Source: Oscillospiraceae bacterium (lineage in GTDB: Bacteria > Bacillota > Clostridia > Oscillospirales > Acutalibacteraceae). From it: a stretch of DNA of 43,732 nt. Positions 1-43,732 of the stretch are shown piece after piece. Under the pieces are notes generated by a model, which did not search any database, was not told the origin of the DNA, and saw nothing but the letters and a program-made list of their open reading frames with translations. Numbering within the stretch: position 1 is the first letter of the stretch; every line of letters starts with the position of its first letter. The stretch covers positions 1 through 43,732 of the forward strand of contig SVOQ01000022.1 of the NCBI GenBank assembly GCA_015066345.1. Reading direction: 5' to 3'. Made by a program: the position numbers and the translations under genes.

Positions 1-1
1 T

Positions 2-91
2 AGGTACAAATCCACAGTGCTTGTCTTTATTATATCGCAGGTAGTTGTTCCTGCAAATACAATATACTCTTTGGAAAGGAGACATAATTAA
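2..91 (+). CDS. possible 3' end of an upstream gene (29 codons)
   Basis: One frame is open from base 2 to a TAA at 89-91. It encodes a hydrophobic stretch (STVLVFIISQVVVPANT) and then a basic tail. This could be the C-terminus of a membrane protein that begins before the window, but 29 codons is too short to separate from chance. If it is real, the AAGGAG at 76-81 is coding and is not the SD of the lipoprotein gene. Confidence 0.2.
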   Translation, partial: RYKSTVLVFIISQVVVPANTIYSLERRHN

Positions 92-121
92 AAACCACCC
101 CCTTTGAGATGGTTTTAATTA
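85..121 (+). repeat. inverted repeat just upstream of the lipoprotein gene
   Basis: The arms 85-97 and 110-121 (TGGTTTTAATTA on the right) are complementary apart from one extra A in the left arm, with a 12-base C-rich loop. The repeat lies between an AAAGGAG at 75-81 and the ATG at 133. It may be a weak terminator of a gene upstream of the window, or a leader hairpin that brings the SD nearer to the start. Confidence 0.45.
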
Positions 122-132
122 TACGTGACTTT

Positions 133-1212
133 ATGAAAAAAATTGCCCTTAAATTATCGGCTTGTGTTCTTGCACTTTTGATGCTTTCGTCCTGTGGAGG
201 TACAAAGGTTTCAAGAACAAAGAATATTACCGATAAAATTACTCAGACCTCAGTTATTGAGAAAACTGATATAAACGAAATTGAAGAATACGCCACATTT
301 TTTAATAATTTCAGTAAAAGTTTCGTTGTTCCCGGGTTATATGAGGGTATTATTCCTCAAGGTATCTGCTTTGATGAAACGACGGGTTATTTACTTATTA
401 CGGGTTATTTTGAAGACGCTCTTTTCCCATCAATGGTAATGTGTGTTGACCAAAAAACAGGTAAATTTATCAGTGCCCACCCCCTTTTGAATACCGAGGG
501 TGAACCCTACTACGGTCACGCAGGTGGAATTGCTTCATCACAAAATACCGTTTATATCACTACGGACTATGAATGTTATACATTTTCATCATCGGTTTTA
601 AAAGAAACTAAAAACAATACCGAGATACGTTTTACGGGTAAATTTAAACTAAACACCCTTGGTTCCTTCGCTTGTATACACAATAATATTTTCTGGACGG
701 GCGACTTTATAGAGAGCAATGACAAAGAACGAGAAAAAGTCACAGATGTTACCACATTAAATAACGGCGAAACATTCTACGCATATTGTGAAGGATACAT
801 TCTTGAAGATGGTTTACCGTCAGTTAATAAAATAAACAGTGAATCCAACGGCTATATTCCCGATTATTTCCTTGCAATACCCGAACAGGTTCAGGGATTG
901 GGGTTTACAAAGACCGATAAAATTATATTCAGCACAAGTTACGGCAGACGAAACGACTCTAAAATTTATATCTATGATGATGTTTTAATCACCGAGAAAA
1001 CGGGAACTAAAAAAGTTGACGGTAAAAATATAGATTTATACGCTTGTAATAACGAAATGCTTATTAAAGAAATAATTGCACCACCCATGGCAGAGGGTCT
1101 GGCAATTCATTACGATGGTATCTATCTGATTTTCGAGTCAGGAGCAGAAAAATACAGGAACCACCGAGGTAAGAATCCCCTTGAAAATGCATTCTTTACA
1201 ACAGTTGAATAA
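133..1212 (+). CDS. secreted lipoprotein, beta-propeller-like, function unknown
   Basis: The protein is 359 residues from the ATG at 133. It begins MKKIALKLSACVLALLMLSSC, a classic type II signal peptide with lipobox LSSC, so it should be lipid-anchored on the outer face of the membrane. An in-frame ATG at 109 would put eight residues ahead of the signal peptide and also lacks an SD. The mature part has recurring beta-strand segments of the kind GICFDETTGYLLITGYF, GLGFTKTDKIIFSTSYG and GLAIHYDGIYLIFESG. These resemble blades of a six- or seven-bladed propeller such as SMP-30 or YncE folds, but no catalytic motif was recognised. The start is unusual because no SD lies within 15 bases. The gene stands alone and converges on addA at a shared terminator. 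Confidence 0.75.
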   Translation: MKKIALKLSACVLALLMLSSCGGTKVSRTKNITDKITQTSVIEKTDINEIEEYATFFNNFSKSFVVPGLYEGIIPQGICFDETTGYLLITGYFEDALFPSMVMCVDQKTGKFISAHPLLNTEGEPYYGHAGGIASSQNTVYITTDYECYTFSSSVLKETKNNTEIRFTGKFKLNTLGSFACIHNNIFWTGDFIESNDKEREKVTDVTTLNNGETFYAYCEGYILEDGLPSVNKINSESNGYIPDYFLAIPEQVQGLGFTKTDKIIFSTSYGRRNDSKIYIYDDVLITEKTGTKKVDGKNIDLYACNNEMLIKEIIAPPMAEGLAIHYDGIYLIFESGAEKYRNHRGKNPLENAFFTTVE

Positions 1213-1213
1213 A

Positions 1214-1252
1214 AATAAGGTATCGAGATTTCTCTCGGTACCTTATTTTTTA
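1214..1252. terminator. bidirectional terminator between the lipoprotein gene and addA
   Basis: The 12-bp stem pairs 1217-1228 with 1233-1244 (AAGGTATCGAGA arm, one G-U pair) around a TTTC loop. It is flanked by an A-run on the left and a T-run on the right, so it can serve both converging genes. Confidence 0.85.
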
Positions 1253-4200
1253 TATTTCAATAAATTTATTGAGTTTAAAAGAATAAATATATTTTTCCTT
1301 AACGTTTATACCTTCGCATTGTGAGAGTGCCTCGGTATAAATATTAAGTTGGGGTGCGTACATTTCGACAAAAATAGATTCATCAGTAATATTGTCGGTT
1401 TTATAATCAATAAGAACTGCTTCGCCATTTTCAATAAAGGCACAGTCAAATTTACCCTGTACAACAATGTTCTCATCCGCCATTTCGGGTGACAAATCAC
1501 TATACAACTCCCCTGATTTTTTAAAGAAAGCGAATTCATATTCTTTATAAACTTTATCCGCCTTAAGTAAACGCTCACCAATGGGGTTATTAAAGAATTT
1601 ACTTACAGAATCCGTATCAAGAACATCAATTTCTTTGTCACTTAGAACACCTGCATATTTAAGTCTTTCGATTTCTTTTTCGGGTGTTTTACTTGCAACT
1701 TCAAAGTCACATAATTCAAGGAATTTGTGAATTGCCGTACCACGTGAAGCACCTGTGAAGGTTTTATTTAAAAATGACGGTTTCTCTGTTGCAAAGTACG
1801 CTCTTTGGGTCTTTTTATGCTCCGTTGATGATGCAACAACTTTTGCAAGAATACCTGAGTAATCATAAGGATATTTATATTCGGTTTTCTCATTGAAGCT
1901 CTTTAATAAATCAAAATCAACAGGTGCATTTTCTACTGAATTTTCTTGTAATTCAATATCCTCTAAAGGCTCATCGAATTCAACGTAGGTAGTATCAACC
2001 GAGAATGAATCACCATTAAATTCAGTTGTGAAAAATTCAGTCTTATCCCTCAAAATCTCGCAATCCTTATGTTTTGCAAAAGCACTCAAAAGCCACTCAC
2101 TCATACTTGAAGCACGATAAACTGCGTAAGGATGCAACCTACCATTCTTATCAAAAGAAAGTACGTTATTAAGCCTTACCCGTTTAGCCGTGGCTTTACC
2201 CGAAAGAGTGCATACAAAAGTAAGATGCTCCTTAGCACGTGTCATTGCAACATAAAGAACCCTTAATTCCTCGGATGCACTACCAAAAAGCACGGATTTT
2301 TCGGTAGCGGCAGACGAAACAGTATGATACTTAGTAAATAATTCATCATCACGGATTTTAAGACCGATACCCGTTTCTCTGGATAATAACAAGGATTTAT
2401 AACTATCCTGCTTATTAAATCCCTTTGAGCAATCCGCAATAATTACATAGGGAAATTCGAGACCTTTGCTCTTGTGAATTGACATAAATTGTACACCGTC
2501 AACTCCACCAGAAGCACCGTAACTACGTAAAGCTCCGTTTTCAACTGCGTTATCATAATAGCGAATAAACGCATTAAGACCGTTTCTACCGCTTTCAATA
2601 TAGTCTTCAGAAAATTTCACAAAACCGCGGATATTTGCCTTTCGGGTTTCACCGTCGGGCATTGAAAGAAAAATATCATTTATACCCGTATCATCAATAA
2701 GAAACTTCACAAATTCATCCAAGGGTAAGGATGAAGCAGTGTTTCTGTAAAGAGATAATTTCTTTAAAAATTTAGCAGACTTTATTGAATTTTGTGCGTG
2801 TTTTTCAACACAGGGATAAAGCTCGGTTTTTCGGTCAATCATCCTGATTTCAGCTAATTCGTCAGGAGTAAACCCGAAAATCGGAGAAAGCATTACGGCA
2901 ATAAGAGATACATCCTCAAGAGGATTATTAATAGTCTTAATAAGTGCACCCAAAAGGCGTATTTCCTTACTGTCACTAATATCGCCCTCGAGAATTGCCG
3001 ATGAATTAATACCCAATTTTTCTAAAGCATCGGTATAGACTTTAACTTTATTTTTAACACTTCTTAATAAAACACAGATATCGGATGCCTTAACGGGTCG
3101 CTCCCCTTGTTTTGTTGTAACATTAATTTTTGAATCAAGAATTCTTTTAATATAATCCGCTACAAATTTGGCTTCTGCCTCTGTGGCTTCCGCCGATTTC
3201 ATCGAATCGGCATCAACAAGAATCATTTCAGCGTCCGGAGTTGATTTTTGAGGATAATAATCCGCACCGAAAGTCAATTCTTCCCGCTCGTTATAATCTA
3301 TTTCACCTATTTGAGGACTCATAAGGGCTTTAAAAACGTAGTTAACGGCTTCATCAATACCTTGTCTGCTTCTGAAATTGCGGTCAAGAGTAATTTGCGA
3401 AGGATGATTATTACCATCATACTCACCGAGAGAGCGTCTGAGATTCATAAATAACTCGGGACTTGCAAGTCTGAATCGATAAATACTCTGTTTCACATCA
3501 CCAACGCAATAAAGATTAGTACAATCTCTTGACAAAGCCTCAAAAATGATATTCTGAGCCTCGTTAGTGTCCTGATACTCGTCAATAAGTATTTCTTTAT
3601 ACTTAGAGCGTAACTCTTCGCCAACGCCCGTTAAATACCAATTACCCTCATTATCATAATTAATAAGAAGTCGTATACATTTATGAAGTATATCGTCAAA
3701 CGAATATGCGTTAAGCTCCTTTTTGGTTTCGCTAAGAACAATTCCCAATCTGTTTACAGAATCACAAAGTTTTTTAATAATCGGATATAACTTCTCTGCG
3801 TCCTTTTTGTGTTCTTCAACTGTGGGTAAAGTCCTTTTTTCAAGGTTAGCTACGTCATCTTCAAAATCTTTATAAACATCCTGTGTCAGGATTTTTAGCC
3901 ATTCATCAACCTTAGAATTTCTGGCAGGTACTTTAACAACAAGACCCTCACGTATTAGTCCGACCAAACCGTCCCAGTCTTTATTTACAACTAAATCCTT
4001 TAACAATAAAACCCGTTCGGCGGTTGCATTAAAACGCCTTAAATAATCGGAACTGAAACCACCCGATTCCTCCATTAAAGCGACTGAACGCATAAGCCTT
4101 TTGTAGTGAAAATCGCAGAACATATCAAGGAACTTATAAATTGACTCCGACCAAACAGTGTCATTAGGTTCTTTGTCGGCACTAAAGGACTCCGCAAGGT

Positions 4201-4783
4201 CATTTAACCATCTATCGGGAGAAGGATACGACCTTGAATAATCATAAAGCGTCTTAATAATTTCGCCCAACTGCTTATCATCACGCTCATTAAGGAACAT
4301 TGAAATAAGTGAACGAAAAGCCTCGTCATTTTCTTCATATAACTCATTAATAACTATCTCTAAAGCCTCGCTCATTAACTCCGCAGTATCTTTTTCGTCA
4401 AGAAGTCTGAAATCAACGCCAACATCAGCTAAAGAGAAGTTCTCACGAACTATTTTTGAGCAGAACGAGTCGATAGTACAGATATCCGCCGTAGGTAGCA
4501 ACATCATCTGTCTGCGAAGATAGTCGGAATTACCGTCACCAACACTACAACTTTCACGTAATGCATCATAAATTCTATCACGCATTTCGGTTGCGGCGGC
4601 TCTTGTAAAGGTTACAACAAGAATTTCAGAAACTGAGCATGGATTATCAACATCACTTAAAATGTTTTTTACCCTCTCGGTAAGAACGGTAGTTTTACCC
4701 GAACCCGCCGCCGCAGATACAAGCACCTGCATACCACGGGCTTCAACAGCTTTTAATTGATTTTCGGTCCATTTTTTACTCAT
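1250..4783 (-). CDS. addA: ATP-dependent helicase/nuclease subunit A (AddA)
   Basis: AddA is the motor and nuclease subunit of AddAB, the Gram-positive counterpart of RecBCD, which resects double-strand ends for RecA. The UvrD-type motifs are in order: Walker A in SAAAGSGKTTVL near the N-terminus, motif II in ILIDEYQDTNEAQ, motif III in GDVKQSIYRFR, and motif VI in LYVAMTRAKEHL. The C-terminal RecB-type nuclease motif is VLIDYKTD with a following QLNIY. About 1177 residues is normal for AddA. The start chosen is MSKKWTENQ at 4783, where GGAGGG sits eight bases upstream. The longer frame from 4807 and the ATG at 4789 are poorly placed for that SD. The start overlaps the addB stop by 8 bases, so translation is probably coupled. 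Confidence 0.96.
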   Translation of the reverse strand: MSKKWTENQLKAVEARGMQVLVSAAAGSGKTTVLTERVKNILSDVDNPCSVSEILVVTFTRAAATEMRDRIYDALRESCSVGDGNSDYLRRQMMLLPTADICTIDSFCSKIVRENFSLADVGVDFRLLDEKDTAELMSEALEIVINELYEENDEAFRSLISMFLNERDDKQLGEIIKTLYDYSRSYPSPDRWLNDLAESFSADKEPNDTVWSESIYKFLDMFCDFHYKRLMRSVALMEESGGFSSDYLRRFNATAERVLLLKDLVVNKDWDGLVGLIREGLVVKVPARNSKVDEWLKILTQDVYKDFEDDVANLEKRTLPTVEEHKKDAEKLYPIIKKLCDSVNRLGIVLSETKKELNAYSFDDILHKCIRLLINYDNEGNWYLTGVGEELRSKYKEILIDEYQDTNEAQNIIFEALSRDCTNLYCVGDVKQSIYRFRLASPELFMNLRRSLGEYDGNNHPSQITLDRNFRSRQGIDEAVNYVFKALMSPQIGEIDYNEREELTFGADYYPQKSTPDAEMILVDADSMKSAEATEAEAKFVADYIKRILDSKINVTTKQGERPVKASDICVLLRSVKNKVKVYTDALEKLGINSSAILEGDISDSKEIRLLGALIKTINNPLEDVSLIAVMLSPIFGFTPDELAEIRMIDRKTELYPCVEKHAQNSIKSAKFLKKLSLYRNTASSLPLDEFVKFLIDDTGINDIFLSMPDGETRKANIRGFVKFSEDYIESGRNGLNAFIRYYDNAVENGALRSYGASGGVDGVQFMSIHKSKGLEFPYVIIADCSKGFNKQDSYKSLLLSRETGIGLKIRDDELFTKYHTVSSAATEKSVLFGSASEELRVLYVAMTRAKEHLTFVCTLSGKATAKRVRLNNVLSFDKNGRLHPYAVYRASSMSEWLLSAFAKHKDCEILRDKTEFFTTEFNGDSFSVDTTYVEFDEPLEDIELQENSVENAPVDFDLLKSFNEKTEYKYPYDYSGILAKVVASSTEHKKTQRAYFATEKPSFLNKTFTGASRGTAIHKFLELCDFEVASKTPEKEIERLKYAGVLSDKEIDVLDTDSVSKFFNNPIGERLLKADKVYKEYEFAFFKKSGELYSDLSPEMADENIVVQGKFDCAFIENGEAVLIDYKTDNITDESIFVEMYAPQLNIYTEALSQCEGINVKEKYIYSFKLNKFIEI

Positions 4784-7700
4784 TTTCATTACCCTCCAAT
4801 CTTTCAAGAGCTTTACCGTGGGTTAAGGAAGTTATTTCATCCGTTTCATCACCGTATTCATAACCGCAAATAGGTTTATATGCACAGTATTTACACATTT
4901 TACCCTCACCGTCTTTACCGATGGGAACAGGTGAAACACTACCATTATGCAAGGAATTACCCATATCAATAATCTTTTTATCAATTAAACGCGATAAATT
5001 CCTGAAGTTCTCAAGAGTATAATAATCACCCTTTGCAGTACCATCCTTTTTGTAGCCAACGGGGAAATAATCGGGAATTTTATCAACACCCATACCGTTG
5101 AAAACAACGGGACTATCAAGAATCATACCGCTCAATTTACCGCTGACACGCTTTTGAGCGGCAATGTTCTCCGCAGACGGTGAACGAACATCAAGAAAAT
5201 TACCTATGCCAATTCTCGACGGCAGATACAATACACCCGACGGCACAATATCACCATAATAATCCGTACCGTTTTTCTCAAGAGCCATCAAATAAAGGAC
5301 CATCTGAATATTAAGTCCGTCAAAAAGTTCGGATAATTTAAACTCTTTTTTACCTGTTTTATAGTCAACTACACGGATATATTTAATACCGTCTTTTTCC
5401 ATTAAATCAACACGGTCAATAGAACCCGTAACCATTACCTGACCATTTTCAAGAGGAAGAGTATAATGGGGTATCTCGTCACCCCCTATTTTAAGTTCAA
5501 AATCCACAGGTTCAAATGAACCAACGTCAAATTCCCCTTTAAGTCGCTCAATAATAGCCATAGAAATATCAAGTAATCGGTTAAAAAGGAACATAAAACG
5601 TTTTGACTTTTCATCAACACCGCCCATTTTTTCATCAAGATACTCGGTTAAAACTCGTGAAACGGTAGCTTTTAAAGTTTCCTCATCCGCAGTAAGGAAA
5701 GTGGCTTTAGGAAATTCTTTTAATATTGTTTCCATAACGAGATGGACAATTGTACCACTTTGTGCAGGATCAAGCTCCGCAACGCGTAAAGGTTCAGCCT
5801 TTAAACCGTAACGCATAAAATACGAAAACGGACAATTATAGAAACTTTCAACTCTACTTGCAGAAAGATACATATCCTTTCCGAATAACTGTTCACTTAC
5901 CCTCGTATCTGTAAAATTAAATCTATCAGAATTGCTTATATTTCTGAGAGCGGAAAGTTTGCCTTTAAACTCCTCTTTATCTTTAAAATATTCAAACAGT
6001 GTGGATGTTAATGTAGAGTTATCATTAAAATTCTTGGAAAGCAGAGAAAAAGCACCATCGACACCCTCAACTTTTTCAATATCATCAACTAAAGAGTAAG
6101 AATGCACCTGAGGGTCACTGACAATATCAAGAGCAGTTTCAATAATTTCGGATTTAAGCCCTTTAGAACCATCATCATTTGTGGTTTTATAAGACAAATA
6201 GAGTTTCTCAGAAGCGGCGGTAACTGCACAATACGCAATAAACCTTTCTTCGTCGATACTGTCTTCAAATGGTGGTTTAACTTCAAGACCTATCGCAGTC
6301 AGATTTACTCTGTCGGCATCTGTAAGAATGCCGTTTTTAACACTTACAAGGGGGAATTCATCCTTATTAACACCAACAAGAAATACTACTTTCACCTGTT
6401 CAATACGAATTCTATCGGCACTACCGATACGCACTTCATCAAGACCCTGAGGAATCTCGCCGATTTCCTTAGAGTCCACAAGAAGACAGAACATCCCGAA
6501 CCATCTTTTTATACCAAAGTATTTACCCTCACCCAAGGTTGCCATAGTATCAAGAAGTTCAGTTAAAACAACCCACGATACGCTATGACGCTCTGCCTCG
6601 ACAGGAAAACCGTTTTCATTAAGTGATGAATACAGACCGTAAAGTTTATCAGGGATATTCTGTTCAATCAGAAAATCAAAAACAATCCCAGCAATTTCCT
6701 TACCATCCTTATCTTCAACTTCCTTTTTAAGCATTACAAGGGGTAAAATTGCTTTCTTTCTTATTTCATTAATTTCATTTAATTTATTAACTGACTTTTC
6801 ATCAAAGTTATTACCAAATCCGTCGGGATGCATTGTAAAGTCATTAAGCCATCCTTTACCGTTAACACCCCATATTAAGGCGTATTTTTCTAATGCACAA
6901 ACCTGAGAAACACTTAATTCAGAAAAACCCGTTTTCAGATAATTGAATATATTTTCAGTAGTAAAACCACCAGAAATACAGGATAACACACCATTTAAAT
7001 ACACGAATAATGTTTCAAACGAAAGTGAACGTTTACTGTCATCAAAAACAGGCACATCAAGGCGTTTAAGAGCGGAAACCAGCCGATTTTTATAAACACC
7101 GCCCGTCCTCTCAATAACTGCAATATCACGGCATCTGTATTTACCTGAACGTAAGAGTTTTTTAATAGTATTAGCTACAAAATTACATTCTTCGTCACTG
7201 TCGGTACATTCATAAATCTCGATACTGCCGTCACTTTCAATAACCTCAGAAGTTTGTGAAAATAAAGCTTTTTCCAATTGGAAAATATGATTAGGAAATA
7301 TATTCTCACTTTGAAGACAAATGTGTTCATCAACAACTATATTACTCTTAGCGGCAGTTGACCTTAATTTATTTTCAAACTTTTTAATAAAATCAAATGA
7401 TGAATATCTCTTTGGTTTTTGGTCAGTACAAAGGGTAATATACACATCGTCGGACTGAGAAAGCATTACCTCAAGACAGTCAAACTCCTGTTTAGTAAAG
7501 GTTCTGAAACCGTCGATAAAAATTGTCCTGTTTTTAAATAAATTATTTTCAATAGCATAATCCGTGAGAATACGTATACAATCCGTATCATCAAAGTAAC
7601 TTTGAGAAACTAATGCATTATACCCTTCGTTAATCAAAGATAATTCCTGTAATTTTTCTTTTAAAAAACCACCGTTCAGAAGTTCGATTTTTTCTTTAAG

Positions 7701-8108
7701 GAAATCATCATCAATTGAACAATATTTCAATTCTTTTGAAAAATCGACCAAAGCACCGAGAGTATCATTATTTGACTTTGAATACGTAAAAATATTAAGT
7801 CTTCCCTCAAGTTCTTTTAATGTCTGACTCATAAGAGCATTACGTACACCACTATCAGGAATATTCTTTGTAAAATATGGTGTGTTTTTAAGTGATGAAA
7901 AAGCCAATCTCGAAAAACTCAATATATCGAACTGTTTCAGCTTTTTAGCACCTAAAAAATTTAACATTGTTTTTTCTGTATCAAAAGAAAATTGCTCGGG
8001 AATAATAAGCAGAGGTCTGCTGTTAGAATTATTTAAAGTTTCAAGTAATTTTTGACGCAAATAGGCGGATTTACCACTTCCTGCACGACCTTTAATAAGA
8101 TAAAGCAT
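4776..8108 (-). CDS. addB: ATP-dependent helicase/deoxyribonuclease subunit B (AddB)
   Basis: This is the partner of AddA, which contributes Chi recognition and the second nuclease. It is 1110 residues. The N-terminus has Walker A in IKGRAGSGKSAYL. The C-terminal nuclease domain carries VVDYKTGKKEF. Its edges carry the iron-sulfur cysteines of the AddB family: one in FYNCPFSYF and three in CKYCAYKPICGY. That Fe-S arrangement separates AddB from RexB-type partners lacking it. The ATG at 8108 follows AGGAGGTC at a good distance. The gene is first in a two-gene addBA operon, with a likely extended -10 promoter just upstream. Confidence 0.96.
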   Translation of the reverse strand: MLYLIKGRAGSGKSAYLRQKLLETLNNSNSRPLLIIPEQFSFDTEKTMLNFLGAKKLKQFDILSFSRLAFSSLKNTPYFTKNIPDSGVRNALMSQTLKELEGRLNIFTYSKSNNDTLGALVDFSKELKYCSIDDDFLKEKIELLNGGFLKEKLQELSLINEGYNALVSQSYFDDTDCIRILTDYAIENNLFKNRTIFIDGFRTFTKQEFDCLEVMLSQSDDVYITLCTDQKPKRYSSFDFIKKFENKLRSTAAKSNIVVDEHICLQSENIFPNHIFQLEKALFSQTSEVIESDGSIEIYECTDSDEECNFVANTIKKLLRSGKYRCRDIAVIERTGGVYKNRLVSALKRLDVPVFDDSKRSLSFETLFVYLNGVLSCISGGFTTENIFNYLKTGFSELSVSQVCALEKYALIWGVNGKGWLNDFTMHPDGFGNNFDEKSVNKLNEINEIRKKAILPLVMLKKEVEDKDGKEIAGIVFDFLIEQNIPDKLYGLYSSLNENGFPVEAERHSVSWVVLTELLDTMATLGEGKYFGIKRWFGMFCLLVDSKEIGEIPQGLDEVRIGSADRIRIEQVKVVFLVGVNKDEFPLVSVKNGILTDADRVNLTAIGLEVKPPFEDSIDEERFIAYCAVTAASEKLYLSYKTTNDDGSKGLKSEIIETALDIVSDPQVHSYSLVDDIEKVEGVDGAFSLLSKNFNDNSTLTSTLFEYFKDKEEFKGKLSALRNISNSDRFNFTDTRVSEQLFGKDMYLSASRVESFYNCPFSYFMRYGLKAEPLRVAELDPAQSGTIVHLVMETILKEFPKATFLTADEETLKATVSRVLTEYLDEKMGGVDEKSKRFMFLFNRLLDISMAIIERLKGEFDVGSFEPVDFELKIGGDEIPHYTLPLENGQVMVTGSIDRVDLMEKDGIKYIRVVDYKTGKKEFKLSELFDGLNIQMVLYLMALEKNGTDYYGDIVPSGVLYLPSRIGIGNFLDVRSPSAENIAAQKRVSGKLSGMILDSPVVFNGMGVDKIPDYFPVGYKKDGTAKGDYYTLENFRNLSRLIDKKIIDMGNSLHNGSVSPVPIGKDGEGKMCKYCAYKPICGYEYGDETDEITSLTHGKALERLEGNENE

Positions 8109-8136
8109 TTTTGACCTCCTGAATTTTTATGAAACT

Positions 8137-8145
8137 ATCATATCA
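8137..8145 (-). promoter_or_regulatory. extended -10 promoter for addBA
   Basis: On the - strand TG-A-TATGAT is an extended -10 about 30 bases before the addB ATG. No convincing -35 hexamer is visible 17 bases upstream, which fits the extended -10 class. Confidence 0.5.
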
Positions 8146-8273
8146 CACTAAAAAATAAATTAAAAGTAAATTATTTATTTTATTGACCAATAAAAGGTAC
8201 ATCTTAAAACGGTGAATAATAAAAAATATCAAGTGAATAATATAATTAGAAATTTAGTGAAAGGAGATTGTTT

Positions 8274-8504
8274 ATGATTGACAGAATCGCTTTGATACTT
8301 GTAACAATCGGCGCATTAAACTGGGGCAGCATCGGTCTTTTTAAATTTGACCTTGTGGCGTGGTTGTTTGGCGGTCAGGCGGCAATTTTATCGCGTGTGG
8401 TTTACGTACTTGTTGCCTTAGCCGGTATTTGGTGCATTTCACTTCTTTTCAGAGAAAATGAAATGGTTGGACCTGTTACTACAACTGATGACAGAATTGA
8501 ATAA
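8274..8504 (+). CDS. small DUF378 family membrane protein
   Basis: This 76-residue protein begins MIDRIALILVTIGALNWGSIG, which matches the DUF378 signature (a first helix ending in GALNWG). It has two or three predicted membrane helices and a short polar tail. The family is widespread in Clostridia and its function is unknown. The start is the ATG at 8274, seven bases after AAGGAG (8261-8266). A TTG at 8268 in the same frame is too close to the SD. The gene stands alone, between the addB promoter and a terminator shared with greA. A TATAAT lies at 8241-8246 but no clear -35 was found. Confidence 0.85.
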   Translation: MIDRIALILVTIGALNWGSIGLFKFDLVAWLFGGQAAILSRVVYVLVALAGIWCISLLFRENEMVGPVTTTDDRIE

Positions 8505-8546
8505 AAAATGGTCTGTAACACCAATGTGTTACAGACCTGTTTTTTA
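8503..8546. terminator. bidirectional terminator between the DUF378 gene and greA
   Basis: A perfect 12-bp stem (GGTCTGTAACAC, 8510-8521, with 8526-8537) has a four-base loop, with A-rich DNA on the left and a T-run on the right. Confidence 0.9.
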
Positions 8547-9029
8547 TACTTTTTCGTTGTGAAGCTTGGTGATTTTGTATGTCATAACACCGCGAGGTGC
8601 TTCAACTTCAACCTTATCGCCCACTTTATGACCTAAAAGAGCCTTACCAACGGGTGATTCATCAGAAATCTTACCTTCAGTAGGATTAGCCTGAGCAAAA
8701 CCGGTAATTGTGTAGGTTTTCTCGGCAGAACCACGAGCAGTTGATTTAATTGTAACAACTGAACCAAGGTGAACAACCTCTGAATTAACTGTTTCTTCGT
8801 CAATAATGGTTGCTCTTGAAAGCATTGTTTCAATATCATTGATTTCGGCTTCTAACTTAGCCTGTTCGGACTTTGCTTCGTCGTACTCGCTATTTTCGGA
8901 AAGGTCACCGAAAGAACGGGCGACTTTAAGTTTTTCTGCGATATCGGAACGACCTTCGGATTTAAGAACACGAAGTTTCTCCTTAAGTTCGTCGTAACCT
9001 TCCTGGGTTAAAACAATATCCTGAGCCAT
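8544..9029 (-). CDS. greA: transcription elongation factor GreA
   Basis: GreA enters the secondary channel of RNA polymerase and stimulates cleavage of backtracked RNA. The 161-residue length is standard. The N-terminal coiled coil (about residues 1-75) carries the acidic tip GDLSENSEYDEAK with the key Asp and Glu residues. The C-terminal FKBP-like domain has SPVGKALLGHKVGD. An SD (GAGAGGA) precedes the ATG. The promoter at 9081-9109 is perfect consensus, so the gene is probably well and constitutively expressed, independent of the gene upstream. Confidence 0.97.
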   Translation of the reverse strand: MAQDIVLTQEGYDELKEKLRVLKSEGRSDIAEKLKVARSFGDLSENSEYDEAKSEQAKLEAEINDIETMLSRATIIDEETVNSEVVHLGSVVTIKSTARGSAEKTYTITGFAQANPTEGKISDESPVGKALLGHKVGDKVEVEAPRGVMTYKITKLHNEKV

Positions 9030-9080
9030 TTAAAAACATCCTCTCAAAATTATAAGTATCACTGGAAATAATACCAAAAT

Positions 9081-9109
9081 ATTATACTAAACTAAAGTTC
9101 AATTGTCAA
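9081..9109 (-). promoter_or_regulatory. greA promoter, TTGACA-17-TATAAT
   Basis: On the - strand TTGACA (9104-9109) and TATAAT (9081-9086) are separated by exactly 17 bases, about 50 bases before the greA start. Confidence 0.85.
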
Positions 9110-9121
9110 GTGGATTTAACT

Positions 9122-9808
9122 TCATAGTACAACCTCAAAGGCTGCACATAAAATTTTAGGGTCAATACCCATATTAATCAGACCAAGAAATTCTTCTTTA
9201 ACCAAAAAATACTTTGGGTCAGGATACAAAAGTTGTTCATTCCCCTCTTTTGTTATTATAATTCTGCCATCATTATCCAATTTATGAAAATCTATTATTA
9301 CATCACAATTGGTATCTATTTTCTTTTCTACGGTAATATAATTCCCGTATTCAACAAAACAATAATTGCAAAATTTGTCTGTTTCACAACTATTTTCAGA
9401 AACTAAAGTAAAAGTTTTTACGGCATTTGCAAGTTTACAGTACTCATTTGAAAATTGAAAACTATCATCGTTAACACAAACACTAATAGAACTAATATTT
9501 TTACCTAAATTATTCAATAACGATGACAACAAAGCTCTTTTAAAATAGGGTTTATAATCAAATCTGTACTCGTACGGTATAATCTTATCCCGAACATTTC
9601 GGGTAACAATTATCCGCCCTTTGAACGTATTTTTCAAACGCTCAATATCAAGAGTTGGCAACATACTTTCTTCAAACTCAATTACAGTGCAAGGTTTGTC
9701 ACAAATATTTAAACAACTCCGTTTGAACGGGTCAATTCTGATTTGTTTTTTAAAAAAACGACCTTTGAAATTATCTTTTTTATTAGATACAACATCAACA
9801 ATAAGCAC
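9122..9808 (-). CDS. hypothetical protein with paired cysteine motifs
   Basis: The protein is 228 residues with no recognised family. It has no signal peptide or membrane helix, so it is probably cytoplasmic. Two cysteine clusters stand out: CLNICDKPC near residue 32 and CNYCFVEYG near residue 147. They could bind metal together. The C-terminus, with YPDPKYFLVKEEFLGLINMGIDPKIL split by two charged turns, may be a small helical domain. The start is a GTG (9806-9808). The only SD-like sequence, GAGGGG, lies in the 3' arm of the terminator of the preceding M23 hydrolase gene. Expression may therefore depend on read-through. It runs toward greA with no terminator between them. Confidence 0.6.
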   Translation of the reverse strand: MLIVDVVSNKKDNFKGRFFKKQIRIDPFKRSCLNICDKPCTVIEFEESMLPTLDIERLKNTFKGRIIVTRNVRDKIIPYEYRFDYKPYFKRALLSSLLNNLGKNISSISVCVNDDSFQFSNEYCKLANAVKTFTLVSENSCETDKFCNYCFVEYGNYITVEKKIDTNCDVIIDFHKLDNDGRIIITKEGNEQLLYPDPKYFLVKEEFLGLINMGIDPKILCAAFEVVL

Positions 9809-9855
9809 AAAAAACGCCCCTCTTTCACTATATGAAAGAGAGGCAGATTTTATTA
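9809..9855 (-). terminator. terminator of the ftsEX-M23 operon
   Basis: On the - strand CCTCTCTTTCA pairs with TGAAAGAGGGG around a short TATAG loop, followed by CGTTTTTTG. The 3' arm also holds the only plausible SD of the next gene (GTG start at 9808). Confidence 0.85.
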
Positions 9856-9859
9856 TAAA

Positions 9860-11185
9860 TTATAGAGAGTCAGTACACTGAATTGTAGAACCACCATCAA
9901 GGTACTTTAAGGGGTCAACCCAACTACCGTTAATCATAAGACCAAAGTGAAGGTGTGCGCCAAAGGAGTAACCTGTATTACCCGCCTGACCGATAACCTG
10001 ACCTTTCTGTACTCTTTGACCGGGTGAAACGGTAATATTGGAAAGATGAGCATAGTAAGTAACAACACCTTCGCCGTGGTTAACAACAACATAGTTACCG
10101 TATCCACCGCCGTAGCCCCAACTTGCTACATCAATTGTACCGTCTTTAACGGAAACAACGTCTGCACCGTGGGTACCGGACCAACGACAGGTGTCAATAC
10201 CGTTATGTTGTTTACCCCAACGATATTTGAATCTTGACGAGACGTAAACATCACTGTAAGGTAAGGGCCAACACATATCACCGGTTGAACCTGAACCATA
10301 ATAAATATTCTTATCTGCAAGTTTATCTTCAAGTTCAAGGATTGCTTCCTCACGTTTATCGATAGCATCCTTGTACTGTTGGCTCTCGCGGTCATAACCG
10401 TTAACGATAGCCATAACCTTATCAAGGTCCGCCTGAATTAAGGCTTCTGCATCTTCTACAACTTTACGTGCATCAACTTGTTCTTTCTTTTTGGCTTCGT
10501 AATCTTTTTTAGCATCGTCAAGTTCAGTAATTTTAGAAGAAAGTCTTACTTTAACATCCTCAATTTCTGTTACCTTAACGGCAATATCTTCAATATTTTT
10601 TTCAAGTTGTTTAACTACCTTGTCGTCATGTTCTGCGATTCTCTGAAGAAGTTCAACTCTTTCAAGGTAAGCCTGAAATTCAAAATCATCAGAAGTGAGT
10701 AAATATTCAAGAGGTGTACTTGCACCCGACATATATGATGCCCTGATACGTTCACCTAACAACTCGTAAGTTTTAGCTTTTTCTGTTTCTAATTCCTTAA
10801 CCTGTATATCAAGTTGTTTAATTTGCTCATTGAGATTATTGATTTCGGTTTCAATTGAATTAATCTGAGTATCTATTTTATTGATATCTTCATCAATAAT
10901 AGCAATTTCCTGATTATAAAGGTCAATCTGGTCATCAAGGACACTGATTTTATCCTGTAATGCAGAAACTTCACCGTCATACTTGGAGGCTTCCGCATCA
11001 AGTTCATCAATTTTCTTTTGATTTTCGGCAATCTGAGCCTTTATTTCTTCAATTTTCTTTTTGTACTCCTGCTTTTCTGCATCAGTAAGTGCATAGGCAG
11101 ATATTGAAAAAGTACCCGCCATTAAAACAAGAGCCAAAACAAATGCTAAGACTTTATTTGATTTTTTAATCGTTGTCGACAACAT
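9860..11185 (-). CDS. FtsEX-associated peptidoglycan hydrolase: coiled coil plus M23 endopeptidase
   Basis: This secreted murein hydrolase is of the EnvC/PcsB/CwlO functional class, which FtsEX activates across the membrane. It has 441 residues. A signal peptide (about 1-33) ends near SISAYA. A long coiled coil (about 35-300, heptads rich in Ile, Leu, Glu, Lys) contains a short globular break around AKTYELLGERIRASYMSG. An M23/LytM domain follows, with zinc ligands in HNGID (H327, D331) and HLHF (H413), and a further His in YYAH near 380. All LytM ligands appear intact, so it should be catalytic. The ATG at 11185 follows AAGGAG and overlaps the 3' end of ftsX by 20 bases. The operon context is the main support for the FtsEX link. 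Confidence 0.9.
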   Translation of the reverse strand: MLSTTIKKSNKVLAFVLALVLMAGTFSISAYALTDAEKQEYKKKIEEIKAQIAENQKKIDELDAEASKYDGEVSALQDKISVLDDQIDLYNQEIAIIDEDINKIDTQINSIETEINNLNEQIKQLDIQVKELETEKAKTYELLGERIRASYMSGASTPLEYLLTSDDFEFQAYLERVELLQRIAEHDDKVVKQLEKNIEDIAVKVTEIEDVKVRLSSKITELDDAKKDYEAKKKEQVDARKVVEDAEALIQADLDKVMAIVNGYDRESQQYKDAIDKREEAILELEDKLADKNIYYGSGSTGDMCWPLPYSDVYVSSRFKYRWGKQHNGIDTCRWSGTHGADVVSVKDGTIDVASWGYGGGYGNYVVVNHGEGVVTYYAHLSNITVSPGQRVQKGQVIGQAGNTGYSFGAHLHFGLMINGSWVDPLKYLDGGSTIQCTDSL

Positions 11186-12080
11186 TACTGTGCTCCTTAA
11201 GATATTTATTAAGTGAAATCAAGCTACCGAATGAACCGATAAATATACCGATAAACATAAATATACCGAATATTACAAGAATATAATCGGCAAATGAAAC
11301 TACGCTACCGCCAATCATAGCCATAACATCCGAAAGCCAGATACAAGCTACTGAGTAAAGACCATACTCAACAACTAAGGCGATTACTGCGGAGAACACA
11401 CCTAAAAGCATACCCTCAACAATAAAGGGCCAACGAATAAACATATTTGTTGCACCGACGGCTTTCATAATACTGATTTCAAGGCGTCTGTTAAAAATAG
11501 TAATACGGATTGTATTAGAAACTATAAATAATGAAACGAAGAAAAGAACAGCTACAATACCGATACAAACATAGGAAACGGCATTTCTTATACTTGCAAT
11601 CTTTCCTGCAAGTTCGCTATTTTCACGAATCTGTAAAACATACTCGAGACCTTTGATACTATCTGCAGTGGCATCAAATTGTTCAAGGTCTTTCACCGTT
11701 ACTTTATAGGCATCGGGTAAAATATCTGCTGAAAGACCGTCAAGAAGTGCGGCTTTTTCACCATATTCTGCCTTTTGTCTTTCGAAAGCGTCCTCTTTGG
11801 GGACAAATTCAACTTTATCAACATTACCCAACGCTTCAAGTTGAACTTTCAATGAATCCATCTGTTCTTGTGATGAGCCATCCTCAATAAAGACCATAAT
11901 AACATTCTGTGCACCGATAACATCAAGGGCAGAAGTTATATTAAGGTAAATCAAAGTACCGCTACCGACAATAACAAGGCAGGATACAAGAACAAAAACA
12001 GTAGCTAAAGTAAGTAATCTGTTAACCCAGATATTTCTGAAACCTTCTCTGGTAAGGTAACCTAAACTTGCACCTTTCAT
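11166..12080 (-). CDS. ftsX: cell division ABC transporter permease FtsX
   Basis: FtsX is the membrane partner of FtsE and passes ATP-driven conformational change to an extracellular cell-wall hydrolase. It is 304 residues with four membrane helices. The first is near residues 20-45. A large extracellular loop (about 46-165) follows, which is the expected docking site for the hydrolase coiled coil. Three more helices lie in the C-terminal half, with the FtsX/MacB-like segment RRLEISIMKAVGAT. The ATG overlaps the ftsE stop in an ATGA arrangement. Confidence 0.95.
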   Translation of the reverse strand: MKGASLGYLTREGFRNIWVNRLLTLATVFVLVSCLVIVGSGTLIYLNITSALDVIGAQNVIMVFIEDGSSQEQMDSLKVQLEALGNVDKVEFVPKEDAFERQKAEYGEKAALLDGLSADILPDAYKVTVKDLEQFDATADSIKGLEYVLQIRENSELAGKIASIRNAVSYVCIGIVAVLFFVSLFIVSNTIRITIFNRRLEISIMKAVGATNMFIRWPFIVEGMLLGVFSAVIALVVEYGLYSVACIWLSDVMAMIGGSVVSFADYILVIFGIFMFIGIFIGSFGSLISLNKYLKEHSNVVDND

Positions 12081-12979
12081 TCTGCGTCACCCTCCTTTAC
12101 TAACGGTTCGGTTTGCTCCGAACTGTCCTGAGGGATTTCAAATACATCATTCTCAGGCTCTTCGAATGAGTCGGATATTGACTCAGCATCAATATCAACT
12201 GCGTAATTCTGGAAAAGATAATCCAAATCATCGCCACTTTCTTCAACGAAGTATGAACCGACTGTATCTTCGGGATTATCGAATTTATAGGGCTCAACAT
12301 CAATATGGGATGCATCGGGATAATCGGACTCAATTACACCATTTTTAATGGTAATAACCCTGTGGTTAAATGTCTTAACGAGGTGAAGATCGTGAGTAAC
12401 CATTATAACCGTTGTACCATCTGCGTTAATATGATTAAGAAGGTCAACAATTTCGTAGGACATTTTAGGGTCAACGTTACCCGTAGGCTCGTCGGCAATA
12501 ATGGTATTAGCATTATTGGCAAGAGCACGAGCGAGTGCAACACGCTGTTGCTCACCACCGGAAAGTTGGTTGGGCTTTGAACGAGCCTTGGAGTTAAGAC
12601 CAACAAGACCTAATAAATAAGGTACACGTTTTCTTATAGCATTTTCTCTCGCACCTATAACACGCATAGCATAAGCAACGTTATCGTAGACATTCATTGT
12701 CTGTATAAGACGGAAATCCTGGAAAACGATACCGAGAGTTCTTCTGAAATACGGAATTTTACTCTTTTTAATACTATTTAAATCAAAACCGTTTATATTA
12801 ATTGTACCGCTTGTGGGAACTTCCTCACGCATCATAAGTTTGAGTAATGTACTTTTACCTGCACCGGAAGAACCAACAATAAACACAAACTCGCCTGTTT
12901 CAATTTCAATATTGAAATTATTAAGGGCTTTTGTGTTTGTATCCTCGTATACTTTGGATACGTTTTCAAACTTTATCAA
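12077..12979 (-). CDS. ftsE: cell division ATP-binding protein FtsE with acidic C-terminal extension
   Basis: FtsE is the ATPase of FtsEX. It shows Walker [10 protein letters not shown], signature [15 protein letters not shown], Walker [10 protein letters not shown] and the switch histidine in VTHD. Two starts are possible: GTG at 12988 ([10 protein letters not shown]) or TTG at 12979 ([11 protein letters not shown]). I prefer the TTG because AGGTG lies six bases before it and FtsE proteins usually begin MI-x-F. FtsE is normally about 228 residues. This one has about 70 extra C-terminal residues, very acidic and low in complexity, for example [19 protein letters not shown]. The role of that tail is unknown. 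The gene is first in the ftsE-ftsX-hydrolase operon. Confidence 0.94.
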
Positions 12980-13016
12980 AAGTAACACCTATCTTCTAAA
13001 AATTTATAACGCAAAA

Positions 13017-13045
13017 ATTATAGCACATTTAATTACAAAATGTAA
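13017..13045 (-). promoter_or_regulatory. promoter of the ftsEX operon, TTACAT-17-TATAAT
   Basis: On the - strand TTACAT (13040-13045) and TATAAT (13017-13022) are 17 bases apart, about 30 bases before the ftsE start. The -35 lies in the loop of the hairpin at 13021-13069, and the -10 adjoins its outer arm. Confidence 0.65.
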
Positions 13046-13069
13046 CCCTTTTGTAATAAAAATGTGCTA
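13021..13069 (-). terminator. nested hairpin: terminator of the CdaR-like gene, overlapping the ftsE promoter
   Basis: The outer arms TAGCACATTT (13021-13030) and AAATGTGCTA (13060-13069) pair perfectly. So do the inner arms TTACAAAA (13033-13040) and TTTTGTAA (13049-13056). On the - strand the stem is followed by TAATTTTTG, so it probably ends the regulator transcript. The same bases carry the ftsE promoter. Confidence 0.7.
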
Positions 13070-13112
13070 AATTTTAAAAAAATTTACATTTTAGCTATCT
13101 TAACGGGTTAAA

Positions 13113-14198
13113 TTAATATTTAACGGGGTTAGCATCAAGGTATTTCTTAACCATAAGGGCTACCTTGAACACGATAGCGTCATCAAACTCTCTTAAATCG
13201 AGACCTGTAAGCTTTTTAATCTTTTCAAGACGGTAAACGAGAGTATTTCTGTGAACAAATAATTTTCTTGATGTTTCAGAAACATTGAGATTGTTTTCGA
13301 AGAATCGTTGAATTGTAAAGAGAGTCTCCTGGTCAAGAGTTTCGATTGAACCAACTTTAAAAATCTCTTTAAGGAACATTTCACAAAGAGTAGTGGGAAG
13401 CTGATAAATAAGTCTTGCAATACCAAGATGCTCGTAACTTACGATGTTACGTTCAGTATCAAATACCTTACCAACTTCGAGAGCAACCTGAGCCTCTTTA
13501 AATGAACGGGCAAGATCCTTAACACCAACAACGGGTGTACCTATACCAACGAGTGCATGAGTATAGAACTCGGATGAAAGAGCATCAGAAATTGAACGAG
13601 CGAGTTTTTCAAGGTCCTTACCTTCAACATCACTCTTAATTTCCTTAACAAGGGCGATATCGGATTCACTGATGTTAATAACAAAATCCTTGGTTTTGTC
13701 GGGGAAGAGATTCTGGATAACATCGAAAACCGAAACATCGTTCTTATCAAGTAATCTGATAAGTAAAACAACTCTTGAAGATTCATTATTGAAATGAAGT
13801 TCACGGGCTTTAAGATAAATATCACCGGGAAGAATATTATCAAGAATAATGTTCTTTATAAAGTTGCTTCTGTCGTATTTTTCGTCGTAAAACTGTTTAA
13901 TGCTTGAAAGAGAAACACCGAGAACACCTATGTAATTCTGAGCAACTACATCCTCGCCTTCAACAAAAACCGCATACTCGGGATGCATATGAGAACCAAA
14001 CGACTGATAAAGATACCCGTCACTTGAAACTGAAGTAGCAGAAGAAAAAATGCTCACAAGGTTATTGGTACGAATCTCACCGATACGGCTAAGGTCGCTA
14101 CAAGAAATAACGGCGCCGGTTTCGTCAATAACACCGATATTTCTGTCAACTACATCACGCATCTGATGGATAATACCCTGAAATAATCTATTGGACAT
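13113..14198 (-). CDS. CdaR/PucR-family transcriptional regulator
   Basis: This 361-residue protein resembles the sugar-diacid regulator CdaR and the PucR family. The N-terminal region (about 1-130) is a putative sensory part beginning MSNRLFQGIIHQMRDVVDRN, as in the Diacid_rec domain. A GGDEF-like middle part follows. The C-terminus is the PucR-type helix-turn-helix, FFENNLNVSETSRKLFVHRN followed by LVYRLEKIKKLTGLDLR. Nothing nearby encodes diacid or purine metabolism, so the ligand and targets are unknown. The ATG has a strong SD, GGAGGTC. It has its own promoter at 14250-14278. Confidence 0.85.
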   Translation of the reverse strand: MSNRLFQGIIHQMRDVVDRNIGVIDETGAVISCSDLSRIGEIRTNNLVSIFSSATSVSSDGYLYQSFGSHMHPEYAVFVEGEDVVAQNYIGVLGVSLSSIKQFYDEKYDRSNFIKNIILDNILPGDIYLKARELHFNNESSRVVLLIRLLDKNDVSVFDVIQNLFPDKTKDFVINISESDIALVKEIKSDVEGKDLEKLARSISDALSSEFYTHALVGIGTPVVGVKDLARSFKEAQVALEVGKVFDTERNIVSYEHLGIARLIYQLPTTLCEMFLKEIFKVGSIETLDQETLFTIQRFFENNLNVSETSRKLFVHRNTLVYRLEKIKKLTGLDLREFDDAIVFKVALMVKKYLDANPVKY

Positions 14199-14249
14199 AA
14201 ATAATGACCTCCGATAATTTTAAACAAATTAACCATTTAACAGTTATAC

Positions 14250-14278
14250 ATAATACACAACTTTAACCACTTTTGCAA
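14250..14278 (-). promoter_or_regulatory. promoter of the CdaR-like gene, TTGCAA-17-TATTAT
   Basis: On the - strand TTGCAA (14273-14278) and TATTAT (14250-14255) are 17 bases apart, about 50 bases before the gene start. Confidence 0.6.
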
Positions 14279-14374
14279 GTGCTTTTTTTATATTTTTCAA
14301 ATTTTTTTATGCAAAATGTTAATTTTCCGACAAAAAAACTTGTTTCAAATGCAAAAAACACCAACTATTTCAGT

Positions 14375-15121
14375 TCAAAATTTTTCGTCATTTTTAACAA
14401 TTGATTTCAACTCATCATCACTTAAAACCCTTGCCGAGCCTTCCGGAAGACTTTCATCAAGTGGTAATCCGCCAATGGCAATACGTTTTAGTTCAATTAC
14501 AGTTGTACCCAATGACGCAAACATACGTTTAATCTGATGGTACTTACCCTCTTTAATTATAACCTTAAACAAATGCCTGTCCTCACAAGGTATTTCTTCT
14601 AACAATGCCGAAAGAAGTACGGTACCGTCCGCAAGGATAACACCATCAGAAAAAGCCTTTTTAGCTTTTTCTACATCAATTGCTTCGCTAACTTCGGCAA
14701 TGTAAGTCTTAGTTACGTGCCTTGAGGGCGAAAGAATATTATGAGCAAACTCACCATCATCCGTTATCAGGCAAAAGCCGGTTGTATCCTTGTCCAATCT
14801 ACCTGCAGGAAAAAGATTTTTTCTTTTTAAGTCATCGGGTAAAATATCAACAACTGTCTTATCACGTTTATCATCCGTTGAACTGACAACACCCTTGGGC
14901 TTATTCAACATTATGTACGTATATTTTGTCTGAAAAAGGCGTTTACCTTCTACAACAATAACGTCGTCATAAGAAAACTTAAGTGAAGTGTCTTTTACAA
15001 CTACACCGTTGACAGTTATATCTCCCCTTTTGGCAAGTTGCTTGACTTCACTTCGTGAAACAAGCCCCTGAGAGGAAATTATTTTATCTAATCGTTCAAT
15101 TTTACTCACATTTTTAGACAT
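14375..15121 (-). CDS. RsuA/RluB-type rRNA pseudouridine synthase
   Basis: It converts a specific uridine of rRNA to pseudouridine. In 248 residues it has an N-terminal S4 RNA-binding domain (about 8-65, RLDKIISSQGLVSRSEVKQL) and a catalytic domain with the family motif GRLDKDTTGF holding the catalytic Asp. KVIIKEGKYHQIKRMF near residue 190 is the RsuA/RluB/E/F signature. The compact size and single-U style suggest RsuA (16S U516) over RluB, but this cannot be settled by eye. It starts three bases after the stop of the DUF4830 gene and is probably co-transcribed with it. Confidence 0.9.
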   Translation of the reverse strand: MSKNVSKIERLDKIISSQGLVSRSEVKQLAKRGDITVNGVVVKDTSLKFSYDDVIVVEGKRLFQTKYTYIMLNKPKGVVSSTDDKRDKTVVDILPDDLKRKNLFPAGRLDKDTTGFCLITDDGEFAHNILSPSRHVTKTYIAEVSEAIDVEKAKKAFSDGVILADGTVLLSALLEEIPCEDRHLFKVIIKEGKYHQIKRMFASLGTTVIELKRIAIGGLPLDESLPEGSARVLSDDELKSIVKNDEKF

Positions 15122-15124
15122 AAT

Positions 15125-15616
15125 TTATCCCTTTTCTAAGGCGAAACCGTGCATAAATCCGTCCAATTTTACAGAACAGACGTCACCGCCTATAACCTTA
15201 CCCTCAAATACAAGAATGTTGATTTTGATATAATCGCACTCTTCATATTCAGGATAATTGGTAATAGTGAAACTCCACTTTTTAACACGTTCACCCGCAT
15301 ATTTTTCAAGGTCATATCCCTGTGAAATTTGTATTTCGTTATAATTCTTGTAAACATCATCAAATTCAACGGGTATAATTACCTCACGAACATCATCGGG
15401 CTCATTTATCACTTCCCAACCGAAACTGGAGATAAAGCCAAGAATACCCGAAGTGCCTTCAACAACATTATTGGTTGCCGTTGATTTATTTATAGAATTA
15501 TTGGTATCTGAAAAGCAACTGTAAATAGTTACAACGCCCATTACAAGCATAACTGCTGCAACTACGATGCCGATTTTTTTGAATTTCCTTGATGAAACCG
15601 AAACTACAAACAACAC
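15125..15616 (-). CDS. membrane-anchored DUF4830 protein
   Basis: It is about 163 residues, with one N-terminal membrane helix (KIGIVVAAVMLVMGVVTIYSC) and an extracellular domain. That domain matches DUF4830 in several places: FISSFGWEVINEPDDVREV, VYKNYNEIQISQGYDLEKYAG, and VIGGDVCSVKLDGFMHGF near the end. The function is unknown. The likely start is the GTG at 15616, six bases after GGGAG. A TTG at 15622 is in frame but abuts the SD. The SD lies in the 3' arm of a 9-bp hairpin. It is followed at once by the pseudouridine synthase gene. Confidence 0.8.
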   Translation of the reverse strand: MLFVVSVSSRKFKKIGIVVAAVMLVMGVVTIYSCFSDTNNSINKSTATNNVVEGTSGILGFISSFGWEVINEPDDVREVIIPVEFDDVYKNYNEIQISQGYDLEKYAGERVKKWSFTITNYPEYEECDYIKINILVFEGKVIGGDVCSVKLDGFMHGFALEKG

Positions 15617-15622
15617 TATCAA

Positions 15623-15660
15623 CTCCCGTAAAACTATATGTAAATATATGCTTACGGGAG
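15623..15660 (-). promoter_or_regulatory. leader hairpin covering the SD of the DUF4830 gene
   Basis: CTCCCGTAA (15623-15631) and TTACGGGAG (15652-15660) pair perfectly around a 20-base AT-rich loop. On the - strand the GGGAG of the SD is in the 3' arm, seven bases before the GTG, so the fold would hide it. Confidence 0.5.
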
Positions 15661-15680
15661 CATTTTGATGATTTTATATT

Positions 15681-15709
15681 ATTATATCTATATATAAAGT
15701 TAAAGTCAA
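15681..15709 (-). promoter_or_regulatory. promoter of DUF4830-rsuA, TTGACT-17-TATAAT
   Basis: On the - strand TTGACT (15704-15709) and TATAAT (15681-15686) are 17 bases apart. The predicted transcript begins about 15 bases before the SD-covering hairpin. Confidence 0.75.
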
Positions 15710-15755
15710 CAAATTAATACCCTCGTTTTTGTTGAAAAAATATAATATAATAGTA

Positions 15756-15784
15756 TTGTATTTTTCGAAAAATTATGGTATATT
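15756..15784 (+). promoter_or_regulatory. promoter of the secreted hydrolase, TTGTAT-17-TATATT
   Basis: TTGTAT (15756-15761) and TATATT (15779-15784) are separated by 17 bases, about 37 bases before the ATG at 15821. Confidence 0.55.
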
Positions 15785-15820
15785 TTAGTATGTATAAAAA
15801 CCTAAGGAGGAGCTTTTTCT

Positions 15821-17929
15821 ATGAAAAAGACAGGCAAACGTGTAATCGCCATAACTCTCGCTGTAATTATGACTCTCTCTGTTGTCAGCGCTGCAGCTAT
15901 TGCTATTACAAGTATCATCAACGCAAACGCAAATTATACCCAGATTGCTGATGGTTCAAATATCATTAATGCTAACAGCATTGATGAAGCTATTGAGCTT
16001 ATGCAGTCCACCCCCGATTTCTTCGCAGGTTCATCCGAAGGTGGCGAAGGCGGTACTAACGAAGAGGTGAATGAAGTGGTTTATCCTACAATCATCATTC
16101 CCGGTATCAGCCAGTCAATCTCTTACCTTGCTGACGAAAACGGTAATCCCGCTTATAACGAAAACGGTGACGAACTTTCAGGTGGTCTTCTTATTCTTGA
16201 TACAAGCACACTTGTTCCCACTATCGCTAACAACCTTGCTGCTCCCCTCGTAAGAGCTCTTATCCGTCAGAATGACAACGACGGCAAACTCAGAGAAGGC
16301 GTTGCAAATACTGTTGAAGAAGTTTTCGCAATTCAGGCTTCAGGCAAAGACGGTAAACCCGTTAACAATCTTCAGACAGTTCACTACGGTACTTCCGTTG
16401 GTGGTATGAGCCAGGACGATAAGGATTATTTCTATAGAATGATTCCTATGAAAATGCTCACAGAGGATACAATTGACGCTACAACAGGTGAAGTTGCTAC
16501 AAAGGCTATTCTTGATGAAAACGATCTTTACCTCTATGCATTCCCCCTTATCGGCGATCCCTTTGAATCCGCAAAAGGTCTCGACGAATATATTCAGTTC
16601 GTTAAATCTGAAAAAGGTGTGGATAAGGTTAACATTGTAACTATCTCTCTTGGTGGTACAATCCTTACTGCATACTTAGAGTTAATGAAAGATACCGGTT
16701 ATACCGATATCAACAGAATTGTTAACGTTGTTTCTTGTCTTCAGGGTACTGACGTTATGGGTGACTTCTATCTCAGAGAATTCAAAATCAATGACCCTGA
16801 GCATCCCGAATATGAGCATTTCTTCTTTAATGAATTCTTGCCCATGATTATGAAGGAAAACAACGATTACGGTACACTCGGTTACATAATCAACATCGCT
16901 CTTAAGATTATGCCCAAAAAGGTAGTTTATGCTATCCTTTCCGGTGCAGTCGACGGTATCGTTGACACACTTATGCTTTATTGTCCTCAGTTCTGGGCTA
17001 TGATTCCCACAGACAGATATGAAGATGTTAAGGCTATGTACTATGACAGAATCTGGGCTGACCCCGAATGTGCAGATCTCGCACAGACAATCGATAACTT
17101 CCAGACCGCAAGATTAAACCTTGTTGATAACCTTAAAGCATTCGCCGAAAAAGACGGCAGACTCGTTCACAACGTTGCAGGTTATGGCCTCAACTACGCA
17201 GTTGCTGACTACAACTTCTTCGGTGCTATGAGAAGCTCAGACGTTACTAACAGTGACGCAATCATCGATATAGACTCCACAACACTCGGTGCAACTTATG
17301 TTCCCGCAGGACAGATTCTCCCCGATGAAATCCTCTTCTCAGACGATGCTATCATCTCTCCTGACGGTAGCCTTGATATTTCAACTTGTGCATTCGTTGA
17401 CACAACATGGTTCTTCCAGAATCAACACCACGAAGTTGGTAGAAACGACGTTGTTATAAAACTTATCGGTAACCTTATTACAGGTGATGTTAAGAACGTT
17501 AACAGTAGCCCCAACTTCCCCCAGTTCAACGGTACACGTAACACCAGAGATATCTTCCGTTGGAGACTTGAAGATGCAACAGCTTTAATTACTAACTACA
17601 ACGATGGTGTAACTTACGATATCGAAGGCAACGAACTCGTTTGCTCCGAAGCAGATATGGAAGAACTCAAAGCAGCATACGTTGAATGCCTTGCCCTTCT
17701 TAATGATACAATTTGCGAACCTACAGTAGCAGAAGCAACAACAGAGAGAATTAATGATGCTATCTACAGAGTAGGTCATAATGGTGAATTACCCGTTGAA
17801 GATAACTCAACCGATGCACTTCTCGAAGCAATCTGCCAGTTCCTTGACAGTATTATCACTGCTATCACAGGTCCCGGTAACGGCTTCTCAGATATTGCTT
17901 ACAACGGCGTATTCCCCGGTAATAAATAA
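15821..17929 (+). CDS. large secreted alpha/beta-hydrolase (lipase/esterase-like)
   Basis: The protein is 702 residues. A signal peptide (about 1-37, MKKTGKRVIAITLAVIMTLS onward) ends near NANA. An alpha/beta-hydrolase start, VVYPTIIIPGISQS, follows near residue 85. A nucleophile elbow TISLGG lies at about S276, with Thr in place of the usual first Gly of GxSxG. A likely catalytic His is in QNQHHEVGRND (H536/H537). This fits the lipase/PGAP1-like group. The C-terminal 150 residues look helical and include ELKAAYVECLALLND, of the kind found in FIVAR-like repeats. The SD AAGGAGG is strong and codon choice (GGT, AAC, CTT, CCC) is more biased than in neighbours, suggesting high expression. Substrate unknown. 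Confidence 0.75.
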   Translation: MKKTGKRVIAITLAVIMTLSVVSAAAIAITSIINANANYTQIADGSNIINANSIDEAIELMQSTPDFFAGSSEGGEGGTNEEVNEVVYPTIIIPGISQSISYLADENGNPAYNENGDELSGGLLILDTSTLVPTIANNLAAPLVRALIRQNDNDGKLREGVANTVEEVFAIQASGKDGKPVNNLQTVHYGTSVGGMSQDDKDYFYRMIPMKMLTEDTIDATTGEVATKAILDENDLYLYAFPLIGDPFESAKGLDEYIQFVKSEKGVDKVNIVTISLGGTILTAYLELMKDTGYTDINRIVNVVSCLQGTDVMGDFYLREFKINDPEHPEYEHFFFNEFLPMIMKENNDYGTLGYIINIALKIMPKKVVYAILSGAVDGIVDTLMLYCPQFWAMIPTDRYEDVKAMYYDRIWADPECADLAQTIDNFQTARLNLVDNLKAFAEKDGRLVHNVAGYGLNYAVADYNFFGAMRSSDVTNSDAIIDIDSTTLGATYVPAGQILPDEILFSDDAIISPDGSLDISTCAFVDTTWFFQNQHHEVGRNDVVIKLIGNLITGDVKNVNSSPNFPQFNGTRNTRDIFRWRLEDATALITNYNDGVTYDIEGNELVCSEADMEELKAAYVECLALLNDTICEPTVAEATTERINDAIYRVGHNGELPVEDNSTDALLEAICQFLDSIITAITGPGNGFSDIAYNGVFPGNK

Positions 17930-17936
17930 GTGAAAC

Positions 17937-17965
17937 TTGAACTTATTTAATTTATATGTTATAAT
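17937..17965 (+). promoter_or_regulatory. mtaB promoter, TTGAAC-17-TATAAT
   Basis: TTGAAC (17937-17942) and TATAAT (17960-17965) are 17 bases apart. They lie between the hydrolase stop and its terminator, so transcription would begin inside the terminator hairpin. Confidence 0.6.
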
Positions 17966-17966
17966 T

Positions 17967-17999
17967 TCACTCCCGAGTTATTCGGGAGTGATTTTTTTA
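17967..17999 (+). terminator. terminator of the secreted hydrolase gene
   Basis: TCACTCCCGA (17967-17976) pairs with TCGGGAGTGA (17982-17991) and is followed by TTTTTTT. Confidence 0.85.
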
Positions 18000-18012
18000 T
18001 TACGAGGACAAT

Positions 18013-19293
18013 ATGAACGTATATTTCTATACTTTAGGTTGTAAAGTCAACCAATATGAAACTCAGGAAATGAGCGAAATTTTAGAACGTGAAGGCTATA
18101 ATATTATATATAATATAGCCGACGCGGATGTTGCCGTTATTAATTCCTGTACCGTTACTGCCGAAAGCGTACGTAAAACACGCCAGACAGTACGCAGAAT
18201 AAAAAAGCAAAAGCCTGATTGTATTATTGTGTTGACAGGTTGTGCATCACAGGCGGAAAAGCATATAATCAACGACTTGCCTGAAGTTGATATTCTTATG
18301 GGTAACAGAAGTAATCTGAAATTAGCCGACGCAATAAATACATATATTAATGAAAATAAATTTACTGATTTTCATATCGACCACAAAACTGGTGACCCGC
18401 TTTTCAGTAGCGGTATAACAAGATTTGACGGTCACACACGCGCCTTTTTGAAAATACAGGATGGTTGCGACAGGTTTTGTTCCTATTGTCTTATCCCTAC
18501 CGCACGTGGCAGGTCACGTTCTAAAAGCCTTGAAGATATTGATAATGAATTAAAAAACCTTGCTGAAAATGGCTATAACGAGATTGTATTTGTAGGTATA
18601 AATCTTTCCGACTACGGTAAAAACACCCCTTATTCGCTCCCTGACGCCTTAATTCTCGCCGAAAAGTATGACGGAATAAAAAGAGTCAGACTCGGTTCAC
18701 TTGAGCCGGACCACATAACTGACGAAATGATTGAACGTCTTTCAAAAGTGACAAAGCTTTGTCCCCAATTCCACATTTCCGTACAAAGTGGGTGTAACGG
18801 TGTTTTAAAGAAAATGAACCGACATTATACTGCCGATGAATATGAACATTTAGCCGAAAAATTACGCAACACATTTAAAGATGCAACTATAACCACGGAT
18901 GTTTTAGTTGGGTTCCCCACTGAAACAGAGGATGATTTTGTTACAACTTGTGAATTCGTAAAAAGAGTCGGATTTGAAAAAGCCCATATCTTCCCCTATT
19001 CAATACGTGAAGGTACGGTAGCGGCAAAAATGGTTCAGTTAGAAAAGAGCGTTAAAGAAGATAGAGCATCGCGTTTAACTGAAATTGCTGATAGCATTCG
19101 TGCTGAATATTTAAAAAGTCAAATCGGGAAAAAAACAGAAGTCCTTTTTGAAACCGCAAAAGAGAATTATACTGAAGGATATACAAAAAATTATACTCCT
19201 GTACGCGTTTACTCTACCGAGAATTTAAAAGGAAAAATCATAGAAATAACCATTACAGATGCAACAAAAGATTACTGTATCGGTAAGGAATAA
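18013..19293 (+). CDS. mtaB: tRNA threonylcarbamoyladenosine methylthiotransferase MtaB
   Basis: MtaB converts t6A37 to ms2t6A37 in tRNAs decoding ANN codons, using two 4Fe-4S clusters and S-adenosylmethionine. The protein is 426 residues. The N-terminal MTTase domain has the three cluster cysteines C10 (TLGCKVNQYET, the MtaB form), C46 and C77. The radical SAM domain has CDRFCSYC (C152, C156, C159) and IPTARGRSRS. A TRAM-like RNA-binding tail ends the protein. The ATG follows GAGG. It lies just upstream of a tRNA operon, a suggestive but probably accidental association. Confidence 0.96.
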   Translation: MNVYFYTLGCKVNQYETQEMSEILEREGYNIIYNIADADVAVINSCTVTAESVRKTRQTVRRIKKQKPDCIIVLTGCASQAEKHIINDLPEVDILMGNRSNLKLADAINTYINENKFTDFHIDHKTGDPLFSSGITRFDGHTRAFLKIQDGCDRFCSYCLIPTARGRSRSKSLEDIDNELKNLAENGYNEIVFVGINLSDYGKNTPYSLPDALILAEKYDGIKRVRLGSLEPDHITDEMIERLSKVTKLCPQFHISVQSGCNGVLKKMNRHYTADEYEHLAEKLRNTFKDATITTDVLVGFPTETEDDFVTTCEFVKRVGFEKAHIFPYSIREGTVAAKMVQLEKSVKEDRASRLTEIADSIRAEYLKSQIGKKTEVLFETAKENYTEGYTKNYTPVRVYSTENLKGKIIEITITDATKDYCIGKE

Positions 19294-19329
19294 TTAGTCA
19301 GTTTTTTAATAAATTATTAAATAAAAATC

Positions 19330-19358
19330 TTGACAACATAATAGTGTTGTGGTAAAAT
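19330..19358 (+). promoter_or_regulatory. tRNA operon promoter, TTGACA-17-TAAAAT
   Basis: TTGACA (19330-19335) and TAAAAT (19353-19358) are 17 bases apart, 19 bases before the first tRNA, as expected for a strong stable-RNA promoter. Confidence 0.85.
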
Positions 19359-19377
19359 GTCTGTTGTTGTGACACAC

Positions 19378-19451
19378 GCGGGTGTAGTTCAATGGTAGAA
19401 TCCCAGCCTTCCAAGCTGGTCGTGTGGGTTCGATTCCCATCACCCGCTCCA
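19378..19451 (+). tRNA. tRNA-Gly (TCC)
   Basis: It forms a full cloverleaf. The acceptor stem is GCGGGTG/CACCCGC and the anticodon loop CTTCCAA gives TCC at 19410-19412. The T arm is TGGGTTCGATTCCCA. CCA is encoded at 19449-19451. First of four tRNAs in one operon. Confidence 0.97.
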
Positions 19452-19457
19452 CAACGC

Positions 19458-19534
<77 letters not shown>

Positions 19535-19539
19535 TATAT

Positions 19540-19617
19540 GGTGGATGTAGCTCAGTTGGTTAGAGTGCCAGGTTGTGGCCCTGGAGGTCGTCGGTTCGAC
19601 CCCGATCATCCACCCCA
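19540..19617 (+). tRNA. tRNA-His (GTG)
   Basis: The anticodon loop TTGTGGC gives GTG. The acceptor stem GTGGATG/CATCCAC is preceded by the extra G-1 typical of tRNA-His, which faces discriminator C. CCA is encoded at 19615-19617. Confidence 0.97.
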
Positions 19618-19625
19618 TTTTAAAG

Positions 19626-19658
19626 GTCAAACTGCAGACTGTTAGTTTGGAGTTTGAC
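19626..19658 (+). repeat. hairpin between tRNA-His and tRNA-Gln
   Basis: GTCAAACT (19626-19633) and AGTTTGAC (19651-19658) pair perfectly around a 17-base loop, followed by TCTTTT. It may be a processing or attenuation structure that reduces tRNA-Gln, or a remnant of a lost gene. Confidence 0.4.
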
Positions 19659-19669
19659 TCTTTTAATAT

Positions 19670-19744
19670 AGGGATGTAGCCAAGCGGTAAGGCAACGGAC
19701 TTTGACTCCGTCATGCGTGAGTTCGAATCTCGCCATCCCTGCCA
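19670..19744 (+). tRNA. tRNA-Gln (TTG)
   Basis: The acceptor stem is AGGGATG/CATCCCT with a weak first A-T pair, as usual for tRNA-Gln. The anticodon loop CTTTGAC gives TTG. The T arm has GAGTTCGAATCTC. Discriminator G, CCA encoded. Last of the operon. Confidence 0.96.
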
Positions 19745-19774
19745 GAAAAAAGCAGCCGAAAGGCTGCTTTTTTC
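19745..19774 (+). terminator. terminator of the tRNA operon
   Basis: AGCAGCC (19751-19757) and GGCTGCT (19762-19768) pair around a GAAA tetraloop, followed by TTTTTC. Confidence 0.92.
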
Positions 19775-19775
19775 A

Positions 19776-19945
19776 ATGAAATTTGCCCTTACGGCCAAGT
19801 GAAATAGCTTCGCTGTGAAATATTTACTTCGTAAATGTGAAATATTCGCTTACGCGAATGTGGGCAAATTTTATTTCACATTTTGTCAACGACAAAATAT
19901 TTCATAATCCGAAGGATTATTTCACATTGCGTAGCAATATTTCAT
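19776..19945. repeat. head-to-head array of variable mini-hairpins joined by a constant ATTTCAC heptamer
   Basis: There are seven short perfect or near-perfect hairpins, each with a different stem, joined by the same heptamer. Left half: GTGAAAT at 19799, 19815 and 19837, plus a partial TGAAAT at 19777. Right half: ATTTCA(C) at 19873, 19899, 19919 and 19939. Read in heptamer orientation (- strand for the left, + for the right), most loops are GNA or GTAA. Examples are AGC-GAA-GCT (19806-19814), ATTTAC-GAA-GTAAAT (19822-19836), ATTCGC-GTAA-GCGAAT (19844-19859), ATAATCC-GAA-GGATTAT (19904-19920) and ATTGC-GTA-GCAAT (19926-19938). ATTTTGTC-AAC-GACAAAAT (19880-19898) is the exception. An outer arm pair AAATTTGCCC (19779-19788) and GGGCAAATTT (19862-19871) encloses the left half. 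The array fills the gap between the tRNA terminator and the next promoter. Confidence 0.85.
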
Positions 19946-19977
19946 TAATGACCAACTACTTTTTTATTAATCGCACA

Positions 19978-20006
19978 TTGCTTTCCATTTACATATATGA
20001 TACAAT
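19978..20006 (+). promoter_or_regulatory. promoter of the dCMP deaminase-like gene, TTGCTT-17-TACAAT
   Basis: TTGCTT (19978-19983) and TACAAT (20001-20006) are 17 bases apart, with a TGA extended element before the -10. Confidence 0.7.
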
Positions 20007-20039
20007 CTGTTTATCGATTATCTTTAAAGGAGTACATTT

Positions 20040-20525
20040 ATGGTCTGCCCCAAACCGAACAAGCTCGTTTCTAAAATTGATACATATCTTAACTGTGCTG
20101 AGGTTTTTGCATACAGAAGCACCTGTTTGAAACGTAAATATGGTGCGGTAATTGTAAAAGATGACGTTGTTGTGTCAACGGGCTATAACGGTTCACCCCG
20201 TGGATTTGAGAACTGTTGTGAAATAGGTTACTGTCCGAGAATTGAGCAAAATATGCACCAAGGTGAGGGTTACGGAATATGCAGAGCTGTTCACGCAGAG
20301 ATGAACGCTTTGCTCAATTGCTCACGTCAACAGACGTTGGGTGCAGATTTATATCTTACAGGTATTAATCCAAGCGACAACTCAGTATATAAATCAAAAC
20401 CCTGCCCCGTATGTGCAAGAAACATAATTCAGGCTGGTATAAGAAACGTTTATCTAAGGGTTGGTGAGGGTCCCGATAATTATATCGTAATCCCCGCAAA
20501 CGAATTACAATGGCTACAAAAATAA
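20040..20525 (+). CDS. dCMP/cytidine deaminase family protein (ComEB-like)
   Basis: This 161-residue zinc-dependent deaminase resembles deoxycytidylate deaminase, which makes dUMP for dTMP synthesis. The zinc and proton-shuttle residues are in VHAEMNA (H85, E87) and PCPVCARNI (C122, C125). The segment GYNGSPRGFENC near residues 48-59 is the substrate loop of the dCMP deaminase/ComEB group. Extra cysteines in CCEIGYCPRIEQ may form the second zinc site seen in this group. The ATG follows AAAGGAG. The gene is monocistronic, with its own promoter and terminator. ComEB is the Bacillus name; no competence genes are near. Confidence 0.9.
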   Translation: MVCPKPNKLVSKIDTYLNCAEVFAYRSTCLKRKYGAVIVKDDVVVSTGYNGSPRGFENCCEIGYCPRIEQNMHQGEGYGICRAVHAEMNALLNCSRQQTLGADLYLTGINPSDNSVYKSKPCPVCARNIIQAGIRNVYLRVGEGPDNYIVIPANELQWLQK

Positions 20526-20527
20526 TT

Positions 20528-20556
20528 GAACCGCAAGGATTTCCTTGCGGTTCTTT
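20528..20556. terminator. terminator shared by the deaminase and phosphoesterase genes
   Basis: GAACCGCAAGG (20528-20538) and CCTTGCGGTTC (20543-20553) pair perfectly with an ATTT loop, between converging genes. The T-run is modest (TTCTTTC). Confidence 0.8.
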
Positions 20557-20561
20557 CTATA

Positions 20562-21515
20562 TTATTTTAATTCAAGTACAAATTTTGAATACTCTGCGTC
20601 TACCCTTTTACCTTCAACAAATTTACGTGCTGTGAAAACGACCTTATCGTCATAAACCTCGCCGTAGTAACCTGTACCACTATCAGTATAACCAAAATTA
20701 TTCTTTTTTCTGTAACCGGGTACACTGAGTGAATATACACCATTTTCTTCATTAAGCACTTCAAATGTTTTCTCGAAAACACCGCCGTGAAGGTGACCGT
20801 TTATGAAAAATACATTTTTATATTTTTCCATAACGGCACGAACATCGTCATTTTGTTCGCCCATATCCCCTGTTTTCCATACCTCGGGAAGACCGTGAGT
20901 TTCGGCGAAAGCCTGATGACACATAACGAAAGCGGGTTTCCCGTCCTTAGTTGCTCTTTTAAGTTCTTTATCAAGGAAATCTATCTGTTCTTTTGTAATG
21001 TGAGCCTTTTCAAGTACACGCTTTTCCGTACCGATAACTATAAATGTATAGCCGTTAATGTCGTAAGAATAAAAGCTCTTACCGTTTGTTTTTATACCAA
21101 GATATTCTTCAACCTTGTTCATAATAATCTTTTGGTTTTTACCAAAGGTAAAGCGAACGTCATGGTTACCCATAGTAATAAAAAGCTTATAATCATTTTT
21201 AAAGTTATCAAATACTCTGAAAAAGCGATTATATTCTTTGTTCCTGCCATATTCGGCAATATCACCCGCCATAAGTACGGCGTCAAATCTATTTTTGGAA
21301 TTAGCTAAATCAGTAAAAAAGTTATTTAAATTAACCGTTGCCGCCTCATTATCAACAAGGTGGGTATCGGCAATACTAGCAAAGGAAACTCTTACATTGT
21401 CACCATCCAAAAATTCAATAGGTTCATCTGAATTAATGCTAAAAATCTCATCATATTTAGGATTAATTGCTTTAAGTTGATTTATATACTTAGTAACAAA
21501 AACTTTAAACGACAT
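20562..21515 (-). CDS. calcineurin-like metallophosphoesterase
   Basis: This 317-residue protein has every metal-binding motif of the family in order: ADTH (DxH), AGDIAEYG (GDxx), MGNHDVR (GNHD), CHQAF (His), NGHLHGG (GHxH). It should be a two-metal phosphoesterase. The substrate cannot be read from the sequence; cAMP phosphodiesterase, nucleotidase and phospholipid phosphatase are all possible. There is no signal peptide, so it is probably cytoplasmic. The ATG follows GGAGGTC, and the promoter is perfect consensus. Confidence 0.88.
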   Translation of the reverse strand: MSFKVFVTKYINQLKAINPKYDEIFSINSDEPIEFLDGDNVRVSFASIADTHLVDNEAATVNLNNFFTDLANSKNRFDAVLMAGDIAEYGRNKEYNRFFRVFDNFKNDYKLFITMGNHDVRFTFGKNQKIIMNKVEEYLGIKTNGKSFYSYDINGYTFIVIGTEKRVLEKAHITKEQIDFLDKELKRATKDGKPAFVMCHQAFAETHGLPEVWKTGDMGEQNDDVRAVMEKYKNVFFINGHLHGGVFEKTFEVLNEENGVYSLSVPGYRKKNNFGYTDSGTGYYGEVYDDKVVFTARKFVEGKRVDAEYSKFVLELK

Positions 21516-21543
21516 AACTGACCTCCAAAAATTACTAAAAATA

Positions 21544-21572
21544 ATTATATATAATTAATCTTCAGTTGTCAA
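21544..21572 (-). promoter_or_regulatory. phosphoesterase promoter, TTGACA-17-TATAAT
   Basis: On the - strand TTGACA (21567-21572) and TATAAT (21544-21549) are exactly 17 bases apart, directly after the CDF gene. Confidence 0.85.
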
Positions 21573-21593
21573 TTAACAGAATATAAAATTGAA

Positions 21594-22490
21594 TTAATGC
21601 TTGTGGTTATGGTTATGATGATGCTGTTCTACCTCAAACTCAAGTATGCAATTCCTGTCGTGACATTCTTCGTCAACGGTTTCTGTTTCAATGGTTGCGT
21701 GTTCGATGCCTCTTTCTTTTAGAAGTGAGCGAACCTTTTCTTTAGCAATGTGAGCATCAATATCGGTTACAATATGCATTGAAGCCGAGTTTATTTGTCC
21801 GTCGAAGCTACGAACGTGAATATGGTGAACATCTATAATACCGTCCAATTCACATAAGGACGAGCAAAGTTCTCTTATATCAATTTCCTTTGGTGCTTTT
21901 TCAAGAAAAACATCAGCAACTTCAATTAAATTCTTTAAAGCATTAATAATTATAAACACCGCAAGACAAATTGACATAATAGGGTCTAAATAAACAAAAT
22001 CAGTAAATCGCATTACAACGGCACCGATTAAAACTAATACCCAACCAAGAACATCCTCAAGCATATGAAGATTAACTGCTTTTTGGTTAAGCGAGTCACC
22101 TCCACGGGTAAAAAATACCGCAACAAAGTTAACTATAACTCCTATTATCGCAAAAATAATCATTCCGTTATAATTAATAGGCTCAGGGTTAATAAATTTT
22201 TCAATAGCATTTACAACAACAATAACCGAACCGATAAGCAGAATCACGCTCGTTAAGGTACAACCTAAAAGAGAGTATCTTGTATAACCATAAGTATACT
22301 TTAAGTCCGCATCTTTTTTACTTTTCTTTTCGAGTAAGTATGAAACACAAATACTAAGTGCATCACCCATATCGTGAACCGCGTCGGAAAGGATAGCAAC
22401 ACTACCGGTAAATGCACCACCGAAAAATTCAAACACCGAAAAAAGTAAGTTCAAAATGAAAGCAATTAAAATTTTCTTGTCACTCTTCAT
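21594..22490 (-). CDS. cation diffusion facilitator, zinc-type exporter
   Basis: The protein is about 298 residues with six membrane helices and a cytoplasmic ferredoxin-like C-terminal domain, and should export divalent cations in exchange for protons. The transport-site residues are HxxxD in helix 2 (SDAVHDMGD) and HxxxD in helix 5 (NLHMLEDVLG), the arrangement linked to Zn/Co selectivity in CzcD and ZnT proteins. A His-rich tail (HHHNHNHKH) supports zinc handling. The start is the ATG at 22490 (MKSDKKILIAF), five bases after GAGGGTG. A frame extension to 22541 would run through the promoter. It is divergent from a TetR gene that probably controls it. Confidence 0.9.
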   Translation of the reverse strand: MKSDKKILIAFILNLLFSVFEFFGGAFTGSVAILSDAVHDMGDALSICVSYLLEKKSKKDADLKYTYGYTRYSLLGCTLTSVILLIGSVIVVVNAIEKFINPEPINYNGMIIFAIIGVIVNFVAVFFTRGGDSLNQKAVNLHMLEDVLGWVLVLIGAVVMRFTDFVYLDPIMSICLAVFIIINALKNLIEVADVFLEKAPKEIDIRELCSSLCELDGIIDVHHIHVRSFDGQINSASMHIVTDIDAHIAKEKVRSLLKERGIEHATIETETVDEECHDRNCILEFEVEQHHHNHNHKH

Positions 22491-22504
22491 ATCAACACCC
22501 TCAA

Positions 22505-22533
22505 TTGACAAATTAATAGTACAATGATACAAT
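22505..22533 (+). promoter_or_regulatory. TetR gene promoter, TTGACA-17-TACAAT
   Basis: TTGACA (22505-22510) and TACAAT (22528-22533) are exactly 17 bases apart. The expected start of transcription is near 22540, the first base of the palindrome at 22540-22564. Confidence 0.75.
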
Positions 22534-22541
22534 ATATTCAA
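22513..22541 (-). promoter_or_regulatory. probable CDF gene promoter, TTGAAT-17-TATTAA
   Basis: On the - strand TTGAAT (22536-22541) and TATTAA (22513-22518) are 17 bases apart. It overlaps the TetR promoter on the other strand almost completely and leaves a leader of only about 16 bases. Confidence 0.45.
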
Positions 22542-22564
22542 TAACGAACTATTTGTTCATTATT
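22540..22564. promoter_or_regulatory. probable TetR operator palindrome
   Basis: AATAACGAAC (22540-22549) and GTTCATTATT (22555-22564) match at nine of ten positions around a TATTT centre. The spacing and size suit a TetR dimer. It lies at the TetR transcription start and touches the -35 of the CDF promoter. Confidence 0.6.
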
Positions 22565-22650
22565 TTACACTTGAAAATTCATTTCAACAATAATCAAATT
22601 TCTTTCAATGTACGTTAATGAACAAAAATCAAAAATTGTATGGTGTGAAA

Positions 22651-23208
22651 ATGGATAGAAGACAAAGAAAAACACGTGAGGCAATATTCGATGCCTTTAT
22701 TGAATTATTATCCGAAAAAGATTTTAATCAGATTACAGTTGCGGAAATTATTGAGAAAGCAGATATCGGCAGAGCCACCTTTTATGCACATTTTGAAACA
22801 AAGGATTTTTTACTGAAGGAGCTTAGTGAAGAGTTATTTTGTCATATTTTTGATTCGGTAACTAACGAAAATGCTGAACACAGGCATATTTTTAACTGTA
22901 ATGCACCCGATTCAATATTTTTGCACTTATTCCGACATTTTGAAAAAAATGACAATAATATACTAAAATTACTGTCTGGTAAAAACAACGAATTGTTTTT
23001 AAGGTACTTTAAAACCGATTTAAAATTATTGATTAAAAATCAATTACCTGCATTGAATTATATTCAGTTCGAAGGCTTACCCGAGGATTTTATAATTAAC
23101 CATATATCATCAACCTTTGTCGAAACCGTGAAATGGTGGGTAAATAACGGTATGAAAGAATCAGCCGAGGAAATAAATGAGTATTTTAATTCAGTATTAA
23201 AGTTATAG
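22651..23208 (+). CDS. TetR/AcrR family regulator
   Basis: This 185-residue regulator has an N-terminal DNA-binding domain, MDRRQRKTREAIFDAFIELL, followed by the helix-turn-helix around ITVAEIIEKADIGRATFYAHF. The C-terminal ligand domain includes NHISSTFVETVKWWVNNGM, common in the Firmicutes TetR group next to transporters. The ATG at 22651 is preferred because family members begin MDRRQ. The in-frame ATG at 22618 adds 11 residues and has no SD; GGTG before 22651 is itself weak. Divergent orientation and a shared promoter region make the CDF exporter its likely target, along with itself. Confidence 0.88.
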   Translation: MDRRQRKTREAIFDAFIELLSEKDFNQITVAEIIEKADIGRATFYAHFETKDFLLKELSEELFCHIFDSVTNENAEHRHIFNCNAPDSIFLHLFRHFEKNDNNILKLLSGKNNELFLRYFKTDLKLLIKNQLPALNYIQFEGLPEDFIINHISSTFVETVKWWVNNGMKESAEEINEYFNSVLKL

Positions 23209-23291
23209 AGATAAAAAGCAAATTTCCTTTAAAAAATCTTTTGGCTCAACTAATAGTATATTTTTAAAAAATCAAGAAAGGCGATGAAATA

Positions 23292-24005
23292 ATGAAGTCA
23301 TCTTTTTATAAAAATCTTCAAGATAATTTTGTTATGATACGATTTTTGCACAGCCAAGATTTTATTGATAAAGTAAAATATGATTCAACGATTTTATCCA
23401 TAAAAGAATCAAGAAAGAAGATAAATAAGCACTCCGCTCCATCAGAAAGAAAAATTTTACTTTACTGTATTGATACTTTATTTGAAATTTTGAATGAGGG
23501 CGATAAGAAAAAAATTTTTGACTTTGCAGATGCTATTCACAATATTCCCGAAATATATATGCAAAAACGTAACCTGTACTCGTTTCGCAAAGAACTAAAA
23601 GCTTTCCAAAGAAAATACGGCAAGCATTATTTTACATTTATAAATGAAGTGAAACCTCACTTCACAAAAAAAGGTCCGAAAAACAAGTGGATATATTTCC
23701 TTCCGTCTTCTGATGATGATTTTAAAAAGCTACACCCTATCGGATACAAATTGCTTTGCGCTATCGGATTCACCGCTTTATTTTTACCACAAATTATATA
23801 TATGGTATATGTTCTGGCTATAAACCCTGCACCAGATGAGTGGACAATTATGTTAGGGTATGCAGGAACATTCATTGTAGGTATAGGCTTATTTAATATT
23901 GTTGCGGCTTGGATACATCAATACTTCGGTCATTTATTGACAGTTGTATGTTTGTTGGGTGGTGCAGCGGTCACAGGATTTTCGATGTATTTGCTGTACA
24001 CATAA
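23292..24005 (+). CDS. hypothetical membrane protein
   Basis: This 237-residue protein has no recognised family. The first 150 residues are charged and helical (for example RKKINKHSAPSERKILLY) and presumably cytoplasmic. Three membrane helices follow at about 155-178, 185-209 and 212-236. The start MKSSFYKN has AAAGG about 13 bases upstream. It lies 83 bases after the TetR gene, with no clear terminator or promoter between, so it may be co-transcribed with and controlled by TetR. A link to the metal exporter is possible but unproven. Confidence 0.6.
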   Translation: MKSSFYKNLQDNFVMIRFLHSQDFIDKVKYDSTILSIKESRKKINKHSAPSERKILLYCIDTLFEILNEGDKKKIFDFADAIHNIPEIYMQKRNLYSFRKELKAFQRKYGKHYFTFINEVKPHFTKKGPKNKWIYFLPSSDDDFKKLHPIGYKLLCAIGFTALFLPQIIYMVYVLAINPAPDEWTIMLGYAGTFIVGIGLFNIVAAWIHQYFGHLLTVVCLLGGAAVTGFSMYLLYT

Positions 24006-24052
24006 TTTCATCTGCCGTGAGATATGATTTTGTTTTTATTCAATAAATATTA

Positions 24053-24092
24053 AGAAAGTCGCTTCCATCCAAAGACAAAAGCGACTTTTTAT
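24053..24092. terminator. bidirectional terminator between the membrane protein gene and cysK
   Basis: AAAGTCGCTT (24055-24064) and AAGCGACTTT (24079-24088) pair perfectly around a 14-base loop, with A- and T-rich flanks, between converging genes. Confidence 0.85.
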
Positions 24093-25018
24093 TAAAACAA
24101 CTGAGTTGACATATATCTGCTGCCTGAGTCGGGAAGCAAAACAACAATTGTTTTGCCCTCGTTTTCGGGTAGCTTTGCTTTTTCTGTGGCGGCTTTGAGA
24201 GCGGCACCTGAGGAAATGCCTACCAAAAGCCCCTCTTTTTTACCCAAAATCCTTGCGAATTTGTAAGCATCCTCATCACTTACGGCTACTACCTCATCAA
24301 CAACATTCAAATCAAGCACCTTGGGTACAAATCCTGCACCTATACCCTGAATACCGTGAGGTCCTGATACACCTTTAGTTAAAACGGGCGATTTATCGGG
24401 TTCAACACCTATAATTTTAATGTTATTGTTTTTAGATTTAAGGTATTCCCCTGTTCCTGTTATTGTACCACCGGTGCCGATACCTGCTACAAAAACGTCA
24501 ATAACCCCATCCGTATCATCAAAAATCTCGGGACCTGTTGTATTAAAGTGTGCCTTAGCATTAGCAGGGTTATTAAATTGGTCAGGAATAAAACTATCGG
24601 AAATTTCATTCGCAAGTTCTTGTGCCTTTTCAATTGCACCCGTCATACCCTTTTTACCGTCAGTGAGAACAACTTCCGCTCCGTAGGCACTCATAAGTTT
24701 TATACGTTCGGGTGACATAGAATCGGGCATTACAATAATTGCTTTGTAACCCTTAGCAACTGCAACCGCCGCGAGACCTATTCCTGTATTGCCCGAAGTA
24801 GGTTCGATAATTACCGAATTTTCATTTATTAATCCTTTATTTTCTGCATCGACTATCAATTCCAAAGCGGCTCTGTCCTTAACGGAGCCGGTAGGGTTAA
24901 GAAATTCCACCTTTGCGAGTAATTTTACTTTTAAATCAAATTCTTTTTCAATATTTGTTAATTCAACTAAGGGGGTTTTACCAATTAATTCGGTAACGGA
25001 TTTATAAACTTTTGACAT
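24092..25018 (-). CDS. cysK: cysteine synthase A (O-acetylserine sulfhydrylase)
   Basis: It makes cysteine from O-acetylserine and sulfide with pyridoxal phosphate. It is 308 residues. The PLP lysine is in NPTGSVKDRAAL, the substrate loop is EPTSGNTGIGLA, and the phosphate-binding loop is GIGTGGTITGTGEYL. The C-terminal PDSGSRYMSTQLF fits CysK. The start chosen is MSKVYKSV at 25018, five bases after AAAGGTG. The frame extends to 25042 but those residues would overlap the preceding gene without an SD. It is last in the long - strand run, ten bases after the TetM-like gene. No T-box or S-box leader was seen. Confidence 0.95.
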   Translation of the reverse strand: MSKVYKSVTELIGKTPLVELTNIEKEFDLKVKLLAKVEFLNPTGSVKDRAALELIVDAENKGLINENSVIIEPTSGNTGIGLAAVAVAKGYKAIIVMPDSMSPERIKLMSAYGAEVVLTDGKKGMTGAIEKAQELANEISDSFIPDQFNNPANAKAHFNTTGPEIFDDTDGVIDVFVAGIGTGGTITGTGEYLKSKNNNIKIIGVEPDKSPVLTKGVSGPHGIQGIGAGFVPKVLDLNVVDEVVAVSDEDAYKFARILGKKEGLLVGISSGAALKAATEKAKLPENEGKTIVVLLPDSGSRYMSTQLF

Positions 25019-25028
25019 AATATCACCT

Positions 25029-27620
25029 TTATTCCATTTCAAATGAAATCAGTTTAATAAGTTCGCCTATTTTCTGCGGTCTTGTTTTATTGATTTTAAA
25101 AAGTAGGTCATCTATATTCTTTTCGACCGCGGTTATTTCGCGTTGGAATTCCTTTGCTGAAACCCGAACAACTCCAAAACGCACCGCAGAAAGTTGAATA
25201 AGGTTATCGGATGTTACAACCCTTACATTATCATTCTTACCAATATCGCTTATAAGTTTTTCGATATAATTATCGCCCAACTCCCCTTCTTTGGTAAATA
25301 CAACACGTATATTATTATAGTTAAACTTTTTACCGTTATTAGAAGGTACTTTATAAGCATCAAATACCAAAATAGTTTCACATTTGGTAAACGCACTGTA
25401 ATTACAAAGTATATCCATCAACCTGTCACGAGCCGCCTCAAGATTGGTTTTGGCTAAATCCTTTAACTCGTCCCAAGCGAATATAACATTATAACCATCA
25501 ATTATTACATATTTTTTACGAGGGGTTACATTATATTCCGGGTTAACAGGTTTTTGAGGAGTTTTATGATGTGAATACCTGTAATAAGGGTGCTTATCAG
25601 GTCCGAATTCACGTTCCATAATTGCCTCAAGCTCTTTATCATCAATATGAAAATTACGTTTATTGAGATTAGCCTCATAAGGCGTTTTTTCCTGAGTAAG
25701 GCAGGATTCAATGTGCATATATTCCTTAACCTTATCCCACTTCACATTAAAACCTGCTCCGTGAGCACAGAAAACTGAATCAGGGGTATTTTCTAAATCA
25801 CTCTCGGCAGAATACTTGGCATTTTCAATTACTTCATCAGGATTATGGCATACATCATAACCGCACACATCACAGAAAAATCGACCTCTGCCACCTGTAT
25901 ATGACGCAACTTCAGTTGCATAACCATTAAGGCAAACAACGGGTGCTTTACCGGTAATAATACTTATTCCGTTTGATTCTTCAGGGGAATCAAATGTGCC
26001 GTTTTTCATCCTTATATCGCTTATAGCCCTACCGATTTGTTCAGTGGGTACTTCTAATCTGAAGTTATAATATGGCTCTAAAAGAACTGATTTTGCCTGC
26101 ATTAAACCCTGTCTTACGGCACGGTATGTAGACTGCCTGAAATCGCCACCCTCAGTGTGCTTCAAATGGGCTCTACCCGCAGCAAGGGTGATTTTAATAT
26201 CAGTTATGGGTGAACCTGTAAGTACGCCTAAATGCTCTTTCTCGCTTAAATGAGCGAGTATTAAGTTCTGCCAATTTCTGTCCAGTGAATCCTCATTACA
26301 CTTGCTCGTTAAAACAATACCGCTTCCTCGTGGCATCGGCTCTAAAATCAAGTGAACCTCCGCGTAATGTCGTAACGGTTCATAATGACCAACGCCCTCT
26401 ACGGTATCTTCAATTGTTTCTTTATACAGCACCCTACCCGAATCGATTTCAACATCAATATCAAATCGCTCGGCAATGATACCTTTAAGAATCTCCGTTT
26501 GTATATCACCCATAAGTGACACATTTATTTCCTGTAAAAATGAATTCCACGAAACGTGTAACTGTGGATCTTCGGCTTCAAGTAAACGAAGCTTCGGAAG
26601 GAATGTCTGAGCATCACAATTATCGGGCAAAACAACGCGATAATTCATAACAGGTTCAAGGTATGATTCGGAAAAAGAGTGTTCTGCACCAAGACCATCA
26701 CCGCAATTAAGCGAGGAAAGACCCGTTACAACACATACTCCACCGGCTGTCATCTCATCAACATTAGTAAATTTACTTCCTGAGTAAACACGTATCCCAT
26801 TAACTTTTTCATTTCTTCCGTTATAAGAAACAGTATCTTTTACTTTTAAAGCCCCGCCCGTAATTTTAAGATGGGTAAGCCTTTCACCTTTTGAGTCGTG
26901 GGTAATTTTAAATACTTTAGCAGAAAACTCATCAGGATAAGTCTTAACTCTTATGTATTTATAAAGACCGTCTACAAACTCATCAATTCCCTGTGACTTT
27001 AAGCCCGAGCCAAAATAACAAGGCACAACAAGACGTTTAGCAATCATATTGATAATATCATCAACCGAAACCGTACCGTTGTTAAGGAAATTTTCTAAAA
27101 CAGTTTCGTCACATACGGCAATATTTTCATAAAACTCGTCAGTATTCTGAGTACTGAAATCAACAATACATTCACCGCAAAGTTCTTTTAAATCACTTAA
27201 AATTTCACTTTCGGGAAGCCTCGCAAAATCCATTTTTGTTACAAAAATGAAAGTTGGAATATTATAACTTTTTAAAAGTTTCCATAATGTTCTTGTATGG
27301 GATTGTACACCGTCAGTACCGCTGATAACGAGAATTGCATAATCAAGAACTTTTAACATTCTTTCTGTTTCCGCGGAAAAATCAACGTGTCCGGGGGTAT
27401 CAAGAAGGGTTACCTCCAAATCATTTATCTCAAAAACAGACTGACCTGCGAAAATTGTAATACCCCTCTCTTTTTCGAGGGTATGGGTATCCATAGTCGT
27501 ATCGCCATTATCAACACGACCTAATTTCCGTATTTTACCTGCATTATACAACAAAGCTTCGGCTAAGGTTGTTTTACCTGCATCCACATGAGCAAGTATA
27601 CCTACTACTGTTTTCTTCAT
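25029..27620 (-). CDS. TetM/EF-G-like ribosomal GTPase fused to a YacP/Rae1-type NYN nuclease domain
   Basis: The protein is 863 residues. Residues 1 to about 640 match the ribosomal-protection/EF-G family: G1 LAHVDAGKT, switch I KERGIT, G3 DTPGHVDF, G4 TKMD, then EF-G domains II-V. An unusual Cys/His patch, CDVCGYDVCHN with a later FCAHGAGF, sits where domain IV joins the C-terminal region. From about residue 702 a NYN (PIN-like) domain begins, with IIDGYN, LVFDAYK, GDNYIE and VTSDN; these supply the four acidic residues of the active site. YacP/Rae1 of Bacillus cuts mRNA in the ribosomal A site, and TetM binds the same site. Fusion suggests a ribosome-directed mRNA cleavage or rescue factor. 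A tetracycline-resistance role should not be assumed. An AAAGGG precedes the ATG. Confidence 0.85.
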   Translation of the reverse strand: MKKTVVGILAHVDAGKTTLAEALLYNAGKIRKLGRVDNGDTTMDTHTLEKERGITIFAGQSVFEINDLEVTLLDTPGHVDFSAETERMLKVLDYAILVISGTDGVQSHTRTLWKLLKSYNIPTFIFVTKMDFARLPESEILSDLKELCGECIVDFSTQNTDEFYENIAVCDETVLENFLNNGTVSVDDIINMIAKRLVVPCYFGSGLKSQGIDEFVDGLYKYIRVKTYPDEFSAKVFKITHDSKGERLTHLKITGGALKVKDTVSYNGRNEKVNGIRVYSGSKFTNVDEMTAGGVCVVTGLSSLNCGDGLGAEHSFSESYLEPVMNYRVVLPDNCDAQTFLPKLRLLEAEDPQLHVSWNSFLQEINVSLMGDIQTEILKGIIAERFDIDVEIDSGRVLYKETIEDTVEGVGHYEPLRHYAEVHLILEPMPRGSGIVLTSKCNEDSLDRNWQNLILAHLSEKEHLGVLTGSPITDIKITLAAGRAHLKHTEGGDFRQSTYRAVRQGLMQAKSVLLEPYYNFRLEVPTEQIGRAISDIRMKNGTFDSPEESNGISIITGKAPVVCLNGYATEVASYTGGRGRFFCDVCGYDVCHNPDEVIENAKYSAESDLENTPDSVFCAHGAGFNVKWDKVKEYMHIESCLTQEKTPYEANLNKRNFHIDDKELEAIMEREFGPDKHPYYRYSHHKTPQKPVNPEYNVTPRKKYVIIDGYNVIFAWDELKDLAKTNLEAARDRLMDILCNYSAFTKCETILVFDAYKVPSNNGKKFNYNNIRVVFTKEGELGDNYIEKLISDIGKNDNVRVVTSDNLIQLSAVRFGVVRVSAKEFQREITAVEKNIDDLLFKINKTRPQKIGELIKLISFEME

Positions 27621-27624
27621 ATAA

Positions 27625-27668
27625 CCCTTTTACAAAAACCGACAGAACACTTTTGCTCTGTCGGTAAT
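27625..27668 (-). terminator. terminator or attenuator between the ClpE-like gene and the TetM-like gene
   Basis: ACCGACAGA (27638-27646) and TCTGTCGGT (27657-27665) pair perfectly around a 10-base loop. On the - strand TTTTTG follows. No promoter was found after it, so the TetM-like gene and cysK may depend on read-through. Confidence 0.75.
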
Positions 27669-27673
27669 TAAAT

Positions 27674-29989
27674 TTATTTGTAGCTTACTTCTATTTCGCC
27701 ATCATTGGCATTAACAGAAATTTCATTAATAAGTGCACCCGCATTATCAATAAGAATATTAGCAACCTTATCTTCAACGCATTTACGAATAGTACGTCTG
27801 ATGTCACGTGCACCTCTGCCACCGTCTTCGGACTTCTCGGCTATTATCTCGCATACTCCGTCACCAACAACAAGGTCAATACCTTTATCTTTAAGGGGTT
27901 GGCGGAATTCTTCAATAAGAATAGCGGCAATTTTAACGAGTTCCTCTTTACCGAGGGTGTTGAAAACAACAATCTCATCAACACGGCCTAAGAATTCGGG
28001 TCTTAAGAATTCTTTAAGGGCTTTCATCGCCTTATCTTTGGACGCGGTATTCTTATCGCGGTTAAATCCAAGTGCATTCTCAGTAATATGACTACCTGCA
28101 TTGGACGTCATAATAATAACCGTGTTTTCGAAACTAACCGTTCTACCCTGTGCATCGTTGGTTTTACCCTCATCAAGAATCTGAAGAAGGATATTCATAA
28201 CGTCGGGATGTGCTTTTTCAATTTCATCAAAAAGTACAACGGAATAAGGTTTTCTTCTTACTTTCTCAGTAAGCTGACCTGCTTCATCGTAACCCACATA
28301 TCCGGGAGGTGAACCAATAAGCCTTGAAACACTGTGTTTCTCCATAAACTCGGACATATCAAGTCTGATAAGGGTTTCAGGTGTTTCAAAAAGTTCATTT
28401 GCAAGTTGTTTTACAAGTTCTGTTTTACCTACACCCGTAGGACCAACAAAAATGAATGATGCGGGTTTTCTAACTGCAGAAATTTGAACTCGGCTACGTC
28501 TTATAGCGGCGGCAAGAACCTCAACGGCTTCGTCCTGACCGATAATTCTTGCTTTTAACTTATCCGCAAGGTTAGAAAGTTTACGCATATCATTCTCAAT
28601 GATTTTAGATGTAGGAATACCTGTCCAAAGATTAATTACCTTAGCAACATCTTCTTCTGTAACATCGTTATCATCGGCTTTGACTTTTACGGTTGCTACT
28701 TCCTTTTCAATTGCCATTTTTTCGGCTTTGAGCATTGAAATTGCCTCATAATCAGGACCGTTATCGTCAGTTACATTAAGTAATTCTTCCTCTTGTTCTG
28801 CAAGTTCTTCTAACTTCTTGGTAAGTTTCTGATAATCACTTATAGCAACATTTCTGAGGTTTGCACAAGTACAAGCCTCGTCGAGAAGGTCAATAGCCTT
28901 ATCAGGTAAAAATCTGTCGTTAATATATCTTTCGGAAAGCAAAACTGCTCTGTACACAAGGGCGTCAGAAATTTTAACCTTATGGAAATCCTCGTAGTAT
29001 TCCTTAATACCCAAAAGCATCTTATAACAGTCGGCAACCGAAGGTTCTTCGACCTTTACAGGTTGGAAACGTCTTTCGAGAGCCGCATCCTTTTCAATAT
29101 GCTTACGGTACTCATTAAATGTAGTAGCACCGATAACCTGAATCTGTCCTCTTGAAAGAGCGGGTTTAAGAATATTAGCGGCATTCATTGAGCCTTCTGC
29201 ATCACCCGTACCAACAAGATTATGAACCTCGTCAATAAAGAGGATAATATTACCCTCGGCTTTAACTTCGTCCACAAGACCTTTAATTCGGCTTTCAAAC
29301 TGACCGCGGAACTGTGTACCCGCAACAAGGGATGTAAGGTCAAGAAGATGAATTTCTTTGTCCGCAATACGTGCGGGAACATCGCCCGAGGCAATTTTCA
29401 AAGCAAGTCCTTCTGCGATAGCGGTTTTACCAACACCGGGTTCACCGATAAGGCAGGGGTTATTCTTCGTTCTACGGCAAAGAATCTGAGTAACACGATA
29501 GATCTCGGTTTCCCTACCTATAATACGGTCAATTTTACCCTCACGGGCTTTTGCGGTTAAATCGGTACAGTAAGAGCCAAGGAATTTACGTTTTGTTTTA
29601 CGTTTTTTCTTTTTCTTCTTACTGTCCTTATTATCTTCTTCATCGTCGGAAACATCATCTTCTGCATCATCAGTTTCAGCATTTTCGCCCTTAGGTATAG
29701 CATTATTATTGCCACCGAAAAGATTCTGCATAAAGGGCATTGTACCTGCTCCGCCCAATTGAAAATCATCCATATTATCCATAATATCACCGAATTGTTC
29801 GCTAACTGCGTCTATATCCTCTTCGGTGATGCCCATATTCTGCATCATCTGCTTAATGGGACCGATATTCATTTCTGAAGCACACTTAAGGCAAAAGCCT
29901 TCCTGTGTGGTTTTTTCGCCCTCGACCTTTGAAACAAATATAACTGCGGGGCGTTTTTTGCATTTACTGCATAACATTTTATTATTCAT
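27674..29989 (-). CDS. ClpE-like AAA+ unfoldase (Clp protease ATP-binding subunit)
   Basis: This HSP100 protein should unfold substrates for ClpP. It is 771 residues. The N-terminus has a zinc finger, CSKCKKRP with a partner CLKC about 22 residues later, as in ClpE, and lacks the double Clp_N repeat of ClpC. A charged linker follows: an acidic part ([14 protein letters not shown]) directly joined to a basic part ([12 protein letters not shown]). Two AAA modules have GEPGVGKT with ILFIDEVH and GPTGVGKT with [11 protein letters not shown], separated by a short middle domain. The ATG follows GGGAG. ClpE genes are often under CtsR; no CtsR box was seen because the gene lies inside an operon, 20 bases after pgsA. 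Confidence 0.9.
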
Positions 29990-30009
29990 TTAATACTCCC
30001 GGGACTAAC

Positions 30010-30624
30010 TTATTTTTTAGAAAATTTTTCTTTGAACTGACGGAATGTGTCAGGTAAATAACTGATAAATGCAACAATTGTTAGTATTGCCGAAATAGCT
30101 ACAAGTATCATCATAACAACGGGTGGTAATGTGAAAGCAACATCTTTAAGTAAACCTACTTCAGGTCCGAAAGCTACGATTACCAACATAATTGCATAGA
30201 AAGCGAATGTTGCAACTTTACCGAAGATTTCTGCAGCAGAAGGACGGAGATTTAAAAGAAGCATTATTCCGCCAAAAACAACCATTATTAACTCTTTAAC
30301 GATAAACACAAGGAAAATCCAGCTAAAAGCTTTAAGTGTAGCATCAGTTGCTTTATTAAAGGAAATGAAAAGCAATACAGCAAGAGTTATCTGAGTTAAT
30401 TTATCTGCAACAGGGTCAAGAACTTTACCCAACGCACTAACCTGATTAAATTTACGAGCAATTTTACCGTCAAGGAAATCGGATATACCCGAAAGAGCAA
30501 GCATTACAATTGCCCATACAGGTTCGCCTGTCATAAAGAAATACGCAAATGCGGGGATTATAAGTATTCTTATAACGCTTAATAAATTGGGGATGGTTAA
30601 ACAACCTTCAAATAAACCTTTCAT
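30010..30624 (-). CDS. pgsA: CDP-diacylglycerol-glycerol-3-phosphate 3-phosphatidyltransferase
   Basis: PgsA makes phosphatidylglycerol phosphate, the first committed step to phosphatidylglycerol. The 204-residue membrane protein has the CDP-alcohol phosphotransferase signature DFLDGKIAR, then GKVLDPVADK, giving D-x2-DG-x2-AR-x8-G-x3-D-x3-D. Several membrane helices surround it. The start MKGLFEGCLTIPNLLSVIRI is typical. It lies ten bases after cvpA within the - strand operon. Confidence 0.94.
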   Translation of the reverse strand: MKGLFEGCLTIPNLLSVIRILIIPAFAYFFMTGEPVWAIVMLALSGISDFLDGKIARKFNQVSALGKVLDPVADKLTQITLAVLLFISFNKATDATLKAFSWIFLVFIVKELIMVVFGGIMLLLNLRPSAAEIFGKVATFAFYAIMLVIVAFGPEVGLLKDVAFTLPPVVMMILVAISAILTIVAFISYLPDTFRQFKEKFSKK

Positions 30625-30634
30625 CTTTAAAACC

Positions 30635-31342
30635 TCACATAAAACTATTAAAAGAATTATTTTCTATTAAAAACTGATAGACGTATGATTGAGAAACAAT
30701 ATTCTCTAACCAAGGTATATCAATTACAAACACAAGCGGACAAATTACAAAACAAATCATTACAACGAAAACCAATGCTTTAACGATACCTAATGCACCG
30801 CCTAAAATTGTATTCGCCTTGCCTACAATTGGAATTTTTCTAACTAATTTACTAAAAATAATAGCAACATTTTTGAGAATAAACGAAAGCAACACAAAAA
30901 GTACTACAAAAACTACAACCTCAAGCACGGATATGATTATATCCGACGCTACATTATCTATAAAGGCATTTACGATTTTTTCATCAGAAAAAACTTCGAG
31001 GTCTATTGCCTTTATGGCTGATTCAAGGTTAAACCCAAGACCCTGCGATGCATTCAAAACACCTTTGGGAAGTGAATCGGTCATTGCCTGAAGTTTACTG
31101 TCAAAAGAAACATCCTGAGAAAGACCTGAAAGTACTTCTGTAAGCTTTGATTCAATTTTATCATATAAAAATGAACTGTATATGAATTCGGACACAGGTT
31201 TTGAAAATTTATATGATAAAAAACCCGAAAGTGCCACAGCAACGGTGTTTAATAAAGATAAAACGAACCCTCTTTTAGCAGTAAAAACGATAATTACTAC
31301 TGCTACAACACCTAAAACTATATCAAAAATATATTTTTCCAT
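30635..31342 (-). CDS. CvpA family membrane protein
   Basis: This 235-residue protein has four or more membrane helices. Its N-terminal pattern is that of CvpA: a first helix (IFDIVLGVVAVVIIVFTAKRG) followed by GFVLSLLNTVAVALSGFLSY. The central 100 residues form a polar insert. The C-terminal half has VVVFVVLFVLLSFIL and GKANTILGGALGIVKALVFV, the conserved CvpA GxxxGxxK(A/G) helix. CvpA is needed for colicin V secretion in E. coli, but the wider family has no firm role. It lies in the operon between the DUF5711 gene and pgsA. Confidence 0.82.
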   Translation of the reverse strand: MEKYIFDIVLGVVAVVIIVFTAKRGFVLSLLNTVAVALSGFLSYKFSKPVSEFIYSSFLYDKIESKLTEVLSGLSQDVSFDSKLQAMTDSLPKGVLNASQGLGFNLESAIKAIDLEVFSDEKIVNAFIDNVASDIIISVLEVVVFVVLFVLLSFILKNVAIIFSKLVRKIPIVGKANTILGGALGIVKALVFVVMICFVICPLVFVIDIPWLENIVSQSYVYQFLIENNSFNSFM

Positions 31343-31352
31343 AATGTCAACC

Positions 31353-32564
31353 TCAGTTACTCAATTCAATTTCGGAGTTACCGTAAGAAAAACATCTTGA
31401 AATTTTATCAAGGGAAACAATAAATATAAAATCATCAGTGGGTAAGATACCCTGTGCCTCCCCTTTATACACTATCTTTGAAACTTCATTGCCGTTATAG
31501 TTATAAACGTATATTGCTTTTTCACCTAAAGCAAATATGTATTTATCACTCATTCTGACATTTTTTATAGAATAATCAGTCTTTATTGTTGTTTTGATTT
31601 TACCGTTGGATTTTAACAAATGAATTTCAAAAACATTTTCACTTCCGTATTTTGCAAGACTCACAATATACTTACCATTGGAAGCAACGTCACAGGAATT
31701 AAACTCGGAAGAATAGTATTTAAGGGCTTGAGTATACTTTTCATCCTTACGATTTATGGTGTATACACCTACATCCGTTAATAATGTTAAAGTATTATAT
31801 CCGGTAAATTCAATATCAAAAGGTACGGCACCCATTATAGTCTGGGTGTTGAGCGGTTCTTTGTAATCTATACCAAAATACTGCACATTAGCAAGGAGAT
31901 TACCATTTTTTGCACCCAATGTGGCTACACCTAAATATTTACCGTTATCGGAAACACATAACGAAACAATGTTTTCGTAAGCACAATTCCATTGAAAAAT
32001 CAATTTATTGCTCTTATTATAAGCGGTAACAGTACTTGTAGCACCATCAATTTTAGTACTGAGTGCGTAAGTTCCGTCTTCACCGTATTCGGCAGAAATT
32101 ATTGTGTTATCCGCCTTGCCCTCGTAAACTACCTTCTTCTCATTAATGAGAAGAAAACCGTTTCCGCCACGGTCAAATACAACTGCCCTATCCCCGTTAA
32201 TCGAAATACCCGGTTCAGAAAAAATATGGGGTTGCGAATACTTCATCTTTCCCTCCGGTGTATATACCGTCAGGTTATCGGTAGTAAGTATTACAATACT
32301 ATCACCTATAACATCCATACATATAGTTGACTCAGTATCCGTAAGTAACGGAAATCTTTCGTCATTCCCTGAAACCGCAACTTTTGCTTTTAAAAGTAAC
32401 GCATCCAAAGGTATAACACCTACGGAAGATAATATGTAAACAAATATAAAGGATATTACCAAAGCACCTACAATAATGACCTTTGCACGTGACTTTGACG
32501 AGAGATTTGAAACTCTGCGTTCACCACTATATCCGCTTTTTAGTTCGGTTAATTTAACTTTCAT
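31353..32564 (-). CDS. DUF5711 family protein: membrane anchor plus extracellular beta-propeller
   Basis: It is about 403 residues. A short basic cytoplasmic part (to about residue 25) precedes one membrane helix (AKVIIVGALVISFIFVYIL). The rest lies outside the cell and consists of WD40/PQQ-like strands such as DSIVILTTDNLTVYTPEGK and ENIVSLCVSDNGKYLGVAT, consistent with DUF5711. Role unknown; a structural or binding propeller is likely. The start chosen is MKVKLTEL at 32564, six bases after AGGTG. Upstream in-frame ATGs (32570, 32606) are wrongly placed for that SD. The start lies inside the 3' end of truA, so the two are probably coupled. Confidence 0.78.
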   Translation of the reverse strand: MKVKLTELKSGYSGERRVSNLSSKSRAKVIIVGALVISFIFVYILSSVGVIPLDALLLKAKVAVSGNDERFPLLTDTESTICMDVIGDSIVILTTDNLTVYTPEGKMKYSQPHIFSEPGISINGDRAVVFDRGGNGFLLINEKKVVYEGKADNTIISAEYGEDGTYALSTKIDGATSTVTAYNKSNKLIFQWNCAYENIVSLCVSDNGKYLGVATLGAKNGNLLANVQYFGIDYKEPLNTQTIMGAVPFDIEFTGYNTLTLLTDVGVYTINRKDEKYTQALKYYSSEFNSCDVASNGKYIVSLAKYGSENVFEIHLLKSNGKIKTTIKTDYSIKNVRMSDKYIFALGEKAIYVYNYNGNEVSKIVYKGEAQGILPTDDFIFIVSLDKISRCFSYGNSEIELSN

Positions 32565-33312
32565 TTTCATCACCTGAAAAGAAAACTTTATTAAGATACA
32601 AGCCATCGGGTATAGCAGTAATACCCGCCGCCGTTCTGTCTTTTAATGAAACAATATGGGGTATATCATCCGCAGAAATCTTACCGTTGTTAACATATAA
32701 CAATGTTCCTGCCATAATACGTACCATATTATATAAGAAACCATTTCCGCAAACGGTAAAAACAACAAAATCACCCTGTCGTTTTACATTTGCATAGTAA
32801 ATAGTTCTTACCTTTGAAACAACCTCCGCACCCGATGCACAAAACGATGAAAAATCGTGTTCACCAACAAAATGTTGCGCGGCTCTGTTCATAAGCTCAA
32901 CATCCATCGGATATTTATGATTCATTGCCCTTTTGTAATTAAACGGCGAAGGGATTTTTGTATTTTCAAAGTAATAAGTATATTCCTTTTTAACGCTATC
33001 AAACCTTGCATTAAAGTCGTAATCAACCTCAGTACAGGATATAATTGAAATTTCACCCGGTAATTTAGCAGATGCAAGGGCAACCGGAAAACTTTCGCAA
33101 GGTATTGTACTATCGGTACGTACGTTAAAGTAATATTCTTTTGCGTGAACACCCGCATCAGTGCGGCTACAACCAATTATATTAGGTTCTTCACCGGTAA
33201 GTCGGGTCCACGCTTTTTTTATTTCGCCCTGAACGGTAACTGCGTTATCCTGTTGTTGCCAACCGTGAAACACAGAACCGTCAAAAGCGGCTTTAAACAG
33301 TAAATTTCTCAT
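32554..33312 (-). CDS. truA: tRNA pseudouridine(38-40) synthase TruA
   Basis: TruA makes pseudouridine at positions 38-40 of the tRNA anticodon arm. The 252-residue protein has the catalytic Asp in CSRTDAGVHA and the usual N-terminus FKAAFDGSVFHGWQQQDNA. The C-terminal GFLYNMVRIMAG is also conserved. It lies six bases after ecfT with no clear SD, so it probably relies on coupling with ecfT. truA beside ecfA1-ecfA2-ecfT is the standard arrangement in Firmicutes. Confidence 0.95.
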   Translation of the reverse strand: MRNLLFKAAFDGSVFHGWQQQDNAVTVQGEIKKAWTRLTGEEPNIIGCSRTDAGVHAKEYYFNVRTDSTIPCESFPVALASAKLPGEISIISCTEVDYDFNARFDSVKKEYTYYFENTKIPSPFNYKRAMNHKYPMDVELMNRAAQHFVGEHDFSSFCASGAEVVSKVRTIYYANVKRQGDFVVFTVCGNGFLYNMVRIMAGTLLYVNNGKISADDIPHIVSLKDRTAAGITAIPDGLYLNKVFFSGDENES

Positions 33313-33318
33313 ATTAAA

Positions 33319-34134
33319 TTAAATTATCTTTTCAAACAAAACACTAAGGGTTATAACTCCCGCGAGAACGATAACTGAAATAATACACGCTACTAAATCA
33401 CGCCACGAAAACTTCATCTGACGCATTCTTGTTCGATTATCGCCGCCCGTATAACAACGGCAGGACATCGCATCCGCAAGTTCAATAGCACGTTTAAAAG
33501 CAGAAACAAACAAGGGAACAAATATTGGGAATAATGCCTTTACCTTTTTTAAGATATTACCCGATTCGAAATCCGCACCCCTCGCCTTCTGTGCAGACAT
33601 AATTCTGTCAATTTCATCAACAAGGGTGGGTATAAATCTTAATGCTATTGTCATCATCATAGCAAACGTATGAACTTCAATTTTAAATATCTTAAGCGGT
33701 GAAAGTAACTTTTCTATGGCATCAGTTAAATCAGTCGGTGCCGTAGTATAAGTCAACAATGAGCTTATAAGCAACAAAAGTAGTATTCTCGCCGTAATAA
33801 ATATTGCAGTAAATACGCCCTTATCGGTAATTGTAATAAACTTCCACGAAAAAAGTTCATTACCGTCTTTTATATAATAAAGTTGTAAAATGGTTGTAAG
33901 CAAAATAATTGGCAGAAGTGGTTTAAAACTCTTAAGAACGAGTTTAACGGAAAGTCGCGAAAAAAGATACGCAACTATACCAAATAACCACACAAGACCC
34001 AAGGACCAGAAATTACCGCATACAAACACGAGAACAAGGAAAACAACCGTTAAAATAATCTTACTTCTCGCATCAAGATTATGAATAAAAGATTTCCCGG
34101 GAAAATACTGCCCAATAGTAATATCTTTAATCAT
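33319..34134 (-). CDS. ecfT: energy-coupling factor transporter transmembrane protein EcfT
   Basis: EcfT links the EcfA ATPases to vitamin-binding S components. The 271-residue protein has five or six membrane helices, an early LDARSKIIL motif and the coupling helix with MSAQKARGADFESG, the first of the two Ala-Arg-Gly-type motifs that contact the ATPases. The ATG overlaps the ecfA2 stop by four bases. No S-component gene is in the window, so this is a group II (shared) module. Confidence 0.95.
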   Translation of the reverse strand: MIKDITIGQYFPGKSFIHNLDARSKIILTVVFLVLVFVCGNFWSLGLVWLFGIVAYLFSRLSVKLVLKSFKPLLPIILLTTILQLYYIKDGNELFSWKFITITDKGVFTAIFITARILLLLLISSLLTYTTAPTDLTDAIEKLLSPLKIFKIEVHTFAMMMTIALRFIPTLVDEIDRIMSAQKARGADFESGNILKKVKALFPIFVPLFVSAFKRAIELADAMSCRCYTGGDNRTRMRQMKFSWRDLVACIISVIVLAGVITLSVLFEKII

Positions 34135-34994
34135 AAGGTGCCTCCTTTCCGGAGGTATGCTAATATAGCATTTTTAGCACCTTCAACTGTATATTCGGTG
34201 TCACCTAAGTCATAACCTGATTTTTTTAATTCAATAAATAACGAAGTAATTTCGGGAACATCAAGACCTAATTCTGACAATAATTCGCCCTGAGAATACA
34301 CCTCGTCAACAGTACCCTGTAAAGCAATTTCGCCATCGTTCATAACAATTACCCGTTTTGCAACCGAGGCTACATCATCCATATTATGAGAAACGAAAAT
34401 TACCGTATTACCCGTTCTTTCATTATACGTCTTAATTAAGTCGAGTAAGTTATTTTTACCCATAGGGTCAAGACCGGCGGTAGGCTCGTCAAGTATAAGA
34501 ACCTTGGGTTGCATTGAAATAACACCCGCAATAGCAACTCGACGTTTTTCGCCACCGGAAAGGTCAAATGGTGACTTTTCGAGATAATCCTCAGTAAGAC
34601 CAACATACTCCAACGACTCATATACACGTTTTTTAATTTCATCGTCGGATAATTTCATATTATGCGGTCCGAATGCTATATCTTTATAAACAGTTGATTC
34701 AAATAACTGTTGCTCGGGATACTGAAAACAAAGACCTACGTTAAAACGACATTCACGAAGCGTTTTTTTAGACTCATAAATACTTTTACCCTCAAATAAA
34801 ACATCACCGGAATCGGGCTTTAAAAGCCCGTTAAGATGTTGTAAAAGTGTACTCTTACCCGAACCCGTATGACCAATAACGGCAACAATTTCACCCTGTT
34901 CAAAGTCAACACTGACGTTCTTAAGAGCACCTTTTTCAAATGGGGTGCCTTTAGAGTATCCGTATATTAAATTTTTAACGGAAATAACGGACAT
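34131..34994 (-). CDS. ecfA2: energy-coupling factor transporter ATPase EcfA2
   Basis: This is one of two ATPases of the ECF module. It is 287 residues from MSVISVKNLIYGYSKGTPFE, the EcfA2-type start. Walker A is GHTGSGKST, signature LSGGEKRRVAIAG, Walker B VLILDEPTAGLD, and the switch His is in VSHNMDD. The start at 34994 is chosen because AGAGG lies eight bases upstream, in the last codons of ecfA1. The longer frame to 35039 lies inside ecfA1. Confidence 0.94.
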   Translation of the reverse strand: MSVISVKNLIYGYSKGTPFEKGALKNVSVDFEQGEIVAVIGHTGSGKSTLLQHLNGLLKPDSGDVLFEGKSIYESKKTLRECRFNVGLCFQYPEQQLFESTVYKDIAFGPHNMKLSDDEIKKRVYESLEYVGLTEDYLEKSPFDLSGGEKRRVAIAGVISMQPKVLILDEPTAGLDPMGKNNLLDLIKTYNERTGNTVIFVSHNMDDVASVAKRVIVMNDGEIALQGTVDEVYSQGELLSELGLDVPEITSLFIELKKSGYDLGDTEYTVEGAKNAILAYLRKGGTL

Positions 34995-34998
34995 TTCA

Positions 34999-35841
34999 TT
35001 AACCTCTGTTTTCAGTAATCTTTTTAAATTCTTCTGCAAATTCCTGAGGTGTTAAGGGTATACCACCAATATTAACACCCGATTTTTTTAATTCTTCTGT
35101 AAGTTCAAGGGGTTTAGGAACTGTAAGACCTATTGACTTAAGAAGGTCGCTTTTTATAAAAACCTCTCGCGGAGTTCCATCCATACAAACCTGACCCTCA
35201 TTCATAACCACTACCCTGTCGGCTTTAACAGCTTCGTCCATAAAATGGGTAACGAGTATAATCGAAATACCAAGTTCATCTTTCAATTTATGAAGTGCAT
35301 CCATAACTTCACGACGTCCTACGGGGTCAAGCATCGCCGTAGGTTCATCAAGAACTATACAATTAGTTTGCATAGCAATAATACCCGCAATGGCAACACG
35401 TTGTTTCTGACCGCCTGAAAGACGATGAGGCTCGTGCCTTCTGTATTCGTACATATTTACGATTTTTAAAGCATCGTCAACTCTTTTTCTTATTTCTTCA
35501 CGGGGAATACCGAGATTTTCAGGACCAAACGCTACGTCATCCTCAACAATGGTAGCAACTATCTGGTTATCGGGGTTTTGGAAAACCATACCAACTTTAC
35601 GGCGGATATCAATTTCCGAATTCTCGTCGGATGTGTCATACCCGAAAGTGTAAACTTTACCCTCATTAGGAATAAGTAAGGCATTTATAAGTTTTGCCAT
35701 TGTAGATTTACCTGAGCCATTGTGACCGAGCACACAGGTAAACTGACCTTTATAAAAATCAAGGGAAAGATTTTTTAAAACAAAATCCTCTTCATCCGAA
35801 TACCGAAAAGAAACGTCTTTAAATTCAATAATTTTTTCCAT
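34999..35841 (-). CDS. ecfA1: energy-coupling factor transporter ATPase EcfA1
   Basis: This is the second ECF ATPase. It is 280 residues from MEKIIEFKDVSFRY. Walker A is GHNGSGKST, the Q loop FQNPDNQ (typical of EcfA1), signature LSGGQKQRVAIAG, Walker B CIVLDEPTAMLD, and the switch His is in VTHFMDE. The start at 35841 overlaps the methyltransferase stop by one position and follows only a weak AAGTG, so coupling is likely. An extended frame to 35883 is inside the preceding gene. Confidence 0.94.
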   Translation of the reverse strand: MEKIIEFKDVSFRYSDEEDFVLKNLSLDFYKGQFTCVLGHNGSGKSTMAKLINALLIPNEGKVYTFGYDTSDENSEIDIRRKVGMVFQNPDNQIVATIVEDDVAFGPENLGIPREEIRKRVDDALKIVNMYEYRRHEPHRLSGGQKQRVAIAGIIAMQTNCIVLDEPTAMLDPVGRREVMDALHKLKDELGISIILVTHFMDEAVKADRVVVMNEGQVCMDGTPREVFIKSDLLKSIGLTVPKPLELTEELKKSGVNIGGIPLTPQEFAEEFKKITENRG

Positions 35842-35842
35842 A

Positions 35843-36709
35843 TCACTTAGACCATACGGCAGTTGAGCCACAGGGAAGAACAAGTCCGCTCTGAGTCACG
35901 GGAAGACCTATTTCATCCGCATAAGCCTTTCCGCCAAACCTCTTAGCAACAGTAGAATTAAGAATATAACTCATTACTGCGGGTGAAACACCGGCAGTAT
36001 ATGAATTTATCAAAACTGCAAGCGAATCATCAGTAAGAAGTTCTTTACAACTATCAACAAAGCCGTATATTTCATTTTCAAGTTTCCATACTTCACCACC
36101 CGGACCTCTGCCATATGAGGGCGGGTCCATTATGATGATGTCATATTTATTGCCTCTACGGATTTCACGGGCAACAAATTTCATACAATCGTCAACAATC
36201 CATCTGACACTTCTGTCTGCAACACCAGTTGAAACTGCATTTTCCTTTGCCCATTGCACCATACCTTTTGAGGCATCAACGTGAACAACCGAAGCACCTT
36301 TTAAAAGTGCACTTACAGTTGCGGCACCTGTATAAGCGAAAAGATTAAGGACTTTAACGTCTTTTCTTCTGCTCTTTTCTATAATGTCACCTACTAAGTC
36401 CCAGTTACACGCCTGTTCGGTAAAAACACCCGTGTGTTTAAAACCCATAGGTTTCAAATTAAAGCGTAAATCCTTATACCCGATTTGCCATACTTCGGGT
36501 ATTTTTTTGTAAAATTGCCATGCACCGCCACCCTGATTAGAGCGGATATAACGTGCGTGAGCATTTTTCCAAAGTGGGTTTTCACGTTTTGTATTCCAAA
36601 GTGCCTGAGGGTCGGGTCTTATGAGGAAAATATCGCCCCATCTTTCTAACCTCTCACCGTCAGAGCAATCTATAAGTTCATAATCTTTCCATCCGTCGGA
36701 AACACGCAT
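35843..36709 (-). CDS. class I SAM-dependent methyltransferase, RlmI/RlmK-like
   Basis: This 288-residue protein is probably an rRNA methyltransferase. Motif I is VLNLFAYTGAATVSA, the acidic loop VHVDASKGMVQWAKENA, and motif IV IIMDPPSYGRG, all as in the RlmI/RlmK/DUF43-like group. It lacks an obvious PUA domain, so it is not a full RlmI. The N-terminal 90 residues form a small beta domain (DYELIDCSDGERLERWGDIF). The target base is unknown. The start overlaps the stop of glmM by one base (TAATG). Confidence 0.85.
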   Translation of the reverse strand: MRVSDGWKDYELIDCSDGERLERWGDIFLIRPDPQALWNTKRENPLWKNAHARYIRSNQGGGAWQFYKKIPEVWQIGYKDLRFNLKPMGFKHTGVFTEQACNWDLVGDIIEKSRRKDVKVLNLFAYTGAATVSALLKGASVVHVDASKGMVQWAKENAVSTGVADRSVRWIVDDCMKFVAREIRRGNKYDIIIMDPPSYGRGPGGEVWKLENEIYGFVDSCKELLTDDSLAVLINSYTAGVSPAVMSYILNSTVAKRFGGKAYADEIGLPVTQSGLVLPCGSTAVWSK

Positions 36710-38082
36710 TAAAGTAATCTCTCCTTAATAACCTGAGCAATTTCCTGAGCAAGAATATTAATCTTCTCTTCGTCCTTACCCTCGAGCATTACACGTACAA
36801 GGGGCTCAGTACCTGAAACACGAACAAGAACTCTACCTTCATTACCGAGTTCTTTTTCTGCGGCCTCAATCGCTTTTTTGATTTCTTCATCTCTCGGGAA
36901 TCTTGCTTTACCGAAATCAGAAACACGAACGTTAACAAGCACCTGAGGAAATACTTCCATTTCAGAAGCAAGCTCAGAAAGTGATTTACCCGTTTCTTTC
37001 ATTACGCAAAGAAGTTTAAGCGCGGAAAGTTCACCGTCACCCGTTGTGGCAAAATCACGGAAAATAATGTGACCTGACTGTTCACCACCGATAACAAAAT
37101 CATTCTCAAGCATATTTTCAAGAACATAGCGGTCGCCAACTTTGGTTTTTTCGCAATGAATATCATTTTCTTCGCAGAACTTGAAAAAGCCCATATTACT
37201 CATTACGGTTACAACAGCCGCATTATTTTTAAGTTTGCCTTTATTCTTCATATGCTTTGCGAAAATTGCAATAAGTTTGTCACCATCAACTACATTACCC
37301 TTTTCGTCAACTGCAAGGAATCTATCTGCGTCACCGTCAAAGGCAAGACCCACATCACAATTATTTCTGACAACGAAATCCTGTAAAACTTCAAGGTGTG
37401 TTGAACCGCAATTAGCATTAATGTTTGTACCATTGGGATGACAAGCCATAAAGAAACAATCATCACAAAGTTTCATAAAAATACGGGGTGCAGTTACGGA
37501 TGCGGCACCATTTGAACAGTCAACGGCAATTTTAAGACCACTGAAATCCGAAAATCCATACTCCGCCAATTCATCCTGTGCAACGTGTTTCAAATAAGAT
37601 GTGTAGTCAATAATGGAAGTTCTTGAACGGATAATTCTACCAACTTCACCACCGACTTTAATGGGAGGCACCTGAGTTTTATCAAGAATAATGCTTTCGA
37701 TTTCTTCTTCGAGAGCATCGGGAAGTTTATATCCGTTACCTTGGAAAATCTTAATACCGTTGTATTCACAAGGGTTATGTGATGCAGAAATCATAACAGC
37801 CGCATCATACTCATATTTCCTTACAAGGTAAGCAACTGCAGGTGTGGGAATTTCACCAAGGAGCATTACATCCGCACCAACTGAGCAAAGACCCGCAGAA
37901 ATAGCGGATTCGAGCATCTGTGATGATGCACGAGTATCCATACCGATAAGAACCTTGGGTCTTTTATTATTATGTTGTGTAAGAACCATAGCGGCGGCTC
38001 TACCAATTTGCATCGCAAGTTCACAGGTAAGCTCTGAGTTTGCTACACCTCTTGCACCGTCTGTACCAAAAAGTCTACCCAT
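36709..38082 (-). CDS. glmM: phosphoglucosamine mutase GlmM
   Basis: GlmM turns glucosamine-6-phosphate into glucosamine-1-phosphate for UDP-GlcNAc and thus peptidoglycan. The 457-residue protein has the phosphoserine loop MISASHNPCEYNG (active Ser about 101), the metal loop FDGDADRFL, the sugar-specificity loop GGEQSGHI and the phosphate-binding loop VRVSGTEPLVRV. GGAGTG precedes the ATG. In this genome it sits after ruvB, whereas many Firmicutes have it next to cdaA-ybbR. Confidence 0.96.
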   Translation of the reverse strand: MGRLFGTDGARGVANSELTCELAMQIGRAAAMVLTQHNNKRPKVLIGMDTRASSQMLESAISAGLCSVGADVMLLGEIPTPAVAYLVRKYEYDAAVMISASHNPCEYNGIKIFQGNGYKLPDALEEEIESIILDKTQVPPIKVGGEVGRIIRSRTSIIDYTSYLKHVAQDELAEYGFSDFSGLKIAVDCSNGAASVTAPRIFMKLCDDCFFMACHPNGTNINANCGSTHLEVLQDFVVRNNCDVGLAFDGDADRFLAVDEKGNVVDGDKLIAIFAKHMKNKGKLKNNAAVVTVMSNMGFFKFCEENDIHCEKTKVGDRYVLENMLENDFVIGGEQSGHIIFRDFATTGDGELSALKLLCVMKETGKSLSELASEMEVFPQVLVNVRVSDFGKARFPRDEEIKKAIEAAEKELGNEGRVLVRVSGTEPLVRVMLEGKDEEKINILAQEIAQVIKERLL

Positions 38083-38105
38083 AAATAATCACTCCAAAAT
38101 TTAAA

Positions 38106-39158
38106 TTAATAAGATTCAAAACTACCTTGGGCATTATCCTCAAAAGGCGGATTAATACCAAGATGACGATATCCTGCGGGAGTTACCTTTCTTCCCCTGG
38201 GGGTTCTTGCAATAAAACCTAATTGCATAAGATAGGGTTCATAAACATCCTCAATTGTAACGGATTCCTCACCGATAAGTGCGGCAATTGTATCAAGACC
38301 AACGGGTCCGCCGTTATAATTCTCAATCATTGCACGTAAAAGATTTCTGTCAACAAGGTCAAGACCAAGCTCATCAATCTCCATTCGACTTAATGCCTGT
38401 TGAGCACTTTCAACATCGATTACACCGCTACCCATAACCTCCGCGTAGTCACGGGTTCTCTTTAATAATCGGTTGGCAATACGCGGGGTACCTCTCGAAC
38501 GGGATGCAATTTCAAGTGCGCCGTCTTTTTCAGAATCAATTTTAAGAATATTTGCACTTCGTTGAACAATTTTTGCTAACTCTTCGGGAGAGTAAAGTTC
38601 AAGTCTTAAAATCACACCGAATCTGTCACGTAAAGGTGCAGAAAGTTGCCCTGCCCTCGTTGTAGCACCGATAAGTGTAAACTTCTTTAAATCGAGTCTT
38701 ATAGAACGTGCCGAAGGTCCTTTGCCGATAATAATATCAAGTGCAAAATCCTCCATAGCGGGATATAAAACTTCTTCAATACTTCTTGAAAGACGATGAA
38801 TTTCGTCAATAAATAAAACGTCACCGTCGTTAAGGCTTGTAAGAAGTGCTGCAAGGTCACCGGGTTTTTCGATAGCGGGACCGGAAGTAACCCTGAACTG
38901 AACACCCATTTCGTTAGCAACTATACCCGCAAGGGTTGTTTTACCGAGACCGGGAGGGCCGTATAATAAAACATGGTCGAGAGGTTCGTGCCTTTTCTTG
39001 GCGGCTTCTATATAAATCTTAAGATTTTCTTTAGCCTTTTCCTGACCGATATATTCATCAAGAGAATGGGGTCTTAAGGATGTTTCAATATCGCTATCGT
39101 CCGAAATATACTCCGGAGCAATAACTCTTTGTTCATCCGCAATAAAAAAATCGTCCAT
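38106..39158 (-). CDS. ruvB: Holliday junction branch migration helicase RuvB
   Basis: RuvB is the hexameric motor that drives branch migration with RuvA. It is 350 residues. [19 protein letters not shown] is the family start, Walker [12 protein letters not shown], Walker [11 protein letters not shown], sensor 1 LIGATTRAG, and the C-terminal winged helix includes [15 protein letters not shown]. It lies 13 bases after ruvA in the order ruvC-ruvA-ruvB. Confidence 0.97.
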
Positions 39159-39171
39159 ATATTATTATCTC

Positions 39172-39783
39172 CTAAAACCTTAAGGTCATATTCTTAAGTG
39201 CACCCTTTATAAGTTCTTCGACTGAAAGATCGGGTGAAAGTTTACTAATTGCAACAGAAGCCTCTGACTGAGAGTAACCGAGAGCCGTAAGAGCCGCAAT
39301 TGCTTCGGAAGTATTACTCATATTATTAACTGCACTCACTACCGTAGAGGTTGCCACACTCTGTTCGGAAACAAACGAAACATTTGATATCTTATCTTTA
39401 AGTTCCATAATAACTCTCTGGGCGAGTTTTGGTCCTACACCGTTAGCGGCGGTAATTGCCTTAGTATCACCTGAAGCAACCGCAATAGCAAAAGCATCGG
39501 GAGTAAGCTCAGAAAGAATTGCAAGAGCCGCCTTAGGACCGACACCCGAAACTCCAATAAGCATCTTAAAAGCATCAAGTTCCTGCTCAGTAGCAAAGCC
39601 GAATAAATCCAACGCATCTTCTCTGACATTAAGATGAGTAAAAACAGTAACATCGCCGTTACTACCGTTAAGAGCGGATAGTGTGTTGCGGGTTGCAGAG
39701 CATTTAAAACCAACACCACCACAGGATATTGCGAAGGTTTGCTCACCCATATATATCAATTTACCGGTAAGGTTATAAAACAT
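39172..39783 (-). CDS. ruvA: Holliday junction branch migration protein RuvA
   Basis: RuvA binds the four-way junction and loads RuvB. The 203-residue protein has the N-terminal OB fold (MFYNLTGKLIYMGEQTFAIS), the helix-hairpin-helix pair around LIGVSGVGPKAALAIL and ANGVGPKLAQRVIMELKDK, and a C-terminal RuvB-binding domain (TSEAIAALTALGYSQSEASV). The start overlaps the ruvC stop by 11 bases. Confidence 0.96.
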   Translation of the reverse strand: MFYNLTGKLIYMGEQTFAISCGGVGFKCSATRNTLSALNGSNGDVTVFTHLNVREDALDLFGFATEQELDAFKMLIGVSGVGPKAALAILSELTPDAFAIAVASGDTKAITAANGVGPKLAQRVIMELKDKISNVSFVSEQSVATSTVVSAVNNMSNTSEAIAALTALGYSQSEASVAISKLSPDLSVEELIKGALKNMTLRF

Positions 39784-40285
39784 TTTGTTTTCCTCCTAAA
39801 ATTCCAAGAATTGACGAACCACATGCGTGACCGTGGCAAATAGCAAGAGCAAGGGCATCCGCCGCGTCGTCGGGCTTTGGAATTTTATCAAGATGTAAAA
39901 AGGTTCGTGTCATTTCCTGAACCTGAAATTTTTCGGCTCGTCCGTAGCCGACTATACTTTGTTTCACCTGTAAGGGTGTGTATTCAAAAATGGGAATGCC
40001 GAGATTTTGTACAGCGAGAACTATAACTCCCCTTGCCTGAGCAACGTCAATTGCGGTTTTTTGGTTAGTGTTGAAATACAGTCTTTCTATACTGACCGCG
40101 TCAGGTTTAAATTTTTGAAGCAGTTCGGTAATATCGTCATAAATTTTTTTAAGACGTTCATTAAACGGCATATCTTTATCGGTAGTAACCGCACCGTAAC
40201 CCATCAGCGAAAAATTGTTGCGTTCGTAACGGACAATACCGCAACCAACAATTGCATAACCCGGGTCAATGCCGAATATTACCAT
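39773..40285 (-). CDS. ruvC: crossover junction endodeoxyribonuclease RuvC
   Basis: RuvC cuts Holliday junctions symmetrically. It is 170 residues from MVIFGIDPG. The four acidic residues are visible: D7 in GIDPGYAIVG, Glu in SIERLYF, and the C-terminal Asp pair in KPDDAADALALA. The start is the ATG at 40285, with GGTG upstream; an in-frame extension to 40354 would run through the promoter. It is the first gene of the long - strand run. Confidence 0.95.
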   Translation of the reverse strand: MVIFGIDPGYAIVGCGIVRYERNNFSLMGYGAVTTDKDMPFNERLKKIYDDITELLQKFKPDAVSIERLYFNTNQKTAIDVAQARGVIVLAVQNLGIPIFEYTPLQVKQSIVGYGRAEKFQVQEMTRTFLHLDKIPKPDDAADALALAICHGHACGSSILGILGGKQNVL

Positions 40286-40324
40286 AAAAACACCACACAA
40301 TACCGCACTATAATTTTTCAAATT

Positions 40325-40354
40325 ATTATACCATATTATAGTATAAAATATCAA
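40325..40354 (-). promoter_or_regulatory. promoter of ruvCAB and probably of the long - strand operon, TTGATA-18-TATAAT
   Basis: On the - strand TTGATA (40349-40354) and TATAAT (40325-40330) are 18 bases apart, about 40 bases before ruvC. No other clear promoter was seen down to pgsA. No SOS (LexA-type) box was recognised beside it. Confidence 0.7.
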
Positions 40355-40412
40355 CTGTTTATAACTTATTTTTTCATTCTCTTTTTAATAGGTTGTAAAG
40401 GGTAAAAATATG

Positions 40413-40441
40413 TTGATTTTAGTCGATTATACTGTTATAAT
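40413..40441 (+). promoter_or_regulatory. promoter of the SH3-domain gene, TTGATT-17-TATAAT
   Basis: TTGATT (40413-40418) and TATAAT (40436-40441) are 17 bases apart, 32 bases before the ATG. Confidence 0.7.
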
Positions 40442-40473
40442 TGAGTTGATAAAATCCGAAAGGCGGAGAAAAT

Positions 40474-41139
40474 ATGGCTAAAAAACTTGATGCCAATAAA
40501 ATTATATTAATAATTGCAGCAGGATTAATCGCAATTGCGATTCTCATCACCTGTGTTGCTTCAATTTACGAACATTCTCTAAAAGATAAAAATGACGAAA
40601 CAAAACCCGATGTAAGCGTTTCCGATACACTTAAGGACAATGAAAACAAGGGTGACACAACTAAACCTGCCGAAAGTAAACCCGCAACAACAAAACCCTC
40701 TGATAACGCAGGTAAAAATGGTGCAGGTAAATATAAAGTTGTAACACAGAACGACCCCTTGGGAATCCGTATTCAGGCAGCTAAGGACTCTGAGCGTGTA
40801 AGCGAAATCCCCAAAGGTAGCGAAATCGAAATTCTCACCGTATACGATAAATGGGGTTACGTAAACTACGACGGTGTCGGCGGTTGGGTTGCAATGGAAT
40901 ACGTTGAACTTATTTCTGCTACAAACGTAAATGTTAAACACGAACCCGGTAAATATACAATTGCCACTCAGGATGACCCCCTCGGTATCAGAACAAAACC
41001 CGAGCAGGATGCTGAACGTGCAGGTGAAGTACCCAAAGGTGAAACTGTTGAAATTCTCGCTGTTTATGGCGAATGGGGTTACGTTAACTATGACGGTATA
41101 AACGGTTGGCTCTCATTCCAATACCTTAAAAACGCTTAA
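40474..41139 (+). CDS. membrane-anchored protein with two bacterial SH3 domains
   Basis: The protein is 221 residues: an N-terminal membrane helix (about 9-30), a low-complexity Lys/Thr/Pro-rich linker with repeated TKP and SKP, then two bacterial SH3 repeats (about 85-145 and 158-218). The repeats are close copies: both have DPLGIR, an EIPKG or EVPKG turn, and WGYVNYDG followed by GW, typical of domains that bind cell-wall peptides or teichoic acid. No enzymatic domain is present, so it may be a wall-binding or sensing adaptor. The SD GGCGGAG precedes the ATG. Confidence 0.82.
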   Translation: MAKKLDANKIILIIAAGLIAIAILITCVASIYEHSLKDKNDETKPDVSVSDTLKDNENKGDTTKPAESKPATTKPSDNAGKNGAGKYKVVTQNDPLGIRIQAAKDSERVSEIPKGSEIEILTVYDKWGYVNYDGVGGWVAMEYVELISATNVNVKHEPGKYTIATQDDPLGIRTKPEQDAERAGEVPKGETVEILAVYGEWGYVNYDGINGWLSFQYLKNA

Positions 41140-41142
41140 TTT

Positions 41143-42033
41143 ATGTATATTTGTAACGATTGTCCGAGAAAATGTAATGTAGAAAGAAAAGCTCTTACCC
41201 ACAAAGGTAAGGGCTTTTGCCATATGGGTGAAAACCCCGTAATTGCACGTGCAGACCTGCACTTCTGGGAAGAACCGCCTATAAGCGGTACAAACGGTAG
41301 CGGAACGGTATTTTTCACCGGGTGCAATTTACAGTGTATTTTCTGTCAGAATGAAAAAATAAGTCGTGGTAAATTCGGTAAGGTAATTACTATTAGTGAG
41401 TTAAAAGAGATTTATAAAGAACTTATAGCAAAAGGTGCTCACAATATTAATCTTGTTACGGGAACTCATTTTATTGATGCGATTGTAAAGTCACTCGACG
41501 AACCGTTACCCGTGCCCGTAGTATACAACTGCGGTGGTTACGAAAGTATTGATTCATTGAAAAAGTTGCAGAGTAAAATCGACATATATCTACCCGATTT
41601 AAAATACGCCGATAATTCTCTCGCGAAAAAATATTCAAATGCACCCGATTACTTTGAAACTGCAACTAATGCTATTAAGGAGATGTACCGTCAGGTCGGC
41701 TCCCCTGTTTTTAACGAGGACGGTATTATGTTAAAGGGCGTTATTATCCGTCACCTTATTTTACCGGGTCAGCTTGAAAACACCAAAAAGGTAATTGATT
41801 GGGTAAAGAATAATTTTAAAGACGGCGAAGTTTTATTCAGTCTTATGAGTCAATTCACGCCTATCAACACCTGTAACACAGATTCACTTAACCGAAGAAT
41901 TACTCAAGAGGAGTACGACATAATAGAGCAATACCTATATAATTCGGGTATTGAGGATGGTTTTATGCAGGAATTATCTTCTGCATCGGAGGAATATGTA
42001 CCGCCCTTTGAATTAGGCGAAAATTTAGAATAA
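41143..42033 (+). CDS. radical SAM protein, PflX type
   Basis: This 296-residue Fe-S protein belongs to the PflX group (pyruvate formate-lyase activase relatives). The radical SAM cysteines are C61, C65 and C68 in FTGCNLQCIFCQN. A second N-terminal cysteine set (C4, C7, C11, C26: CNDCPRKC and GFCHMGE) may hold another cluster or zinc. The core ends in LPGQLENTK and FTPIN segments typical of the group. The target is unknown; no pyruvate formate-lyase gene is in the window. It starts three bases after the SH3 gene stop with no visible SD, so coupling to that gene is probable. Confidence 0.86.
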   Translation: MYICNDCPRKCNVERKALTHKGKGFCHMGENPVIARADLHFWEEPPISGTNGSGTVFFTGCNLQCIFCQNEKISRGKFGKVITISELKEIYKELIAKGAHNINLVTGTHFIDAIVKSLDEPLPVPVVYNCGGYESIDSLKKLQSKIDIYLPDLKYADNSLAKKYSNAPDYFETATNAIKEMYRQVGSPVFNEDGIMLKGVIIRHLILPGQLENTKKVIDWVKNNFKDGEVLFSLMSQFTPINTCNTDSLNRRITQEEYDIIEQYLYNSGIEDGFMQELSSASEEYVPPFELGENLE

Positions 42034-42040
42034 ATCTGTA

Positions 42041-42067
42041 ACAAAACGATATTGACGCCATATTATG
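42041..42067 (+). promoter_or_regulatory. possible sporulation-type promoter of the Cys-rich gene
   Basis: AC at 42041-42042, 16 bases, then CATATTATG at 42059-42067 roughly fits the sigma-K form AC-N16-CATA-N3-TA, with one mismatch in the final TA. No good vegetative -35/-10 pair is present. This is a weak match. Confidence 0.3.
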
Positions 42068-42117
42068 TATTGAAGTTTTACCGAAACTAACTTCAAATAA
42101 TTTTCAGGAGGCATAAT

Positions 42118-42960
42118 ATGGCTGACAAAAAGACATTCTCAGGAAATGACCTCAACCATATCAAAGAAGCCATCTGCGTTGACACAAACCGTGTTTACGA
42201 TTCCTGTGCCGACAAGGATTGCCTTACGGATTTAAGAGTTTACCTTACGGACTGTAATCAAAACATTCTTGAATCCGCCACATCGGTTCGTCCCAGATGC
42301 GCCGAAATACTTAACTGCGTTATTGAAGTTGAAAAAGTACCATTCAACAAAGGTTGCTACTCTGTTGACCTTACATTCTTTGTGAAAGTTACCCTTGATG
42401 CTTTTACCTGCCCCACCTCACCCCCTTGCACCATTGAAGGTCTTGTAACATTCAATAAAAAGTGCATACTCTACGGTAGCGACGGAAATGTTAAAATCTT
42501 TACATCAAACTACGTTTGCAACGGCTCTGATGAGCAAATGCCCGTTACAAACTCTAACCCCAAAGCCAAGGTGCAATGCGTTGACCCCATAGTGCTTGAC
42601 GCTAAAATCTGTAGAGTTTGCGATTGTTGCAATACCTTGGGCGATTGTTGTGACTGTGTACCCCGAAACATCTGTTGTTGTTTTGACGGTAATTTCGGAA
42701 GCTACGGTGAAAAGGCTATTAAGGTTACCTTGGGTATTTTCACCATTATTCAACTTGAACGTGACGTTCAGATGCTCATACCCGCCTATGATTTCTGCGT
42801 TCCCACTAAAGAATGTTGTTGCGATACCGAAGACCCCTGCGACACATTCAGAAGAATCAGTTTCCCCATTGATGAATTCTTCCCACCCAACAGTAACGAC
42901 GGCAATTGCGGATGCAGTTGCTCATACACACCAAATAACAACTGCGGCTGCGGTAAATAA
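42118..42960 (+). CDS. conserved cysteine-rich protein, possibly spore-associated
   Basis: The protein is 280 residues with about 32 cysteines (11%). It is unrelated to any enzyme I know, but the start MADKKTFSGNDLNHIKEAIC seems to recur in Clostridia (from memory, unchecked). The N-terminal two thirds look like a beta-rich domain with spaced cysteines. The last 120 residues are packed with clusters: CRVCDCC, GDCCDC, ICCC, ECCC, GCSCS, CGCGK. Such clusters are seen in disulfide-linked coats and metal-binding proteins. There is no signal peptide. The SD AGGAGG is excellent. The gene has a possible sigma-K-like promoter and its own terminator. Confidence 0.75.
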   Translation: MADKKTFSGNDLNHIKEAICVDTNRVYDSCADKDCLTDLRVYLTDCNQNILESATSVRPRCAEILNCVIEVEKVPFNKGCYSVDLTFFVKVTLDAFTCPTSPPCTIEGLVTFNKKCILYGSDGNVKIFTSNYVCNGSDEQMPVTNSNPKAKVQCVDPIVLDAKICRVCDCCNTLGDCCDCVPRNICCCFDGNFGSYGEKAIKVTLGIFTIIQLERDVQMLIPAYDFCVPTKECCCDTEDPCDTFRRISFPIDEFFPPNSNDGNCGCSCSYTPNNNCGCGK

Positions 42961-42963
42961 AAT

Positions 42964-43005
42964 TTACGGAGATATAGGTTTCCCTATATCTCCGTGTTTG
43001 TTAAT
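42964..43005 (+). terminator. terminator of the Cys-rich gene
   Basis: A perfect 13-bp stem, ACGGAGATATAGG (42966-42978) with 42983-42995, has a four-base loop. The T-run is interrupted (GTTTGTT). Confidence 0.75.
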
Positions 43006-43053
43006 TAGAGAATACTGTAAGTTCTGTGTCTTGTACCATTTGTCTTGTTTCAA

Positions 43054-43323
43054 TTAATTTGCAAGTAAATTAGCAACAACTCCTAAAACAAAACTAATTA
43101 TTATGAAGCAACTAAAGCATATCGCAAAGACTCTTTTTTTCTTAGTAATTCCCTTATCTCTGCTGACTAAAACTAACAACGATAATATCGGCACAAAAAA
43201 TACTATTGCTCCGGTTACATTTATTAACAGGCTATCAAAGGTTACATTCATTTTATTCAAAAAAGAGACACCTAAAAACTCGGCTACTATTATCCAAATT
43301 AACACTTTATAAATTTTTTTCAT
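43054..43323 (-). CDS. small hypothetical membrane protein
   Basis: This 89-residue protein has three predicted membrane helices (about 5-22, 33-53, 67-87) and a basic turn, RDKGITKKKR, between helices two and three. No family was recognised. The ATG follows GAGAGGA at five bases, supporting a real gene. It stands alone, converging on the Cys-rich gene. Confidence 0.6.
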   Translation of the reverse strand: MKKIYKVLIWIIVAEFLGVSFLNKMNVTFDSLLINVTGAIVFFVPILSLLVLVSRDKGITKKKRVFAICFSCFIIISFVLGVVANLLAN

Positions 43324-43343
43324 TTTATTCCTCTCAATACATA

Positions 43344-43381
43344 GGACAGGGGTTACGACTCAATCATAGAACCGTCCCCTG
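43344..43381. repeat. inverted repeat with CAGGGG/CCCCTG arms
   Basis: CAGGGG (43347-43352) pairs with CCCCTG (43376-43381) around a 23-base loop. GGAC and ACCGTCC elements of the same kind recur at 43510-43526. Both look like parts of a small mobile or REP-like repeat family. It occupies the 43324-43530 gap together with the next hairpin. Confidence 0.5.
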
Positions 43382-43437
43382 ATTGGTCACGCTTTCTTAC
43401 TTATAAAAGGGTCTGTAAAAAAACATCCTTGAAAAAG

Positions 43438-43486
43438 TAAAGACTATAAACTTACCGAAAGAGGTAGGCTTGTAGTCTTTTTTGTG
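43438..43486. terminator. strong terminator-like hairpin
   Basis: AAAGACTA (43439-43446) pairs with TAGTCTTT (43473-43480), and the stem continues to about 18 bp with one mismatch and two G-U pairs to a GAAAGA loop. T6 follows on the + strand and a shorter T-run on the - strand. It probably ends the - strand gene at 43531-43731. Confidence 0.7.
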
Positions 43487-43509
43487 GTAAAATTTAATTG
43501 ATGAGGGAA

Positions 43510-43526
43510 GGACAGGGAAACCGTCC
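43510..43526. repeat. short inverted repeat GGACAGG/CCGTCC
   Basis: GGAC (43510-43513) pairs with GTCC (43523-43526), with an inner GG/CC pair and a four-base GAAA loop. It shares sequence with the repeat at 43344-43381. Confidence 0.4.
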
Positions 43527-43530
43527 TCAG

Positions 43531-43731
43531 TTACGGTTTTTCAACCTCTAAAAAAAGCATGTCACATTGTTGATATAAAAAGATCGCACGTTCCCGATTT
43601 AATGCATATTCCTTTTCACTTTGGATAATCGGAACTATTGAGCCTGTTGTAAAGACCGATATCAAGAAATCAAAATAAATATCCTCCTGAATGTTTTTAT
43701 ACTCTAACCAATTGTCTTGTGAAAGATTTAT
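43531..43731 (-). CDS. hypothetical protein, C-terminal 66 residues (runs off the window)
   Basis: An open - strand frame enters from the window edge and ends with TAA at 43531-43533, giving 66 residues. It is rich in aromatic and acidic residues, for example NWLEYKNIQEDIYFDFL and YQQCDMLFLEVEKP. No family recognised. The lack of stops over 201 bases in AT-rich DNA, protein-like composition and a terminator hairpin downstream support a real gene. Confidence 0.5.
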   Translation of the reverse strand: MNLSQDNWLEYKNIQEDIYFDFLISVFTTGSIVPIIQSEKEYALNRERAIFLYQQCDMLFLEVEKP

Positions 43732-43732
43732 T

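Follow-up and report, generated by a model that had tools for sequence, protein, structure and literature searches.

Dispersed inverted hairpins with a chromosomally encoded partner protein are known from the REP/BIME sequences, which carry a GTAG tetranucleotide at the hairpin foot and whose partner is the Y1 protein RAYT. Gut-1 (RF01706) is held in Rfam as an RNA family. Its entry in Weinberg et al. 2010 (PMC2864571) lists it from the human gut only, among the motifs most likely to be expressed noncoding RNAs. The intervening sequence of 23S rRNA is described in PMC4990558 as a selfish element for which mobility is proposed; the passages of that paper on the encoded protein, S23p, report tandem heptamers upstream of its gene and a homopentameric structure, and they assign the protein no function. 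Heptamer repeats, TAACTGA among them, occur in Beggiatoaceae and cyanobacteria, and their origin is left unexplained in the sections of PMC4679880 devoted to them; a term search of the accessible text of that paper for 'S23' or 'helix bundle' gave no hit. The S23 family (PF05635) resembles Avd of the diversity-generating retroelements in both sequence and structure, according to the relevant part of PMC10053308. The present analysis suggests that arrays of heptamers and hairpins placed directly before genes for this one small four-helix protein represent an unrecognised kind of bacterial mobile DNA.

The window, by which we mean the whole stretch of 43,732 nucleotides that was analysed, contains an array of this type at 19776-19945. 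It lies directly 3' of a tRNA-Gln (ttg) gene (19670..19744, +; ARAGORN and Rfam), the last of four tRNA genes, and its left end is abutted by the host terminator H0 (19745..19774, +), a perfect palindrome. The array is intergenic and outside any 23S rRNA gene; the dCMP/cytidine deaminase-family host gene downstream (20040..20525, +; Pfam PF00383, 7.9e-17) is mentioned for context only. Seven hairpins and eight heptamer copies, inverted about the centre, are arranged in the order L1 H1 L2 H2 L3 H3 L4 H4 - centre - L5 H5 L6 H6 L7 H7 L8. The LEFT half-array (19776..19859, +) is built of (G/A)TGAAAT heptamers, namely L1 (19776-19782, ATGAAAT) and the three GTGAAAT copies L2 (19799-19805), L3 (19815-19821) and L4 (19837-19843), each followed by a hairpin (H1, 19783-19798; H2, 19806-19814; H3, 19822-19836; H4, 19844-19859). 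The RIGHT half-array (19873..19945, -) is inverted and has the ATTTCA(C/T) heptamers L5 (19873-19879, ATTTCAC), L6 (19899-19905, ATTTCAT), L7 (19919-19925, ATTTCAC) and L8 (19939-19945, ATTTCAT), separated by the hairpins H5 (19880-19898), H6 (19906-19918) and H7 (19926-19938). In the centre between the two halves (19860..19872, +), GGGCAAATTT and the 5' arm of H1 are complementary, which allows a long-range stem around H2-H4; the same pairing of the centre with the H1 arm is found in family D (see below) and, by eye, in family B.

The original prediction, made from the letters of this DNA alone, had placed a seven-hairpin head-to-head array at these positions, and the array is present as described. 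The plan of a heptamer followed by a palindrome stands as well, although the palindromes measure 9-19 nt rather than 5-19 nt and H1 contains a mismatch. The heptamer, given as a constant ATTTCAC, is so in most of its eight copies, three being the variant ATTTCAT/ATGAAAT. The loops are of GNA type on the heptamer strand as claimed, but they are GAA, GTA or GTAA in six of the seven hairpins and not in five, H5 having AAC (read by eye on the ATTTCAC strand). The centre at 19860-19872, with its complementarity to H1, had gone unnoticed. The further suggestion that the array is probably not mRNA agrees with where this copy lies. A linker-plus-hairpin detector scored four units in two 300-bp windows over the array and at most one in the contig's other 433, and none of 1000 dinucleotide shuffles gave more than one unit. 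DNA folding of 19745-19960, terminator included, yielded z = -10.4. The pattern ATTTCAC-N(4-30)-GTGAAAT had no match, a result without weight because the halves follow each other the other way round in that pattern.

The surroundings of this array differ somewhat among relatives. The terminator stem at 19745-19774 is wholly different in G013 (L040) while its A6/T6 frame is kept, as though it varied in the manner of the array hairpins. In G016 (L039), G013 (L040) and G017 (L042/L061), a separate insert of ~120-190 bp lies between tRNA-Gln and the terminator; it ends with a copy of the tRNA-Gln 3' end and is missing from the window, and similar-looking pieces adjoin tRNA genes in L010 and L019.

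Both halves pass the Rfam gathering score of 50 for Gut-1, the LEFT one at 19774-19848 (+) with 63.6 bits and the RIGHT one at 19894-19967 (-) with 52.8 bits, and the window has no further Gut-1 match at gathering score. The array and the Gut-1 RNA are therefore, by these scores, of the same sequence family. They differ in that the Rfam entry models an sRNA whose match spans about half of one element, whereas the same sequence is here the end module of an S23 element, and the Gut-1 type, which is present in named genomes, is only one of several heptamer families found in this analysis. Gut-1 is also not limited to the human gut, since it scores above gathering in Ruminococcus bromii and in genomes titled as coming from goat, deer and other animal guts; among 60 genomes of the bacterial family (family genomes hereafter) it is over the cut-off in 19. 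A dispersed DNA-hairpin element had been one of the readings offered for the locus, and such arrays are indeed numerous in this genome and its relatives. The hairpin cluster is one copy of a dispersed genetic element whose only catalogue entry to date is the orphan Rfam RNA Gut-1.

A search of the whole genome gave 25 Gut-1 matches at E up to 10, seven of them over the cut-off, and the arrays of this genome comprise the heptamer families A (GTGAAAT), B (GTGATAT), C (GTGAAGT) and D (GCGATAT). Several of the related arrays adjoin a small ORF, which a Pfam search identified as PF05635 (S23, "23S rRNA-intervening sequence protein"). There are 12 matches to PF05635 in the genome, of which nine intact genes were analysed, and a hairpin double array lies directly upstream of seven of these nine (L026, L028, L029, L030, L031, L033 and L034), with the two array orientations in reverse order in L028, L030 and L031. 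Plain heptamer repeats precede the S23 gene of L027. In L032 only a large inverted repeat is found upstream, and the sequence behind S23 resembles that before the Y1_Tnp fragment L329, so an insertion sequence probably adjoins this locus. A further PF05635 gene, with an internal stop, lies between GAATTACGAATTACGCATT-type repeats at C36:5160-5469 (L035, L036). S23 is a four-helix bundle and pentameric where solved; its solved relatives 2rld (E 3e-23) and 2gsc (E 0.64, not significant by sequence) have five chains each. A PADLOC defence-system search with two S23 proteins returned no match.

The contig of the window (C31) has none of the 12 PF05635 matches, which makes the window copy a gene-less form. 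It follows the plan of the S23 arrays, with two inverted heptamer-hairpin arrays and a complementary centre, and has no S23 gene downstream; its best match elsewhere in the genome is an S23-bearing copy on C34 (93% identity over 204 bases). It is short and gene-less, has inverted ends and occurs in dispersed copies, as MITEs do.

The linkage of arrays to S23 genes is also seen in other Clostridia. Among 88 S23 loci, taken from the best 80 of 566 in Clostridia records together with the nine of this genome, 42 have three or more linker-hairpin units in the 450 bp before the gene and 46 have fewer than three detected units. Three or more were found in 4 of 351 control windows from the same loci, in one of 87 downstream regions and in none of 264 shuffles; one of the 89 upstream regions (4 bp) and two downstream regions (under 200 bp) were dropped from these counts. 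The heptamer itself occurs at least four times upstream, strands summed, at 95 of 113 S23 loci compared with 4 of 339 shuffles, in a set from which 10 of 123 loci were left out for want of a tblastn hit or a start codon, for a protein below 90 aa or for less than 180 bp upstream. As in the window, the GTGA-type half comes first at 73 of the 85 loci whose heptamer could be labelled, while the order is reversed at eight and only one orientation is seen at four. An Rfam scan of 20 chosen loci (18 Clostridia S23 loci, mostly of GTGAAAT types, and two phage-labelled contigs) placed Gut-1, at or above gathering, 5' of S23 and on its strand in 14, including that of Ruminococcus bromii (L068); L029 has one more Gut-1 match upstream on the other strand and one downstream. 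The phage-labelled contigs L284 and L285, from human faecal samples, carry array-plus-S23 elements, one of which stands behind a tRNA gene.

The 60 family genomes were scanned for Gut-1 with stricter filters, at which weak matches are lost; positions refer to the matches listed. Gut-1 is present in 20 of the 23 genomes with S23 and in 4 of the 37 without (Fisher 3.3e-9), and the numbers of Gut-1 and S23 matches are correlated (Spearman 0.81). The exceptions are G029, G035 and G036 (one Gut-1 each) and G074 (nine), which have no S23 match, and G030, G048 and G061, which have S23 and no Gut-1 match. In the literature covered, mostly outside subscription journals and preprints, we found no statement tying S23 genes to heptamer or Gut-1 arrays.

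The heptamer follows the lineage of the S23 protein. For a Mantel test, 85 of the 113 loci were labelled with heptamers within the pattern [GAT][CT]GA[AT][AGT][TCA], and protein distance correlated with heptamer distance at r = 0.63 (0 of 2000 permutations). In 48 of the 85 cases, an S23 protein and its closest relative under 85% identity have a common heptamer, where permutation gave a mean of 6.8 and a maximum of 18. A correlation between heptamer and protein is expected from physical linkage alone. More telling is the joint change of all eight heptamers in family D, in which every heptamer of L249 and L250 reads TCGATAT; GCGATAT is the form in most other copies, and L248 and L251 have a mixed set.

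The elements also vary in presence and absence between relatives. The L034 site (family D) is full, with the arrangement LEFT-RIGHT-S23-LEFT, in G000, G013, G016 and G020 among the matches listed, has one LEFT only in G011, and is empty in G008, G015, G009 and G005, in which 25-29 bp lie between the flanks; G017 and G018 have another insert there, and G006 looks empty from match coordinates alone. At the window site the element is present in G013 and G016 and not in G017. A gain or loss of single units between strains, for which the original prediction had proposed to look, is not seen among the three orthologous copies (window, G016 and G013). Gene-less copies are numerous in family D in G020 and in family C in G000, among the matches listed. 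In G020, family D copies at L237, L239, L241, L242 and neighbouring loci stand beside another repeat, GGCAAATGGGAAATGGCAAGTGGCAAAT, AGAGGCTTCGC, which suggests nested elements.

The insertion sites are of a recurrent kind. Of 41 copies from families A, C and D, 27 have a hairpin immediately at their left end, against 10% of shuffles, and none of 20 family D copies has one at the right end. A tRNA or tmRNA gene ends at most 500 bp upstream, on the S23 strand, at 46 of 73 S23 loci (median 255 bp) and downstream at none of the 73, seven of 80 loci with 500 bp or less of upstream sequence having been left out. Because the 46 nearest genes are of 21 kinds of tRNA/tmRNA, this distribution speaks for many separate insertions and not for one inherited site. 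By eye there is no general target-site duplication, with one case at L022 (G000 C18, match 29978-30062), where a long array made up of many short units lies at the end of a gene and is flanked by a ~18-bp direct repeat of the end of the preceding gene, a sequence that is single-copy in relatives.

These arrays might be read as Rfam reads Gut-1, that is, as a functional noncoding RNA, transcribed and acting through RNA hairpins. Scores above gathering agree with that reading, and so do compensated stem changes: H7, ATTGC..GCAAT in the window, is ATTGT..ACAAT in the orthologous G016 copy, and H2 of family D has several different paired forms among copies, bearing out the expectation that structure is kept while stems change. 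The loops, however, speak against it. GNA or GNNA loops on the ATTTCAC strand were predicted to exceed chance, and they do, making up 153 of 291 hairpins upstream of the 85 S23 genes (70 of 361 units without a symmetric stem left out) and 45 of 760 background hairpins from the same loci, of which 63 of 760 have the mirror-image loop. Split by strand, the loop type makes up 79 of 129 array hairpins with an S23-sense GTGA-type heptamer and 74 of 162 with that heptamer on the opposite strand, with one mirror-image loop in each group, and the closing pair is C-G in 246 of the 291. Since these loops lie on the ATTTCAC strand in both halves, their polarity follows the heptamer and not the transcript, and since the halves are inverted, a single transcript would have GNA loops from one half and TNC loops from the other. 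The C-GNA-G hairpin is known for its exceptional stability in single-stranded DNA, which is lower in RNA. Further points against an RNA function are that the two halves match Gut-1 on opposite strands, that G.T mismatches do not clearly outnumber A.C ones (25 vs 16 on the S23-sense strand; 28 vs 13 on the ATTTCAC strand, a weak strand test), and that copies vary in presence and reach 16 to 43 Gut-1 matches each in seven of the 60 family genomes. We consider this reading quite unlikely. It is highly improbable that the arrays arose without a partner protein, as a mutational by-product of slipped replication and quasipalindrome correction. Template-switch correction could give stems that are mostly paired (Watson-Crick at 1487 of 1660 positions, with 25 G.T, 16 A.C and 132 other on the S23-sense strand) yet differ among copies, but the shared plan, the linkage to one gene family, the lineage-following heptamers and the target preference would be left unexplained. 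The same two processes may be how the stems stay paired.

A regulatory reading takes the arrays as an operator or 5' leader through which S23 regulates itself, with S23-less copies as decoys or remnants. The arrays do lie directly upstream of the gene, the last ATTTCAC-type heptamer being a median 53 nt from the S23 start codon (81 loci), and L034 and L270 leave little room for a promoter. The many gene-less copies, the amplification of families C and D in particular genomes and the preference for tRNA terminators find no explanation in it, and we hold it to be unlikely as the main role; as a second role, self-regulation is compatible with the S23 mobile element that we prefer. REP/BIME-type palindromes mobilised by a Y1 (RAYT) transposase resemble the arrays in outline, as inverted hairpin pairs dispersed between genes and associated with a chromosomal partner protein, and this genome has two Y1_Tnp matches. 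A partner protein had indeed been anticipated, with a Y1 (HUH) transposase as the suggestion; S23, the likely partner, tracks the arrays and Y1 does not, Gut-1 being present in 13 of 27 genomes with Y1_Tnp and in 11 of 33 without (p = 0.30). Moreover, 11 of the 24 Gut-1 genomes have no Y1_Tnp match, the detector found 0 or 1 unit in the flanks of the two Y1 loci (for L329, in one flank), and the hairpin feet here are GTGAAAT/ATTTCAC-type heptamers instead of GTAG, with stems that differ among copies. Mobilisation by RAYT is accordingly very unlikely.

The diversity-generating retroelements differ from the present system in that this genome has no RVT_1 match at E <= 0.001, and copying by a reverse transcriptase of its own genome was rejected on this ground. 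RVT_1 is found in 12 of the 60 family genomes and, by hand count, in 6 of the 24 with Gut-1.

Repeats also accompany S23 beyond Clostridia. On plasmids of cyanobacteria, Spirochaetota, Bacteroidota, Chloroflexota and a Monoglobus, the gene has short tandem repeats on either side, one set inverted relative to the other. In a set of 24 loci, drawn from 22 of 34 plasmid records and from two phage contigs, a mean of 22.1 inverted 7-mers is common to the two 150-bp flanks, compared with 2.8 for 45 control genes (p = 9e-9), and 22 of the 24 reach at least four matches as against 15 of the 45 controls. Among lags 5-9, self-match peaks at lag 7 in 19 of the upstream and 20 of the downstream flanks; for L296 and L298 the peak is at lag 8, and the flanks of L298 have no inverted 7-mer in common. 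The effect is weaker in a sample of the phylum (20 of 28 loci used, eight having no tblastn hit; the partial L354 was not entered). Four matches are reached there by 16 of 20 loci and by 14 of 45 controls (p = 4.6e-5), lag 7 comes first in 11 and 12 flanks, and only 8 of 20 loci exceed all of their 60 shuffles. Gene ends in this sample are off in L338 (internal stop) and, by eye, in L336, L339 and L342, whose flanks are partly coding. Hairpin units are rare there, one of the 20 loci having two or more. Several plasmid S23 genes (L280, L282, L288, L297, L278, L283, L293 and L294) stand in defence-type gene sets, in positions between hsdS and hsdR, between cas2 and cas1, before cas1, between a helicase and a methylase, or before Swt1/HEPN.

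Two of the systems described above are met again in these loci. At L340, L344 and L358 (the latter two identical and from one genome), S23 lies inside 23S rRNA between inverted heptamer-like repeats. The 23S rRNA intervening sequences and the arrays thus have the protein family S23p in common; the window copy differs from them in having no S23 gene, in lying outside rRNA and in the alternation of its heptamers with hairpins. The repeats of Beggiatoaceae and cyanobacteria, as far as the sections of PMC4679880 on them go, are likewise short, tandem and intergenic, and cyanobacterial plasmid S23 genes are flanked by such arrays.

We propose that the segment 19776-19945 is a gene-less (MITE-like) copy of a small S23 mobile element, and that the element probably works as follows. 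Its two arrays stand head to head, each an alternation of one heptamer with hairpins, of which about half are of the C-GNA-G or C-GNNA-G type; in the full form, the arrays run on into the S23 gene, which is sometimes followed by a second LEFT array. S23 would recognise the heptamer of its own lineage, single-stranded between stable hairpins with the GNA loop on the same strand, and would bring the element, or S23-less copies that have kept the heptamer, to the hairpins ending tRNA/tmRNA transcription units, where host enzymes would copy or insert it. The stems would be free to vary provided that pairing holds, whereas the heptamers would be kept alike because one protein must read all of them, and gene-less copies would be served in trans. 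What the comparisons show is the architecture, the linkage to S23 in position, distribution and lineage, the variation in presence and the preference for sites behind hairpins and tRNA genes; the binding by S23, the action on single strands and the copying route are proposed steps. Host enzymes are credited with the strand exchange, since the element shows no enzyme of its own and the two candidates tested, Y1 and reverse transcriptase, do not track it. We know of no catalytic motif in S23, and as no enzyme is known in the element, one from outside it is needed, which counts against this explanation. The core unit may be RIGHT-S23-LEFT, which would match the plain heptamer type elsewhere; the scarcity of GTGA-type heptamers downstream of S23 (14 of 83 loci) counts against such a core.

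More tentatively, and as a proposal that we rate a little short of an even call, Gut-1, the intervening sequences of 23S rRNA and at least some of the orphan heptamer repeats of bacteria could form one superfamily of mobile elements with no recognised recombinase. In it, the S23 ring would read a heptamer specific to its lineage, presented in tandem or as a single strand between C-GNA-G hairpins, and would guide insertion 3' of hairpins, tRNA terminators for example, with host enzymes only. With the S23 element, an orphan Rfam family gains a partner gene, and the annotation of such loci as sRNAs would be corrected. The widespread, Avd-like S23/four-helix-bundle protein would be given a concrete binding hypothesis, and the rRNA intervening sequences would be tied to intergenic elements through the same repeat arrangement. 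The elements may, finally, be a source of many heptamer repeats that have so far gone unexplained.
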